Part shown: positions 1-64,000 of the stretch, piece after piece
Layout of the letters: each line of letters starts with the position of its first letter
How positions within the stretch are numbered: position 1 is the stretch's first letter
Assembly (NCBI GenBank): GCA_918026815.1
Contig: CAKJVC010000030.1
Span: forward strand, 62,001-126,000
From: Chalara sp. BL73
Lineage: Eukaryota > Ascomycota > Leotiomycetes > Helotiales
Reading direction: 5' to 3'
DNA: 64,000 nucleotides
Notes under the pieces: model-generated
What the model saw: only the letters and a program-made list of their open reading frames with translations
What the model was told of the DNA's origin: nothing
The model's database searches: none
Position numbers and translations under genes: made by a program

Positions 1-2
1 CG

Positions 3-3000
3 GATTCTACAGCGTACTTTACGGACCGTCGGTACTACGGCAAAAGGCACAACTACAACTCAGGAAATCGCCAGTACAGTTCACGACACAAAGGCCGTTG
101 CTTCGTGTGCAAAAGAGAGAATTGCCGCTCGTGGAAACACAGCTCCGAAGAACAGGAGGAAGCAAAAGCTCGATTCAAAGCCCGCAACTCAAGCAGGTTC
201 GACACTAGAGCACCCGACTTCAACAAACGCTTCAACGACAGCCTACGCCAATACATCATGACATTTGAAGGCAATGAGGATAGCGAAAGCGATTCCGAGG
301 GTATCGACGAAGCTTTCAGTGCTTTAACAATCAAAGCCGACCTTGATTTCGACCTTCTTCCTGACCCAAACCCTGAACCTGGCTCTACCGATCAAACAGG
401 GCACTTTGCAACAAGCTACCTTGCAAGCAGCGACGCAACTTCGCTGATTACGGAGCTGAGTGATCGAGCTGTAGGCCATCTGATTGCAGCTACGGGCCGT
501 ATTCATGACAACAACCCCGTAAGTGACCCTGAAAACGACCCGTACAACGCTGATATCTACGCTGCTACTTCTGCCAACCTACCACGCTACAACGCTAGCC
601 AATTCTACGGTATCATGATCGACACCGGCGCTTCTAAGCACTCGACAGCCGGCCATGGCCAGCTTCAGGCTCTACAGCGCCAAAGCAGCTCTAATATCGA
701 CATCGACAACACGACAAAAGGGATGGTTAAAGTACAGTTTGGTATTGGATCTACAACGTCAATTGGCTCTATTCTCCTCGATACTCCACTAGGCCAAGTA
801 CAATTTCACATAGTCGAAGCAGATACTCCATTCCTTCTTAGCCTTGCGGATATGGATTCTTTACAGGTTTACTTGAACAACCTGAAAAACGTTCTAGTTA
901 CTCCGAACGGCAACGTGCCAGTTGTACGTCGTTTTGGCCACTCATTTTTGCTTTGGAACACTTCATTACAGTCTTTTCTGAAAAACTCTTTCGACAATAA
1001 CCCTTGCTACTTCACCAATTCAGAGCTACGCCGGCTTCATCACCGATTCGGCCATCCTTCGGTAGGTAGGCTCGAGGCGGTACTGACCCGTGCTGGCCAT
1101 GAAGTCAGCAAAAGTGCTTTAGAGCATTTGACTCGATATTGCTTTTACTGCCAAAAACACGGCAAATCTCCTGGCAGATTCAGGTTTACAATCGAAGATA
1201 GCAATATCGAATTCAATTATTGTATTATTGTCGATATCATGTATATCGACAAAAGCCCATTGCTTCATATCGTCGACCAGGCTACTCGATACCAGGCAGG
1301 AAGATGGCTTCAAAATATCAGCGCAAAGCATACATGGGACGTGCTACGCATGTGCTGGATTGACACTTATTTAGGCCCTCCTGACCTGATTGCTACCGAC
1401 GCTGGCAAGAACTTCGTTAGCAAAGAATTCAAGCAACACGCCGGCTCTATAGGCATCAAAATCAAAACTGCACCTGTAGAAGCTCACAACTCAATTGGAC
1501 TAGTCGAACGATACCACGGCCCTTTGCGTCGTGCTTTTCAAATTATTACGGCCGAGATTCAGGATATCGACAAAGATATGGCTCTGCAAATGGCCTTCAA
1601 AGCTGTAAACGACTCTGCAGGCCCTGACGGGCTTGTGCCTACGCTATTGGTCTACGGAGCCTATCCACGAATCACTGAGCTCGACGCTCCTCCAGCTACC
1701 GTTCAGCAACGAGCTACAGCCCTCAAGAAAGCTATGGAAGAAATCAAGAAGCTTAGAGCTGCACGCCAAGTCAACAACGCTCTCAACATGCGGAATGGCC
1801 CTAGGATCGACGCTATCCACGACCTCCCTTTGAACTCGCCAGTACTAGTATGGAGGGAAGGCAACACAGGGGGACGTGGCCACTGGAATGGCCCATACAA
1901 GCTGATATCAATTGAAGGAGAATCATGTGTAATCGACTTACCTCACGGCTTAACTACCTTTCGATCAACAACCGTAAAGCCTTACTATACGGAAAGAAGC
2001 CAGAAGGATAACGAGCCTGCACAACTCTCACGGCCTGTAAGCTCTGCTACAAGCCCCGAACAGCCGCTACAGCTCGAGGATTCAATTACTGTTTCCGTGC
2101 CACCGCTACAACCAGCCAAGCGCGGCCGAGGAAGACCCCGCAAGAACTCTTTCCCTGATATCACGGCTTTTATACAAGACAATGACCTTTTTGCAGCCTC
2201 TCGCCAACTGGAAATTACAGGCTTGCTAGAGAAAGGAGTGTTTGAAATAGTAGACCCTGCTACAGTTCCCCGAGGCGTACGAATCTTCAATTCAAGGTTC
2301 GTCGACGAAATCAAGAACAAAGGAACTAATCAAGCTTTCGAGAAATCACGCTTGGTCGTTCAGGCTTACAACGACTTAGAGAAAGGGCTCGTACTGACTC
2401 AATCACCTACAATTCAACGGGTCAGCCAACGCTTGATACTTTGCCTTGCGGCCTGTTTACAGCCCGTAAAGACCCTATACCTCCGAGATATCTCTCAAGC
2501 CTACGTTCAATCAGCCACTAAGCTCAACCGTGACTTTTATATTACGCCTCCACCAGAACTAGCCAGCAAACTAGGCAAAAGCTCAATTCTCAAAGTAGTC
2601 AAACCACTGTACGGCGTTCCGGAAGCCGGCAACCATTGGTTCAAAACCTATCACACGCATCACCTGAAAGAACTCGGAATGAGCCAATCAACTTACGACT
2701 CATGTCTTTTGCTCAGCAACCAACCTTTCGGGCTCGTCGGCTTACAAACTGACGACACGCTGTTCCTCGGAGACCCCGATTTTGCAGATCTAGAGCAAAG
2801 CAAACTGGAACAAGCTCGATTACTGGCCAAGAATAGGGAAGCTCTTACACCCGATCACCCAATCAAGTTCAATGGAGGTCTTGTAGAGCTCGACACAGCC
2901 GGAACTATTACGCTTTCTCAGGAACGCCAATGCAAAAACCTCAAGCTTGTCGACACCAAAGATCAATATATTGCTCAACGCGCAAGAGGAGCTTACATTG

Positions 3001-3668
3001 CTTCCGTATCACAACCTGAAGCTTCCTTTGATTTATCTTTTGCAGCCCAGGCAACTAACCCTGACGAAAAAGCTATCAAAGCTCTGAACAAGCGGCTTCA
3101 GTGGCAAATCGACAACTCTACTCGCGGCCTTCGATTCGTCAAGCTAGATATCAAGACCTTGAACCTACTAGTATTTACTGACTCTTCTTTCGCCAACAAT
3201 AAGGATCTTTCATCTCAAATTGGGTACATATTAGTGCTAGCTGACAGTCAGAACCGAGCAAATATCATTCACTGGTCGTCAGTCAAGTGCAAAAGAGTAA
3301 CAAGGAGCGTATTAGCTTCCGAGCTCTATGCTATGGCCCATGGATTTGATATCGGCGCTTCGATCAAAGCTACGATCGACAAGATCCTCAATATCACCCT
3401 TCCTCTAGTTCTTTGCACAGATTCAAGGTCATTGTACGACTGCCTCGTCAAGCTGGGAACTACACAAGAGAAGCGGCTCATGATCGACGTTCTATGCCTC
3501 CGCCAATCATATGAACGAAGAGAGATCGCGGAAGTCAAGTGGATAAGTGGTGATAGCAATCCCGCTGACTCCTTCACCAAAAGCAAAGCTTCTACGGCCC
3601 TAAAACAGCTCATTGACACCAATACAATCGATATCCGAGCCGTAGAATGGGTGGAGAGAACCGAATAG
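3..3668 (+). CDS. Ty1/copia retrotransposon polyprotein, 5' part outside window
   Basis: The open frame runs from the window edge to a stop at 3668, about 1220 residues without interruption. Domain order is that of copia (integrase before reverse transcriptase). A gag zinc-knuckle-like CFVCKRENC...H lies near 96-140, and the aspartic protease motif MIDTGASKHS near 615-650. A GAG-pre-integrase HHRFGHPS and CxxC follow, then the integrase core (DIMYID, TDAGKNF, VERYHGPL) near 1230-1530. Reverse transcriptase spans about 2270-2790, and RNase H (FTDSSFANN, ASELYAM, CTDSRSL) about 3150-3590. The RT active site reads LQTDDT rather than the usual YVDD; both aspartates are kept. It makes the replication enzymes of an LTR retrotransposon. 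Frame integrity over 3.6 kb suggests a recent copy. The 5' LTR and gag start are not in the window, so LTR identity cannot be used for dating. Confidence 0.95.
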   Translation, partial: DSTAYFTDRRYYGKRHNYNSGNRQYSSRHKGRCFVCKRENCRSWKHSSEEQEEAKARFKARNSSRFDTRAPDFNKRFNDSLRQYIMTFEGNEDSESDSEGIDEAFSALTIKADLDFDLLPDPNPEPGSTDQTGHFATSYLASSDATSLITELSDRAVGHLIAATGRIHDNNPVSDPENDPYNADIYAATSANLPRYNASQFYGIMIDTGASKHSTAGHGQLQALQRQSSSNIDIDNTTKGMVKVQFGIGSTTSIGSILLDTPLGQVQFHIVEADTPFLLSLADMDSLQVYLNNLKNVLVTPNGNVPVVRRFGHSFLLWNTSLQSFLKNSFDNNPCYFTNSELRRLHHRFGHPSVGRLEAVLTRAGHEVSKSALEHLTRYCFYCQKHGKSPGRFRFTIEDSNIEFNYCIIVDIMYIDKSPLLHIVDQATRYQAGRWLQNISAKHTWDVLRMCWIDTYLGPPDLIATDAGKNFVSKEFKQHAGSIGIKIKTAPVEAHNSIGLVERYHGPLRRAFQIITAEIQDIDKDMALQMAFKAVNDSAGPDGLVPTLLVYGAYPRITELDAPPATVQQRATALKKAMEEIKKLRAARQVNNALNMRNGPRIDAIHDLPLNSPVLVWREGNTGGRGHWNGPYKLISIEGESCVIDLPHGLTTFRSTTVKPYYTERSQKDNEPAQLSRPVSSATSPEQPLQLEDSITVSVPPLQPAKRGRGRPRKNSFPDITAFIQDNDLFAASRQLEITGLLEKGVFEIVDPATVPRGVRIFNSRFVDEIKNKGTNQAFEKSRLVVQAYNDLEKGLVLTQSPTIQRVSQRLILCLAACLQPVKTLYLRDISQAYVQSATKLNRDFYITPPPELASKLGKSSILKVVKPLYGVPEAGNHWFKTYHTHHLKELGMSQSTYDSCLLLSNQPFGLVGLQTDDTLFLGDPDFADLEQSKLEQARLLAKNREALTPDHPIKFNGGLVELDTAGTITLSQERQCKNLKLVDTKDQYIAQRARGAYIASVSQPEASFDLSFAAQATNPDEKAIKALNKRLQWQIDNSTRGLRFVKLDIKTLNLLVFTDSSFANNKDLSSQIGYILVLADSQNRANIIHWSSVKCKRVTRSVLASELYAMAHGFDIGASIKATIDKILNITLPLVLCTDSRSLYDCLVKLGTTQEKRLMIDVLCLRQSYERREIAEVKWISGDSNPADSFTKSKASTALKQLIDTNTIDIRAVEWVERTE

Positions 3669-3689
3669 GGAACGTTACGGAGCGTTACG

Positions 3690-3754
3690 GACGTTTTGCA
3701 AGGACGTTTTGCAAGGACGTTTTGCAAGGACGTCTTGTAGGGACGTTTTGCAAG
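3690..3754 (+). repeat. 13-bp tandem repeat (about 5 units)
   Basis: The unit acgttttgcaagg repeats about five times just after the copia stop codon, with one degenerate unit (acgtcttgtaggg). It lies in the 3' untranslated part of the element. Confidence 0.85.
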
Positions 3755-3759
3755 GGCGG

Positions 3760-4040
3760 TTTGGAGGGGTATTTGCGAATGAGATACTGGCCAATGGGAA
3801 GGCCTATCGACCTGGCCACTGGCCAATCAAATTGATCTTTTCCTTTGATTCTTTTCATCGATTCTATTCAGTAGCAATTCAGGGCATTCTTAAAGTATGC
3901 CCAGTGTTTGTACGTAGATTAGTTATTGAATGGGGGACAGGTCATGTGACACCGTCACATGACCCTGGAAGGGGCATATCCTCATTCCTCCATTCAATCT
4001 TCAACAATCAATCACATTCAACCTAAGCAATCCACGTAAA
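3760..4040 (+). other. probable 3' UTR and 3' LTR of the copia element, not delimited
   Basis: Sequence following the polyprotein contains a short inverted repeat (gtcatgtgac...gtcacatgac, 3942-3964) and a purine-rich tract (gaatggggga, about 3929). A TG...CA LTR could begin about 3934 and end near 4020. Without the 5' copy the borders cannot be fixed. Confidence 0.4.
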
Positions 4041-4165
4041 GACGTGGTGTTGCCACAGGTAGAGTGATCCGACAGCATCCTTCGGGATCGGGTAGATTGC
4101 CAACCTTTAACGTACATGTACACCGAGGATACCTACTTCCTGTCCTCCGTAATATAGCATGCTCC

Positions 4166-4626
4166 CTATTTGCTCTCTTCCATCCCCAATTTTTTAATGT
4201 GGATCGAGGCACCTGAAGAAGCTGAACCATGGTCCGGCAGAGTGTTTGGCATATCAACCTGCTCATTCGGTCTGCGACTTCGTCCCTTTAGTCTGCTGTA
4301 GATAGGTGTTGTTGTCTTTGTTTCAAGGCGAAATGAGGATGAAGGGTCTGCAATAGCCAAGGGAGCATGTTCGAGGTGGGCTTGCATTTGTTGTCGCTTC
4401 AACCGTTCCTCGCGTCGCTGCCGGCGTTCGGCATCGATAGATTGCTTTGCAAAGTAATATGCGCCACCCCCCGCAATACACAGGCTGCCCCAGCCCACCC
4501 TGAGCCGGTTAGGCGTAGGTATCCTCAAAGCCGCAGGGCTGGAACATACCAGAAAGATCTGACCTGTTGAATAGTAAGTAAAAAATGGTGATTTTAATCA
4601 GCTGTCCGGGGGCTTACTGTATTCAT
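4166..4626 (-). CDS. DUF4748-like small fungal protein
   Basis: Proposed structure is complement(4166..4558, 4618..4626). The first exon is only ATG AAT ACA, followed by a 59-bp intron (GTAAGC...CAG) and a second exon of 131 codons; the phase is consistent. The product is about 133 residues. The recognisable part is GWGSLCIAGGGAYYFAKQSI followed by an Arg/Glu-rich helix (AERRQRREERLKRQQ), the pattern I associate with fungal DUF4748 proteins: a short Gly-rich membrane-like segment plus a basic helix. The C-terminal half is low complexity. Function is unknown; a mitochondrial location is my inference. The tiny first exon is the least certain part. It is transcribed divergently from the small gene at 5242. 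Confidence 0.6.
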
Positions 4627-5241
4627 AACGGTCAACCGTCAGCTATTGTATAGGTAATGTGGTCGGATATTGAGGATGGTGCAGTGCATAGTGGAGATGT
4701 CTAGGAATTGGCTGCCGCGCCTGAGCGGCGACGGCACTTATAAGATTTAAACCGGCCTGAACCACTAACCTAATTTGGGTCCTCTCTGGCGAGGGCCGTT
4801 GTGAGTGACAGATCAACCAGCCTTGAAACCGCCACATTCTGATCTTCACTAAATAAATCTTCGCCCCCCTAGAAAATGGCGCATTACAGTGGGCACGTGC
4901 AAAGCGCCAGACCGCGAATTCGCTCCGAACGGCGCCGAACAAGTAGGACAGCCAACTCGTGTTGAATTGAGAGTTCATTCCCCCCAAGCCTCACCATCGC
5001 TTTGGCTTTATCCTTCTAGTATTTCTATAACTCAGTAAGCTGTCACTCGCTGGAATTGGTGGGCTCTATCTATGCTTACCATTCCCCTATAGATCTGACA
5101 TCCGTCACACCAACCCTCCCCTCAGCGGCGATAATTTAGAGGTCACCGCCTCTCGGAACCGTCAGCTTTGTCTCCCAACACGCTGACCTGCAAATTATCG
5201 CACGTATACAAAGTAGTCCAACATCTTATTGACCCGCAACC
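4627..5241. promoter_or_regulatory. 615-bp divergent intergenic region
   Basis: This lies between two divergently transcribed small genes and presumably holds both promoters. I see no convincing coding sequence here; the short open frame at 4643-4987 (minus strand) lacks any recognisable domain. Confidence 0.4.
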
Positions 5242-5466
5242 ATGATCGTTACGCGCCGATTCTCCTTCACCAACTTCGCTATCGCCACTTCCGCTCTATG
5301 TTTCCAAGTATTTGTATTGTATCCATGGCACAAACGGTTGGATGAAGATTTTGCGGAGCTGAGGAAGGAGCATATAAGACTTATGCAAGGGGGCGAGAAG
5401 GCTCGTCTAGTCGAGCTGAAGGAGATAAGGGAAGGTCTTAGCATTTTGAAGAGAAAGACGGGATAA
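5242..5466 (+). CDS. small single-pass membrane protein, conserved fungal type
   Basis: A 74-residue intronless frame starts at ATG (context aaccATGATC). After a basic N-terminus (TRRFSFTNF) there is one hydrophobic segment of about 18 residues (FAIATSALCFQVFVLY), then PWHKRLDEDF and an amphipathic charged helix to the end. The overall plan (short basic N-terminus, one membrane helix, coiled C-terminus) fits a small mitochondrial inner-membrane or assembly protein. I cannot name the family with certainty. Pet117 was considered, but its signature is not visible. Confidence 0.6.
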   Translation: MIVTRRFSFTNFAIATSALCFQVFVLYPWHKRLDEDFAELRKEHIRLMQGGEKARLVELKEIREGLSILKRKTG

Positions 5467-6109
5467 GGTGGTTATGGTCTTGTCCACAGCCCGTTACGTG
5501 CGTTATTATTCATGGGGTCTTCTAGAGTAGATCTTTTCATGGAAAACGCTACGCCGAGATGTTTAGGAAACGGCACGATAGATACCTATTATGAAGATAT
5601 ACCGTTCTAGACTAGATTTTATATCAAAAATAGATCAAAAACACGGTTACATTCTAAGACGACTCTCTAGATAATCCATGAGCTTGCTCTTTTCTATATA
5701 GAGTCTCCGGTAGAAGCTCAAAGGAGATGACGTGCAGAGTCCAGTTAAGAGTACCTCTATAGCAACTTACCGTCTCGCTGCTGAGTCGAAACTCTGTCCC
5801 TATTGTTGGTCTCAAATCTATGCCATCCTCAGCCTCTCCGTTCTTCGGAGCAACTCGGGTTGGATATCGGAGCAAATCATACTAAAATGGCCCCTGACCG
5901 GACAATTCATCCAATCCAGCGGTAGACTTGCGAGGGAGAGCTAGCCTTCCTGCTGTTTCTCCTCGCCTTCTGCTCTCGAAACTACTGTGTGCAATAAACA
6001 CGGCTAACAGAGCTGTTGAATCCTAGATACTAGATCCTGCTCTGGTGTTTCATGGCTTCAAATTAGCTTACTGACAGACTCTTTACTTGCACTGGCCTCG
6101 TCAAACATC
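5467..6109. other. intergenic, nothing recognised
   Basis: 643 bp containing short open frames without domains; presumably it includes the promoter of the phosphate carrier gene. Confidence 0.5.
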
Positions 6110-7247
6110 ATGGCCTCTCCGCCGATTACCACGAAGTTGATAAAGATCAACACAGCCCCAGAGGTCACGCGTACGCGTCCCAGTAAGCTAACTGGATTCC
6201 AGTTATATACAAGATACGCTTTTGCTGGCGCGATCTGCTGCTCAGTAACCCATGGAGTTCTCACTCCTGTTGACGTGTTAGTCCACACCGTGAACTACTG
6301 CTCGTAGCCAAGATTGCTAACTTTTATCTACTTCTATAGGATCAAGACCAGAATTCAGCTCGATCCCATCACTTATAATCGTGGTCTCATAGGGACTTTC
6401 CGACAAGTCATTACCAAAGAGGGTGCTCCAGCTCTTCTCACCGGCCTCGGACCCACCGTCGTTGGCTATTTCTTGCAAGGAGCCCTACGATTCGGAGGCT
6501 ACGAATTTTTTAAAAAGCAGAGCATTGGTTGGCTCGGGAATGAGACTGCGTCAAATAACCGCGCCGCCGTCTACCTCGCATCTGCTGCGCTTGCTGAGTT
6601 CTTTGGCGATATCGCCCTATGCCCACTTGAGGCTACCCGCATTCGTTTGGTCTCTCAGCCTGACTTTGCTAGTGGTCTTGTGAGTGGTTTTACCAAGATA
6701 GCCAAGCAAGAGGGCTTTAGTGCATTTTACTCTGGCTTCGGGCCTATATTGTTGAAGCAGTAGTCATCTCCATATGTAATTAGGTGTAAGCAACATAATG
6801 ACTGTCATACAGGGTCCCATATACAATGGCAGCGTTCGTTGTATTTGAAAAGGCTCAGGCAGTTGCTTATACGATGATAAACAGGGCAACGATCACCAGA
6901 ACTACTGAAACTGCGGTCGACCTAGGTTCTGGCCTGCTCGCTGGCTTCGCGGCTGCGCTCGTGTCACAACCTGCCGACACCATGCTAAGCAAGATCAATA
7001 AGACTAGCGGTCTCCCGGGAGAAGGAAACCTCAGCCGGTTGCTCAAGATCGTGAGAGAGCTTGGGCTTCGTGGTAGTTATAGTGGCATTGGGCCTCGCTT
7101 GGTCATGGTGGGCGGGATGGGTGCTGGCCAATTTGCCATCTATGGGTCTATCAAGAAGGTATGCGAGCTGCCCCTGATCTATACTGATGTGCGACATAGC
7201 TAATTGGTAAGGCCCTCGGCGCGACTGGTGGAGTAGAGATCTTGTGA
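6110..7247 (+). CDS. MIR1: mitochondrial phosphate carrier (SLC25A3/Mir1 family)
   Basis: Exons are 6110..6276, 6340..6759, 6813..7158 and 7212..7247, with three introns of 63, 53 and 53 bp. All phases fit, giving 322 residues, a normal carrier length. Mitochondrial carrier repeats are clear: [14 protein letters not shown] (repeat 1), [14 protein letters not shown] (repeat 2) and [14 protein letters not shown] (repeat 3). Phosphate-carrier hallmarks such as [20 protein letters not shown] and [17 protein letters not shown] are also present. The protein imports phosphate with H+ across the mitochondrial inner membrane for ATP synthesis. The start ATG has good context (atcATGGCC). The C-terminus ends [11 protein letters not shown], typical of fungal members. 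It appears intact. Confidence 0.93.
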
Positions 7248-9125
7248 GTGGCCGAGATGGAAAGCTGGTCAAGTTAATTGAAGGTGGACGATGGACGTTC
7301 AACAATTGGTAGTGAGATGCCTGGATGCATAAGCCAGAGCGCGGGTGACACAGTGGTGACTCCCATAATTCATACTGCAGACGCGACCACTTGATCAGCC
7401 GGTTTAGACTGGATGAGCGAAGGGGTTTCTGGCCGCTGAATACTAGGAATAGGTGGTTGCCAGATGTACAACTCAAGTAGTAAAGTATGATGTATATTTT
7501 GAATCAACCGTCGCTTTGGGTTAAATGCGAGGGCCTGTCGCCCTCCGCTTGCTGTGATCGCAATTACTTTGCGCACGGTAGGTTAATTTCTTAATTAGTC
7601 ATGCAAATACCGTTCGTCTGGATCCTTTTGGTCGCACCGGGGAACATAGGGGTAAGTCTTGGGGCCGTCTATTGTGTGGTCAAATAACGGACCTTGGGAC
7701 AGTGAAGAGCCCATGAAGGTTCAGTCAACACTAATATCGATATAAGGATAGTTTCCATAGGATAGTAGCTTCGTGCTCAACTCAAATAGTAGTCTATACC
7801 ATACCAGCAACAGGTTACTCAATTGCATTCGTAGTAAATGCGAGCCTGGATGTGTCTTGGCACGGTCATCGATGGGAAGGTGCTGGCGTTCTTTTGGGGG
7901 CAGGAGTGGGGGGCTATTACGTGCCACAGGTTCTGTGTGTATTTTTTTGGCCTACAATCAAGGACTTTTTATTCTCAAAAATATAGCCTATATCTGGACG
8001 CAGGATGGTGCTCCCGCTCCCCGGCCAAGATTTACCCAGCACCGGACGGATACCAATGGAATTAGGAGGCTCAATTAGCCTCCTTGCTCGCACGATATGA
8101 ACCTAATAGAGCATATTTAGAGTTGGGTGAAGAACCAAATATAATCAAAATAATATCGAGAGATGGGCTACGAGAGTTGATTTGGGAGGCTTGGGGGGGG
8201 GCAATACTGACGAGTACCTTAAGAAGCTTTATAACTCGTGGTGGGATGGGTGCTGGGCTATTATTGACGCTAATGGGGCCCCTACACGATATTAGTTTAT
8301 ATAGAATAAATATATCTTCAACTTGGAGTTCCTTTGCACCTAATTGGGAGGGAGGCGGTGAGAGTTTGTCCCTTTTTGATGTGATTTAATGTCGTGCGAC
8401 ATCCAACAGAATTCTTAGATGGTTGTGTGGCTCAGTGCGGGAGACCGGCTACCCCGGGTACGCCTCCATTTTTATGGGTCTACCCTCGTCTCAGGAGCCG
8501 CTCCTTGCGGTCAAAACGCTACATCATGTAGATTGTGGGCAAGTAGAGCAAGGGTTTGTCGAATTAAACCAGCCAGTTTTAGCAGCTAGCGAGGGCTTGG
8601 GCGCTCAATATGATCTCAAGTCTATCCCAACGAGGAGAGTGGGGTGTATTAAGTCACTCTTGCCCCAAAATAACTTTGTTATATATCCACAAACTTGTTA
8701 TACATCGTATCAGAGTCGGCCATACCTCCATTTTCATGGATCTACTCGTGTTCTGAGTATCCCCTCTTGATGGGCAACTCATGCAGTTATAAAATCAAAT
8801 AAAGAAATTTATCTACTATGTACGTTGTTATGCGGGGGCGTGCTTTGTTATTATAGATTTGTTTCACTGGTGTGAGGTGCAAACCGGCGCATTGAGCGAC
8901 GACTGAATTGAGCTATTGTAAAGGGTAATCGTAAAGAATAAGTACATGCCTAGAGTGGACGCTGAAGATCAATCTCAAACAAAATGTGGATCCCAATAAA
9001 ACATATAAAATTGGTGTAGATGGTGCCAAATTGTGACATAGAAAGTGGGCCTTGGTCGAACATTTCGTCTGTGATATACCTAACTTCGATACGGCGAGAC
9101 GTGTGGCAGGCGTAACGCCAGAACT
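7248..9125. other. 1.9-kb region without a supported gene; possible decayed ORFs
   Basis: Several open frames (for example 7838-8065, 8084-8389 and 8423-8770, plus strand) are short and lie in different frames. The 8084-8389 frame (LELGEEPNIIKIISRDGL... then a Gly-rich stretch) looks protein-like and may be a relic, but I do not recognise a family. Poly-T/A tracts and no splice-consistent gene model are seen. Confidence 0.4.
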
Positions 9126-9908
9126 TTAGGCGGAGTTTAACAGTGGGCTAGAGAGAGGGTAGAGTCTGAAAGTGCGGACGAGGTTTTTTTTTTGGCATAT
9201 CAAGGCCGGTTTTGCCACAAAGTGCTCCTGAATATTTAAGTGGTATGAACAAGGTTTAAGCATTAATGATCCATACGGCCAATTGGGATCCTCCTTGAGG
9301 CAACTAAGTATGGAGTCAGGCAGTGCCCGATCTGGCAGCTTGGCATAGTAGACCACTTCCGAAGCCCAGCGCTCAAAGACAGCATGAGGAATATAAAGGT
9401 GCCAGTCGACCGTCGAGAGAAAAACTGCCTCATTCGATTTTATCTCCTCGGAACAGAGCCCAGATATCGCCGCCCATGCGCTTAATGAGTAGTTCCGTTC
9501 TTGACTGTACTTAAATGCTAAAATAAGGGCGGCAAGAAACATGCGCCGCTGGCACTGCAATGGCCTGGCCCTCTTTATGTCCTCCACCGAATTGGCTATT
9601 GACTTTTGCCGCAAAATCCTTGACTGTAGGAGGGCCAGGTAGTACAACGTAGCTAGAAGCATAGCATAGGTTGCTCGGGACCTTCGCAAGATGGTCTCAA
9701 CATAATCACGAAGAGGGACCAGACTGCGGCTCTCTTCTTTCAAGATTGTAGGCCAAAGGGCAACAAGAAGTCGGCCAGTGAAGTCTTGTAAAGACATATG
9801 GTTGGCTTCCCAGCTCACTTTTGACTTAAGCAGGCCAGAATATTCGTACCGATCAAACCATCGACCACTCTGCGATGTCTCATCACTGGGTTGGTCATTG
9901 ACGAACAA
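9126..9908 (-). CDS. cyclin-domain protein, Pho85-cyclin (PCL) type
   Basis: The continuous frame is about 260 residues. The cyclin box is seen in LRDYVETILRRSRATYAMLL, CQRRMFLAALILAFKYSQER and then WAAISGLCSEEIKSNEAVFL followed by VDWHLYIPHAVFERWASEVV. This ISGL..EI..NE..FL..VDW..I series is the signature of fungal PCL-type cyclins that bind a Pho85-like kinase. No ATG opens the frame near 9908; a candidate 3' splice site (ccctag) lies exactly upstream. So either a short 5' exon is in 9910-10070, or translation starts at the internal ATG of NHMSLQDF (about 9798). The partner kinase and the process controlled cannot be told from sequence. Confidence 0.75.
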   Translation of the reverse strand: MFVNDQPSDETSQSGRWFDRYEYSGLLKSKVSWEANHMSLQDFTGRLLVALWPTILKEESRSLVPLRDYVETILRRSRATYAMLLATLYYLALLQSRILRQKSIANSVEDIKRARPLQCQRRMFLAALILAFKYSQERNYSLSAWAAISGLCSEEIKSNEAVFLSTVDWHLYIPHAVFERWASEVVYYAKLPDRALPDSILSCLKEDPNWPYGSLMLKPCSYHLNIQEHFVAKPALICQKKNLVRTFRLYPLSSPLLNSA

Positions 9909-10369
9909 CTAGGGTTGTTTGTGGTCACGTGTACAGCTTGACACCATCTAAGTTCAGCGACCACAATTCTAACAATAAGGGCATCACTTGCCTTCACAAA
10001 GATCAGTAACATCCCGGATTTTGAATGATGTGGGGAATGAGTGCATATTATTCTCGTTGTGGTGACCATGGTTAAGTTCAGGAGCAGCGAGCTCTCATTG
10101 AAATCACGCCACTTTTTGTTCGTGGCTTTTTGCCTCTAACCCCAACCTCAGGAGCATCTAAAAGAACAAGTAACCACCGCTTCACATCTGACATGCAACC
10201 ATTGTATAACCGAAGGAAGAGCTCCAATATTAAAGAATTTGTATTCTCATCTTCTGATTCGAATGTGCTAGGTTAGAAATTGCTATGATACATAATTGAG
10301 AAGTAATTTCGGGATTTAGCTCAACCACATCCCAGACCCATTATGTTGCCCTCTAACCATATAATACCG
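9909..10369. other. intergenic, possible 5' exon of the cyclin gene
   Basis: 461 bp between two minus-strand genes. It should contain the cyclin promoter and perhaps a first exon. Nothing else is recognised. Confidence 0.4.
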
Positions 10370-11254
10370 CTAGTCTTCAGCGGTTTGGCAGAGCCAGGGA
10401 AGAACTACAAACAACTTGAGCCCAGCCGCGATCCACAAAACACCAGCCATACCGATCGAACTGTGAGCTAACAAACTACCTATAATGACGCCAAACAAAA
10501 GTAAGACTGGTGCATAAAACCTGCGATTTCTCTCGGCGTTATGCAGCCCAAACAGCTCAGTATCTGAGAACAGGTCACAGTAGATACTCGTTAATACAAC
10601 ACCCGGGAGAACGTTATATCTAAGCGCTCTGCTTGTTATAGCCTGGCCACAGCCTTGGAAGGCGACCAGCGCAATGGGCACGAGAACGCTCCAGTCGATG
10701 TCATCTTTCTCGCTGGTCGGCCCTGGGCCCCAAGTAAGGATTGCTGCTGCTATAGCGATCAGTCCTATCTGCGCCAGTATGGACACGCAAAGGACCCAAT
10801 GCCTGCTGGGCATCAAGTACTGGTGAAAGCGGCCGAACCAGAAAGATCCCATGCAGAATGAGATGAAAGAAACGCCTGATTTGATCCACCCCTTCGGCTC
10901 ATTTGGTGCGGCCAAGCCGAGCCCAACGTAGATGATATTTCCTAGACAAATCTCTGTCAGTCTGCACGCTAACATGGCTCGCTATATGATATAACCGAAC
11001 GGACCTGTTTGCATAGAAATGAACGACCCCCAAGTAGATATGAACGCGCTATCGAGAAGACCAGTGATGATATAGCATACGAGAAGAACTATATCGGCCC
11101 AATCGCGATAAACATAGGCCATCTTCTTACGCCAGCCAGAAATTAACACCGGGTGTCCGAGGAGCGGAGGTTCCTTATCGGTAGGTCCATGAGCGCTAGT
11201 CCTGTTGCTAGCAGTCGAGTTGCTCAAAGCGCCATACCCATTTGATGGCACCAT
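10370..11254 (-). CDS. DUF1275 (YoaK-like) integral membrane protein
   Basis: Complement(10370..10941, 11005..11254), with one 63-bp intron; the splice rejoins MQTG|NIIYVGLGLA in frame, giving 273 residues. The signature is DSAFISTWGSFISMQTGNIIYVGLGL, the conserved first-helix/QTGN region of DUF1275. About six hydrophobic segments follow, including SFISFCMGSFWFG, WVLCVSILAQIGLIAIAAAIL, VLVPIALVAFQGCGQA, APVLLLFGVIIGSLLA and AGVLWIAAGLKLFVVLPWL. The N-terminus is hydrophilic. Molecular function of the family is unknown; a membrane transporter-like role is often supposed. The frame is intact. Confidence 0.85.
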
Positions 11255-12639
11255 AACGGCTCGGTTTGAGTTGGATGCTACACGGCCCTTTGCGGAGGAT
11301 AAAAAGCTCAGCAGATCCGTATATATACAGGCGAAGCTGCAAAATATCCCTCTTATATAATATCACTTCGAAGACAACCTCCGAATTGATGTGGAGAAGA
11401 TAACAGGCTCTACAGACTAAAGGCACAAGCGTGGTTGAAAAGCTGAACCCCGCATTATCCCCGGACAGGAATGGCCCTCTCATTTCTGTTTATTTAGTGG
11501 GCCTTAGGTGCCTTATTTTTAGCGGTAAATATTGCTATATTTTCAGTATTTTGGCCGGCCATCGCTTAGCATTAACTACAGCCTGAATCTCCTCCACCAG
11601 CTTGAAAATATGTATTCTCTATGTATTTTAGGCCATAATATACCAGAAAATCCGTACGTCTCGAAGATTCTAGGGAAGTCTATTGGTGACAAAAAACTCA
11701 AATTAGGCAGAAAAGAACCTCTCAACAACCCCAAAAAAAACAGGAGGGATAGGAGCTGGTCAGCTTCAGCAAAGCCTAATAATTGGGATGAGATAAAGTT
11801 GAACAGGCCACATACTCATGTCGGTTAGCCATCGAGCCATTTAGCTGCCACTACTTATGAGATCTGCGACTATCCTGCCTTTCTGGGAGATGGGGGTATG
11901 CGCACAGATTATATTCAATATTGCATGATTTGTGGTCTGATAATATAAGGCCACTTGACGGATCATGCGGCCCTAATCGGCGGCACCTTTGCTAGTCACG
12001 ATATGGTCCATTGCGGAGTCTATCTTTTAAGGAGAAAACGTGTGTCTGGTCTTTCATCCATCTCTTTACGGATGAAGGCTCTCTACCTGTAGCGTAGCAG
12101 TTGTATTGTATGCTGCACTCCACCTTCAATCCCAAACCAAACAGTGGGTTGGCTGCTCCGACAGCCAGACTGCGCTTATTGTTAGCTAGCATGTACATGT
12201 GATAATAAACGAATAAAGTAGAGACCCAATAATGGTAGGTCACTAGATGCCAACTATTGGAGAGATGTCAAGGCCTCCACACAACTGCTTAACTGATTCG
12301 TAGATGAACCCATGCACCCCTATGCCAAGCACGAATATGTAGCTATTGAATATTCGCGTCTTGTTTTCTGCTCTTTTAACGACTCGCAGGAGGCAAAAGC
12401 AAAATACCATATGATGCTTCCCAGTTCCCGAAGACTAACGACGCGAGGGTTTTTGATGCACATCGTAACTCCTCCAGAATGACGCACGGTTTGGTAATGC
12501 CCGACCACACCAACCGCAGTTGCCCATTTGGCTTCTCACCATCTTACCGGGCCAAGCAGTTCAATTCTCAACTTCCCCTCTACGAATATGCCCACCTCTA
12601 CATCGATAATATCGACGTAGCACTGTCATCCTACACGTC
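11255..12639. other. 1.4-kb intergenic region
   Basis: AT-rich with short frames in conflicting orientations and no recognisable domain. It separates the divergently transcribed DUF1275 and GID4 genes and presumably carries both promoters. Confidence 0.5.
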
Positions 12640-13652
12640 ATGCCCACCCGAGGATGGCAGGTTCAGTCCGCGATGAGAGAGGTGGATAGCTCTCTCTATA
12701 ATACGATCACGATTCCTACAGATTCGCAAGGACCTGATCCAACGGAAGCAAATGCGAGAAACCCATCAAGCGCGAAGAAAATATGCATCGACAAGGAGTC
12801 TGCCAACCCTGATAAAGCGCCCACCGTGAGCGCAGGAGAGCAGCAGGGGCAAAGTGAGCCACTTCCCTTGACCAGCAATAATAGTAGCCCTTCATCCGTG
12901 GGTTACGACTTCTCCTACATTCGGGTATGTGTCCAGCTTAGTCGACTAATACGTAGCTGAACTGGATTTGAACCAATAGCTCCGATCCACCACCTCTTCC
13001 TTCTTGCGCGCCGGTAGCAGGTTCCACGGTACTCAAAAATCTGAGGTGCTAGATTTTGATGTCCATGTTGAGATCAAGCAAGTCGATATGAGAGAGTCAT
13101 TTCTGTGCGGATATTTTTGCATTCAAGGTAGGTGGGGAGACCTCCCTGAGAAAGACGCCTAACATCTTTACAGGCCTGACCAAAGACCGCCCAGATCTTA
13201 CAACCTATTTTGAAGGCGAGATAATTGGTACGAAGTACTCCTTCATCACCCATCACCAAGACTGGGGCAGTACCGCTACGGTAGATCTGCAGTGCTGGGC
13301 CGAGTTCCCCGCGTTCATGCCGTTCCAAAAGTTGGCAGAGAAGGGCAACCTCCATATCGCCAACCTAAGCCAACAAGAGAACCTCTTCATGCGATGGAAG
13401 GAGCACTTCTTAGTCCCTGATCACTGGGTTCGGGCCATTAGCGGCGCAAGTTTCGACGGATTCTACTATATCTGCTTCAACCAGGTTCGGAGGACTATTA
13501 GCGGGCTCTACTTCCTGAAGAAATGTGAGAAGTATGTGTTGCAATCCAAACTCAGATGCCACTCTAGTTACTAACAGTAGGACAGCATGCAGCGGCTAGA
13601 GTTGAAGCATATCGAGGACCGAGGCTGCTTCGGTGCCATTGAGTTTCGATGA
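12640..13652 (+). CDS. GID4: GID4/Vid24, substrate receptor of the GID/CTLH ubiquitin ligase
   Basis: Exons 12640..12924, 12980..13127, 13174..13531 and 13586..13652; phases close to 285 codons plus stop. The beta-barrel core is clear: LRAGSRFHGTQKSEV, VDMRESFLCGYFCIQGLT, TTYFEGEIIGTKYSFITHH, FMRWKEHFLVPDHWVRAISG, ASFDGFYYICFNQ, and the C-terminal LELKHIEDRGCFGAIEFR. This protein binds N-terminal proline (Pro/N-degron) and targets gluconeogenic enzymes to the GID E3 complex when glucose returns. The N-terminal 90 residues are low complexity (Ser/Pro/Asn rich), as usual in fungi. The start is the first in-frame ATG and may be further upstream. No disruption is seen. Confidence 0.9.
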
Positions 13653-14213
13653 GTGGTGAAAGAACGAAACCGTGTTAGCATGATGGCAGTAGAAATGGAT
13701 TCTAGCAAGGACCAGCTACTCAGGATTACCTCTCTTATAGCACGTCATTCAGCTCTACAAGGTGTTGTAACCCAAGTCCGAATGCAGTGGCAGGACAGAG
13801 CACGGTTAGGTTGGTGGCGGTTGGCGAGCAAATTCTTGTGGCAACAGAAGCGGAAGCGGTAGCAGAAGCAGATTAGTGAAAATTTGCACGGGGGAACGCA
13901 CGCTGTTGCGGTGCGGCAGAGACGGGCGAGGAACACATATAATGGTGAATTTTTGGTAGTCTTCACTAACTTGAACCGAACGAAGAACTTGCGATCTGAG
14001 GGTGATATCATATTTGTCATTGAATACTCCAGGTACTTGTACTAGGAGATAACATAATATCCACCAGTAATTACGTTACTATCTCCCTTCTCATGCATCT
14101 AGAATGTTTCTTCAAAAATAAAAGGCTAACCTCGCGAGTTTGTTGCCTTTTTACAGGCATGCTTGATATCTCTAGCTGCTACATTTAGACCTGCTACCAA
14201 GTCGGTTATCAAG
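13653..14213. other. intergenic, nothing recognised
   Basis: 560 bp after GID4; open frames on both strands show no domain. Confidence 0.5.
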
Positions 14214-15534
14214 GAATCATGGCCTACTACAGATGCACACACCGACAATCACCTTCAAATCACCCTTTGAACCATTCCAATACGTCCTATTCAAGATACC
14301 TTCTCTCATACCTGTGAATAGTCGCGTGAAGTCCGGCCGTCCAAAATTAGTACAAGATTTCAGCTGGGTAAGGGGATCCACGGCAGTACCAACGCTGTTG
14401 AGCATAATATTTTGAGCGGCGTCGATATCGAGTTTCTACATAAGAGGTACGTGCGAATGAGTTAGAACTCGTGGCTGTTCTGGCCAAGTCGGTCGCCTGC
14501 ATCCTCTTGGCTCTGGGCCACGAGGGAGAATGGATACCCATGGGATGACACCGATATCGGTTCCAATAAGCACGGCGATTTCGTTTCCAAGGACATCTTT
14601 TGCCGGTGCTCTGTATGGCCCGTCAATGCGGAGTGCTGGCACCTTCTGGCTAGCTTGCAGGTCCACTTCGCACATGCCTATTGAGTTGAGGGCACGGGTG
14701 AAGTCGCCGACTTGTCTAACGTGGACGGAAATGTGGGGGCAGGATGTGATAGTGAGTGGATGCTACAGCCGTCTCGATACAGAAAGAACGCTCAGGAATA
14801 GCCACCGACCTGCCCTATACCTCATTGAAGGCTTCTTGAACTGAATCCCCATTAGGGTGGTCCTGCACGGTTGAATCGAAAAGTCTGCCATATAGAATGA
14901 CGCGCGATTCTGGCGATCACGGCCTCTCCGGATACACTAACTTGATGAATACAGCCCACCATCCTGAAGCTCCCAACACCAGCCTTGATATCCAGGTCAA
15001 CGAGCTTAGGAGTTGTCGTGATCGAAGGGAGAAAATGGCGAATCTTGGTATGAGCCCTTGTGTACATAAGAAGCATGCGCAATAATATGATCTGACCGGT
15101 AATGCCACCGGAATCAGCGTAGTAGATTTGCAGCGCAGTAACCTTTCGAATCCGAGTCTTCTCGACATTGAATAAGCTGTAAATATTAGCGCGACGACGA
15201 CAGAGTGGGAAGGAAGAGACCCTACTTGACGTAGTGGCCACAGACATCTACAGTAGTCGACAACTGGAGTAAATATGTAGTCTGTCGATTGAACCACTGC
15301 GATTCGTCGAGCGGCAAGAACATGATCCTTGGTCTCGTGTATCTCAGAATATTTCGGCTTATGGGTAGCAGAGTCATTGCTCCATTCACTGACAAGACAG
15401 AAAGTGAGAGTATTGATGCCCGATAGCCTGGTGGCCCTAAGGCTTCGACATACCATCCGAACGCGAAGAGTACTATTTGAAAGCCATGGAACAGGAAATT
15501 GAACAATAACTTTGACCTCGTCTCTGTGCCTTGA
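14214..15534 (-). pseudogene. NADPH oxidase (Nox, probably NoxB-like) pseudogene
   Basis: Pieces in order on the minus strand match a fungal Nox. First come FLFHGFQIVLFAFGWYVEAL and LLPISRNILRYTRPR near 15300-15510, then FNRQTTYLL, a 5' splice site and FNVEKTRIRKVTALQIYY near 15110-15190. Next is GGITGQIILLRMLLMYT, then a break. After it come FKKPSMRYRAGRWLFLSV near 14800, ISVHVRQVGDFTRAL, RIDGPYRAPAKDVLGNEIAV and IGTDIGVIPWVSIL near 14530. The C-terminal TQLKSCTNFGRPDFTRLF and GMREGILN lie near 14300. Defects are a stop inside the FAD region (RRL*HPLTITSC), frame changes after KIRHF and before KLDIDAAQNIM, and loss of the segment between helix 4 and the FAD site and of part of the NADPH site. 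The gene made superoxide for development or infection structures; this copy cannot. Confidence 0.85.
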
Positions 15535-16481
15535 GCTCAGTCACGAACCCCATGTTCATCTATACCGTAACTTGTCATATGGGGTATGAAGGGCTAACAC
15601 AGAGGACGGTACTCATATTTTTGAACTTGCTCTTCGGAGGGCTTAGCCGGCGATATTAAAGCAGGGTCCACGATGCTCTGGATACAAGTATACCATCTGG
15701 TATTAGAGCGGCAGTTCCCCAAGAGCATATCTCAAGAGTCTAACCATTCAACAGATAATCAGACGGTTTCGAGGACGGCTTCCTATATATGCAACCGGAA
15801 GGGTTTTTTTAATTGTGCTTGCCAGTGCCAATATCCACTTAGCTGTTGTAGATAAAAGGTTAGGATACGAATCATGGCAGAAACTACACTAATAACTAAC
15901 GAGCCTTGGATGGGATATGCACAGCGTCGTCGAACAGTGAGACTATCGTACGAGTGTGAAGAATATTATGATATATTGCGAGGTTTTCTCAATTGATGTC
16001 TCGGATATCATTTGTCGCTCCCGTGACAAAAGGCTGTGATTCAACTCCTGCCAGTGTCTTGGCTCGCGCAGGGACCCCCGTGCTTAGGGTACTAGCACTT
16101 CACGCCATGAGGGATAAAAGCAATGGCACCCCATTGATTGTTTGTTAAACACCAGGCACAGAGGAGCTCATGCCAGCCTATTCTTTGGGGACGGAATGGC
16201 TAGGCACATACCTGTCAAAGAGCTTGACCTTCCTAAGAGCCACACCAGCACTGCTGCTTATTGGTTGAACTGTATCCCGGGATGTAGGACAAGCATTAGT
16301 GAGTGAACTTCAAGTATTGTAAAGAAGGTGTATTGTATCCCTTTTCTTACAAGTACCCCTGCCCCAAGAGCAAGCCAGATCACACAAGATTCTCAAAGTA
16401 CTTTTGTTGCCCCTGGGTTAAATCAAGCTTCATATTGAACCATCGTTCTGGCCTTGCTGCGCATTTTGGTATCACTTACAA
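15535..16481. other. intergenic, nothing recognised
   Basis: About 950 bp, AT-rich, no supported gene. It may contain the promoter of the GNAT-like gene. Confidence 0.45.
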
Positions 16482-17412
16482 ATGTACCGATGGTCTCCAC
16501 TGTCTCGTATGTACATTGCACAATCTGTCCAACACTCTGCTAATCATCGGTCGATTCACAGCATTCTTCTCATTCCTACGCGCAAACCTGGTCCTTCCAC
16601 CTTCAACACCGAATTCGAACACTTCAACCCCTCTTCTCGGCCCATCCTCCTCGCAGACCCTCCCACTACTAGCCCCTTCCCCAACCGGAACCATAGCAGC
16701 CATCAAGGCCGACGGTGGAATCGTCTCTATTTCTCTCCTCACAACAATCACTCTAAGTTCCCTACCCGACAAAGTCGCAGCTCTAGAACTAGTCGCCGAT
16801 TCTATCGCTGAACAACGTCACCTTGCGTCCCGCGCCGTCATCTTTCATCCTATTACCATAGTAGTATATGCCATACTTTTGGGAATCGTCTGCCAACTTA
16901 TATATACTGAACGTGAGAATCTCGTCATCGTAGCTACTACATCTGCTGCGGCGACGATGGCGTGCCTGATTCTTGTTATTACAAACGGATATGTCAATCT
17001 TGCAGAAGAGTTCTTACTGAAGTTCATGAAAGATAAAGGAGAAAATGATATGATAATTGGATCGCGATATTCCTATGAGATTATTGGTGCATTGATCTTG
17101 AGGTTGGAACGAAATGGGAGTAGAAAAGAGAAGAAGCTGAAGAGTGGGAAGACCAGAGGAAAGGGCTTTGTGAGAGCCTGGACTACGAGACCTAGGTACA
17201 GGGGAGCCGGCGTTGGGACAGCGATGTTGGAGGAGGCAGTCAGGGCAACGAGGGAGAAGCTGGGGAATTCGGCGGAGGTGAGGTTTGCGGCTGAGCACGC
17301 GAATAGCAAGATGATTCTGCCAGAGTTGTTCAATGAGGTATTTCGGAGGAGGGAAGCGAAGGCCGCCATAGCGTTAACGAGCATAGTTGAAAGAATGGGA
17401 CCTGGAAAATAA
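16482..17412 (+). CDS. membrane protein with C-terminal GNAT-like acetyltransferase domain
   Basis: Best model is 16482..16506 joined to 16562..17412 (55-bp GTATGT...CAG intron), 291 residues. An uninterrupted reading frame also extends back to 16303. Two adjacent hydrophobic helices lie about residues 140-190 (AVIFHPITIVVYAILLGIVC and VIVATTSAAATMACLILVIT). The C-terminal part contains FVRAWTTRPRYRGAGVGTAM, which matches the acetyl-CoA binding motif A of GNAT enzymes (RxxGxG/A), followed by an amphipathic helix. Fungal genomes carry such membrane-anchored GNAT-like proteins of unknown substrate. The start choice between the spliced and unspliced models is open. Confidence 0.65.
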
Positions 17413-17876
17413 GAAGAGGGAAATATCCGGGTATCTTCAGAGGGACTCGCTCTCTTGTACCAAGGCATTCTGTTGCTCGCGAAATAGTGTACTACATAGT
17501 ATAGCTGATTACCTTTTCTAGAACATGTTCCACCTGTGAACTCGTCCACGTGCCTTCTGATCATGTAGTCCTGCATGTGCCTCATGTTGCCCTGATGTGA
17601 ATCTGGCGCGAAATATTGATCTCTGCACTGCTCTCGGGTGGGAGTTTTTTTTTTTTGGGATTGATGGTCCATGTTGTCACGCAATGGTTCGTCTCCAACG
17701 CTATGAATAAGATTCGTTAACATGGAATATGTCGGCACGATTATCTTCGAAACCCATGTCCGCCGCGCAAACGAGAAATGGACGTACAGTGACCCACCAG
17801 AAGTCTTCCAGTAAATTATGTAAATTCCTTTCACGTGATCAATTGATTTTCAACCCTTTTGCAACAACCATACAAT
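17413..17876. other. intergenic, nothing recognised
   Basis: About 460 bp; poly-T run at 17646-17657. No gene supported. Confidence 0.45.
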
Positions 17877-17877
17877 A

Positions 17878-18193
17878 TGCCTACTTCACGTACTCCTCTA
17901 GGCCCTATGTCTTCAAATAAGGTTACCAAGAAGCCTTTACCTCCTCACAAAAGAGGCCAAATTACTGGGCAGCGTTGTTCGGTCATAAACCAGCCGAAAT
18001 TGCAGAGTTTACCTCGCAGTGGCCGGCCAAAAGAATGGAACAGTATCACGTACGTCATCTTGTAAGGCACGTACGTTTGCATCCGAAACTCACATACAAA
18101 CAAATAAGAAAGGAGATGGGGTTGGAATATGGGGACTCTACTTTGAAGCATATGCTTGGGCCGTCTGGCATTCACAATTGGCGTTGTAAAAAC
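17878..18193 (+). pseudogene. Tc1/mariner transposase N-terminal remnant
   Basis: The reading frame begins MPTSRTPLGPMSS..., with KKPLPPHKRGQITGQRC, then shifts frame to FGHKPAEIAEFTS. It reaches a Tc1-type second helix-turn-helix (SGRPKEWNS, then HVRHLVRHVRLHPKLTYKQI and RKEMGLEYGDSTLKHML). It stops where the MULE inverted repeat begins. This is the DNA-binding part only; the catalytic domain is not found on the far side of the MULE. Confidence 0.65.
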
Positions 18194-20812
18194 GGTTAAT
18201 ATCTCAAATACCATCAAAAAGTGCCGATATTTCTGAAATACCATCTTTTTTTTTGACCTCTATCTGGCCATACCACCTTTTTAAAACAATGGTATTTCAG
18301 ATAGAGGCCAAAAAAATGATGGTATTTCAGATAGACACCAAAAAATGATCATTTCATGCCAAGACTAACCAACGCACCTGACCCACAAAGCTTTAAATTC
18401 AAATAATCCCACGTATTTTTAATCTTTTTGTATATTTAATTCTTCAGCCGTTAGTTCTTTGTTGTTTCGATCAATATGACTCTCCAAATAGGCACTACTT
18501 TTCCTAATATATCTTCAGCAAAAGACGCTATTAAATTCTACGTTTCAAACGCTTCTGAATCATGGAAAACAGCCTATTCAGATAAAACGCGCTTCGATAT
18601 TGTATGCCGTACGCTTCGATCTTGCAAGTTCAGAATTAGAGCTAGTGATTCTAAAAAGAAAGGAGTTCATATAACTCACTTAAAGCCTCATGCTTGCTCT
18701 CCTGCAAGTCATTTCGGAGCATCGAATATGAATAGTTTGGAGTATATAATACCTCACCATCGTGCTGCGGTTGTTGATAATCCCAAAATCACTCCAAAGC
18801 AAATCCAATCAATTGAGCGCCTTCAGTACTATAACAAGATTCCTTATCTTCAGGCTTACCGCGCAAAACAAGCTATTCTCGAGGAAGTGTATGGTGACGA
18901 AACTCAATCGTTTGCTTTGCTTCCGGCGTATATCGAAAAGTTCAAAGCTGTAGATTCAAATAATTACGCTGTTTTGGAAACCCAAGCAAATGGTGTATTT
19001 CAAGCTGCGTTTTTTGCTCCAGCTCCTTGTCGATCGGCTACAAAGCGCCTTCGCCAGTTTTATGCTATCGACGGTACTCATACCAAGTCTCGGTATCGTA
19101 TGATATTATTGATTTGTTGTGGAATCGATGCAAACGATAAGGTAACGCCTTTAGCCTGGGCATTAGTACCTATTGAAGAATATCACTGGTGGAGCTGGTT
19201 TTTGCGTCACTTGAAGCTTGCTTTCCCTATCACTTTGTTGGCGCAGCATACTTTTATTTCTGATCGTGAGAAAGGAATGGCAAAAGCAGTCGAAGAGGAG
19301 TATCCTCAAGCAATTCATCTTCACTGTTGTCAGCATATTGCGGACAATTTACAGCAAAGATATGGCAATAAAGTAAGGCCTTTGTTTTGGAAAGCGTGTA
19401 GAGCTAAAACGCCGCAATTGTACGAAAATGAAATGGCGAAATTGAAAGAAGTTAGTACTAACGCTTTCGATTATCTTTGCAATATCGACAACAAACTGTG
19501 GACTAGAGCTTACTCAGAATATCCTCGATTTGGCCATGATACTTCTAATATTGTTGAATCCTTGAATTCTAGCTGGGACGATTATCGGCGTATGCCTTTT
19601 CTTCAAATGCTGGATGGTATATACCTTTCAGTGACTAAAATATGGTTCGAAAGGCGATCAACAACTAGCAAATCCGATCAACTCGCTGACGTGCCTATGG
19701 CTAAATTTGGAAGTCGTTTTCAAGCTTCTCGTCGATATCGAGTATACCCTACAAATGAGAATATTGCTCAAGTCGAGGATCCTGATACAGGTCGAAAATG
19801 GGTAGTTGTTTTAGATCAAAAGTCGTGCGACTGTCAAGACTTCTGGGAGTATCAATCGCCCTGTTCTCACGCTATTGCAGCTGCAAGAGTGCTGCAAATC
19901 GACTCAGTTCAATATTTTGAGGATTTGTATACTACAAGAGAATACAAAAAGACCTACCGCCATATATTACTGCCAGTATCGATCGAAAACCTTTCTTCTG
20001 ATAATTCAATTAAGCCACCTGTTTTACGCAAAGGAGCAGGTCGGCCTCGAACTAAACGTATACGCAAAGGCAACTGGAACAAAAAGCAAACGCGTTGCAG
20101 TAATTGCCTCGATTGGGGTCATAATCGACGTAGTTGTACAGGTCAGCCAGTTTCAAATGGACGTCGACAACGAGCTTTCGATTGGCTTCAAGAAGTCGAC
20201 GACGAGGAAGTCGACAACGAGGAAGTCGACGACGAAGACGAACAATTGAAGCTGGATGATGAAGAACAAGAAGAAGAAGCACAACGCCTTGATCAAGAAT
20301 TGGGCATACAAGTAATAGAAGAAGCAGATGTGGTTGTGATAGCGACAGCGACGATGACTGTTAGTAGCTCTTTGTATGTAGTTATGATCATGTGACCAGC
20401 CCTTGAAACCTGAAAAAGTGTACGGAGTTAATTAGTTGCAATAGAAATTGAAATAAATAAAGTCAAATACAAAGACTTACACTACTGTAACAACTCAAAG
20501 CGAACAAAAATCTCGATCCGTGGATTTTAAGAAAAGAAACTCAAAAGTGTAAACGCTGTCAATTGTTATACAGGAAACTGGCCAAGGGCCAGTGTAAACG
20601 AGCCCTGTAGTGTTAGGGGCCGAGCTCTGTAGTGTCAGGGGCCAAGCCCCAAAAAGTTCTATTTACAGCGTATGTTGGGACATATCTCATATACCATAAT
20701 TTTTTTGGAGGATATCTCAAATACCATAAAAGTGGTATGGCCAGATAGAGGTCAAAAAAAGATGGTATTTGAGAAATATCGGCACTTTTTGATGGTATTT
20801 GAGATATTAACC
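18194..20812 (+). mobile_element. Mutator-like (MULE) DNA transposon, 2619 bp, near-intact
   Basis: Long terminal inverted repeats of roughly 95 bp start GGTTAATATCTCAAATACCA at 18194, and the reverse complement ends at 20812. They match closely and include a shared ccatcaaaaagtgccgatat stretch. Internally there are further inverted ggtatttcagatagag copies at the left end. A single long transposase frame lies between. I could not identify a convincing 9-11 bp target duplication: the flanks are tgtaaaaac on the left and gttgttatt on the right. Confidence 0.85.
18476..20395 (+). CDS. MULE transposase
   Basis: 639 uninterrupted codons. The N-terminal region is a FAR1/WRKY-GCM1-like DNA-binding zone (Cys at VCRTLRSCKFRI, then KPHACS). 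The MULE catalytic core has DGTHTKSRYRMILLICCGID (first D), TFISDREKGMAKAV (second D), HCCQHIADNL (CxxH signature) and NIVESLNS (catalytic E). The SWIM zinc finger CDCQDFWEYQSPCSH lies near residue 455, followed by a CCHC knuckle (CSNCLDWGHNRRSC) near residue 545. The C-terminus is acidic. It cuts and pastes its own element. Full-length open frame plus near-identical ends suggest recent activity. Confidence 0.92.
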   Translation: MTLQIGTTFPNISSAKDAIKFYVSNASESWKTAYSDKTRFDIVCRTLRSCKFRIRASDSKKKGVHITHLKPHACSPASHFGASNMNSLEYIIPHHRAAVVDNPKITPKQIQSIERLQYYNKIPYLQAYRAKQAILEEVYGDETQSFALLPAYIEKFKAVDSNNYAVLETQANGVFQAAFFAPAPCRSATKRLRQFYAIDGTHTKSRYRMILLICCGIDANDKVTPLAWALVPIEEYHWWSWFLRHLKLAFPITLLAQHTFISDREKGMAKAVEEEYPQAIHLHCCQHIADNLQQRYGNKVRPLFWKACRAKTPQLYENEMAKLKEVSTNAFDYLCNIDNKLWTRAYSEYPRFGHDTSNIVESLNSSWDDYRRMPFLQMLDGIYLSVTKIWFERRSTTSKSDQLADVPMAKFGSRFQASRRYRVYPTNENIAQVEDPDTGRKWVVVLDQKSCDCQDFWEYQSPCSHAIAAARVLQIDSVQYFEDLYTTREYKKTYRHILLPVSIENLSSDNSIKPPVLRKGAGRPRTKRIRKGNWNKKQTRCSNCLDWGHNRRSCTGQPVSNGRRQRAFDWLQEVDDEEVDNEEVDDEDEQLKLDDEEQEEEAQRLDQELGIQVIEEADVVVIATATMTVSSSLYVVMIM

Positions 20813-20975
20813 GTTGTTATTGCTGGGCTGTGGGCTATGATTTTGGTGTTGCGAGCCTGCGATCAAAGTACATGGAAGGAGCCGAAGAGTACATACTATA
20901 CAATATCTAATCTCTGGGTTTTTGAAGTTCCAATCTTCCGAGACCTCAACCGGGTTAAGTTCTTATGACTGCAAC

Positions 20976-21775
20976 TCATAGAAGAGTTACCACAAAGGGC
21001 TGAGAAGACTCAAACAACGACCTTGTAACCCAACGAGCGAGTCCTATCCTCCTGTACTGGTTTAACAAACGGAATTCATTTCCAATCTTCGGCTCTTTCG
21101 TAAGAACAAGTCCCATGACCAAGTCACCGACTTCTTCCCCTTTGTATAATTCGCTTGGTTGAGAGATCTGAGATGCATGTGGCTCTTCTCTAATTCTCAA
21201 GCAGAACAATTCCTCTGTGTGTGGCATCTCATCCAGGACGTCCGGGTAGAGCAAACCGACCGCCACGCCATCTTTTGGTCAAGATTGCTTTAGATCCGCC
21301 TTGGTAATCATGCTCGAATTTCCGGAGCTGGGGATTAGAATCAATGCCGGTGAGAAGGACACCGTTCAGGACAAGCTTTCAGACAGGATTGTGCCGTACT
21401 TATCGTTGTGCTTTGGTCGTGTGGATATCCGCTCTACCGAAAGATTTCCAAAGTCACAATCCGACGGCCTTTCTTGAGGTCGGTCCTCGATTCGTCCACC
21501 GGAGCCTCCGAGTCGTTGACTCTCATAGGCGATATTTCCCGTAATCGACGCCCATGACCACGTCGGCGCACAGTGTATCTTGTCCGCCAGAGAAGCGCCG
21601 CTGGTAGTGAATGCTCCATATCCCGGCGAGGTATTCCGCTTGTGGAACTGCATACTGGAAATTTTGGGCTAGTCCTGAGAGCGCAGGGAGTTTATCCGTT
21701 TCGTTTGTCAGTCGTCGGAAAGAATAGTCTCCCGTGAGTTCGTCCCAGCGATCTCTCATTGCAACAGGACCACCG
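20976..21775 (-). pseudogene. HET-domain (heterokaryon incompatibility) protein remnant
   Basis: Minus-strand pieces in order: WDELTGDYSFRRLTNETDKL followed by PALSGLAQNFQ (about 21640-21750), YLAGIW, then in another frame PTWSWASITGNIAYE (about 21530-21575), and at 20980-21250 the terminal GLVLTKEPKIGNEFRRIG-like region. The order V..Y..R.LT...DKLPALSG, YLAGLW, P.WSWAS, RIG is that of the C-terminal half of HET proteins. The N-terminal HET domain itself is missing and at least two frame shifts occur. HET proteins trigger cell death after fusion with non-self; this copy is dead. Confidence 0.7.
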
Positions 21776-21949
21776 GAAGCAAGATTCTCAGAGAGCTGGT
21801 TTCATATGGGCCAGGGCTCGAGCAGGTCGCCTCTAGGTCTGGCGATAACACAGTCCGGCTCTGGGATACTGCCACAGGAATACTATTCGAGACGCTCGAG
21901 GGCCATACTTCTGCGGTCTCGTCTGTAGCCTTCTTACCTAACGGCAACC

Positions 21950-24600
21950 TCTTACCAACTTTGTTAGTATCAGAGCAATGGATAGTAGAAAGTAGTGTGA
22001 ATATTCTCTGGCTACCTCCCGAATACCGGCCTACTTGTATGGCTATTTATAGCGGATCTATTATCTTAGGACATTCGTCTGGAGGAATTTCACGGTTTGA
22101 GTTTGTACAAAAACCAAAGCTTATACTATAGAGTTATTAAACTATAATTTTATATTGTGACTTAAAGATAAACTCTGAATAATCTAGATTTTTTTCTTCT
22201 CTATTTCATAGAGGGATCTAGGGGAGCGTCTATCAGAAATTGGCTCTCTCACGCTGGCGTATCCGTTGCGTTGGCGCTTGACAGACGCTGGCGCTGAAAA
22301 GGGTTTATGTGGATGATTCATTCAGTTCCCGGAGTCTATGAACACGGGCCAGTTTTGTGGGGTTGTGTCATAACCCTGCTGACCCTTATTCCCGTAGTCG
22401 GACCCTTCCTTCGAATTGGCCCCATTCTTACCCCGCACTACCATGAATATAGTTAGCTAAAAGCAGACCTTGCAGCATGACCCTCAGACTTAAAAAGTGG
22501 GTATACTCCTAAATATTAATTATAGTTGCAGGTGGGATTGATAGACGCGCAATTTAAATTACAACACTAAGTCATTTATGTACACTACTATATCTACAGG
22601 CACGTAGCTAGATTACACCAGAGTCCTTTTAATAAACAACACACAGAGAAAGTTGTTAACACATCAATATCCCAAGGCTAAAGTTTGTGCATACAATATT
22701 TAAGCCACTGCCTCTTTCACTTGCCCATTTGCTTCGTATGCACGAGCAAGTTCGTGCTCCGATGCGAGCCTACTGGGATGATCTTCGGCCCGCGTGGTTT
22801 CTTGAATCTTGACCAGCGCCCATCGACCAATGAAGCAATACAATTTCCCTCAAGGTTTTCAGCCCAGATACAATCTTGGTATCCAGTCTTCCGCCACAAT
22901 TGCTATGGTCCTGACACTCCGCTTGAGAATGAGACTGCATCGCAAGCACCATCTTCAGAAGACTGCCAGCGACTGCCCAAGACCATGACGTCCCAAGGCA
23001 CAAATATCGCTATCGTAAGCCGCATTCTTCCAATGACAAGCGTCGGGAATCGCTTTGGGTCCTATCTCTCTACAGCCCGTCATGACCCAGCGCCTCTCTT
23101 CCAGAGGACAGCATGACTGAGCGTGATGGCGATCAGAGCTCCAGAACTTTCAAACATAACCAAAGCACCTTTGCAATTCCAAGCCACAATCAGGCACCAG
23201 AGTGGGGCGCCATCCAGAAACGAATGTATTTTTCTACGTCGTGCTACAAAATCTCGCAAATTGGGGTAAATAATCTTAACTCAAGTGACCGCTCAATATA
23301 CAGGGATGTCGCAAATATACTATTGCTTCTAAAGGAGCATGGGCTGAATAACTCACAATAGTGGAGTCGTTGACGCTGCCAAATCTAGTGATACTCTCAG
23401 AGTCTAGACTGGCCGATTGCTAGAATGGCTAATTTTCTCATTCCTCTGATACACAGTCTGTACGATTTAGCGAATTTGATACATGAGATGTGACAATTCG
23501 AGAAGAGACTTTTTCATAATCGCATCGTCATTGGCCGCCCGTAATCTTCTAGGAGCGAGCTGAGATAGAACATAATGAACCTACTAAGCTGTATTGAAAA
23601 ATTCTAAGTTTTATTGGTACATATGCAGGAGCTTGTCTCGGCTCCTTCCATTCGCCCAACTCCTCGGAACCGAACCAACCAAACGGAGCACATTTCCTTC
23701 TATTTTCTTTTGCAGTAGCGCTATTTTAGCCGCAAAAGGAGGATCTGTTGCGCCACATATTACAATTCCTCCAATCGCTAGATTGGAGGATGTCACTCTG
23801 GACACCTCGACCCAGTCTACTTGTTACACCACATATCTTCAGTTGCTCATGTTTTCGCAACCCATTCCGACTCTGCATCAACTGCACTAGTGCGTCGTCC
23901 GCTCGAACGAGCAACTCCCTTTATTAATGATAAATACATCAGTCATTGAAGTTCATACCGCCTACCAAGAATTATCAGCAACGAAAGAGAGCTGGCTCTG
24001 AGCAACCAGTTTGCTATCTTTTTTAGCTAGTTAATAAAAAGGCACTTAGAGAAAATTATATGACTACGAATGAGCCTGACTCTTACCTTCAAGTTTCTAT
24101 GTGGCTTAAGTTAAAGATGAATTCTTTGTTTAGGCTGATATATAAGCTGTCTTAGTCGCCGCCACCATAGAGTTCGTACATCCACGGATATCTACGACAC
24201 ATCCCGCAAGTTTCAGTTCGTATCTTGCGATCTGTGCCACTGCCTGCTAATCAAGCTAGCTAGAAGGCAAACCATGAACAGTGATTGCAAATAGGTCCTT
24301 AGACTTTGATCATTCACCCATGTCGTGAAGCCAGAATATAAGGCACAATAAAACATGGACCAGAAGCAGTTGCTTTTTGGTCTTTGACCATGGGTCTTAC
24401 AGGAAGGTCACCAACAGCCACCAGCGAAGTCAAGGACTCGGAGCGGGATATTGCCTAATGAGTAACGGTTGGTTATGCATTCTGTTCAGCTTGGCTTTGT
24501 GGCATACTGGTAAGAAGCAATGAATCACCTCGATTATATTTCTCAGAAACCTTAACTGCTCTTAGCAAAGTTCATTCCCTCCCGAGAATTTCAATTCAAA
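21950..24600. other. 2.6-kb gene-poor region
   Basis: AT-rich, with direct and inverted short repeats (for example around 22200-22300, ctggcgtatc / gcgctggcg repeats). The plus-strand frame at 22685-23116 (143 codons) has no recognised domain. No gene supported. Confidence 0.45.
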
Positions 24601-25531
24601 ATGGGTCCCCAACTTTTTGGCCGTGTATTTACAGCCGCCTTTGCCATCACCTCCGCCCAAGCCTCGCCGTACTTCGGTTCCCTCAATGCCAGGGATTTGT
24701 TTGTTCCCTCTACGACGTGCGATAGTCTTATCGTTGGTGCAACAAGCACAGTTTTCGGCCAAGTATGCATCAGTGTCTTGGATGGCATTTTAACTGTCAA
24801 CTACCCATCTATTTCGCCATCCACTTACACCGAGGTTCATGTCTACGTGGGCACCACAGCACCTACCAACCGCGCGCCCGGCTCATTCCCGGTGCTTGCA
24901 CTCTCGCTACCGATAATACGACAGCGACATGTAAAATTCCTGTTCAGCCTTCATGGCGAGTGTGTGGTCAGAGGCTCTACGTTGCTACACATGCTGCCAT
25001 AACCCACCCAAATACAGGCGGACAAACTGCGTGGGGAGCAGGAACATGCTTTGGTAGCAGCACAGGGGGGAATTGTGCAAAATACTGGACATTTCAAACA
25101 CAATGCTTCTGCAGGTCAACATCTATCGTCCCACCAGTAACTTATACTGTATGTAGTGAGCCAAGGAGTGTTAAAGTAGCAGTCTAACTGATGAGTCTCA
25201 CAGTCAACCTCTGTGACTACAATTACATCTACTTCCAGTACGGAGTATTTAACCTCTACCACGGTATGTGGAAAGCACCGTTGATTACGAGACCTAGGCT
25301 TACTCATACTGTTCTCAAGTCGGTAACCACATTCACAGTTACTTCTAGTAGTGTTGTCCAGTTCTCGACCACCGTAAGTCAATTATTCTGCTCGACAACC
25401 GAAAACAAGAAATTAATACAGTCTTGTAGTCATATGATACTATAACATCTACGTCTTCAAGTATCCTTTACTCTACTTCTACCCCTGATCCAATTACCAC
25501 CACTGTATCATGCCTTAACCCTTCAGCTTAG
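24601..25531 (+). pseudogene. secreted Ser/Thr-rich protein, frameshifted paralogue of the 26671 gene
   Basis: Exons would be 24601..25148, 25204..25263, 25320..25373 and 25430..25531. A signal peptide is visible (GRVFTAAFAITSAQASP). The domain has VHVYVGTTAPTNRAPGSF, then near 24890 the reading frame must change by one base to continue as GACTLATDNTTATCKIPV, and then THAAITHPNTGGQTAWGAGTC and CAKYWTFQTQCFC. Downstream exons encode Thr/Ser stretches (STSVTTITSTSSTEYLTSTT). The intron structure is otherwise sound. With the frameshift the protein would end at 25002. A sequencing error is possible, so this could be a live gene. No enzyme motif is seen; a cell-surface or matrix role is inferred. 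Confidence 0.65.
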
Positions 25532-26670
25532 GCTGCTGACGAAATTCTGCGGAAGAGCGTGGTTTTGTAGCAATAACGATGTTGGGGCGTAGTGAGTAAA
25601 ATTATGGCGAGTTCCCAGGAAATGTTACTTAAAATGACGTGTCGAATTTAGATTTCCTCAAATTATTATTGTGGGAGCTGTTGATGTTGGCACGGCTGGT
25701 ATCTTTTCAAATTTAGGGGGCCGATATTTTAGAACTCTAATTCTACAGTATCTAATAACGGTCACTATCCCTCCCCCCAAAAATAAAATTAGCGCAGCTA
25801 GGCTGGCACGGGCGTTTTGCCATACAAATATTAAACACCAATATCAGCCCACATTACCCACAATTTTCAGCCAGGCTCCAAAATCCTCCCTTGGCGTAGA
25901 TCGGATTCCCTTAGTGCAGATACCCTGCATAATACTTGGCTAAGCAGGGCACATTAGCGGGTCCGATTGTTTCCTCTGCCTCGCAGAATGTAGAAGTATG
26001 ATTTGAATGCCTCGACCTCATCGTTTGCTATGCCGCTTTCAAATTCTTAACTTTCAACCTCCGCTTTCTTAACAACCTAGCTTTCAGTGCTTACTACCTT
26101 TTATCTAATTCTCATGGTAAGCCCGGGGTGTCGGGATATCTCTTTTAAAATGCCTTTAATGAAATAAAATTGAATATGGGAAGGCAAGAAAGGCGGCTGA
26201 AGTCAGTCAAAGTTAAAGTGGTGAGACCTTCAAATCATACTTCACTTTTTGCGAGGCATTAGAATCGACTGGCCCATCAGTGGAGCCATGTGTTGGATCT
26301 TGGCAATATGTTTCAAGCCACCACGGTCTCAAGGGGCTAGGTCATGGAAGTACCCGAGAAACATAGCTTTGAGGTAGAACTATTGAAAGCATCTTGAGGA
26401 ACACCTCATGACAAATTGGTACAGCCCCAAATGTGTGACTCGCTACACAAATCCTCAAATCTAGCCCATGTCCTCAAAAAGGAATACATCAAGGCAAGAC
26501 TAAGACCCAACCCGCCTCCTCATATGATTCTTTACACACTCCGGACAGAGGCATTCAATGTAGCTTGGACTGAAGTATAACAAGGACTACTACCCATTAC
26601 AGAACAGTAGTCAATCCCGCTGATTTATCTCCTTCCTCGTTGCCTTACCTCTATTCAAAGCCGCTTCAAA
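25532..26670. other. intergenic between two secreted-protein paralogues
   Basis: About 1.1 kb, no gene supported. Confidence 0.45.
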
Positions 26671-27894
26671 ATGGTATCCGTTATTAAAGCACTTGCTCTG
26701 GTCATTGGCAGTAACATATACCTCGCCTCCGCCAACCCAGTTCTCAACAGCCGTCAATCACCCTCAAAGACCTTCGCTCTCCAGGCGCGGACATGTCCGA
26801 ACTTGTGCGATCAATCCACGAAAGGTCAACTGCTCATGGACCCGAATTCTTTCAGTCCACCCGGTGGATGTGATAAGTTCTGTGTTGGGTCGGACTGCGC
26901 AAAATTCTCTGAAGTCTGCGTTTCTATGCCCTGTGGAACTCAGCTGGTTGTCGAATACAAGGAGGTCCTAGGGCTAAAGTACGATCCCACCAAAGTCCAT
27001 GTCTGGATCGGGACCACCATCCCCACAGACACGAATCCAGGTTCATACCCGTTTACCGTTGATAATGGGCATTGTCAGGTTCTGAATGGCGGCCTAACAG
27101 CCCAGTGTATCATCCCGATTGCTGATTTAACGACACAAACCGGCAGTTCGATCTGTCCCAAGGAAGGTACCATCAGCTATAACATTGTTACCCACGCAAG
27201 CATGCTCGATGCAAGTACCAGCGCCGACGCTGGTACTGGGTCAGGTGTTGGTACATGCATTGCAGGACTCAATGCAGCCGGCAAGTGCTCCCCTTGGTTT
27301 AACTACTGGACATTCTCCTACCATTGCGCGCTGTGCAGCCCACCAGAGCCTACTCCAACCCCTCCCCCAACCTACAAATGGTGTGATATCGGTACTGCCT
27401 TTGGCTATTCTCCGGGGGCATCCAACCTGAACGGCAACCCCACGCCCCCAGCTCTTGGCCTCAAGACCTGCAACCGCTGGGGCTGGTACTTCACACCTAC
27501 ATCAAATCAGCTAATAGCTGGCATCGGTGGGAAGCTTGAGGTCGGCGCTGGTGGCAACGATGTCAGCGCAGCCATCGAAGTTGGGTCCTTCACGGCTCTG
27601 CTCTCAGGCAGCTCCCTCACTGCGAAATACTCCCTGTACAGCGGCAACGGACCTAACCCGCCGGCTGGATACTACGACCTCAGCCAGGTGCATATCTACG
27701 CTTCGTGCACCAAGCCAACCACCTGCGCGCCTGGTCAGTATACCTATGTTAATGAGGCATTGGTTGGCATAACGGATCAAACTTTCACAGCGACTATTCC
27801 CGTTGGTATTTGCAGCAGTTACTGGCTTATCTTTCACGCGAAGGTCAGTCAACAATTCTTTGATACCGCGACATGCCCTGGCTCCGTTGCGTAA
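26671..27894 (+). CDS. secreted cysteine-containing two-domain protein
   Basis: 407 residues, intronless, ATG in a good context (tcaaaATGG). A signal peptide (VIKALALVIGSNIYLASANP) is followed by a Gln/Arg processing-like stretch. Domain 1 (about 60-230) holds VHVWIGTTIPTDTNPGSYPF, CIIPIADL, a THASM motif and GTCIAGLNAAGKCSPWFNYW. A proline linker (PPEPTPTPPPTYKWC) leads to domain 2 (about 235-405) with VHIYASCTKPTTCAPGQYTY, FTATIPVGICSSYWLIFHAKV. The VH-(I/V/W)-Y-x-x-T-x-P-T-x-x-x-P-G-x-(F/Y) core occurs in both domains and in the upstream neighbour, so it is a repeated extracellular module. It is similar to uncharacterised fungal secreted proteins; no catalytic residues are evident. Confidence 0.85.
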   Translation: MVSVIKALALVIGSNIYLASANPVLNSRQSPSKTFALQARTCPNLCDQSTKGQLLMDPNSFSPPGGCDKFCVGSDCAKFSEVCVSMPCGTQLVVEYKEVLGLKYDPTKVHVWIGTTIPTDTNPGSYPFTVDNGHCQVLNGGLTAQCIIPIADLTTQTGSSICPKEGTISYNIVTHASMLDASTSADAGTGSGVGTCIAGLNAAGKCSPWFNYWTFSYHCALCSPPEPTPTPPPTYKWCDIGTAFGYSPGASNLNGNPTPPALGLKTCNRWGWYFTPTSNQLIAGIGGKLEVGAGGNDVSAAIEVGSFTALLSGSSLTAKYSLYSGNGPNPPAGYYDLSQVHIYASCTKPTTCAPGQYTYVNEALVGITDQTFTATIPVGICSSYWLIFHAKVSQQFFDTATCPGSVA

Positions 27895-30726
27895 TTGTAG
27901 GCGTAAGAGGAAGTAGAATTAGAGGATTTGAGGAGATTAGTCTTTGTAGTGTGTTTCCGCAAATCAATATATTTTGAAGTGTTCTTCCGTAATATATGGC
28001 TAGGGTAAAGTAATATAACATTGTATATTGGCGCATCTTTACTTGCCGACGAACTCACAGTACTTCTTGCTTGCCTTCCACAACTTGGCGTCGAATCATC
28101 TTAGAAGACGCAACAAAAGAGGAGGGAACTCGTTCTTGTTCCTTACTACAAGACTTTTCGCCCCCTCCTTGCTCGACCGGCTTCTGGATGAGCTGAAGTT
28201 TGTGTATCTAACAGTAGGATTTCATCAGGAGGGCTAAAATTTTGTGGATAACACATTCCGGTCAAAATCAGAGCGTCCGTCGACGTGTCCCATGTCTTAG
28301 ATTGATCTAGCTCCATATATGTGCTCGAACAAATGTTCCAGACCGTAAATCGTAGGATTTTTAAGCTTCTTGTAAGTTCTAGAGTAGACTATAATGGGCA
28401 TTTTCTCCTTTTGCTTCTCCTTGCGACTACTTTCATCACCCATTTCTTACTTGCGCTGTGCAAAGAAGCGTCACATTATACAGCGCACAAATCCTGGTGT
28501 TCTTCATATGACATGCGTTACGTGAGGAGGCTGATCAAGCTTTTGTGTGTTGAACATACTCAGCTCCACCCGCCTAAAAGAGCCCTTTCACATGTGGAGG
28601 GCGGGACACGCTAGCAGGGGAAGCATTCTTCAAGCCTTCTTTGTCTAGAATGTTCTACCATAGTTATGTGCCACGAAACCACTTCTAAAATATTCTATCA
28701 TTAGCATCTGTAGAACGAGGATCCTTATTGGCCAATTACAGCTTACTAATCGGTCTTGGCGTTTGCCCCTATATCCATATCCCTAGAAGTTGGTAGTATT
28801 AGCTCTACAATCAAATTGATATGCCCTATTCTACAGTATAATTGATCTCATTAGCTTACAGAAGCTTTAGTTTAACAGCATCTCTTTACGACTCTGCTTT
28901 GTTGATTTTCTACTGATATAGAGATTATTAATTACGCTGTCACAAGAAGCATGGAATTGGGGTATATAGGTTTACACAAGAACCTAAGTCATGTGAATCA
29001 CCAATGATTTATTTCCTATTCTCAAGCATGCCCACTTAAACAAGTAGTCTATCAAGCTCATTCAACACGAATTGGAGGGACTGGCTATATTGATGAAGCT
29101 CAGGCTACCTTTCGTGGATCTCGACTACGGTCCAATTTTGGATAATGGCATTATTGACGACTTGCAAATGAAGAAACCATTTCAAACTCGAACTATATGA
29201 GTCACATTTGCGAACTAGTGACATCAAGCATACGTTTCCTCGACTCCAATCGGCAGGTTTCTCCTGTGGGGACTTCAGCTTTAGCAACATTATTGAAGGA
29301 CGAGAGTGGCTGTATTGTTTTGATCGACTTTAGTTAGTTTATCGCTCACTACTTAAGTGCCTGAGTTGACATCTGCCGTACTGTCAAAGAAAATTCGATA
29401 GCGCAAGAGCTGCTATGCTGCTAGGCGACAATGGACCCAAAAATAGAGGACCGACAATTGAGTATTGTCTCTCCAAGCAATGTGCTCCACCATAAGATCC
29501 ACAGACGGAACTGAGAATGCCATCAACTTTTAGTCTTGAGCAAGATTTGTGGCTGATCAGCGGTTAAGCTTTCAATCAGTATTGATGGCAAAAGAAATAT
29601 CATCGCTTGTGGCTTCACAGAAAACCCAATTCTGGGAGCGAAACCCGACCACTTTGTTTCTAAGTGATGATGTAGGAGACGTGGAAAAGGAGAATGGCTG
29701 GGAGCTAGTCCATATTCGGCTTAAATCTTCCACCATACCTTTGCACAATTCAGCCATATGTATAGGGTTACGGCCCCTGCTTCTCTTGTCCAGCTCAGCT
29801 CACCTGCATCTTAACATATCAATGCGCTGTCGCGTATGAGGTGATAAGTCCATTTTCTATCTCGAGTGTACAAGAGGCGCTGACGGAGGCGCGAGGCGAA
29901 GACCCGCTTCTCGGCGCACATTCAATCTTTACTCCGTAATCTGTTCTGTTTTTGGCTCGAGCACAATTGATCGGACATATTTCTGGGAGAGTCCTAGGAA
30001 TACAATGCGAATTCACCATGACTATTGCTGTAGCATGAGACATGGGAACATATAGACTGCTTTCATACAGTGGTGATTGAACCCACGACAAGAAGTTTCC
30101 AGGGCTGAGTTCTAGACGATGCTCCGAGCCGTGCGCAATGATGCAAGCCTCTAATTAAACACACAAGTTTGCGAATTGAAGGCTTTTTACAAGCTTTTCA
30201 AGCGAAGACGCTTCACAATGGGTTTGGTCTGGATCCACCACTATGAGTTGCGACGGCCAATAAACCCGGCTTGGTATCATACGCTACGTCGATCAATCTA
30301 GCCTTTAGGCGTAGCTACTTTTCGTTATTTATAGAAGTACTTTGAGTGGGTTGGAGATGACATCCACATGTACATCGGCAATGAGACTCGTGCCGCCAAA
30401 AGCAAATAGCAGAAGATGGCAATTCCCGTCAGTATCAGCCGCATTGCATGGTTATTGCCGCAGATATGTGCCCGGAACTTCACAATATTTGTTGATGGCT
30501 ACGGAGTGGCAAGCCTAGCAGAAAATCCACTGGACCTGACAGCTTGCAGGCTGCTAGCCCCCTTCTAGACTTATCTCTGTGGATAGAGCTTAGCCTTTGG
30601 GTAGCTATCTTTCCGCCATAGCCATCAACATGCCCTTGAAAATTCTTATTTACTCAACTCTCTTGTTCACCCTCGCTCAACCACAATCGTTTGTTTCTGT
30701 TTCTGTTTCTCCTGTGTTTGGTTATA
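27895..30726. other. 2.8-kb gene-poor region
   Basis: Short frames on both strands (28321-28614, 29549-29839 plus; 29819-30091 minus) with no domains. I support no gene here. The right end should hold the glycosyltransferase promoter. Confidence 0.45.
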
Positions 30727-32630
30727 ATGATTTCATTCCCATCCCAAGCGAGGAAAAGCACTAAATATGGGCCATTTCCTATGTTACCAAATCGGCCAGT
30801 GTCACCCATACCACTCTCAACCCATAGGTCCACGGAATTGGATGCCTCCGTACATTCGATACAACCTCAAGGGGACTCAACAGTGAACCTTCTTCACTAC
30901 CCAAGAGCAACATACGTTCATCGGAGCCGTTCGCCCGAGTCCCTAACGTCGAGTCTTGATGGGGACACGATTTGTTCGACACCTAATGAGAAGTCATTTG
31001 GAAATAATGGATACCTGTCGGATGAGAAATCCAACTTCGCGCAGAGTGTAAACTCCTTCCAGACTTACTATGACCATTCCACTTACACGATTGAAACCCT
31101 CAACAAGAATGATAATGTCGATTTACTCTTCCCTTGGAAAAGGCGGCTCTACCGTCTTTCGCCTCTGTTCACTCTGCTCGCTGTTTCAGCATACTTTTTA
31201 TACTATGCATATCGAATTCACTGCACGGTCGATGCTCAAAAGGCATTCGGTAAGACATATATAATGGCATGGTTATTCATTGCAGCCGAGGGTTGTGTTG
31301 CTTGTGAGTCTTAAAACCCTCCCAACAAGAAAAATCTAAAAACCATAGGCCCAGCATTACTTCACCAGTTGTATCAAATGCTCTCAATCCGCGGCCGCAC
31401 TCGCCCTAAGCTTCGCATTCGTGGTGATGAAGTTCCAACGGTTGATGTGTTCGTCACCTGCTGCGGAGAAGATATTGATGTCGTGCTAGACACTACTCGC
31501 GCTGCCTGCGCAATCGATTATCCGCAAAACCGATTTCGTGTCGTCGTTCTAGACGATGGAAAGGATGCCGCGCTTGAGAAGGCAATCAAAGATCTGAGAC
31601 AGGAATATCTTAATGTTTACTACCATGCTAGAATCAAGATCAAGGGTGTTCCTCATCACTTCAAGGCGGGTAATTTGACTGGGGGAACTGGATATGTTAC
31701 GGGACTTGAGGGCGGAGAGGCCGAGTATATCGCTGCTTTGGACGCTGATATGATTCCCGATCGTGAATGGCTCCGCGCTATCATTGCCCACATGGTCAAA
31801 GATCCGAAGATGGCTCTAGTTTGCCCTCCACAGGTTAGCTTCTTCCCCACTTATATCTGATCCGATGTACTGACTACTTTGAAAGCTGTTCTACAATATT
31901 CCTGAGAATGATCCCCTCGTTCAATCGCTCGATGCCTTTGTTCATGTGATGGAACCAACAAAGGATGCCAACGGTGTTGCATGGTGCACAGGATCAGGAT
32001 ACGCTATTCGCCGTGCTGCACTTATATCAATTGGAGGATGGCCTGTTGGATCTCTCGCTGAGGACACGTTCACCTCTTCCCTTCTTCTTGGCTTTGGATG
32101 GAAAACCGCATTCTGTCATGAGGCTCTTCAATACGGCACAGTTCCCGGCTTTCACCGGACATCTCAAGCAACGTACTCGCTGGACCCTCGGCACGCTCCA
32201 AACAGCCGTCAAACTCAAATTTTGTATCTATGGCGACCTAGTAAAAGGAATGGGATTCTTCGCCCGCCTCTCGGCATTCGTTTTTGCCATCGACGCATTC
32301 TTCAAAATATTTCTCCTTGTTGCTCTTCTCACCATCCCGATTGTGCCCATCTCGGGTGGTCAACTCGTTGCTTACTCCGGGTACGCTCAACTTCGCTGGC
32401 AAATCCGGCTCTGCTTCGCCTCCCTTGTGCTCACGCGCGTAAATGAATGGATCACCTATCTCCCCTCCGGTTACCGCCTTGCACAACGAGACACAGGCGC
32501 ACAATTGTGGATGGCTCCCTACCATGCCATGACTATTGTCCATTCTTTCATACTGCCTTCCTGGCTCGGCGGAAGAGCAATGGCCTTCTCCTCTTCTGGC
32601 TCGGTCAAATCGGAGCTCAACGAGCGTGAG

Positions 32631-32638
32631 ACCAAGAC
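32631..32638. repeat. 8-bp target site duplication, left copy
   Basis: ACCAAGAC, identical to 38871-38878, directly outside the hAT inverted repeat. Confidence 0.95.
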
Positions 32639-32984
32639 TAGACTGCGAACTGGGGTCCCACGGGGCGGGTTTTCACCTACTTGACCCCACCCGTCGGGGT
32701 CCCACCCCATGGGTTGGGGTCTATCAAAAGCACCCACCCCACCCCATGGGGTCTTGATAGGGTGCCAAGCACCTATTACATTTACACGTGACATTACAAT
32801 AGTTGCTGTACAGTTAGAGAAGTTATACTAATAAGCCTACTAATCAAAAAGCTACGCGACATAAACGTATTAAAATTTTGGTTTGTGAATTTTATTATGT
32901 GCTTAGCGCCCTATCGCTAGCGTGTATACCTTTAATAACTTTATTGCTTAACTTATTTCCTTTGTATGAACTGCGTTTGATTCT

Positions 32985-33534
32985 TTAACACCGGCCTGGG
33001 TACTTGTAGCCCGTTATTCCTTCTTTCATTCTTTGAACTAAATGCATATTCTTTACTTGAATAGTAACTTTTTTAGCGTGGATTGCAGCAAGATTTGTGA
33101 CTTTAAAGTAATATTAGTATAAATATTAGTATAATGTATTTATATGAAATAACTTACGCTCGAACTCAGCTACTAAAGCAGATTCTGCGGCTTTTTGGAG
33201 ACATTGTAAAGCACTAAGTTGAATGCGAAATGCGTGTCGAGACGTAATATTATACATTATTTCTTTAACTAGTCGAGTAAATGGAGCTTTTGGGATTAAA
33301 AGCTCAGTGCTTTTTTGGTATCGTTTGATTTCTTTAAGTGCTTTGGCTACGTTTAAATGTTAGTTTTATACTAATTATTATATTAATCAACTTACTGCTA
33401 GGTTTCAATCGATATTTCTTTTTTAGTACAGCTTTTGCAGAGGTTTTAGCAGAAGTTTTGGCAGAGGTTTTGGCAGAGGTTTTGGCAGAGGGTTTGCGAG
33501 CAGATTTGGTAGCTATTTTCTTGGTACGTGCTAT
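32985..33534 (-). CDS. histone H3 homologue (CenH3-like loop) encoded inside the hAT element
   Basis: Complement(32985..33100, 33158..33346, 33396..33534): three exons, introns of 57 and 49 bp, all phases consistent, about 146 residues after the start. The tail begins ARTKKIATKSARKPS, echoing H3 (K4, K9, S10 positions), and continues with four to five SAKT repeats. The histone fold follows: YRLKPSTKALKEIKRYQ, KSTELLIPKAPFTRLVKEI (alpha-N/alpha-1), then LQCLQKAAESALVAEFE (alpha-2), and TNLAAIHAKKVTIQVKNMHL with VQRMKEGITG (alpha-3). KEI to AAE spans 28 residues, as in CENP-A, against 26 in canonical H3. The C-terminus is extended (YKYPGRC). The codon where ATG is expected, in context ACAATxGCACGT, reads ATA at 33532-33534; no clear upstream ATG exon was found. 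There are no internal stops. Adjacent 5' AT-rich sequence (33541-33760) may hold a leader intron. Confidence 0.88.
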
Positions 33535-34057
33535 TGTAACTTATTAAGATTAGAATAAATATTAGTATAATACAGAATGATATGTACTTGTGCAAAGTCG
33601 CAAATTTTTTTTAGAAAAAGTGAAGGTGAATGTAAATATTGACACGTGAAATTGAAATTATAGCTTTGTGATTTCGACGAGAAGACTATAAAGAATTAGT
33701 ATAATAATTAATATAAAAATAGAATATAAAAAAGATAAATATAATACATACTTGTGTATAGTGTAGTTGTTAGTAAATTTAATTGAAGGTTAAAAGAAGT
33801 CAGGTTTGAAAAAAGTAGTTTAGTGCTTTAAAATCGAGGCATAAAAACGCGACTGTTTTATTTTTCAGGATAACGCGTACTTTTTTCTTATTCATTCTTT
33901 TTGCACCAACTTATTAAATCTGAACAAAGTCAAACATTTATTGCAGTACGTGTTTTTGGTGTATTATATTAATTTTTATACTAATTTTTGAAGCTTTAGT
34001 TCTTGCGAGTTGAAATTTGCAAAATACGCCTACTTTTCGGTTGCGTTACTTTCCAAT

Positions 34058-35362
34058 ATGGCTTCACTTTTCGAAAAGCAGCTTTTTCAGGTAATTTTTA
34101 TTGAAATATTATATTAATTTGTATACTAATCGGTTTCAAGAATATTATTGTTATTTCTGATAATTCAGATCATGAATTTGATATGGATTTTAATTCTTCG
34201 CAGCAAATCGGTTTTTCCAATAAACGCAAGCGCAAATCTCCGGGCAGTTTTTCTACTAATGTGCATACTGTTAAAGCTAGAAGAAGACTTGAAGCTATAA
34301 AAAGCAACAGTATTCAAAATCAGATCGAAAAAGCGAAAGCCGCAGATCAAGCAGCAATTACATACCGAAAAAAAGTCTTCAAAAAGTCTGCTGAATTTGC
34401 ACTCGCATTTTTTGCCGAGCAGAAGCGAATGATTGAGCAGTTTGCTTTGCAAGTTAGAACAAAGCGGTTCGTTTAATTTTGATTATACTAATTTTTATAC
34501 TAACTTGTATAGTGAACGAAATGGCAAAGATTGGAAATCTGTAGCAAAAGCTTTGGGTTATAGAGAAATTGGTGGCCTATATGCAATTGATAATGATGGA
34601 AATCCAGCATGGGAAGATATTGAGTATGAATCGGAAGACGAATACGAGTTTGAGCATATGTAGAGATTGAATGAAAAGCAAAACGGTGATAAAGCAGTTG
34701 TCGGCAAATCTGCTAAAGAGTTGAAAAATGACGGGATTGCTAAGCATAAACGATCTATTTTAGTAAGTTTCAGATTAATATAATGATTCGTATAACGCTA
34801 ATACAATTTCAGGATGCTAAAAAGCTTGAATTTAAGTTTTGGCAAAGAAAATGGCGCCGAAGCCGTCGATCTTTGTTCCGCAAAATCCGAAAGCTTGCTG
34901 CTGGTGGACAGGAATACTTGGAAAGAACAAGCTGTTTTTATATTTACAAGAAGTACAAAATTCTACTAATTTTTATACTAATCTGCTAACTGATATAGCA
35001 AATTCTATGCGTATAAAACTTTTGAAAGATACTTTATTTAAGGAGAAAAGGCAATTTGGAAAAATCTTGCAGCATGAGTATACGGAAATGAAGAGTGGAT
35101 CGATCTGCCGGGCCCTGCAAATTGGTGGCCAGCCGACGATAAGTTAAATGACACAGGATTCGGCTTTTCCGATTCGTTGACAGGCTATAAAAAAGCGTTT
35201 GATATGGTATATGCTACGGAAATTCCGGAAGATGGATCATACGAACGTATTTTCCCCGCTTATAATGATTTGTTTTTGATGACAGACAATTTTTTAAGTC
35301 AAACAATCGTTAAAGCATTTTTTGGTTTACAAAGCAGCTTTCAAAGGCCGCGTAAGCTGTAA
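34058..35362 (+). pseudogene. unrecognised five-exon gene of the hAT element (ORF1), with three in-frame stops
   Basis: Exons 34058..34090, 34141..34466, 34513..34762, 34813..34952 and 34999..35362. Every junction keeps phase, giving 371 codons from ATG (MASLFEKQLFQ) to a stop after QRPRKL. Three internal stops fall at EFEHM*, ERYFI* and KNLAA*VYGNEEW. Each is one C-to-T or G-to-A step from Gln or Trp. Features seen are a basic patch (SNKRKRKSPG), a long helical Lys/Glu/Ala segment, an acidic stretch (EDIEYESEDEYEFEH), and a conserved-looking EWIDLPGPANWWPADD. No family is recognised. It is transcribed in the same direction as the transposase and divergently from the histone gene. It may be a DNA-binding accessory protein (inference only). 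Confidence 0.7.
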
Positions 35363-35817
35363 ATGTATATGTAGTTTTTAAGTATATACAACAAATAAAG
35401 CAAAGAACTTTAAGCAGATATATTCAATTTTATACTAATCTTTATACTAATCATTATATTTTACATTAATTTTTGGAAGTTTAATTATAGCTTTTAATAT
35501 GTACAATTTTTTTGAAGTAGTAATTTAATTTGTGTTTAAATACTTGTTTTTTCTTTCCGATTTGATGCTTTTTTTTTTACTTGCACACTTTTGTTGCTAT
35601 AGAGTCAAGTAATTCGCAAAACTTTTTTGATTCTTTTAGCTCATTTGAGTCAAATATTTTTGACAATTTACTATTTTCGCAAATTAGTTCAAAAAACCTA
35701 TATTTTCGATGGGAACTCGAATATCACGATAAGTTTGTTGAATAGTGGTTAAGTACACAATAGGCAGTTCAAGCAGTTGCAAACTAATCAATTGATTTAG
35801 TAAAGCAATTAAATTGG

Positions 35818-38413
35818 AAATCTTAAAATCGAAAATCTATTGCTTGGAAACAATTCGATTAAAGAATACACCGGATCACCGGAGAGTTTAAAGTCATATG
35901 TCAAAACTGCAACAAAGTTCTCGCACATCTAAATACGCGGAATACCGGCACAAAAGCTTTGTCTGGTTATATAGCGTTTCGGCAATGCTTTGTTTATTCT
36001 AGCCAAAGTAATACAAAGCAGAAAAAAGTGGAAAACATATTTCACGCTATTTCTGTAAGTAGATTAGTATAAATATTAGTATAATGTCTAATATTAATAG
36101 CAACTAATCTTTACGAAGCAAGCATTTCACGACTAGGTTTTTGCAACTATTGTTTCACTTCGTATTTCTTTCCGCGCAATCGAAAATCCTGAATGGAGAA
36201 AGCTAGCTGTTATGCAAAAATCCAAATTTCGAACTTCTTTTTGCAATAACTATAAAGAATCGACTGATGGAACAATCAGTCAAACTTGAACAGAACATGC
36301 TTTTAAATGTTGTTCCTGGAAGCAAAATTGCAATTTTTCTCGATTGCTGGTCTAGTACAACAAAACTATCATTTATAGGTATAATAGCTCACTATATTGA
36401 TAAGTTATGGGCTCTTTGTCAAGAATTAATAGGATTTAAAAGTTTAGTAAACGTTTATTCCGGAAATGCGTTTGCTTAAGTTGTCAATAACGTTTTTCAA
36501 CAGCACAATCTTTTTGATCGTGTTGTTTCAATTACAACTGATAATGCGAGTTCGAATACTACAATAGTTTTCGAAATCAACGAGTATTTACAAGAAGCTT
36601 TGAAAGCTAATAGTATTCTGAAAAGAAAAGTCTAACACGTGCCGTGTTTATCGCATGTGATTTAGTTTAGTCTTCAAGCACTTTTAGGCTTTGTTCAATT
36701 GAAGCCTACTAACGACACATTTGTTCGGAATTGAGTAACAGAAAAAGAGCTGTTTGATCTTGAAAGAATCAAAGCTAGTAACAAACGTAGTATTCTATAT
36801 ATACTAGCAAAGGTATGTAACACGTGACTTTTATACTAATTTTTATACTAATTTTATATTAGATTCGAAAGCTTGCTATTCTTGTTAATTCCAGTGCACA
36901 GCGGAAACATCGATTTCAAAGAGTTCAACAAAAACAAATCAGAGATTTATCTTTTCCGAATGATCTAGTTTTTACATTGTTAATTGATGTATGCACTCGA
37001 TAGGACTTAACAGTGCATATGATTCTTCGTGCATTGCGTCTTAAAGAGTCTATCAATCAATTTTGCAGTGTATACGATCTTGCTAAGCTTTTTTCATTTT
37101 CTGCATTAGAATGGAAAAAACTTGGCTATTTGGCCGATTTGTTACGTCTTTTCAATTTTTTTACAACAACAATCGGCAAAACAACAAGCATAACATTGCT
37201 TTATGCTTTATCAATTTACGATGAATTGTTTGAACACTTGCAAGAATCTCGTCGAGTATTAACCAAAAAGTCTGTTGCTTAACTTTGGGTAAAAGATTTA
37301 ATTAGTGCGATTAATGCTGCAGAAGCTAAGCTTGATACTTACTATAACAAAACATATAGTAGTTTTAGTAGTTTGTATAGCATCGGAGCAATTCTTGATC
37401 TAAAATCGAAGCTAAAATGCTTTGAAGAAGATTATTGCTGGCTTAATTTCAAAACAGTTAATTGGGCCAAAGAATTTAAGCGTCAATTTCGGTCGTTATA
37501 CGATACAGAATATAAAGAAAAGTTTACGAATGCTGACCGACTTTTTTAAATTCGAAAAGTTAATTACGACTTTTTAGCATTAGCATTAAGTCGCAAGCGC
37601 TTTATTCGAGACATTCAGAACTTTTATCGCAAAGATAATGACTTTTTTCCTTTTGAAATTGATGAATGGCTAGCTATGAGTATGTTTACAATTCTACTTT
37701 TTATACTAATTTTTATACTAATCTTTGTGTTGTTTTTTTTAGAGCCTAATAATCGATCACCGCTACTTGTTTGGAAATCGCTTGAAACACAGCTTCCTGG
37801 CTTATTAGCAATAGCTAGGGATTTACTTTGTATCCCGATGGCCGGTGTTGGAGTAGAACGTACTTTTAGTTTTGCACGTGATATATGCGGATATCGCTGT
37901 AGCCAGCTTCAACCGACAACTATTCGGTCGCTTTTTTTGGTTTATTATTCGCTCGTTGAACATTCACGAACACGTGAGCTTTAAAACCTACTATTTTCAA
38001 CTATTAATATCTAGGATATAACACTTGAAGATATAGAAACGGAAATTAAAACGCGAGAAAATGACTTTGAAGTCTAACTTGATCAAATTGATTTTTGGGA
38101 AAATTATTACTATATTAGTGATGAAGAACCAGAAGGAAACGAAGAAGTTCGAACTCGTCGTGCTCAAAAACACTGGGATTACAAGATTTCTAAATCTTTA
38201 CGTCAATCAATTTATCAAAATCAGCCACTTTCGACTACTCAGTTTTAAAATACACTTAGGAATCGCTGCGAACCGTTAATTGAAACAACGAACTGGGAAC
38301 TATCTAGTAATAGTAGTCAAAAGCTGCCTCGACTTCCGACTTCTGATATTGGTAATATTGTGCCGGATATTCCAATAGGCATTCACAGGTCAAAAAAGCA
38401 AAAAAAAAATTAG
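35818..38413 (+). pseudogene. hAT transposase with about eleven in-frame stops
   Basis: In order, with introns near 36055-36118, 36813-36862 and 37680-37742. A BED-type zinc finger comes first (VICQNCNKVLAHLNTRNTGT). The RNase-H-like core has IAIFLDCWSSTTKLSFIGI, then FDRVVSITTDNASSN and VPCLSHVI. The C-terminal hATC dimerisation domain reads LVWKSLETQLPGLLAIARDL and CIPMAGVGVERTFSFARDIC. Stops include those at 36477, 36633, 36663, 36732, 37001, 37280, 37547 and 38246. Where the expected residue can be guessed it is Gln or Trp, so each fits a C-to-T or G-to-A transition. The frame is otherwise continuous, so decay is by point mutation, not deletion. This copy cannot make active transposase. 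Confidence 0.85.
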
Positions 38414-38870
38414 TTTTAGAATATTAGTGTTGTATTATTATAATTCACAATTTTTTCCACTCTATTACAATATGTTTAAATTTAACATTTGAAGTTTAAT
38501 TTTTATACTAATTTTTATACTAATCAACCACTTTGCATTTCAAGTACTTTTGTAAAAACAAGTATACAAAATAGCTTTGTTTAACCTGTGTGCATATAGA
38601 AAAATCAATGCCAAAACTGGAAAGAATTATTTCGATACTAGAATACTTCGTATATTTTTAAAATTCCACCAGTTCGCCCTACATTCTTGTAAAGGAGTTT
38701 GATTGTAGTTTCTATATTTAGTTAATCTTATCGGGGCCCCATTGGGGTCCCGCGGGTCGGGGTCAAAATACACAACCCACCCCACGGGGGAAGCGAGCCT
38801 CGAAGACCCGACCCACGGGGTCCCATGGGTCGGGGGCCCCGGCCCGCCCCGTGGGTTTCTGCGCAGTCTA

Positions 38871-38878
38871 ACCAAGAC
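38871..38878. repeat. 8-bp target site duplication, right copy
   Basis: ACCAAGAC, identical to 32631-32638. The host frame continues as ACC AAG AC|C CGT across the empty site. Confidence 0.95.
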
Positions 38879-39296
38879 CCGTGGCCCCTTGTTACGCCGC
38901 CTCAAAGTCATGCTCTGGGACTGCGATCTCTATATGCATCTCCTCTACGTCCTCTTCGTGGTCGGTGCAGTCACATCTTCTACCGTCATTGGAATCAACA
39001 ACTCAAACACCATCCACACACTTTTAATTTACCTCCTCACACATGCGTTCTGGCCGCCAATGTTGTGGCTGTTGCGCGTAACAGCTTGTTTCGAACCCAT
39101 TCGATATGTGATTTGGCCGCCAACGATGCCAGATAGAGAGGAATTGCTTGACAGGGACTCGATTACAAATATTGCGCGGCCGAAGGAAGAATGGAAGAAG
39201 CAACGGTATTCGAAGTTGACGTTTTGGCATGAGATGCAGTACTCAGGGGCTACTATTTTTACTACTGTTGTTTTCTTCGGGGCGTTCTTTGTTTAA

Positions 39297-39779
39297 TTTG
39301 CGTTGCAAGACTTGGTGTGTTTCGTTTGTTGAAAATATTAGCATTATATGATCTATGATATCGCGCGGTGCCATAGCGCATAGTCGCAACTGTGCTGATT
39401 GTGATTCGGTCGATCTCCGTGTCGCATGAGGTGTATCTGTCTATTCCCAACGCGATGCTGAAGCTGTATGTTATGCTGATTTTTAATGTGGCGCCTCCAA
39501 GCGAGGTGGGAGAGGACAGAGGGGTCGAAGGTGTCATCAGAATGGGCTACCATTTGGTTCAGGGATAATACTGAAGTGGGGTGGGAGTGGTGGCGTGCAG
39601 GGATTCTTTAAAAAGATAAGGCATATATGAAAGAAAGTGAAAGCTGATCGAAATAGTTGTCAGCGAAGCTCGTGTGTATATCTTAACTAAATAACTCGAT
39701 AGAAACCGCTTCTTTGAAACAAAAAGCTAGCAGATACTACTACAAAAACGTTAAATGTACAAAGCACAAGCCTGCTCAC
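39297..39779. other. intergenic between convergent genes
   Basis: About 480 bp, AT-rich, nothing recognised beyond 3' untranslated sequence. Confidence 0.45.
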
Positions 39780-41488
39780 CTATTGGGAATTACCCTTCTC
39801 GCTTATGTCTTCCCACGAATAGCCATCATTCCTTATCTGGAGCATGGCCATCACTAGCCTTGGCGGAAGAAGCTTTGTATAGTACTGCATCTTGATCGCG
39901 CCTAGAGTCCGCTGTGGAAGCTGTTGCCGGAAAGCAAGACCCATCTCCTCCCATGAATGCCCCTCCTTCTTCATTTCCAATATCTTCTCGTTCTCTTCTA
40001 CTGTCCAAGGGATACGTGTTCTCTTCGCTTGTAATGTCATGGGCAGAACCTGGTATGCAGCTGCTCGTGTTGATCTCCGTTTAACGCCTCTTTTCTCCAT
40101 CTGTAACGGTGCTTGATGCATTTGGTAAAGTGCAGCAGCCTTGTGATTGGCGTCCAATGCTTTGGAATCAATCGGTAAATGAAAGTGTCCTGAGATCGAT
40201 GGAAGTTTGAACTCAAGGTTGTACATCGTCTCACTCCCAATCTTGGTGTATTTGAGAAAGCCTTGGAAGGGCCACTCCTGATACTCAGCAAATGGTACTT
40301 CCTCTGTTGCCGCAGATGGACTCCGAGAAGTTCGAGACGCATGGTGGTGGCTATTATCGACAGTAGTTGATAGACATCCATTATCAGCCTCCTGGATTTG
40401 CGTGTCGCCAATCTCGGGTGGAATGGTCGATGGCTCCACCTGGGGACTAAGCTGTCTGAGGCAGAGCTCTGGAGTGTGCCTGTGATAGGTAGTTGGAGTT
40501 GCAACAGGTGCTGGGCGTGGCTTTCGTCGCTTTGCAGGTCGTGGGTCCTCATCTCCAGTATCGCAGATATTGTGATGATCATCGATGTTCACGGAAAGGT
40601 GGGTTTCGCTGCTGGTCAAAATATACGTGTCTTGGTGCCATCGTTTCCCCTCCCGCTTCTCCGCCTCAGGACCGCTACTCTGTACCAGCTCAGGTGGAGC
40701 AGAGAGGCCAGAGGGACTACGAGAGGTTCTTGGGGTATGAGAGCGCTCGTCGTTGATCAGAGCCGCTGGATGCTTGGGATAGACCTTAGACTGTGCTCGA
40801 CTCAAGGGTCGGTGGAAGATGCTATTTCAAGATGTGTTCCGTTAGCAAAGTGTTCCCTTAAAAATTTCTAACGGGGATGCTCGTGGCATAACTACCTACC
40901 CTCAATCCTAGCAAGCAACGCATGACTGAGTGAGATTCTCAGTTGATCTTCTCTGACCCAGGTAGAAAAGTCATCGAACAGGTACTCGAAAAGTTTCCTA
41001 TCTTTGCTGCGCCGGTTACGGCGCAGATGTTGAACTCGCACAAAGTCTTTTTCTACTTGTGGGACCAAGCCCTGGGAGGATAGTTCGCAATGCGACCATG
41101 ATATTGACATCCGCATGTCAGCTTCGTTCACCCACAAATCAGACCTGTTTGGACGTTCACCCAATACGACGTGGTACTGGGTTATCTTCGATTGACGTCC
41201 AGCAAACTGCTGGGTGCGCTTCCCACGCAGTCGAAAGCGGTGCTTGTCGATCCATAGTTGTGTGGTTGGCGAAGCCTCAGTGGATTCATTTCCCATAGGA
41301 TTGTCTATGCTGTCTACCGCTATAAGGCTTTGCAAATCGCCTGTAGCAGGCTGCCCAAGCTCTTCCTGCTCCTGCATCTCTATCCCACCCTCTTCTCCCA
41401 CCGGCTCTTCCTCCCATGGTTCTTTCCTCCCAAGTGTTCCACCTCCACCTGGGTTGAAAAGATTGCCTGGAGAGACGACGGGCGGCAA
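39780..41488 (-). CDS. putative nuclear protein with Myb/SANT-like C-terminus
   Basis: Complement(39780..40821, 40896..41488), with one 74-bp intron; the splice rejoins LARIEG|SIFHRPLSRAQ in frame. The first codon of the first exon is not an ATG. A good 3' splice site (tctctccag) lies at its 5' end, so a short upstream exon is likely. The C-terminal region TRIPWTVEENEKILEMKKEG, HSWEEMGLAF and RTLGAIKMQYYTKL looks like a degenerate SANT/Myb helix trio, followed by a second W-containing helix (GYSWEDIS). Mid-protein Pro/Ser/Arg-rich linkers contain a basic stretch (RPAKRRKPRP, possible nuclear signal). The N-terminal part has QYHVVLGERPNRSDLWVNEA. The function is probably DNA or chromatin binding (inference). 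Confidence 0.6.
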
Positions 41489-42154
41489 AAAGAGAATAAA
41501 TGATAGGAAGAGAGAGGCTATCCTTAAAAGGATGCAACATGAGACAGTTGAAGCTTTGAGGAAATTGAGTCTCGAGTCACAAATATAAAAGAGGGCACAA
41601 ACCGGCCACCCATTTTAAGGGGTTGTTCTGTTGAGTGAAGGCTTGAGATTTACCCGTATGAACAAATGCAGAAACAAAACATTAGCCTTGCAAGGACGGC
41701 TCTTTCCATTCTTCGTAGTCAGCATTAACTTTGGCGAACCCCAAATTTAAATTCTATGGAGCACAAGGTGTTTGAGAAGCAGAGCCCAAATCCAACGTAT
41801 TTTGGGGTGCCAGGACTCATATGAAGCCCGTAACCCCGTGACAAAACACGGGTCCTTCGTCCTCAAATTGCCACCACCTTCCCTCTCCTCACTCCTCCAC
41901 TGTAGAGTGTTAGCGTATTATCAGTGATGTCGCTCTCAAGAAAGCTGTCTTGCACATTAACCCTGACTCTATGATTTATAGGACCCTTCGACGCTTGTCC
42001 TCGGGTATATTCGACATACGTACCCCTAGAGACGTATAATCGAGCGAGCGTCGAGGAAAGAAAACCTCCAGATCTTTTCTCCAATTCAAAAGAGAGCTTT
42101 AGGAAAACGTGAAATTGCTAAGGATAGGCGATCTAGAGTTCGTAAACGAGTGTA
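41489..42154. other. intergenic with a short gene-like fragment
   Basis: Contains a likely 5' exon or promoter for the preceding gene. Near 42080-42180 a plus-strand stretch reads ALGKREIAKDRRSRVRKRV then YRLWDEKGENP, coding-like but unidentified and broken by the adjacent MITE-like sequence. Confidence 0.4.
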
Positions 42155-42426
42155 TAGATTGTGGGATGAAAAAGGTGAAAACCCAGCCCCATAGGATCCC
42201 ACCTCTGTAAACTGGGGGCTCCATGGGGTGCCAAGAGCCCCACACGTGATTAATACGGCATAATTATTGCATTACTTTCATAATTTATTGCATATCTACA
42301 AGTGTTAATCACATGTTGAGTGTATGGATCACGTGCTGAGTTCTTGGGACCCCATTTGGGATCCCATGAAGCAAAGAATTTAAGAGACCCCAGCCCATGG
42401 GGTCCCTTGGGTTTCTGCGCAGTCTT
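42155..42426. mobile_element. non-autonomous hAT derivative (about 270 bp)
   Basis: The right end gggtttctgcgcagtct matches the right terminus of the 32639-38870 hAT element. Subterminal words ccatggggtgccaag, cacacgtga and ccatggggtccc are also shared with that element's ends. The left end tagattgtg is a degraded version of TAGACTGCG. There is no coding capacity. The flanks (cgagtgta and tctccgag) are not a target duplication, so the left border is tentative. Confidence 0.65.
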
Positions 42427-42617
42427 TCTCCGAGTATGTCCTCCTGGCTCTCATTAGCGGTACCTGTCTGCTGTATGATTTTTTGAGGCATGACACTCTT
42501 CCGGCATCCTTCGCACGGCTTAAGTTCGTATTGGTCGGTCAATGTCGGTCCGAACGGTATTGCAATACTTTTTGTGGTGGTAGATGTTGTTGTTGTTATT
42601 CTCTATCTAATCTCTAG

Positions 42618-44024
42618 CTAGTCATGGACCAGGGGGTCATGTGATCTCACTAGTCCCTTAGTACCAACTGTCAATGTGTTGGGGATAGTATTAGCGGTCC
42701 CCCTACTGAAATGCGATGTGAAGGCATCCGAGTGGTAGCTGGTCCTGAGCGCCATTCGAAAATGGCGTCGAAGAAATGGTTTGAAGTTGGGAAGACATGC
42801 ACAAATAATTCCAACACACATCTCCACAATGCTATAGTTTATTAGCATTAAAACATTTTAGCGTTGCGGAGCCAAATGGATATAGAAATAAACTTACGTC
42901 CATACGGCATTCTCAGCCCCCAGCCCTGTGAAATCTGGGGAATGGGTGAGATTCACAATGCTCTTCAGTCGAATACTGCTAACGATGCAAATACCCCTGA
43001 AAATTAGCTTCTTAGGTTGATTTGCAAACAGATTAAGAATGAGCAACCTTACAAAGCTCCAGTCATAAAGAGGCCAGCCAATGCCACTTTCCGTTTCGTT
43101 GGCATTTGCAGCTTCCGTACCAGCATTATTGGTAGTACCAGCATCGCAATATCAGTGACGATATTTAGTGAACCATGTATCATGAGAATTTTGGCTACAT
43201 TAATACATTTCCCGTCTGTAATCGTAATATCCCAGTTTTTGGCAATGGGCCGGCAGTTGAAAAGAAATTCGAATGACCCAAGAATAGAGTATGTGACTGT
43301 TGCTATTATAAGTACCCATACCGCGACCTTGAATGGTGTAGATGGCGAGAGTCGCAGGTAGAGGAACGGCGTAGATAATTTGACGAACATAAAAGATAAG
43401 CCATAGAAGACTCTGTTGATTAAACATATCTTATAGAAACGTTACGAAGTGCTAAAGATTGGCATATGAAGGCCCTAACTAGCCCGAACTCTGGTAACAT
43501 GTAACTTACTTTTAAGAAATGGGGACTGAACGTTGTAAGTGGCATATCCCACAAATGGACGCCAAGACCGAGATTGACCACTTTAGAGTTAGAGGGTTAA
43601 CAAGAAGCCAGTCGAACATAGCATAAGTGCCCACTTACAAACTATGGAAGTAATCATGTAGCCAATCGACAACATCTATGTCAGGCAAGATGCATAAGTG
43701 TTCGTTCTGATTTTATTATCTCGTAGGATATTGAAGATTCATACCCATGCAAAGATTATCGTGTCTAGGCCAATTAATTCAACACCCTCACAACCTTAGA
43801 CAATGAAGACGCTTACAATCATCAGACCACATATTGCCAATGATTATTCTCCTTGTATAAACTCGGAGAAATAAAACTAAACTTGCTAGCGGAAAAAATA
43901 CTGCAGTTGTAATGACAACCCGGTATCCCCGAGACTTGGGATGCTCGAAGTTCGGAATAATTCCAGGCGGTGGGGGGAGGGCGCCAACGACTCCTTCTCT
44001 CTCGGCTTTGAGTACAAAGCTCAT
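42618..44024 (-). CDS. Pth11-like rhodopsin-fold integral membrane protein (1)
   Basis: Seven exons: complement(42618..42831, 42898..42996, 43053..43429, 43510..43580, 43639..43675, 43745..43764, 43817..44024). All phases close, 341 residues. The N-terminus has NFEHPKSRGYRVVITTAVFF, then LVLFLRVYTRRIIIGNMWSD, DDYTIIFAW, and VKLSTPFLYLRLSP. The family signature FNCRPIAKNWD...GKCIN follows, then DIAMLVLPIMLVRKLQMPTK, ALAGLFMTGALGICIVSSIR and finally WTIVEMCVGIICACLPNFKP. This is the seven-helix fungal 'rhodopsin domain' family, which includes Pth11-like surface sensors but lacks a retinal-binding function. It appears intact. The ligand is unknown. Confidence 0.88.
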
Positions 44025-46213
44025 GGCCAGAGAAGTGTTTTGATGTTAATATATGATTTGCTCTAGAGTAAGAAGAAAGGGGTAAAGGATGCTGGGTTCG
44101 ATTTGTATTGTAGAGCTGGCCGCTGATTTCGTAGAAATAAAAATTGCTTCTCCAATACCGTAGGAAGCTACCATTAGCCACTTAACACCGTCAGCACGGT
44201 ATATGAAACAGTCAAAGCAACAGACAGCCATAACAAACTTCGGATTCCACCGTGTCTATTGTTTCTCGATCTCGATCTCACACAGTGTATTCAATAAGCC
44301 GTGCAGTGTTGAAAGGGAATAGTCCAAGGAGAATCCATACTAGTGTTCTGCGTTGTTCCTAAGGTAATATCTTACTTCTGGACAAGCAAGCACATGGATC
44401 AAATGACCCTCGTGTATGGCTCGTTCTGGTTGAATCAGCCAAGATGTTAACCTTAAATCTACTGCTGAGACAGTACCTGTAATGGCGGGTCGGTTCGGGG
44501 AAGGCTTTTGCTCAGCTGGTCAGACATCAGATATCAGAAATGTCCGGAGTGCTCGGAACACGACACTTTTATTTTAATTTTAATAAACGCCGCAGAACAA
44601 ATTGCCACACATGAAACTGATTAGTATTCGGGAGTTGCTTTGCTTCTGATGTCCCGTTTCTTTTTGTCTCGACCGAGCCGACGGCATTTGCCTCGGATTG
44701 GCTTTGCCAACTTCCCCATCAATTCAAGCATATCCTAGGGTTTCGTGGCCGAATAGGCGTCTAGAAATTAAGACTAACACTTCTATAACTTCTGTGTGTT
44801 GTGGAGCGCTACCTGCCGGCCACGCCGAGCCGCCTATGCTAGCGGAAATCGCAGCACGACGAGGAGAGCTTGCAGCTGAGAGCCTTTGCAGTCGTGTGGG
44901 GGCTGCCTCAGGCGTCGCTCCTGGCTGCTGCGGCCAGGGAGGAGGCAGGTCTGGCACGGGACACAGAGCACAACGCCATAAGCCAGTAGGAGCGGTAGGA
45001 GTGATAGCAAAACTAAGAACAGATCACAACAATAGTACGACAGTGGCCCAAGGAGAAGCTCACGGCAACCACCCTTGCGAAATTCGAATTCGAATGAACA
45101 ATCCAACGTATCAGCAGAAATCCGGCAGAAGTCGAACACCTCTGAGTATACCCTTAGAACCGTCAATCCACAGGCCACTCTTCAAGAGCAGGATTCCGAC
45201 GGCTCCATCCCAGACGAAGAACATACTACCGATGGCCAAGATGATGAAAGGGGGGCATCAAACGAAAACTCTCGCCCACCGCATTTATCTTACAGGACGA
45301 CACAAGAATTACGGCTGATAAATTCCTTACCAGCCCGGACTAATTCACGGCAGCATACCTCACTGTTTTCATTTGGTATACTAGGTATGGAATACCTACA
45401 GTAACGACTGGTGAAACATAACATATTTTGCAAAGGCTATAAGCGATACCTCCTCTGGACGGTCTCCATTCGCATCGCCTAAAATGGTCGCCAATGTCGG
45501 ACATTTTCATATCAAGTGACATTGTTTTGGTGTATCACGTGGCAAAGGAAGTTTCCATTGCGCCAGACGTTTCATGTTTCAGCCACGTCGCCCGGTGGGA
45601 TGATTGAGACGCTCGTCCCGTTTCTACAAACGCCGCCTGCCCTCCACCTCATGATAAGATGTCAAAATTGGACCAATTCCCTAAGATAATAGGTGGGTAT
45701 CCAGAGCATGGCACGATGGTTTTGCAATACCACATGAGTCTAGCGGCCAAAAGGGCTATGTCCAAATCCCGCCTTTGGCCTCCTCCATAGATAGCATGTT
45801 CCCACTAGCCACAAGCCGTCTGTTTGACACGGTGAGAGATTCCTACTTAATCTCCTCTTTGCGCTTTGAGATCTTTCTTCGAATGAGCAATTGCTGGTTA
45901 TAAAGCCACGAGCTAGCGCTCCAGTCCATGTTCGTTCACGTCTTTCCTATATGTAGTCTTACCTTGGGTTTTGGTTCCACTAGCAGCGTGATATTTTACC
46001 TTTCCTTTCATAGCAGCTAGCTGCCATTCAAACTTTATTGTTCTTTTTTTTTTTTTTTTTTCAAAGCCCTGAACAGCGGCCAGGTCTTGACAATATATGA
46101 CGGCACGGGCAACTCCAGTGCTTAACCAAGTCTAATATATTTGTCGAACATTGCTGGGTGAGTGTTTATTTTCCTTAGCCCAATAAGGAGTTGTTGATTG
46201 TGACCCTAATAGA
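44025..46213. other. 2.2-kb region, no supported gene
   Basis: The largest plus-strand frame, 44698-45318 (206 codons, Ala/Gly/Arg rich), and an overlapping one at 45075-45404 show no domain and conflict with each other. An 18-base T run lies near 46046-46063. Contains the presumed promoters of the flanking genes. Confidence 0.45.
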
Positions 46214-47957
46214 ATGATGTTGCTACGGGCTCATAAGCCCACGAACCCTCCATCTCTTCGAGAGTCACTCGCTGCGCGGGATCCCGTAAATACAAATGCG
46301 CCAGGACTGGTAAACAACAAGAACGGGCGGCCGGGGCCAGAAGGAAACCAAAAAGGACCGCCCGTCGCTGTAACTAGCTCCGAAGAACTATCATCCATAA
46401 CCAGCCAAATCCCTCCGCCAGAGACGAGAGTTTCATCATCAGATAATCCTTCTCCAACTCCTGCTTCTTTAACTGTTTCTTCAGCCACTTCTTCTGCTCT
46501 CGTCACGACATTAAGTTCCACACGTTCTCCTGCTCTCATCGCAACATCAAGTTCAACAAGTTCTCCTGATCTAACATCATCCTCTGCCATCCTCATATAT
46601 GTTGTTCCCAGTCTATCGACAAGTTTTAATACCCCCTCCATCTCTGCCACACCTCCTGTTAGGTCATTAACAACAACTGATGTCAGGGTGAGCAGCGATG
46701 GGTTTTCCACTAGCACCATATATTTAGTTTCGGGTCCACTACCTTCGACGCTATCCACAGTGTTGTATCCAGGAGAGACAACTCTGCGGACAAGCTTCAC
46801 TTATACGAGCAGTGTGACTATACAGACCGGGATGGTCGACTACGCCCCAAAGAGCACTGCATCGTCAAGACAAAAGTCTGGGATTGTTGTTGGGACCGTT
46901 GGTATGTTCTCGCTTCCGTTTGACTGACCATTGAGTATATCAGGCTAACGATTGGGCAGCTGGTTTTGCTTTCATTCTAACACTGATATTTCTCTTTTTC
47001 AAATGGCGCAGGGCCGAACCTCCAAAGGTGCTGCCATGCCCTGTTCGGAGCCTGTTGGGCACGTGGGGAAACTCCCGTTGGCTGTCTCGTAACCATGCAC
47101 CCGATACTATGTCCGACTCCCTGTTGACAGCAGAAGTTGGCTTGAGTGGTAGCCCAACCTGGGATTACAGAGCAACCTTTGAGCTGCCTACTGTGACAGA
47201 GAAGGCAAGATCGGCGTTCCGCAAATCCCTGACGAGACTCCTCAGATTCAATCCTTTGGGGCTGAATCCTGTTACATCTCAGGGAATGGGGGCAAGAACT
47301 CCAAGCCGGAAATCGTTCGCCTCTTTCTTCCACCGGCCCTCAGTCGCCTCGAACCGCCACAGTGCGTTTTTCCCATCTTTCTCGCAGGGCCAACCTGAAA
47401 GTGTGATCGACCCACAGTCCCCTCCACTTCCATGTTCTAGCTTTCGGCCTCAGCCTTCAACCTTGCCTGGCCGGTCAAGAGAATTTGCAAAAAGTGAGAC
47501 AGATAACTCTCCTCGGCCACGGACAATGCCACCCCAAGTCCCACCCCATGCTCTCCAGCGTCCGTGGCACCACATGAATAGTCAAATGGCCATGGCCTCC
47601 GAGAATAGCGAAGCCCGTTCCTTCAAGTCCGTGCCTGGTTGGGTGAAATTTCACTACCCGTACGGATCAAACAGTGGTGAAGGGGCGCCTCGAGAACCTG
47701 GGGAAGCGCTTCCGCCTCGTCGTATTTTCCCTGGCTCGTGGTGGAAGACGAAGGCCTTCCTTCGCTCTCACTCGACGACCACTTCGGGGGATGAAATGAG
47801 GCCTCATACGGCAAGCGACAGCGGCGACGAGTCAACAGGCACTGAACAGGCTGGATTCGGGCGAAGTATACGGAAGCAGGTGCAGATGGGACGGAGGATA
47901 AGCGGCGCAAGTGCTGACAGCTTGGTGGCGGAGAAGCAGATGTCCTGGCAAATTTGA
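46214..47957 (+). CDS. mucin-like single-pass membrane protein
   Basis: Exons 46214..46901 and 46960..47957, a 58-bp intron, 561 residues. The extracellular half is very rich in Ser, Thr and Pro (for example TVSSATSSALVTTLSSTRSP) and suited to O-mannosylation. One membrane helix is created across the splice (VVGTVAGFAFILTLIFLFF), followed by a basic stop-transfer KWRRAEP. The roughly 320-residue cytoplasmic tail is Pro/Ser/Arg rich, with FRKSLTRLLRF and SFFHRPS motifs. The architecture resembles fungal wall-stress sensors, but no cysteine-rich WSC domain and no clear signal peptide are seen at the chosen start. The exact family is unknown. Confidence 0.7.
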
Positions 47958-48198
47958 GGAACCCTTTACCAATTTGCATTAATATATGTCCGCCCCAGAA
48001 TGTTCTCTATTATCTGCAAAAACAGTAGTTTCTTCACCAAAATTAACAGTCCTTTAAAGCAGAAAGGACGTTCTGATTCTGCCAACCCAGGTACCAGACT
48101 GGCATGCGTTGAATTTGGACTCCCCAGCAGGTCCCGCTTCAGTCGCCGACGATAGGACATTGAACACTTGGAGGAATGATCTTCAAGCTCACTTGCTA

Positions 48199-48347
48199 CA
48201 GTGGAGTGCAAAAAGTATTAACCCATGTCATGCTAGCGTGATTATTAGTACATAGTTTCAGGGCTGCGGGATTCAAACTGCGCATTTAAACTGCCCTGAA
48301 GACAGCCCTTGGCGTTGACATGGGTTAATACTTTTTGCACCCCACTG
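48199..48347. mobile_element. 149-bp Tc1/mariner-type MITE
   Basis: Inverted ends CAGTGGAGTGCAAAAAGTAT and its near-perfect complement (about 32 bp of terminal repeat) are flanked by TA dinucleotides (48197-48198 and 48348-48349), the mariner target duplication. The terminus resembles that of the Tc1 relic ending at 62287 (CAGTAGGGTGCAATAAG). No coding capacity. Confidence 0.85.
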
Positions 48348-48389
48348 TACTAACCACACGCGAGACCCCGTTTGATTAAGGCAGTTATT

Positions 48390-48488
48390 GAAAGTGGAAA
48401 TTATTGAAAGTGGAAATTATTGAAAGTGGAAATTATTGAAAGTGGAAATTATTGAAAGTGAAATTATTGAAAGTGGAAATTATTGGAA
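48390..48488. repeat. 16-bp tandem repeat, about 6 units
   Basis: The unit attattgaaagtggaa is repeated head to tail with one unit lacking a G. It lies between the TA-flanked MITE and a LINE 3' fragment. Confidence 0.9.
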
Positions 48489-48499
48489 GAGGCATTTCT

Positions 48500-48602
48500 G
48501 TATGGGCTTCAAGAGGTTATGGAAACACTGAACGAGGTGGATTTTGTAATATAGACTAAGGCCCTTTAGGTTTAGAACCGGGCGAATAAACTTCATCATC
48601 AT
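48500..48602 (+). mobile_element. Tad-like LINE 3'-end fragment
   Basis: The sequence from gggcttcaagaggttatgga through aatatagactaaggcccttt to aataaacttcatcatcat matches, in inverse orientation, 60784-60900. The two share the core atggaaacactgaa...taatatagacta...ggccctttagg. A trinucleotide tail follows, as is usual at LINE 3' ends. Identification as a LINE rests on this tail and on the nearby LINE ORF1 relic. Confidence 0.5.
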
Positions 48603-48674
48603 ATGACGGGGGATGTGCTAATTTTACAGATGTTGAAGCGCCAAGTTGTCTAAGTGGACACAGTGAAATTTTAA

Positions 48675-49270
48675 GGCCTCACCTAAATCGACACGGCACA
48701 TACCTAAATCGACACGCCAAGCCCGGCACCGGCTTAAACTTCTGACTAAGCAGTTTCCCACACGAAACACTTTACCCGTAGAACACTCCCCAACTACCTG
48801 TAAAGCTGCTGTAGCTGCAAGCCTGTAGCTGGCTATAGGCTAAGTACTCCGTAACCATCTGTAAAAACGCGATACGGACTTGAATTTAACTTAATTTTTT
48901 ATTTAATTCTATTTTTTATTGGTGCGATTATAAACTGTTTATTAGCTGTATTAAGACTTTCTACAAAATGCACTTTATTAGTATTAAAATCGCTATCGCT
49001 GTCGCTATTAAGCTTGTCAGCCACTATAAAAACGTATAACTTAAACTGTTGTAAGCTTCAGCTGCAATACTTTCAGGGCCGCAAACGGCGTACCCAGCCT
49101 ATGGCCAGCTACAGGCTTGCAGCTACAGCAGCTACAGGCTTTACAGATAGTTGGGGGGGGTTTTACGGGTGTGGTGTTTTAGTGTGGGAAACTGCTTAGT
49201 CAGAAGTTTAAGCCGGTGCCGGGCTTGGCGTGTCGATTTAGGTATGTGCCGTGTCGATTTAGGTGAGGCC
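48675..49270. mobile_element. 596-bp non-autonomous DNA element with about 190-bp inverted repeats
   Basis: The ends GGCCTCACCTAAATCGACAC (48675) and the complementary end at 49270 are flanked by a perfect 8-bp duplication, AATTTTAA (48667-48674 and 49271-49278). Inverted identity extends inward for roughly 190 bp with minor gaps, including an internal direct repeat of cctaaatcgacacg. The loop is AT-rich and non-coding. Confidence 0.88.
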
Positions 49271-49421
49271 AATTTTAATTCTGTCAGTCTTCACTTGTTT
49301 CTGGTATGATCACAGTCGCGATGAAGCAGCAGAACCTGGTGATTCGTTTGCATGGCAAAGCCTCAAATTGATAATATAGATTTATCCCGGTTTACCGTTT
49401 TCCCCGCTATCTACGTCTTTT

Positions 49422-50758
49422 CTAACCCGGACGCAAGGCACTCCTATCAACCTGAATAGAACCTTCAAAAGAATCGCCCGTCCAACTGGGTATTCCGGAG
49501 GCTTTTCTCCACGCTTGCCCCGGCGCGCTAGGTTGCGTTGGCAACTCCTGCAACTCCACATCAAATGACTGCTGTATATGGATATGACTATCTGTCACCG
49601 TGCTTGATGTAACAGAGCGATCCCCGTTTATTTTTGACTCATCCTCATTCAGTCTCGTATGAGAGATGTCACCTGTTTGCAGTGTGAAGTGTGAGAAGAC
49701 GTAAGGTAGGAAGCGCGTTGCGAGAGGTCGGAGTGCTGAAATGGAGGCGCAGATTATTGCGGTTCCAACTTCGATAACGCTCCAATTGAGTGAACTAATT
49801 ATCTGATCTGTGAGACTATATTAGCATTCTAGGGAGATGGGAGGCATGCAAAAAATCTGCAGCACAATTTCTAGGCTACATACAAGAGACATCGACACCA
49901 GTCAGATGGTGCAACTGAGTGAGCCTTAATATACTGGCCACGCAAGCACTGAGGCTCAATCATTAGCTCAAGGAGGAATCATCAGATAAGGATAGATATA
50001 CAAAATTCCCATGCTGAATAATAGACATACAACGACTCGTTGAGCTTTCGGCATTGTCAAGTTCCAAATCGTTGGTAGCGGCAGGAAACAAAGTAACATA
50101 TCAGTGGCAATGCCAAATCCCGCAGAAATATAGAAGTAGTCCACGATGTGAATGCAACGGGCGTCCGTGACCGTGTAATCCCAAGCAGCTTGTACGGGAA
50201 CACAAGTGAAAATAATGGCGAAGATTGAACTGATCCAGAAAGCCATCACAACAACCCCAGTGGCGTAGACTGTGTATCTGAGGATGCTGCTATTCGGGAA
50301 GATTCGGATGTAGGTGGCCATGATAGAGAGCTTAGTGGAGGTTATGGCTGTGGAATATGCAAGATAGCATCCATATAAGGCTTTTATAATGCGGCCCACA
50401 TCATAGGGGAGCTCTATGAGCTTGGGGTTGAGGTTCCATATGTGTTTTCCGAGTCCAAATCTCTCCCCAATGAGGCAGGAAATAGAAAGGAGGAGAGCAA
50501 ATATCAGAGCCAGGACCATAAATACTGCGAAGAGTCAGTTTATTTTGTAGGTGTCAAGTTTCCCAGATGCTTACAGTCATCCAGTCCTGCAGCACGAAGC
50601 ATGTGACACCGAACAATGAATCGCAAACCAGTTGTCAAAATTATCGTTACCATGAAGACGATGTTGACATTGACAAGGGACTGTTGGAGCGAGCTGTAGT
50701 CTGTTTTCTCTCCGAGAAGATATGGAAGTAGCGAGGGAGGAATCGCAACTCTAGACAT
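49422..50758 (-). CDS. Pth11-like rhodopsin-fold integral membrane protein (2)
   Basis: Four exons: complement(49422..49807, 49884..49954, 50002..50524, 50575..50758). Phases close, 387 residues, ATG at 50758. Visible segments are VNIVFMVTIILTTGLRFIV, LDDLFMVLALIFALLLSISC, TKLSIMATYIRIFPNS, FWISSIFAIIFTCVPVQAAW with DARCIH, TDMLLCFLPLPTIWNLTMPK and FSMGI. The small exon 3 supplies SACVASILRLTQL, and then WSVIEVGTAIICASISALRP follows. A hydrophilic tail of about 100 residues (Ser/Asp/Gln) ends the protein. Same family and orientation as the gene at 42618, but only distantly similar. It is probably a plasma-membrane sensor or orphan receptor-like protein. Confidence 0.88.
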
Positions 50759-51106
50759 TTTCAAGTACTAAGGAAAGGATGTGCGGAAGAGATTTGCGGA
50801 TATTAAAAGGATATTCGGATATGATAAGAATAATGCTACATATAAGTTCGTTGTCGGGGATACTATAAGCATGGACAAATATTTCTGTACGTCTCGATGT
50901 ATAATATAAACACGATAAAGGAATGCAACGCTCAGCAGCGAACAAGAGTTCACCATCTAAAACGACTCAGCTTGGCTGTGATGAAGATGCGTGAAACAAA
51001 GTGGATACCCAGACTCTGCAATTAATTGTGAACATCAATAGGTTTCCAAATACCCTCGAGTAAATCGAGGTTTTTTCCTAGGTGTTGGTAAGATCGTGGC
51101 AAGCTG
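50759..51106. other. promoter-proximal intergenic region
   Basis: About 350 bp upstream of the second Pth11-like gene; AT-rich, nothing else recognised. Confidence 0.4.
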
Positions 51107-51114
51107 GAAAATTG

Positions 51115-51533
51115 GGGTACGATTGGAACGGCACAATTTAGCGCCAACACACCAAAAATCATGGCACGCCGCTTTTATTACGCTGGCGCGGAACCTAGTG
51201 AAAATTTTGGGTTGCGATTTCGTGCAACTTTACAACCAACACTTATATTAAATAACAACCTAACAAAATCAAACTTAATTTATTTAAATATAATAAATCT
51301 AATTAAAACAAATTGGTTTAATATATATTTATATATGTTTTGTAGCAAGATTTGTTGTAAAAAGAAATTATTTATTCTAAACAAAATCGGGCTTAGCGTA
51401 TTTCGCTTAGTACAATAGCAAAGCAAATTCTGAAAGTAGAAAAGCGTATTTGCGAGTTTCGCTTAACTACCTTAATAAAGAAAATAGTGGGAACATGTGG
51501 GTACGCTAAATTGTGCCGTTTCAATCGCACCCG
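51115..51533. mobile_element. 419-bp MITE, copy A
   Basis: Terminal repeats GGGTACGATTGGAACGGCAC and, at the other end, the complement of GGGTGCGATTGAAACGGCAC (about 29 bp, ending in AATTTAGCG). The element is flanked by a perfect 8-bp duplication, GAAAATTG (51107-51114 and 51534-51541). The interior is AT-rich. Related to the copies at 57397 and 61560. Confidence 0.88.
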
Positions 51534-51541
51534 AAAATTGC

Positions 51542-52027
51542 AGACCAAAGTGGCGGGAAAATCGTGCTATGCACAGACGTGGTGCTGTCAGGAACGGCAG
51601 TCAGTAAAGGGGGGCCATGTGTTCGTGCACGTTGAACGAGCGCGTCAGCTTAACGACGGGAGTTGGATCCGGCCCGTGCTAGCGGGACAGCACCGAATGG
51701 GTCTCCCCGACTTCGAATAGAGTTCGTGGCTGAAAGGAGTGCGTTGTGGGGATAGCCTGTGCGGAGGATAGCACAGGCTACAATTACCAGTGGCGAACAA
51801 CGGCCAAGACACTTTCAACGTGAGGGTATCAAGCCCATCCATCTCGGTCCTGCAGCGCACGCCCCGTCCCTATCTCTTCGAAAAAGGATCGCAATTCCTC
51901 TTGTCTCAGAGCAAGCTTTTTCTCATTTAATTCTATCAAGACGTTAGCGCCTGGCAATTGCCGCCTGACCGAAGTCACACAACGGAGCAGAGAGAGGGAG
52001 ATCGACAATAGATGAAACCCTAGGCAA
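51542..52027. other. intergenic with a 10-bp stem-loop
   Basis: A perfect inverted repeat TAGCCTGTGC (51753-51762) / GCACAGGCTA (51771-51780) with an 8-base loop. No gene supported. Confidence 0.5.
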
Positions 52028-53094
52028 CTAGTGACGCCCATACTCTTTCTCCCGCCTCTCCTTCCGCGGATGCTTGATGACGGTCCCAGGCGGATGGTCC
52101 TTCTTTCCAAACCTGCATCCAAACGCATTACAAACCGGTTCCTTTCCATCTGTAGCTAATGTAACACTCGGACAATGATGTCCATAAATACAAGAGTGTA
52201 ACTCGCAATCCTGCCCATTCAGGCAAGGATTCGATCTCATCAGATATGCAATGGCTTTTAAATCCTCTTCGTTAGCTTAACTGGTGTTCGAAAGCATTCA
52301 TTCCCTTTTACACAAGGACCACGCAGGTAATGGCTATAGCAGAGTTTGTAATTGATTGTGCGGCGCTTGATTTTGTCGAGGACGGTGGTGTTCACAGTGA
52401 TAGGGGTCAAGACCACGGGGGGCCAGGGACCCAGGCTAGTTTTGCTGGAGCGGGAGTTGGAGTTGGTTTCCCATTGGTTGTGATTGATGTTCCGTTTTTG
52501 ACTGATACGGTTGGGGCGGAGCAATAGATGTTACACCTGGAAGGTGGCGTGGGAGAGGGAACTAAACGATCGACGAGTTTTTCGACACGGAATATGTTGT
52601 CGAAATTTAAGATTTGGAGACCCGTGGCTGTGAGTTCGCGGACAGTGGGCTGGCCTTCGATTATGGTGATTCGGCAGCGGTTGTCTTGGATCACTACTTC
52701 GTCGATAAAGGGTGCGTAGCCTGCGTCGTGGGATATACTGAGGAGAATTTGTTTGCAGTTGTGGTTTCGCAGGTGCCAGTGCATGCATTCTGGAGAAATC
52801 AGGTCGGATCTTCCAGCAGTAGCATCAGATATACCTTTGATCTTTGCATCAGCCCTTTCCTTTCTGTATCCGGGATCAATGAAATCGATGATTTCCCTTG
52901 TGTAAATCATCTGGGTTTTTGAGAGATCCATCTCGCCACATAGCTTTCAAGAGTCTCGTAATATTCGCACAAACTTTGGTCATAACTTCGATTTGATCTG
53001 TAAACACCCTGCAATGTTCGAGGACGGAATTTCGAAGGGTGGTCGCTGCTTGTTTCCCCCCCCCCCCCCCGATCTCTTGGAGGACCAAACTCAA
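52028..53094 (-). pseudogene. DUF7923-type CCCH zinc-finger protein pseudogene
   Basis: Minus-strand pieces in order: VLEHCRVFTDQIEVMTKVCA through AMWRDGSLKNPDDL (about 52890-53060), a frame change, EIIDFIDPGYRKERADAKIK, CKQILLSISHDAGYAPFIDE, ITIIEGQPTVRELTATGLQI (to about 52590), another change near 52430, VLDKIKRRTINYKLCYSHYL with RGPCVKGNEC, a third change near 52290, then NPCLNGQDCELHSCIYGHHC and FGKKDHPPGT. The cysteine/histidine spacing in the last part is a CCCH finger (C-x5-C-x4-C-x3-H). The family is fungal and probably RNA-related. At least three frameshifts disable it. Confidence 0.7.
53056..53070. repeat. 15-base poly-C run
   Basis: Uninterrupted cytosines inside the zinc-finger pseudogene (encoding a glycine run on the minus strand); prone to slippage or sequencing error. 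Confidence 0.9.
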
Positions 53095-53249
53095 CTGCTA
53101 TTGCAAATCTCTCCTGGATCGCCGGGCATCAATTGCGCATTCTCCAATTCTTTTGCCGCCTGGCATTTTCACGTCATAGACCGCTCTCCACTCGTTCACA
53201 ATATATCAGCAGATCCTAGAGAAGTCACGACGAGTCCTCAGCAGCCTGG

Positions 53250-53410
53250 CGCTGAGGTGGCCGCAGAAGGCGAGACGGTTGGTACACCAGCTGTTGACGA
53301 TGGGCACGGCGCTGATGCGGCTGCAGAGGACACAGCGGCCAACACACCAGCTGTCGACGATGGGCACGGCGCTGATGTGGCTACAGGGGACATAGCGGTC
53401 GGTACGCTCT
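53250..53410 (+). repeat. 60-bp in-frame tandem repeat, about 2.7 units
   Basis: The unit begins gctgatgcggctgcagagg and ends gacgatgggcacggc. The plus-strand frame 52993-53442 translates it as a 20-residue acidic repeat (GADVATGDIAVGT / PAVDDGHG). There is no other support for a protein here. Confidence 0.7.
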
Positions 53411-53442
53411 CGGGGCACATCGAATTAGTCTCCTCCGCCTAA

Positions 53443-53983
53443 TCCGATGGCGAGAATCCACTCTAAGCAATACTTCTAGTGTCACCGCGTTGATAACCTC
53501 AAAACACTCATGATTTCCCCAAGAACCGCTTCCTAATAATCATCTCCTCAACAACTGCTTCGCCCACCGGGCCAAGCTCCAAACTACCAGTTAAACCTCT
53601 CAAAGGGAGGGAGCACATCTCTGCTACCAACTCCCAAATGCTCCACGAGAGCAATCTGAGCCCTCCCGCCACCGCACACAAACTCTGCGAGACTGGCTGT
53701 CCTGGTCAGCATGATCCGGTGCAGGTGTAATACAGCGATGCTTACTAGGTGAGTGCTTACACAGTACGGACAGAAGCCCTAGGCAATCCCGCACCTATGC
53801 CGTAGTGTATGATGGTATATCTGTAAATCTGCAGTACTTTCATTTGTTAGACGTCGCACCAATTTGTGATGGTTTTCGGTCAGTGTTTGTCTTTTGACAT
53901 GGAACGAACATATGAGAAATGTATGTTGTCTATATTTGCTATACTGATGCGGTTCGATATCACTCTCTTGATCCACTCACCTT
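53443..53983. other. intergenic, nothing recognised
   Basis: About 540 bp without a supported feature. Confidence 0.45.
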
Positions 53984-54874
53984 ATGTCATATACTATAAA
54001 CCTTCCTCCGCTTGATTTCTAGCCTTTGATCCCCTGTATTGAGATCCAGCTCCCCAAATACCTTTCGTTTCGAGATAGAGGCTGGAGAGAAAGATTTCGA
54101 GCATCCGCTAAGATCGTGGACAGCAGTATTCATAGCCTGAAGGATTATAGAGGGTTGGTTAGTTGGCAATGTCTTTTTCTCAATGTGGAGGCTAGCATCA
54201 TAGAATTTGTAAGGTTCCTCAAACTTCTGCAAGTATGCGTATGGAATGTCGGTCGTCTATTGTACGAGTTTCGTTACTATTCGCTTCGAAAAGGCGCCGA
54301 TCTTTTGGGGATTTGAGGATTGTGGTGTTTAATTGAGGAGTATTAGTTTCGCTATTGATTCGTGCTCGGGAACAAAAGAGTGATATGTTGTAGTTGGATT
54401 AGGACTGCCTATCACCCGGAAAAGAAAAGAACAGCATACCTGGTGCGATTTTGATCCTTTCGGACCATGTTTCCTTCTCAGCTCGGCTAGAGTGATCAGA
54501 ATGGCGATGTAAATGGGGTCAAAAGCAAGCAAGGGCTTGCTTTTGATTTCCTTGGTAGCGAAGGACCATGACTTCTTTCCGGAGGTGTACCGTTTCCGTC
54601 GAGCGGCGGATGTCCACATGTGATCAATGTAAGCCCGGATCGGAGTCCTTGAATACTCCACAGACGTAGATTGATGCCAGGCAAGTATAAGGGGAGGGAG
54701 TTGAGCGATATGGCGATTATTATACTCGAAAAATAGCGTACTCTCCACAATATCCAGCTTTTGCATCCTGCGGATCTTTTGACAAGTTGTCGCGTCTGCT
54801 GGTCTCTTGATATGGCCCGGGCGTATTCTAGATCCCATACTGCTCTCATCGGCCTGGCATTTAATGTCCTCCAC
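53984..54874 (-). pseudogene. unknown conserved-looking protein, decayed
   Basis: A 181-codon frame (MEDIKCQADESSMGSRIRPG... to AKLILLN) continues in other frames as TTILKSPKDRRLFEANSNE, then IPYAYLQKFEEPYKFYDASL and HIEKKTLPTNQ to KRRKVYSI. The pieces read like one protein of about 300 residues with two or more frame changes. Motifs include DIVESTLFFEYNNRH, YIDHMWTSAARRKRYTSGKK and SWSFATKEIKSKP. I do not recognise a domain. Confidence 0.45.
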
Positions 54875-55099
54875 TACAGGCTCCCTTAGCCTAGCAGATA
54901 TAACAAGATCGACGTCGAGAGCGTGTAAGTGGCCGGCAGTCCTTCAAGCGGATGGACGAAGAGTCGAGTGGCGCAGCTTTTGAGGACATGGCGCGTATAG
55001 AGCCAGGCGTTAGGGGTGGGCGCCGACCATGATTTGAGCCTGCTAGTGACAATCTCAGCATAGTATTGCTTATACTTGTATTCGTAGCTTCGATGCGGC

Positions 55100-55790
55100 G
55101 TTGGTGTGTTTGTGGTCTTGTGGGTTTTTGTGTGTTGTCGCAGTTAAGGGTATGAATGCTGTTATCTTGCAATAACTCTCCCTTGGCCTCTTCGAACTTT
55201 GTCATCAATTGACCTTGTGCGTATTCTGCGCGCAATGATACAATATGTTGGGATGCGGATAGATGCTTCATTTCCGATCCTTCCTGGCCAGTCGTCAGCG
55301 AACTGTTTCAATGTTTCTGCCTCCTCAATGCTGGTAGCTTTGACGCTTAAATCTCCACTCTTCAGTTGGTTTGCTGATGCCACTCGGATATTCACAGTAT
55401 GAATATTCTTGCTTTGTTCAATTGCACGGTCAATGTCGCCCTGTAAGGTTCGTGGGTTCTTTGCTTGGAGATTTATCATGGTGCTGGGGTCTGTGATCTT
55501 CGCAATGATTTCACATTGTGCTTGAATGAGTGATGGGGTTTGGGTGGATATTGTTATTGGTCTGCTAACAGATGATAGATTGCCACTAAGCACTGAGGCG
55601 TATGAAGACTTCAGAGTAGGGGCAGATTGGATAGCGTCTGCAATATTATTCTTTTCTTGTAGCTTGGCTACTGTTGCCTTCCCTGCTTCTGGGGCTTCTT
55701 TAGTAATTGCCTTTGTGTCTTGACTGATAACGATGGCATGCTGCGTTGCAGCCGCTGCCCTTTATACGTCGTTCTAGATTGTGGTGGGTG
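55100..55790 (-). pseudogene. Tad-like LINE ORF1 (gag-like) remnant
   Basis: The minus-strand frame SSYASVLSGNLSSVSRPITI is followed by IDRAIEQSKNIHTVNIRVAS, KSGDLSVKATSIEEAETLKQ and FADDWPGRIGNEASIRIPTY. The pattern of nucleic-acid-binding protein with a K(L)xSGDL step and a W..R.G..A.I...TY step is that of fungal LINE ORF1. The frame is broken at both ends and no reverse transcriptase is present nearby. Confidence 0.6.
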
Positions 55791-57263
55791 CTTCCATGAC
55801 CATCCTGTGGTCTGAGGCATGCTCGGATTTGGTGAGGATGACGCTCACGGCCGAGATCATGGTCTCCACTAACAGAATTGGGACCAGTGGGCCGGTACAT
55901 CCCTTGTGGATTCGATATAAAGGAGCGCTTCTCTGAGGTATTTGCTGAAGTACGTAGCTCGCGGAGATCGCTGGGTCATGTCGTAACCCGGCTATTTTCA
56001 TGTTCAAAAAGGAGGTTAAGTGTGGCATACCGCTAGGCAAGAAAAAGGCCCATGAATACGTGAAGGGGCCGGAACGGTTGTTTGTGAAAGAGGCTGAGGT
56101 TGAGAGGCGGCAATGGCTGCTGCAAGAACTGCGGCAGGAGCAACGGCAGTTAGTAGAAGCAGAAGCTTATCGGTAGCATATGTACTTGGTTCGGCGTAAG
56201 GGTTGCTATCGAAGCGGAATATAGAAAAAATCATGGCTCGCGAGCAGACTCGGGGCTTATGTCATGTCAAATTTCGGGCATGGCTGGGTTCCAGGGCTCG
56301 CTACTGCCTCTCATCTGGCGTCACCAGTAGAATTTTCCTTCACATTGTCGGATAAGAGTTGAACTCGCCTCTGACGATATACTGGACATTGGTGCTTCTC
56401 TCTCTCTCTCTCTGTGTGTGTATCTAGCTCCCTCCGAACCGGCCCGGAGTCAACACGGCACACTTTAACGTCTATCGAAAATTGCAACGGGGAGAGCGTG
56501 TAAAGCAGAAAGCGAGAGAGGATATGGACTGCTAATTCCTTTGATCGATGCCGATTTCAGCAAAGGGAGGATCTTGGAATCGAAGGGTGATATAATGTTC
56601 ATCATTAAGCTTGTTAAACAGTGATGCCAAAGATATCTCCTTCATAACTGAGGAGCTGGGCTAAAGATCATACATCACGCTCTACAATATCAATCTCATT
56701 GACCGATGATATCTGCGACCTTGCTTCTACAGCATGGTCCTCCTACAGCATGGAGCTCCATAGATCCAACAGTGACCACACAACTGCCCTCTCTATTTCC
56801 ACTCTATGTATTCTGGCCTCTCCATTTCTGGTCCCTGATTTTGATTGTAGACTGACTCAGATAAAGACCAGTCCAATGCATCTGCCGCATTGCAGGGTTC
56901 GGAGGATAGTTTAACGCCCATGAAGTAGATGTAGTGGCGAATGGTTCGGAAATACTACCAGACAGTAAGGACTTGTGGCGTAGTAATCAGCGTAGGAGTG
57001 GTGGTGATGTCCGGATGGTAGAAGACATACAAGGTCGGTTGTCACTCAGGACTAGGATTGCTGTATATGCAATGCCGTCAAGGATCTGGGTAGTCGATAT
57101 CGCCGAAGAGACAGATCACCGCGTCCAGCATTGCCCAGTGTAGCCAGTAGTGTGTACGCCGTAATTACTGCAGTAATTTGATGCCTTATTACCACTGCAG
57201 TACAGATTCCTCCCACAAATACGCACTGAATAGTACTACTGTAATATACTTCCTATCTTATAC

Positions 57264-57264
<1 letters not shown>
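55791..57264. other. gene-poor region with decayed sequence
   Basis: Includes a (CT)n/(GT)n microsatellite at about 56398-56422. Open frames are short and unrecognised. Confidence 0.45.

Positions 57265-57317
<53 letters not shown>
57264..57317. repeat. (GTA)n microsatellite, about 18 units
   Basis: Uninterrupted gta triplets over about 53 bp. Confidence 0.95.
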
Positions 57318-57396
57318 ATTTCATTAACGCCGAGGAAGCAAGTCCCAGAGGCACAGTCGAAGATCCGCTAAGCCTAAGTCCCCTACCCCCCATTTC

Positions 57397-57829
57397 GGGT
57401 ACGATTAAAACGTTCACCATTAGTGCCTTGGCACATACCCGCTATTTCCTGTATTAAGATAGTTAAGCGAAGTATATACTTGCGCTTTTCTACTTTTGAA
57501 TATGTGGTTTGCTGTTGTACTAAGCGAAACACGCTAAACCCGATTTTACTTGAAATTGTTTTTTTCTTTTTATAATAAAGCTTACAACAAAACATATATA
57601 AATATATATATAAAGATTTCGTTTTAATTAGGTTTATTGAATTTCAATAAATCAAGTTTTAACTTTTTTCGTTGTTGTTTAAATAAAAGTTATATTGTAA
57701 AGTTGCGCAAAATCGCAACACAACAATTTTTGCTAAGTTTCGTGTCGGCAGAAATAAAAGCAGCGTGCTTTGGTTTTTGGTGTGTCGAAGATGCCAAGGC
57801 CCTAATGGTGAACGTTTTAATCGTATCCC
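57397..57829. mobile_element. 433-bp MITE, copy B
   Basis: Terminal repeats GGGTACGATTAAAACGTTCA and the complement of GGGATACGATTAAAACGTTC; inverted identity continues through ccattag and gccttggca. AT-rich interior. Same outer terminus as copy A at 51115, but no matching target duplication remains. Confidence 0.8.
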
Positions 57830-59294
57830 GCAAAAGTCAATCACATTTTGAGTTTACCTTGGCCGAGATCTTAGCGTCTCTGCCGGCCTTGTAATGCAGT
57901 TTGTTGCACATCGCAAAAAATTCAACATTTGCCGGGCCCCACTCATCAACCTACCTATCAAACTTTCGCTCCTCCAATCGCCATCTTCGTCTTGCCAGGC
58001 TGTGTTTGATGGAGGTTTCAACTCTAGCCTCATAATTAAGATGACGATCGTCCACTTAATCGAATTGCACTTACCATGGAGGTGCTGCACTTCGGATCAT
58101 TAGTGGTCAGGATAGCGGGGCATTAATCGGGCGGGGCCATAACTAGGTCAGCCGAACGGCCCATGGAGTCAAAGCACAGAAGCATTTTGACACTAGAGAA
58201 GTTAATCTTGTAGCTGTTCTTGTAAAATTGTTGGCAAGTAGTGTGTTGGTATCAAGAAACTTAGAGTATTGTATAGTGAAGCAACTCAGGCAATTTTGAT
58301 TGGGTTCGGCTTCCTGGCCCTCCTCAGCTTCTGTAGACTGGTCATCACGCTATGCTATGTATACGGGACCGCTCGAAACTACTCGAGCAGTCCTGATATT
58401 AGCGAGCTTATCGGGCGATCTTTTGCTTCCTCAAGCCACCATTTGCAAGGATACTGCCTTAATTCAGGAACTGTCAAAAGCAAATAACTTACCCCTAATC
58501 AATCAGGAATACAATATATAGCTACTCTCATTGGCGAGCATGTAATGCCAGGTATTCGAGCCCAGGGATCTGAGCTTCTACATCTCTATACACGGGAATT
58601 GGCCGATACCTTAGTCGACAAGTCAACATGCATCCACTGCAGCAAGCCGGCGGCTCAGATGTAACAATGCAACTGGTTGATCGGGTCTACAAGATGAGCC
58701 AAAAAGCATCACGCTGTCATTCCGAGCGGATGAAGATATGGCGTTAGTACGTAGTGAGTAAAAGAAAAGAAACATAGACGAATTTCAGTCGGGAAACGGT
58801 CGAGTCGTCAGCTCTACGTTTAGCATCTCGGTTTGTTTCTTTATTGCTTAAAGCCAACAGACCCTAACGTTACAGAAGATCGTCCAAGAGTGAAGCGGTC
58901 CGAATTTTAAGAGTATCAAGGTGCGATATGGCAGGATGTGGTTCGTCTAGTTCAGCCAGGATAGAGGCAACCGAACTAAAAGCAAATTTCTATCATATTA
59001 CGGGTAGACACGGATCTGCGGTCCTTTAGCTCTTATCAGCCTTTGCAGATCAAAGAATTTGGATACGTCGAGGACCCTGCCTCATATCAAGCCAAGTATT
59101 CGCTTTAATAACGAGGGAAAAAGCAAACACAGATCCACTTCGGCCGGGGCCAGCATATAAGAGCTGGTGGCCTGCTGAAGGAGAGCATCATCCTGAATTC
59201 GGGAACTTTAGTTCAGTTCATATTCCGCATACTCCCTGCTTATTACGAGGAGCCTGGATTCGCTTCATCACGTCACGTTCGGTCCACACAGAAA
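57830..59294. other. 1.5-kb region, nothing recognised
   Basis: Several short open frames without domains. Confidence 0.45.
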
Positions 59295-59588
59295 ATGACA
59301 CGAGGCAGGCAGACGGCTGATTCGGCCGACAGGATAAGCAGGAATGGGAAAGATGTAAGTCCGGAAGCGTTTTCCGCGAGCAAGGAGAGGCTGACTTGAC
59401 CCCAGGCTGGGCACGCCTATCGTTCCAAGAAAGCGGCGGATCGCAACGCCAACAACAGCGCGAAGTACAGCGGAAGCGGCGGCGGGTCCAGCAGCAGCAA
59501 CTGGCGCTGTACCAATGCCAACTCGACTGGAAGTGGTTGTTCGTTGCAGAACGGCTTATGTGCTACGTGCCAACGGGCTGGGACATAG
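59295..59588 (+). CDS. possible small two-exon gene, 80 residues
   Basis: Exons 59295..59354 and 59406..59588, separated by a 51-bp GTAAGT...CCCAG intron; phase 0 at the junction, start context gaaaATGACA. The product is hydrophilic, with a Gly/Ser-rich middle (KYSGSGGGSSSSNWRC) and four cysteines at the end (WRC...GCSLQNGLCATCQRAGT), which might bind zinc. No family recognised. It could be a chance model. Confidence 0.4.
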
Positions 59589-60783
59589 TGGAGGCTATAA
59601 ACAGGGAAGGTGCAGCTGGGACGATATGGCTGATCTTCAATGTGCATATTGCAGAACATGTATGAAAAGCAGGGGTTGACATGGAGGGAGGGGAGGACAG
59701 GTCGCAGTTGAAGAAATGTAACCCCAACCCAGTTTCGAGGCGTCCGAAATTTGGGGGGCTATTAGGCCAGTACTGTACTCGTGGATACGAGGCCAATGTT
59801 CATAATTGCTTTTTAATCGGACGATATGAAACAATTTTATACCGGGTTCCATCTTGTCCCAGCAAATCGGAAGTTGAGAAGTTGAGATAATACCTGTCCC
59901 GCTAAAGCTATAGCTTGCAATTGGGATGCTCTTGCTATAGGGCAATTGGAGGACGGTCAGTGGAGTTGAATTAGATGCAGATTAGCAAGACAACATGGCA
60001 ATTCCAATCCTGTCCTTGGGATGCCAAGCTTGATTCACATGGCCCATGAATTCTGCCATGGCGGAATTCAGGGGCTCTGTCCTGAGGATCATCTTTGCTG
60101 CTTGTACTGCTATTGATGGGCTACAGCGAATGCGTTTGATGTCCACACATGGATGCGCGGGTTGATCGACCTGTATATGTTATTCTTCGCGTGGGGCTGT
60201 GTTTTCTATAAATAGTGTCCAATAACACCAAAGTGATCTCGTCTACACAGGACGTCGTTCAATGGCAATGATTCGTTGCATTCAAGGCATGGACAAGGAT
60301 GCCTGGTACTTGGCTTGCAGTTGTCAAGCGAGAACTCCTTTTACGACAGGGTACAAGATAAATATTTACATGATAACTGCACCACCAGAGACAAACTGAT
60401 CTATATAGGTCAATGCGAGTGTGTATGTGCCAAGGGTAATGTAATAGCTGAATATATTTGCCAGAAGGAGTTACGGTTACGTGACGCGAACCACCATCAT
60501 CGTTATGTAATTTAAATTGTATCGAATGTTCTAGAATCACTGGAATGAGCCTTGTCCGATTTTAGCCGACGACAGGCCTACCATCAGGAAACATGGGTGC
60601 TAGCCTGCGGCTCACAAGAAGCCTTCGAAATTGATCAGAGTTAAGTTATAATTAAGAAACGTGTAAGGTTCCCACAAAGTTTCAGGTATAGCGCACAGAC
60701 AACAGCGTCAGCCTAGACGAACACGTGACGAAAATCAGCAGAAACAACAATTGGGATAATGTGAACGGTGAACTGTAAGACTA
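59589..60783. other. 1.2-kb region, nothing recognised
   Basis: AT-rich with short conflicting frames. Confidence 0.45.
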
Positions 60784-60900
60784 TAAAAGAAATAGTAGTA
60801 GCAGTAGTGGTTTATTACGCCCGGCAAAGCCTAAAGGGCCCTAGTCTATATTACATAGTCCACTTCATTCAGTGTTTCCATAGCCTCCTGAAGCCCATAA
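60784..60900 (-). mobile_element. Tad-like LINE 3'-end fragment (second copy)
   Basis: On the minus strand this reads atgggcttcaggaggctatg to aatatagactagggcccttt and a taataaaccactactgct tail, closely matching 48500-48602 in opposite orientation. Confidence 0.5.
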
Positions 60901-60973
60901 CCGAGGTCCCGCACCAAAACCCCACCCTAACCAAAACCGCACACTAATGAATGATCACACAACAACTTCAAAA

Positions 60974-61420
60974 ATGGCTATCTACAGCAAATCGAGTGCT
61001 ATTGACAAGGCGATTAGTTCTATCGAATCAGGAAGGCATAAGAATGCTAACCAGGCAGCAAAAGCCTTTGGAGTGGACCCTACGTCGAGCAGGAATAGAA
61101 TGAAGGGAATTACAGAGCATAAAGCTGTTGCGAACTCGAAAACACACTAGTGCTTTTCAGCTGCTGCAGAGCAAGTTTTAGTTGATAGAATCAATTATTT
61201 AAGCTTGCGCCAAATGCCTCCAACAGCTAGAATCGTCAAAAACCTTGCAAAAGAGCTACGTGGCCAGCCTGTAGAAAAGAACTGAGTTGCAGGATTTGTG
61301 CGCAAGCATTCGACTGAACTTAGATCGGCTTATTTGCGCAATATCGACAATAAAAGAGTAGCGGCTGAAAATGAAACTCTATTTAACTTATTTAATAACC
61401 ATGTAAGTTAATTTAATTTG
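60974..61420 (+). pseudogene. pogo/Fot1-type transposase N-terminal remnant
   Basis: Frame MAIYSKSSAIDKAISSIESG then RHKNANQAAKAFGVDPTSSR (psq-type helix-turn-helix), then after a stop AEQVLVDRINYLSLRQMPPT and LAKELRGQPVEKN*VAGFVR (CENP-B-like second helix-turn-helix). At least two in-frame stops are present, and it is cut off before the catalytic domain. Confidence 0.7.
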
Positions 61421-61559
61421 TGGTTGATTAAATATTAATTTTATGTTATTTAAGAAGCTGATTACAGTAGTCAGAAATAAAAGATTTTCAATCCTTTTTT
61501 ATGGTTGGGGTCGGCTTAATATTTGGCCGATTTTATTGGTTGGTTGGCTCGCTTAAGTA

Positions 61560-61618
61560 TCAGGCGCTGAATGCCAAGCCTTGGCGCATGGCTAGCGGTC
61601 TACGTTTCAATCGTACCC
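61560..61618. mobile_element. end of a third copy of the GGGTACGATT MITE family
   Basis: The sequence aatgccaagcc...acgtttcaatcgtaccc matches the right ends of the copies at 51115 and 57397. It abuts the Tc1 transposase frame after HDGAGPY, so it was inserted into the Tc1 element. The other end is not clear. Confidence 0.6.
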
Positions 61619-62287
61619 GATAAGGGCCGGCTCCGTCATGCATGAATTCTCCTCCTTCAACCATCATATCAGGAAGATACGCTTCGTCCAAAGCTTTAAT
61701 AACCCATGATGAAATGCCTCCGCGGGGAGCTTCAGGATCGCCATCAAGAGCAACAAGTCCAGACCTTTGATTGTCAATAAAGCACGCCCACAGCATCTTT
61801 TTGACTCCTTTGCCAGACGGACGAACAGCGTGTACATCTCTAAGTCTGTTTTGATCGTACGGACGCGTAAATGTCCATATTGGTTTGATTCCAACTCCTC
61901 GTTCGACTGTACACTCGTCCGACCAAAGAACCTTTTTCCAATCATTCAATGTATATGCTTGATGTCGAATTGCCCAATCGAGTCGCGCAGCAGCGTGTTC
62001 AAGATCGAGATTTGAAATCTGATGTTTGTCGTTTGATTACAGAACGAATAGTCGAAAGAGGGATTTCAGGATACTTTTGGCGTATTCGACTTGCTCCCCA
62101 TCCTATAGAATGAAGCTCGCAAATGCGTGCACGCAATTGCGGCTGTAATTCCTTTCGAGCCATCGTACAATCGAGTGTTGTTTTGGTAGAGAAAGCTGTA
62201 AAAAAGCAGCAACGTGCAACTGGCTCAAAGTAGTAAGGTAGAACTTGGCCTACAAGGGGGGTGGTGCAGACTTATTGCACCCTACTG
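61619..62287 (-). mobile_element. Tc1/mariner element 5' part with broken transposase
   Basis: The terminus CAGTAGGGTGCAATAAG at 62287 is followed by TA. The transposase starts at about 62165 (MARKELQPQLRARICELHSI, then GWGASRIRQKYPEI). It breaks by frame and stop near 62010, and continues as KVLWSDECTVERGVGIKPIW (first catalytic D), DGDPEAPRGG and EFMHDGAGPY (second catalytic D). There it ends at the MITE sequence. The last catalytic residue and the 3' terminus are lost. Confidence 0.75.
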
Positions 62288-62289
62288 TA

Positions 62290-63643
62290 TCAGTCGAGGA
62301 CTATGTAGCACGGCCGGGGCACTCGGGCCAAGCAATTCGGTCAGGTGTTAACAATATATACAAAGTCTCGAGAGTAAAAAGGAAGACGCAGGAGCACAAG
62401 TACCCTACAAGGACTGTACTAGCCAATATTAATAGACTAGTAGCCTTAACATACTTCTTCCAAAAACCTCTCATATATTCCGGTGAGTGTTGGGGATCGA
62501 GCCCCAATAAAAAAGAGTCCTTCCTTCACGTCCGTCGATCCTTTCGTTCCCTACACGTCTTTCTCCATTACAGCCTTCGCCTTGTCGACTTTTCTTCGCG
62601 ATCCTTCCTCCGGCCATGGGTATATATCTATCGCTAGTCCGAGCCGCCCAAATGCTTGTGTTGTAGTTTTGTCGTGCGTATAACTTTCCACCGTTCTTCC
62701 AGTTCACTTCCTCAGCCTTTCCACGTTGAGTGTTCCGAAACTCGTATAGTAAACAGGTGCAAATAATTGAAAGCTGGTTCGAAAGTAGCTAAAGTCGTGT
62801 TTCAACTCGTTTTTCGGTATTGTAGAGGGTTTGTTGTTGAATCGAAGTGATACCTCTCATAGAAAAATCCCTGGCCTTGGCGTGAAAACTCTGCTCCTCC
62901 CTTCACTCTGGCCCCAGAAATCCTTCCACATCACTGTTTGGGCTGAATCTCGGCTCTGGAATCGCTATTAAACTGCCTCAGGAGAGTAATATTGATTCCA
63001 GGTTCGTAGAGGGCACCACATACAGGTGTTCAGCCATCGCCCTCCTAGCATAGCTTGTATATAAATCGGGAATTTACTATGTTACAAACGGACTAGGCTA
63101 GTACAAACTAGTTGGAATATCTCTTCATTTAGTACGTTTCCTAGTTTAACAAAATCTGTACGATCTAGTTTGTACTGCAGTACAAACTGTAAACTGGCAA
63201 ACTACTGGACACCCTGGTTCCAGTGAATGTTACGGCCTTGCTAGGTAAGTGTAGGTGATAGAAAACCAACAATTAGTAGATCACGCGAAACTATTTACAT
63301 GCATTCCAACACTTGCCTTCCGAATCTGCGGATTCTACTGTTTTCGCTGTCGTTAATGAACATTTTTGGGGCTCCTTCAGGAGATGGTCTACACTTAGTT
63401 TGAATCCAAATTTGACCCAAGCTAACGCCTGCAAGCAGACGCCGATACTTTTTCTTCGGGGATTGAGATAGCAGAACCCGAAACAAGTTTAATATCTGAA
63501 TAAAATGTGGAGCAAAAGAGTGTCATAATATTTCGCTATCCTCGGGCATTTCCTACACATAGTCCATGACATTTCAGAGCTGTTCCTATACAGTCGTAGC
63601 CCATATCCAATCACTTCCACTTCTAAGATTCCAAAATTGTGAC
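62290..63643. other. 1.35-kb region, possible solo-repeat fragments
   Basis: No gene supported. Around 63100-63215 a sequence with the internal palindrome agtttgtactgcagtacaaact and an end ggtgtcc-like terminus may be a small mariner-like relic. Confidence 0.4.
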
Positions 63644-64000
63644 CTACATTACCTTAACTCCAGGCCCAGGCTTCTGACCACAAATGATATGTAAAGGCAT
63701 ATGGCTATGGACATGCGAATCCATGTAAGCTTTCCGAACCTCGATGAGCCAGACCTCAACTTGTTCTGGCGACCATTTTAAGCCTCGGGTGAGAGGCCCA
63801 ATGGCAATTGGCTGCAGTCCTATTTCTAGGATCGTTCTCCAATATAGCCCTACCATCTTCAAAACTTTGTTTTTAGGCCATGTGCCGATCGGAATGTGAA
63901 ATATTTGCGTGGTGGCATTGACAAATCCGGCTTCGCGCATCATGTCTGCGAGCAGGAGAGTTGCGTTGAAGTTCACGCCAAGTACGGCTAGAGCTTCGGT
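63644..64000 (-). CDS. SAM-dependent methyltransferase, C-terminal part (continues beyond window)
   Basis: The minus-strand frame is open to the window edge; stop at 63644. The visible 119 residues include LADMMREAGFVNATTQIFHI, PIGTWPKNKVLKMVGLYWRT, EIGLQPIAIGPLTRGLKWSP and VRKAYMDSHVHSHMPL. The order EAGF, PIGTWP, K..K..G, L.R..GW...E and YCIYGQKP-like end (IICGQKPG) is typical of the C-terminus of fungal LaeA-like class I methyltransferases. The SAM-binding motifs lie outside the window. The substrate is unknown. Confidence 0.8.
   Translation of the reverse strand, partial: TEALAVLGVNFNATLLLADMMREAGFVNATTQIFHIPIGTWPKNKVLKMVGLYWRTILEIGLQPIAIGPLTRGLKWSPEQVEVWLIEVRKAYMDSHVHSHMPLHIICGQKPGPGVKVM

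Follow-up and report, generated by a model that had tools for sequence, protein, structure and literature searches.

Does a histone gene that lies inside a DNA transposon belong to the element, and is escape from silencing, through altered nucleosomes, the reason for which transposons keep histones? Core histones are mostly viewed as housekeeping genes, and the locus that raises this question lies in a window of 64,000 nucleotides from Chalara sp. BL73, the whole stretch of DNA analysed here. The original prediction of a three-exon, minus-strand histone-fold gene within hAT borders was borne out. Exon 1 of this gene, H3L, encodes the tail (33396..33534, minus strand), exon 2 the larger part of the histone fold (33158..33346, minus strand) and exon 3 the end of the fold and the C-terminus (32985..33100, minus strand). 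The start codon is gone in the window copy and reads ATA. Across 27 aligned copies of the element, intron 1 begins with GTAAGT in 27 and has a TAG acceptor in 26, and intron 2 begins with GTAAGT in 24 and has an AAG acceptor in 27. Translated from its young-copy form, the spliced product has a match to Pfam PF00125 at 8.7e-30. This match and the conservation of the splice sites among copies ruled out a chance or misread frame.

The element is a hAT DNA transposon of 6232 bp (32639..38870), present in the window as a RIP-like hypermutated copy. It shows two hAT traits, namely short terminal inverted repeats and an 8-bp target-site duplication. The repeat TAGACTGCG occupies 32639..32647 (plus strand) and recurs at the opposite end, where it reads CGCAGTCTA (38862..38870, minus strand). 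The target duplication ACCAAGAC lies at 32631..32638 on the left and at 38871..38878 on the right. The same borders are common to 24 of the 27 copies, all with exact 8-bp duplications; the other three (L017, L025 and L033) miss one end in the aligned piece, and the right flank of L025 is that of L022. As both flanks are common to L010 and L011, these two were counted as one insertion, which leaves 23 different target sites.

Three genes lie between the ends of the element: a central gene and a hAT transposase gene are encoded on the plus strand, and H3L is encoded on the minus strand. The central gene (34058..35360), modelled from young copy L014, has five exons in young copies and three stops in the window copy. 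A Pfam search with its product gave no match, and only two relatives were found at E <= 0.001 among 3190 candidates, one in Chlorociboria (44%), the other in Tricladium (41%), which has a relative of H3L as well. The transposase gene spans approximately 35600..38413, with approximate exons at 35600-36054, 36116-36812, 36864-37683 and 37744-38413, and the three blocks read in the window copy contain 14 stops. In a young copy, its last exon matches the hAT C-terminal dimerisation domain (PF05699, 9.4e-10). A BED zinc finger match near the N-terminus (PF02892, E 0.037) scored 14.5 bits, under the cut-off of 20.6.

DNA searches of the 58.66-Mb genome located the family at many sites. The H3L region gave at least 35 matches, counted as at least 30 loci and three short matches, and the transposase gave at least 33 matches, counted as at least 30 loci. 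With these locus counts as lower bounds, H3L is present at 29 of 30 transposase-bearing loci. The single transposase locus without it, C53, is truncated, its match beginning inside the central gene, and C135 is an H3L-end piece at the end of a contig. The 27 copies were examined by alignment; C62, C114, C53 and C135 were not taken in full. Recurrence of the whole element at about 30 loci excludes chance as the source of the histone-like gene. The claim that the histone gene is hAT cargo that travels to many sites thus holds, given its presence at 29 of 30 transposase loci and the 23 different target sites, and a check for family copies lacking it returned just the truncated C53. H3L is a regular component of this hAT family, beside the central gene and the transposase. 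Three pairs of contigs (C17/C18, C6/C7 and C127/C183) each have an insertion and its flanks in common, with one contig of each pair short, and their many one-base homopolymer differences point to duplicated or unpolished contigs.

The copies fall into two age classes. Sixteen of the 27 are young, with an identity of 99.4% or more to the majority sequence, and the 11 old ones, which include the window copy, diverge by 4.1 to 18.0%, mainly through C>T/G>A changes. H3L is retained in both. Such changes make up 230 of the 258 substitutions in the window copy. In the old class the contexts favoured are CpA and CpT over CpC, and far above CpG. The hypermutation is called RIP-like on the basis of this mutation pattern. 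None of the stops in the central gene and transposase of the window copy occurs in any of the 16 young copies, and the window copy is probably dead. It is more than 99.5% identical, hypermutations included, to L010/L011 (contigs C17/C18), and yet lies at a different target. Since these mutations are common to copies at different targets, a damaged copy must have been mobilised, presumably in trans. Moreover, an element of about 720 bp with matching ends, the 8-bp duplication AGCATGAC and no H3L is found on C127 and C183, whose flanks are alike (L038, 111-830; L039, 102-814). The interior of this non-autonomous relative is mostly unrelated to the full element. The mobilised damaged copy and the moved short relative together indicate that H3L is not needed in cis.

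Retention of H3L in dead copies was ruled out as a sign of selection, because comparison with a simulation without selection gave no significant preservation in any of nine dead copies. Stops in H3L were as expected under neutrality (P 0.22 to 0.99), and amino-acid changes lay under the simulated expectation in eight of nine copies, with a lowest P of 0.051. In the central gene, amino-acid changes exceeded the simulated number in eight of nine copies, which shows that mutation density varies along the element. Fixed non-RIP differences between the old and young lineages numbered ten, none of them in H3L, too few for testing.

As assembled, H3L is wholly in frame in three of the 16 young copies (L012, L013 and L014) and shifted by single bases in homopolymer runs in the remaining 13. 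The one insertion represented on two contigs (L010/L011) differs between them by six substitutions and 31 indels, 25 of which are one base long, and for this reason most H3L frameshifts in young copies are taken as probable assembly noise in homopolymers. The lengths of these runs are partly coupled between H3L and the transposase (both long in eight young copies, both short in five, mixed in three), so a genuine frame-shifted sublineage may exist among them.

The original prediction took core histones as DNA-transposon cargo to lack a standard description. This is not borne out, since hATs that carry an H3 gene have been published, as the available sections of two reports show (PMC3538342, PMC6710886). 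The first, from 2013, describes in Pyrenophora tritici-repentis a 5.6-kb hAT in which H3L accompanies a transposase and a central ORF, with tens of near-identical copies and ESTs for the histone gene (PMC3538342). The second, from 2019, describes a hAT with an H3 gene whose copies were inactivated by RIP in Pseudocercospora fijiensis and in five further Mycosphaerellaceae (PMC6710886). In both, the histone is reported as a transduplication. By architecture alone, the gene trio between the element ends of the Pyrenophora hAT is like that of the 6.2-kb window element; unlike the Pyrenophora element, as far as the available text describes it, the window family has an H3L with introns and an older class of copies that are hypermutated (PMC3538342). 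Sequences of the Pyrenophora element are absent from the matches listed by the protein searches. The Mycosphaerellaceae hAT resembles the window family in its 8-bp target duplications, H3-like gene and RIP damage. It differs, in the sections available, in its length of about 9.5 kb, in an H3 gene that lacks introns and occurs once or twice, and in the inactivation of every copy, whereas the window family has an intron-bearing H3L and young copies without such stops (PMC6710886). A literature search weighted away from subscription journals recognised no other published H3-carrying hAT among the papers listed. The H3-carrying hAT is therefore a known kind of element; new here are its occurrence in another fungal lineage, the element-like introns and base composition of H3L, and the retention of the gene in copies whose mutational ages differ widely.

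Where the histone came from was approached through gene structure and relatives. The two H3L introns are 49 and 57 bp long, and six other element introns measure 46 to 62 bp, in a count that leaves out the first transposase intron. TACTAA is found in six of these eight introns, being absent from H3L intron 1 and central intron 3. GC3 is 0.35 in both H3L and the central gene and 0.59 in the host H3. The host H3 (L036) and host CenH3 (L037) have introns at variance with those of H3L. In introns and base composition H3L thus resembles the other element genes and departs from the host H3, which points to long residence.

Two protein searches with H3L each scored about 8000 candidates and listed the best 120, so that absences from these lists mean little; the second of them, a profile search, was crowded by tandem-H3 proteins. 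The nearest protein among the matches listed is from Bisporella sp. PMI_857 (90% identity), and further relatives among them are from Tricladium (62% overall, 75% over the fold), Pseudogymnoascus, Clarireedia, Stromatinia, Talaromyces and Paracoccidioides. In a fold tree of 21 rows picked by hand from the match lists, two of them CenH3, ten H3L rows were split from H3 and CenH3 at 100/98, with relations inside the clade mostly weakly resolved. Judged from these sequences, the H3L clade spans Leotiomycetes and Eurotiomycetes and stands apart from the host H3. The members from the seven genera named above entered the comparison as protein sequences. Several divergent fungal H3-like proteins in the clade (P0040, P0045, P0177, P0182, P0187 and P0189) are annotated as histone H3 or hypothetical, and several clade members from other fungi may be host genes.

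These comparisons leave almost no probability for a host H3 gene captured recently by the element. The histone fold and the ARTK start of the tail, both common to H3L and the host H3, speak for such a capture, but introns and GC3 differ, fold identity is 64%, and an approximately unbiased (AU) test rejected the grouping of H3L and the Bisporella protein with the host H3 (p = 2.7e-8). A host H3 copy with its host flanks, for which the family was also checked, was not seen, and recent capture was ruled out on introns, GC3 and the AU test. The original idea of a hybrid with CenH3 proved weak. Its count of 28 residues between K/REI and AAE, where canonical H3 has 26, is correct, but the length is not diagnostic, as it ranges from 25 to 30 in seven H3L-clade proteins. 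Several of the residues it quoted (KEI, LVKEI and LQKAAE) arose in the window copy by C>T/G>A mutation, and young copies read REI, LVREI and LQEAAE. That H3L would be a CenH3-type histone affecting centromeres agrees with the 28-residue stretch and AAE, and with an AU test, on two CenH3 rows, that did not reject a grouping of CenH3 with the H3L clade as a whole (p = 0.18). The predicted structure of the 143-residue Bisporella relative (mean pLDDT 69.5, four helices) also leaves room for it, H3 and CENP-A being tied as top structural matches, so that fold comparison favours neither. Against it, H3L and Bisporella with CenH3 alone were rejected (p = 2e-5, two CenH3 rows only), and H3L, although it has the histone fold in common with the host CenH3, is 55% identical to it over the fold, compared with 64% for the host H3. 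A centromeric role therefore appears very improbable.

The tail suggests another role. ARKS occurs twice in the host H3 and nowhere in H3L, which has ATKS around K9, no K27 motif, and retains ARTK. The general features of H3K9 and H3K27 methylation suggest that a tail of this kind would be methylated poorly, and from the absence of ARKS with ARTK kept we infer that H3L nucleosomes would be poor substrates for both marks. Intact copies would express H3L, the predicted partner of the protein in nucleosomes is host H4, it would act in trans, and such nucleosomes would weaken silencing of the element. The original prediction likewise proposed self-marking of chromatin, insertion bias and counter-silencing as possible roles. 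That this hAT family, with H3L as a regular component, likely produces a histone that would enter nucleosomes and weaken its own silencing is put forward tentatively. In its favour count H3L at 29 of 30 transposase loci, the 23 different target sites, the presence of H3L in both age classes, its element-like introns and GC3, the clade apart from host H3, the tail without ARKS, the two Tricladium relatives, and the Pyrenophora trio with its ESTs. Several results count against it. Heavy hypermutation in 11 of the 27 copies means that H3L gave those copies no shield; H3L decays in dead copies in a neutral-like way and is dispensable in cis; and the gene is wholly in frame in few young copies of this assembly. 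We consider it equally probable that H3L is a passive passenger, an H3-type gene captured long ago by transduplication and copied since between the element ends without function for the element. The decay expected without selection, the dispensability in cis and the homopolymer frameshifts that 13 of the 16 young copies show in this assembly all agree with a passenger, as do the transduplications reported in Pyrenophora and Mycosphaerellaceae, with all amplified copies inactivated in the latter in the sections available (PMC3538342, PMC6710886). Against a passenger, an open H3L frame is kept in Bisporella (90%) and Tricladium (62%), the Tricladium relative having 75% fold identity compared with 41% for the central protein; if those genes are element-borne, loss of the frame would be expected of a free-running passenger.

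Competition for histone chaperones is established in histone biology. H3L might accordingly act through dosage or as a decoy, competing for H4 or chaperones and disturbing the host nucleosome supply, with no marking of element chromatin. A multi-copy histone gene with a conserved fold would suit this, but the ARTK kept in the tail would be superfluous for a pure decoy, and we regard the explanation as improbable. The anti-silencing reading also has a wider form, in which hATs of several fungal classes keep an H3 family of their own under selection, as a weapon whose nucleosomes would be unable to carry the usual silencing marks; as a proposal drawn from sequence comparison, this is rather doubtful. 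If true, it would be a chromatin-level counter-defence by a DNA transposon. Another H3 inside a hAT, with a Pyrenophora-like trio and features that point to long residence, makes of what was a curiosity a question that can be tested.

In the window, the element interrupts a host gene. The stretch ahead of it (31378..32638, plus strand) has a glycosyltransferase family 2 match at 31378-31860 (PF00535, 2.4e-11), and 38879-39296 is inferred to be the remainder of this gene. Two different frames are read at 31946-32684, ahead of the insertion, and the gene may be shifted as well as interrupted. Elsewhere in the window, a 639-aa open frame (18476-20395) with MULE transposase, MuDR DNA-binding and SWIM matches corresponds to a Mutator-like element, and a 1187-aa open frame (105-3668) with integrase and reverse transcriptase (RVT_2) matches to a Copia-like retrotransposon.
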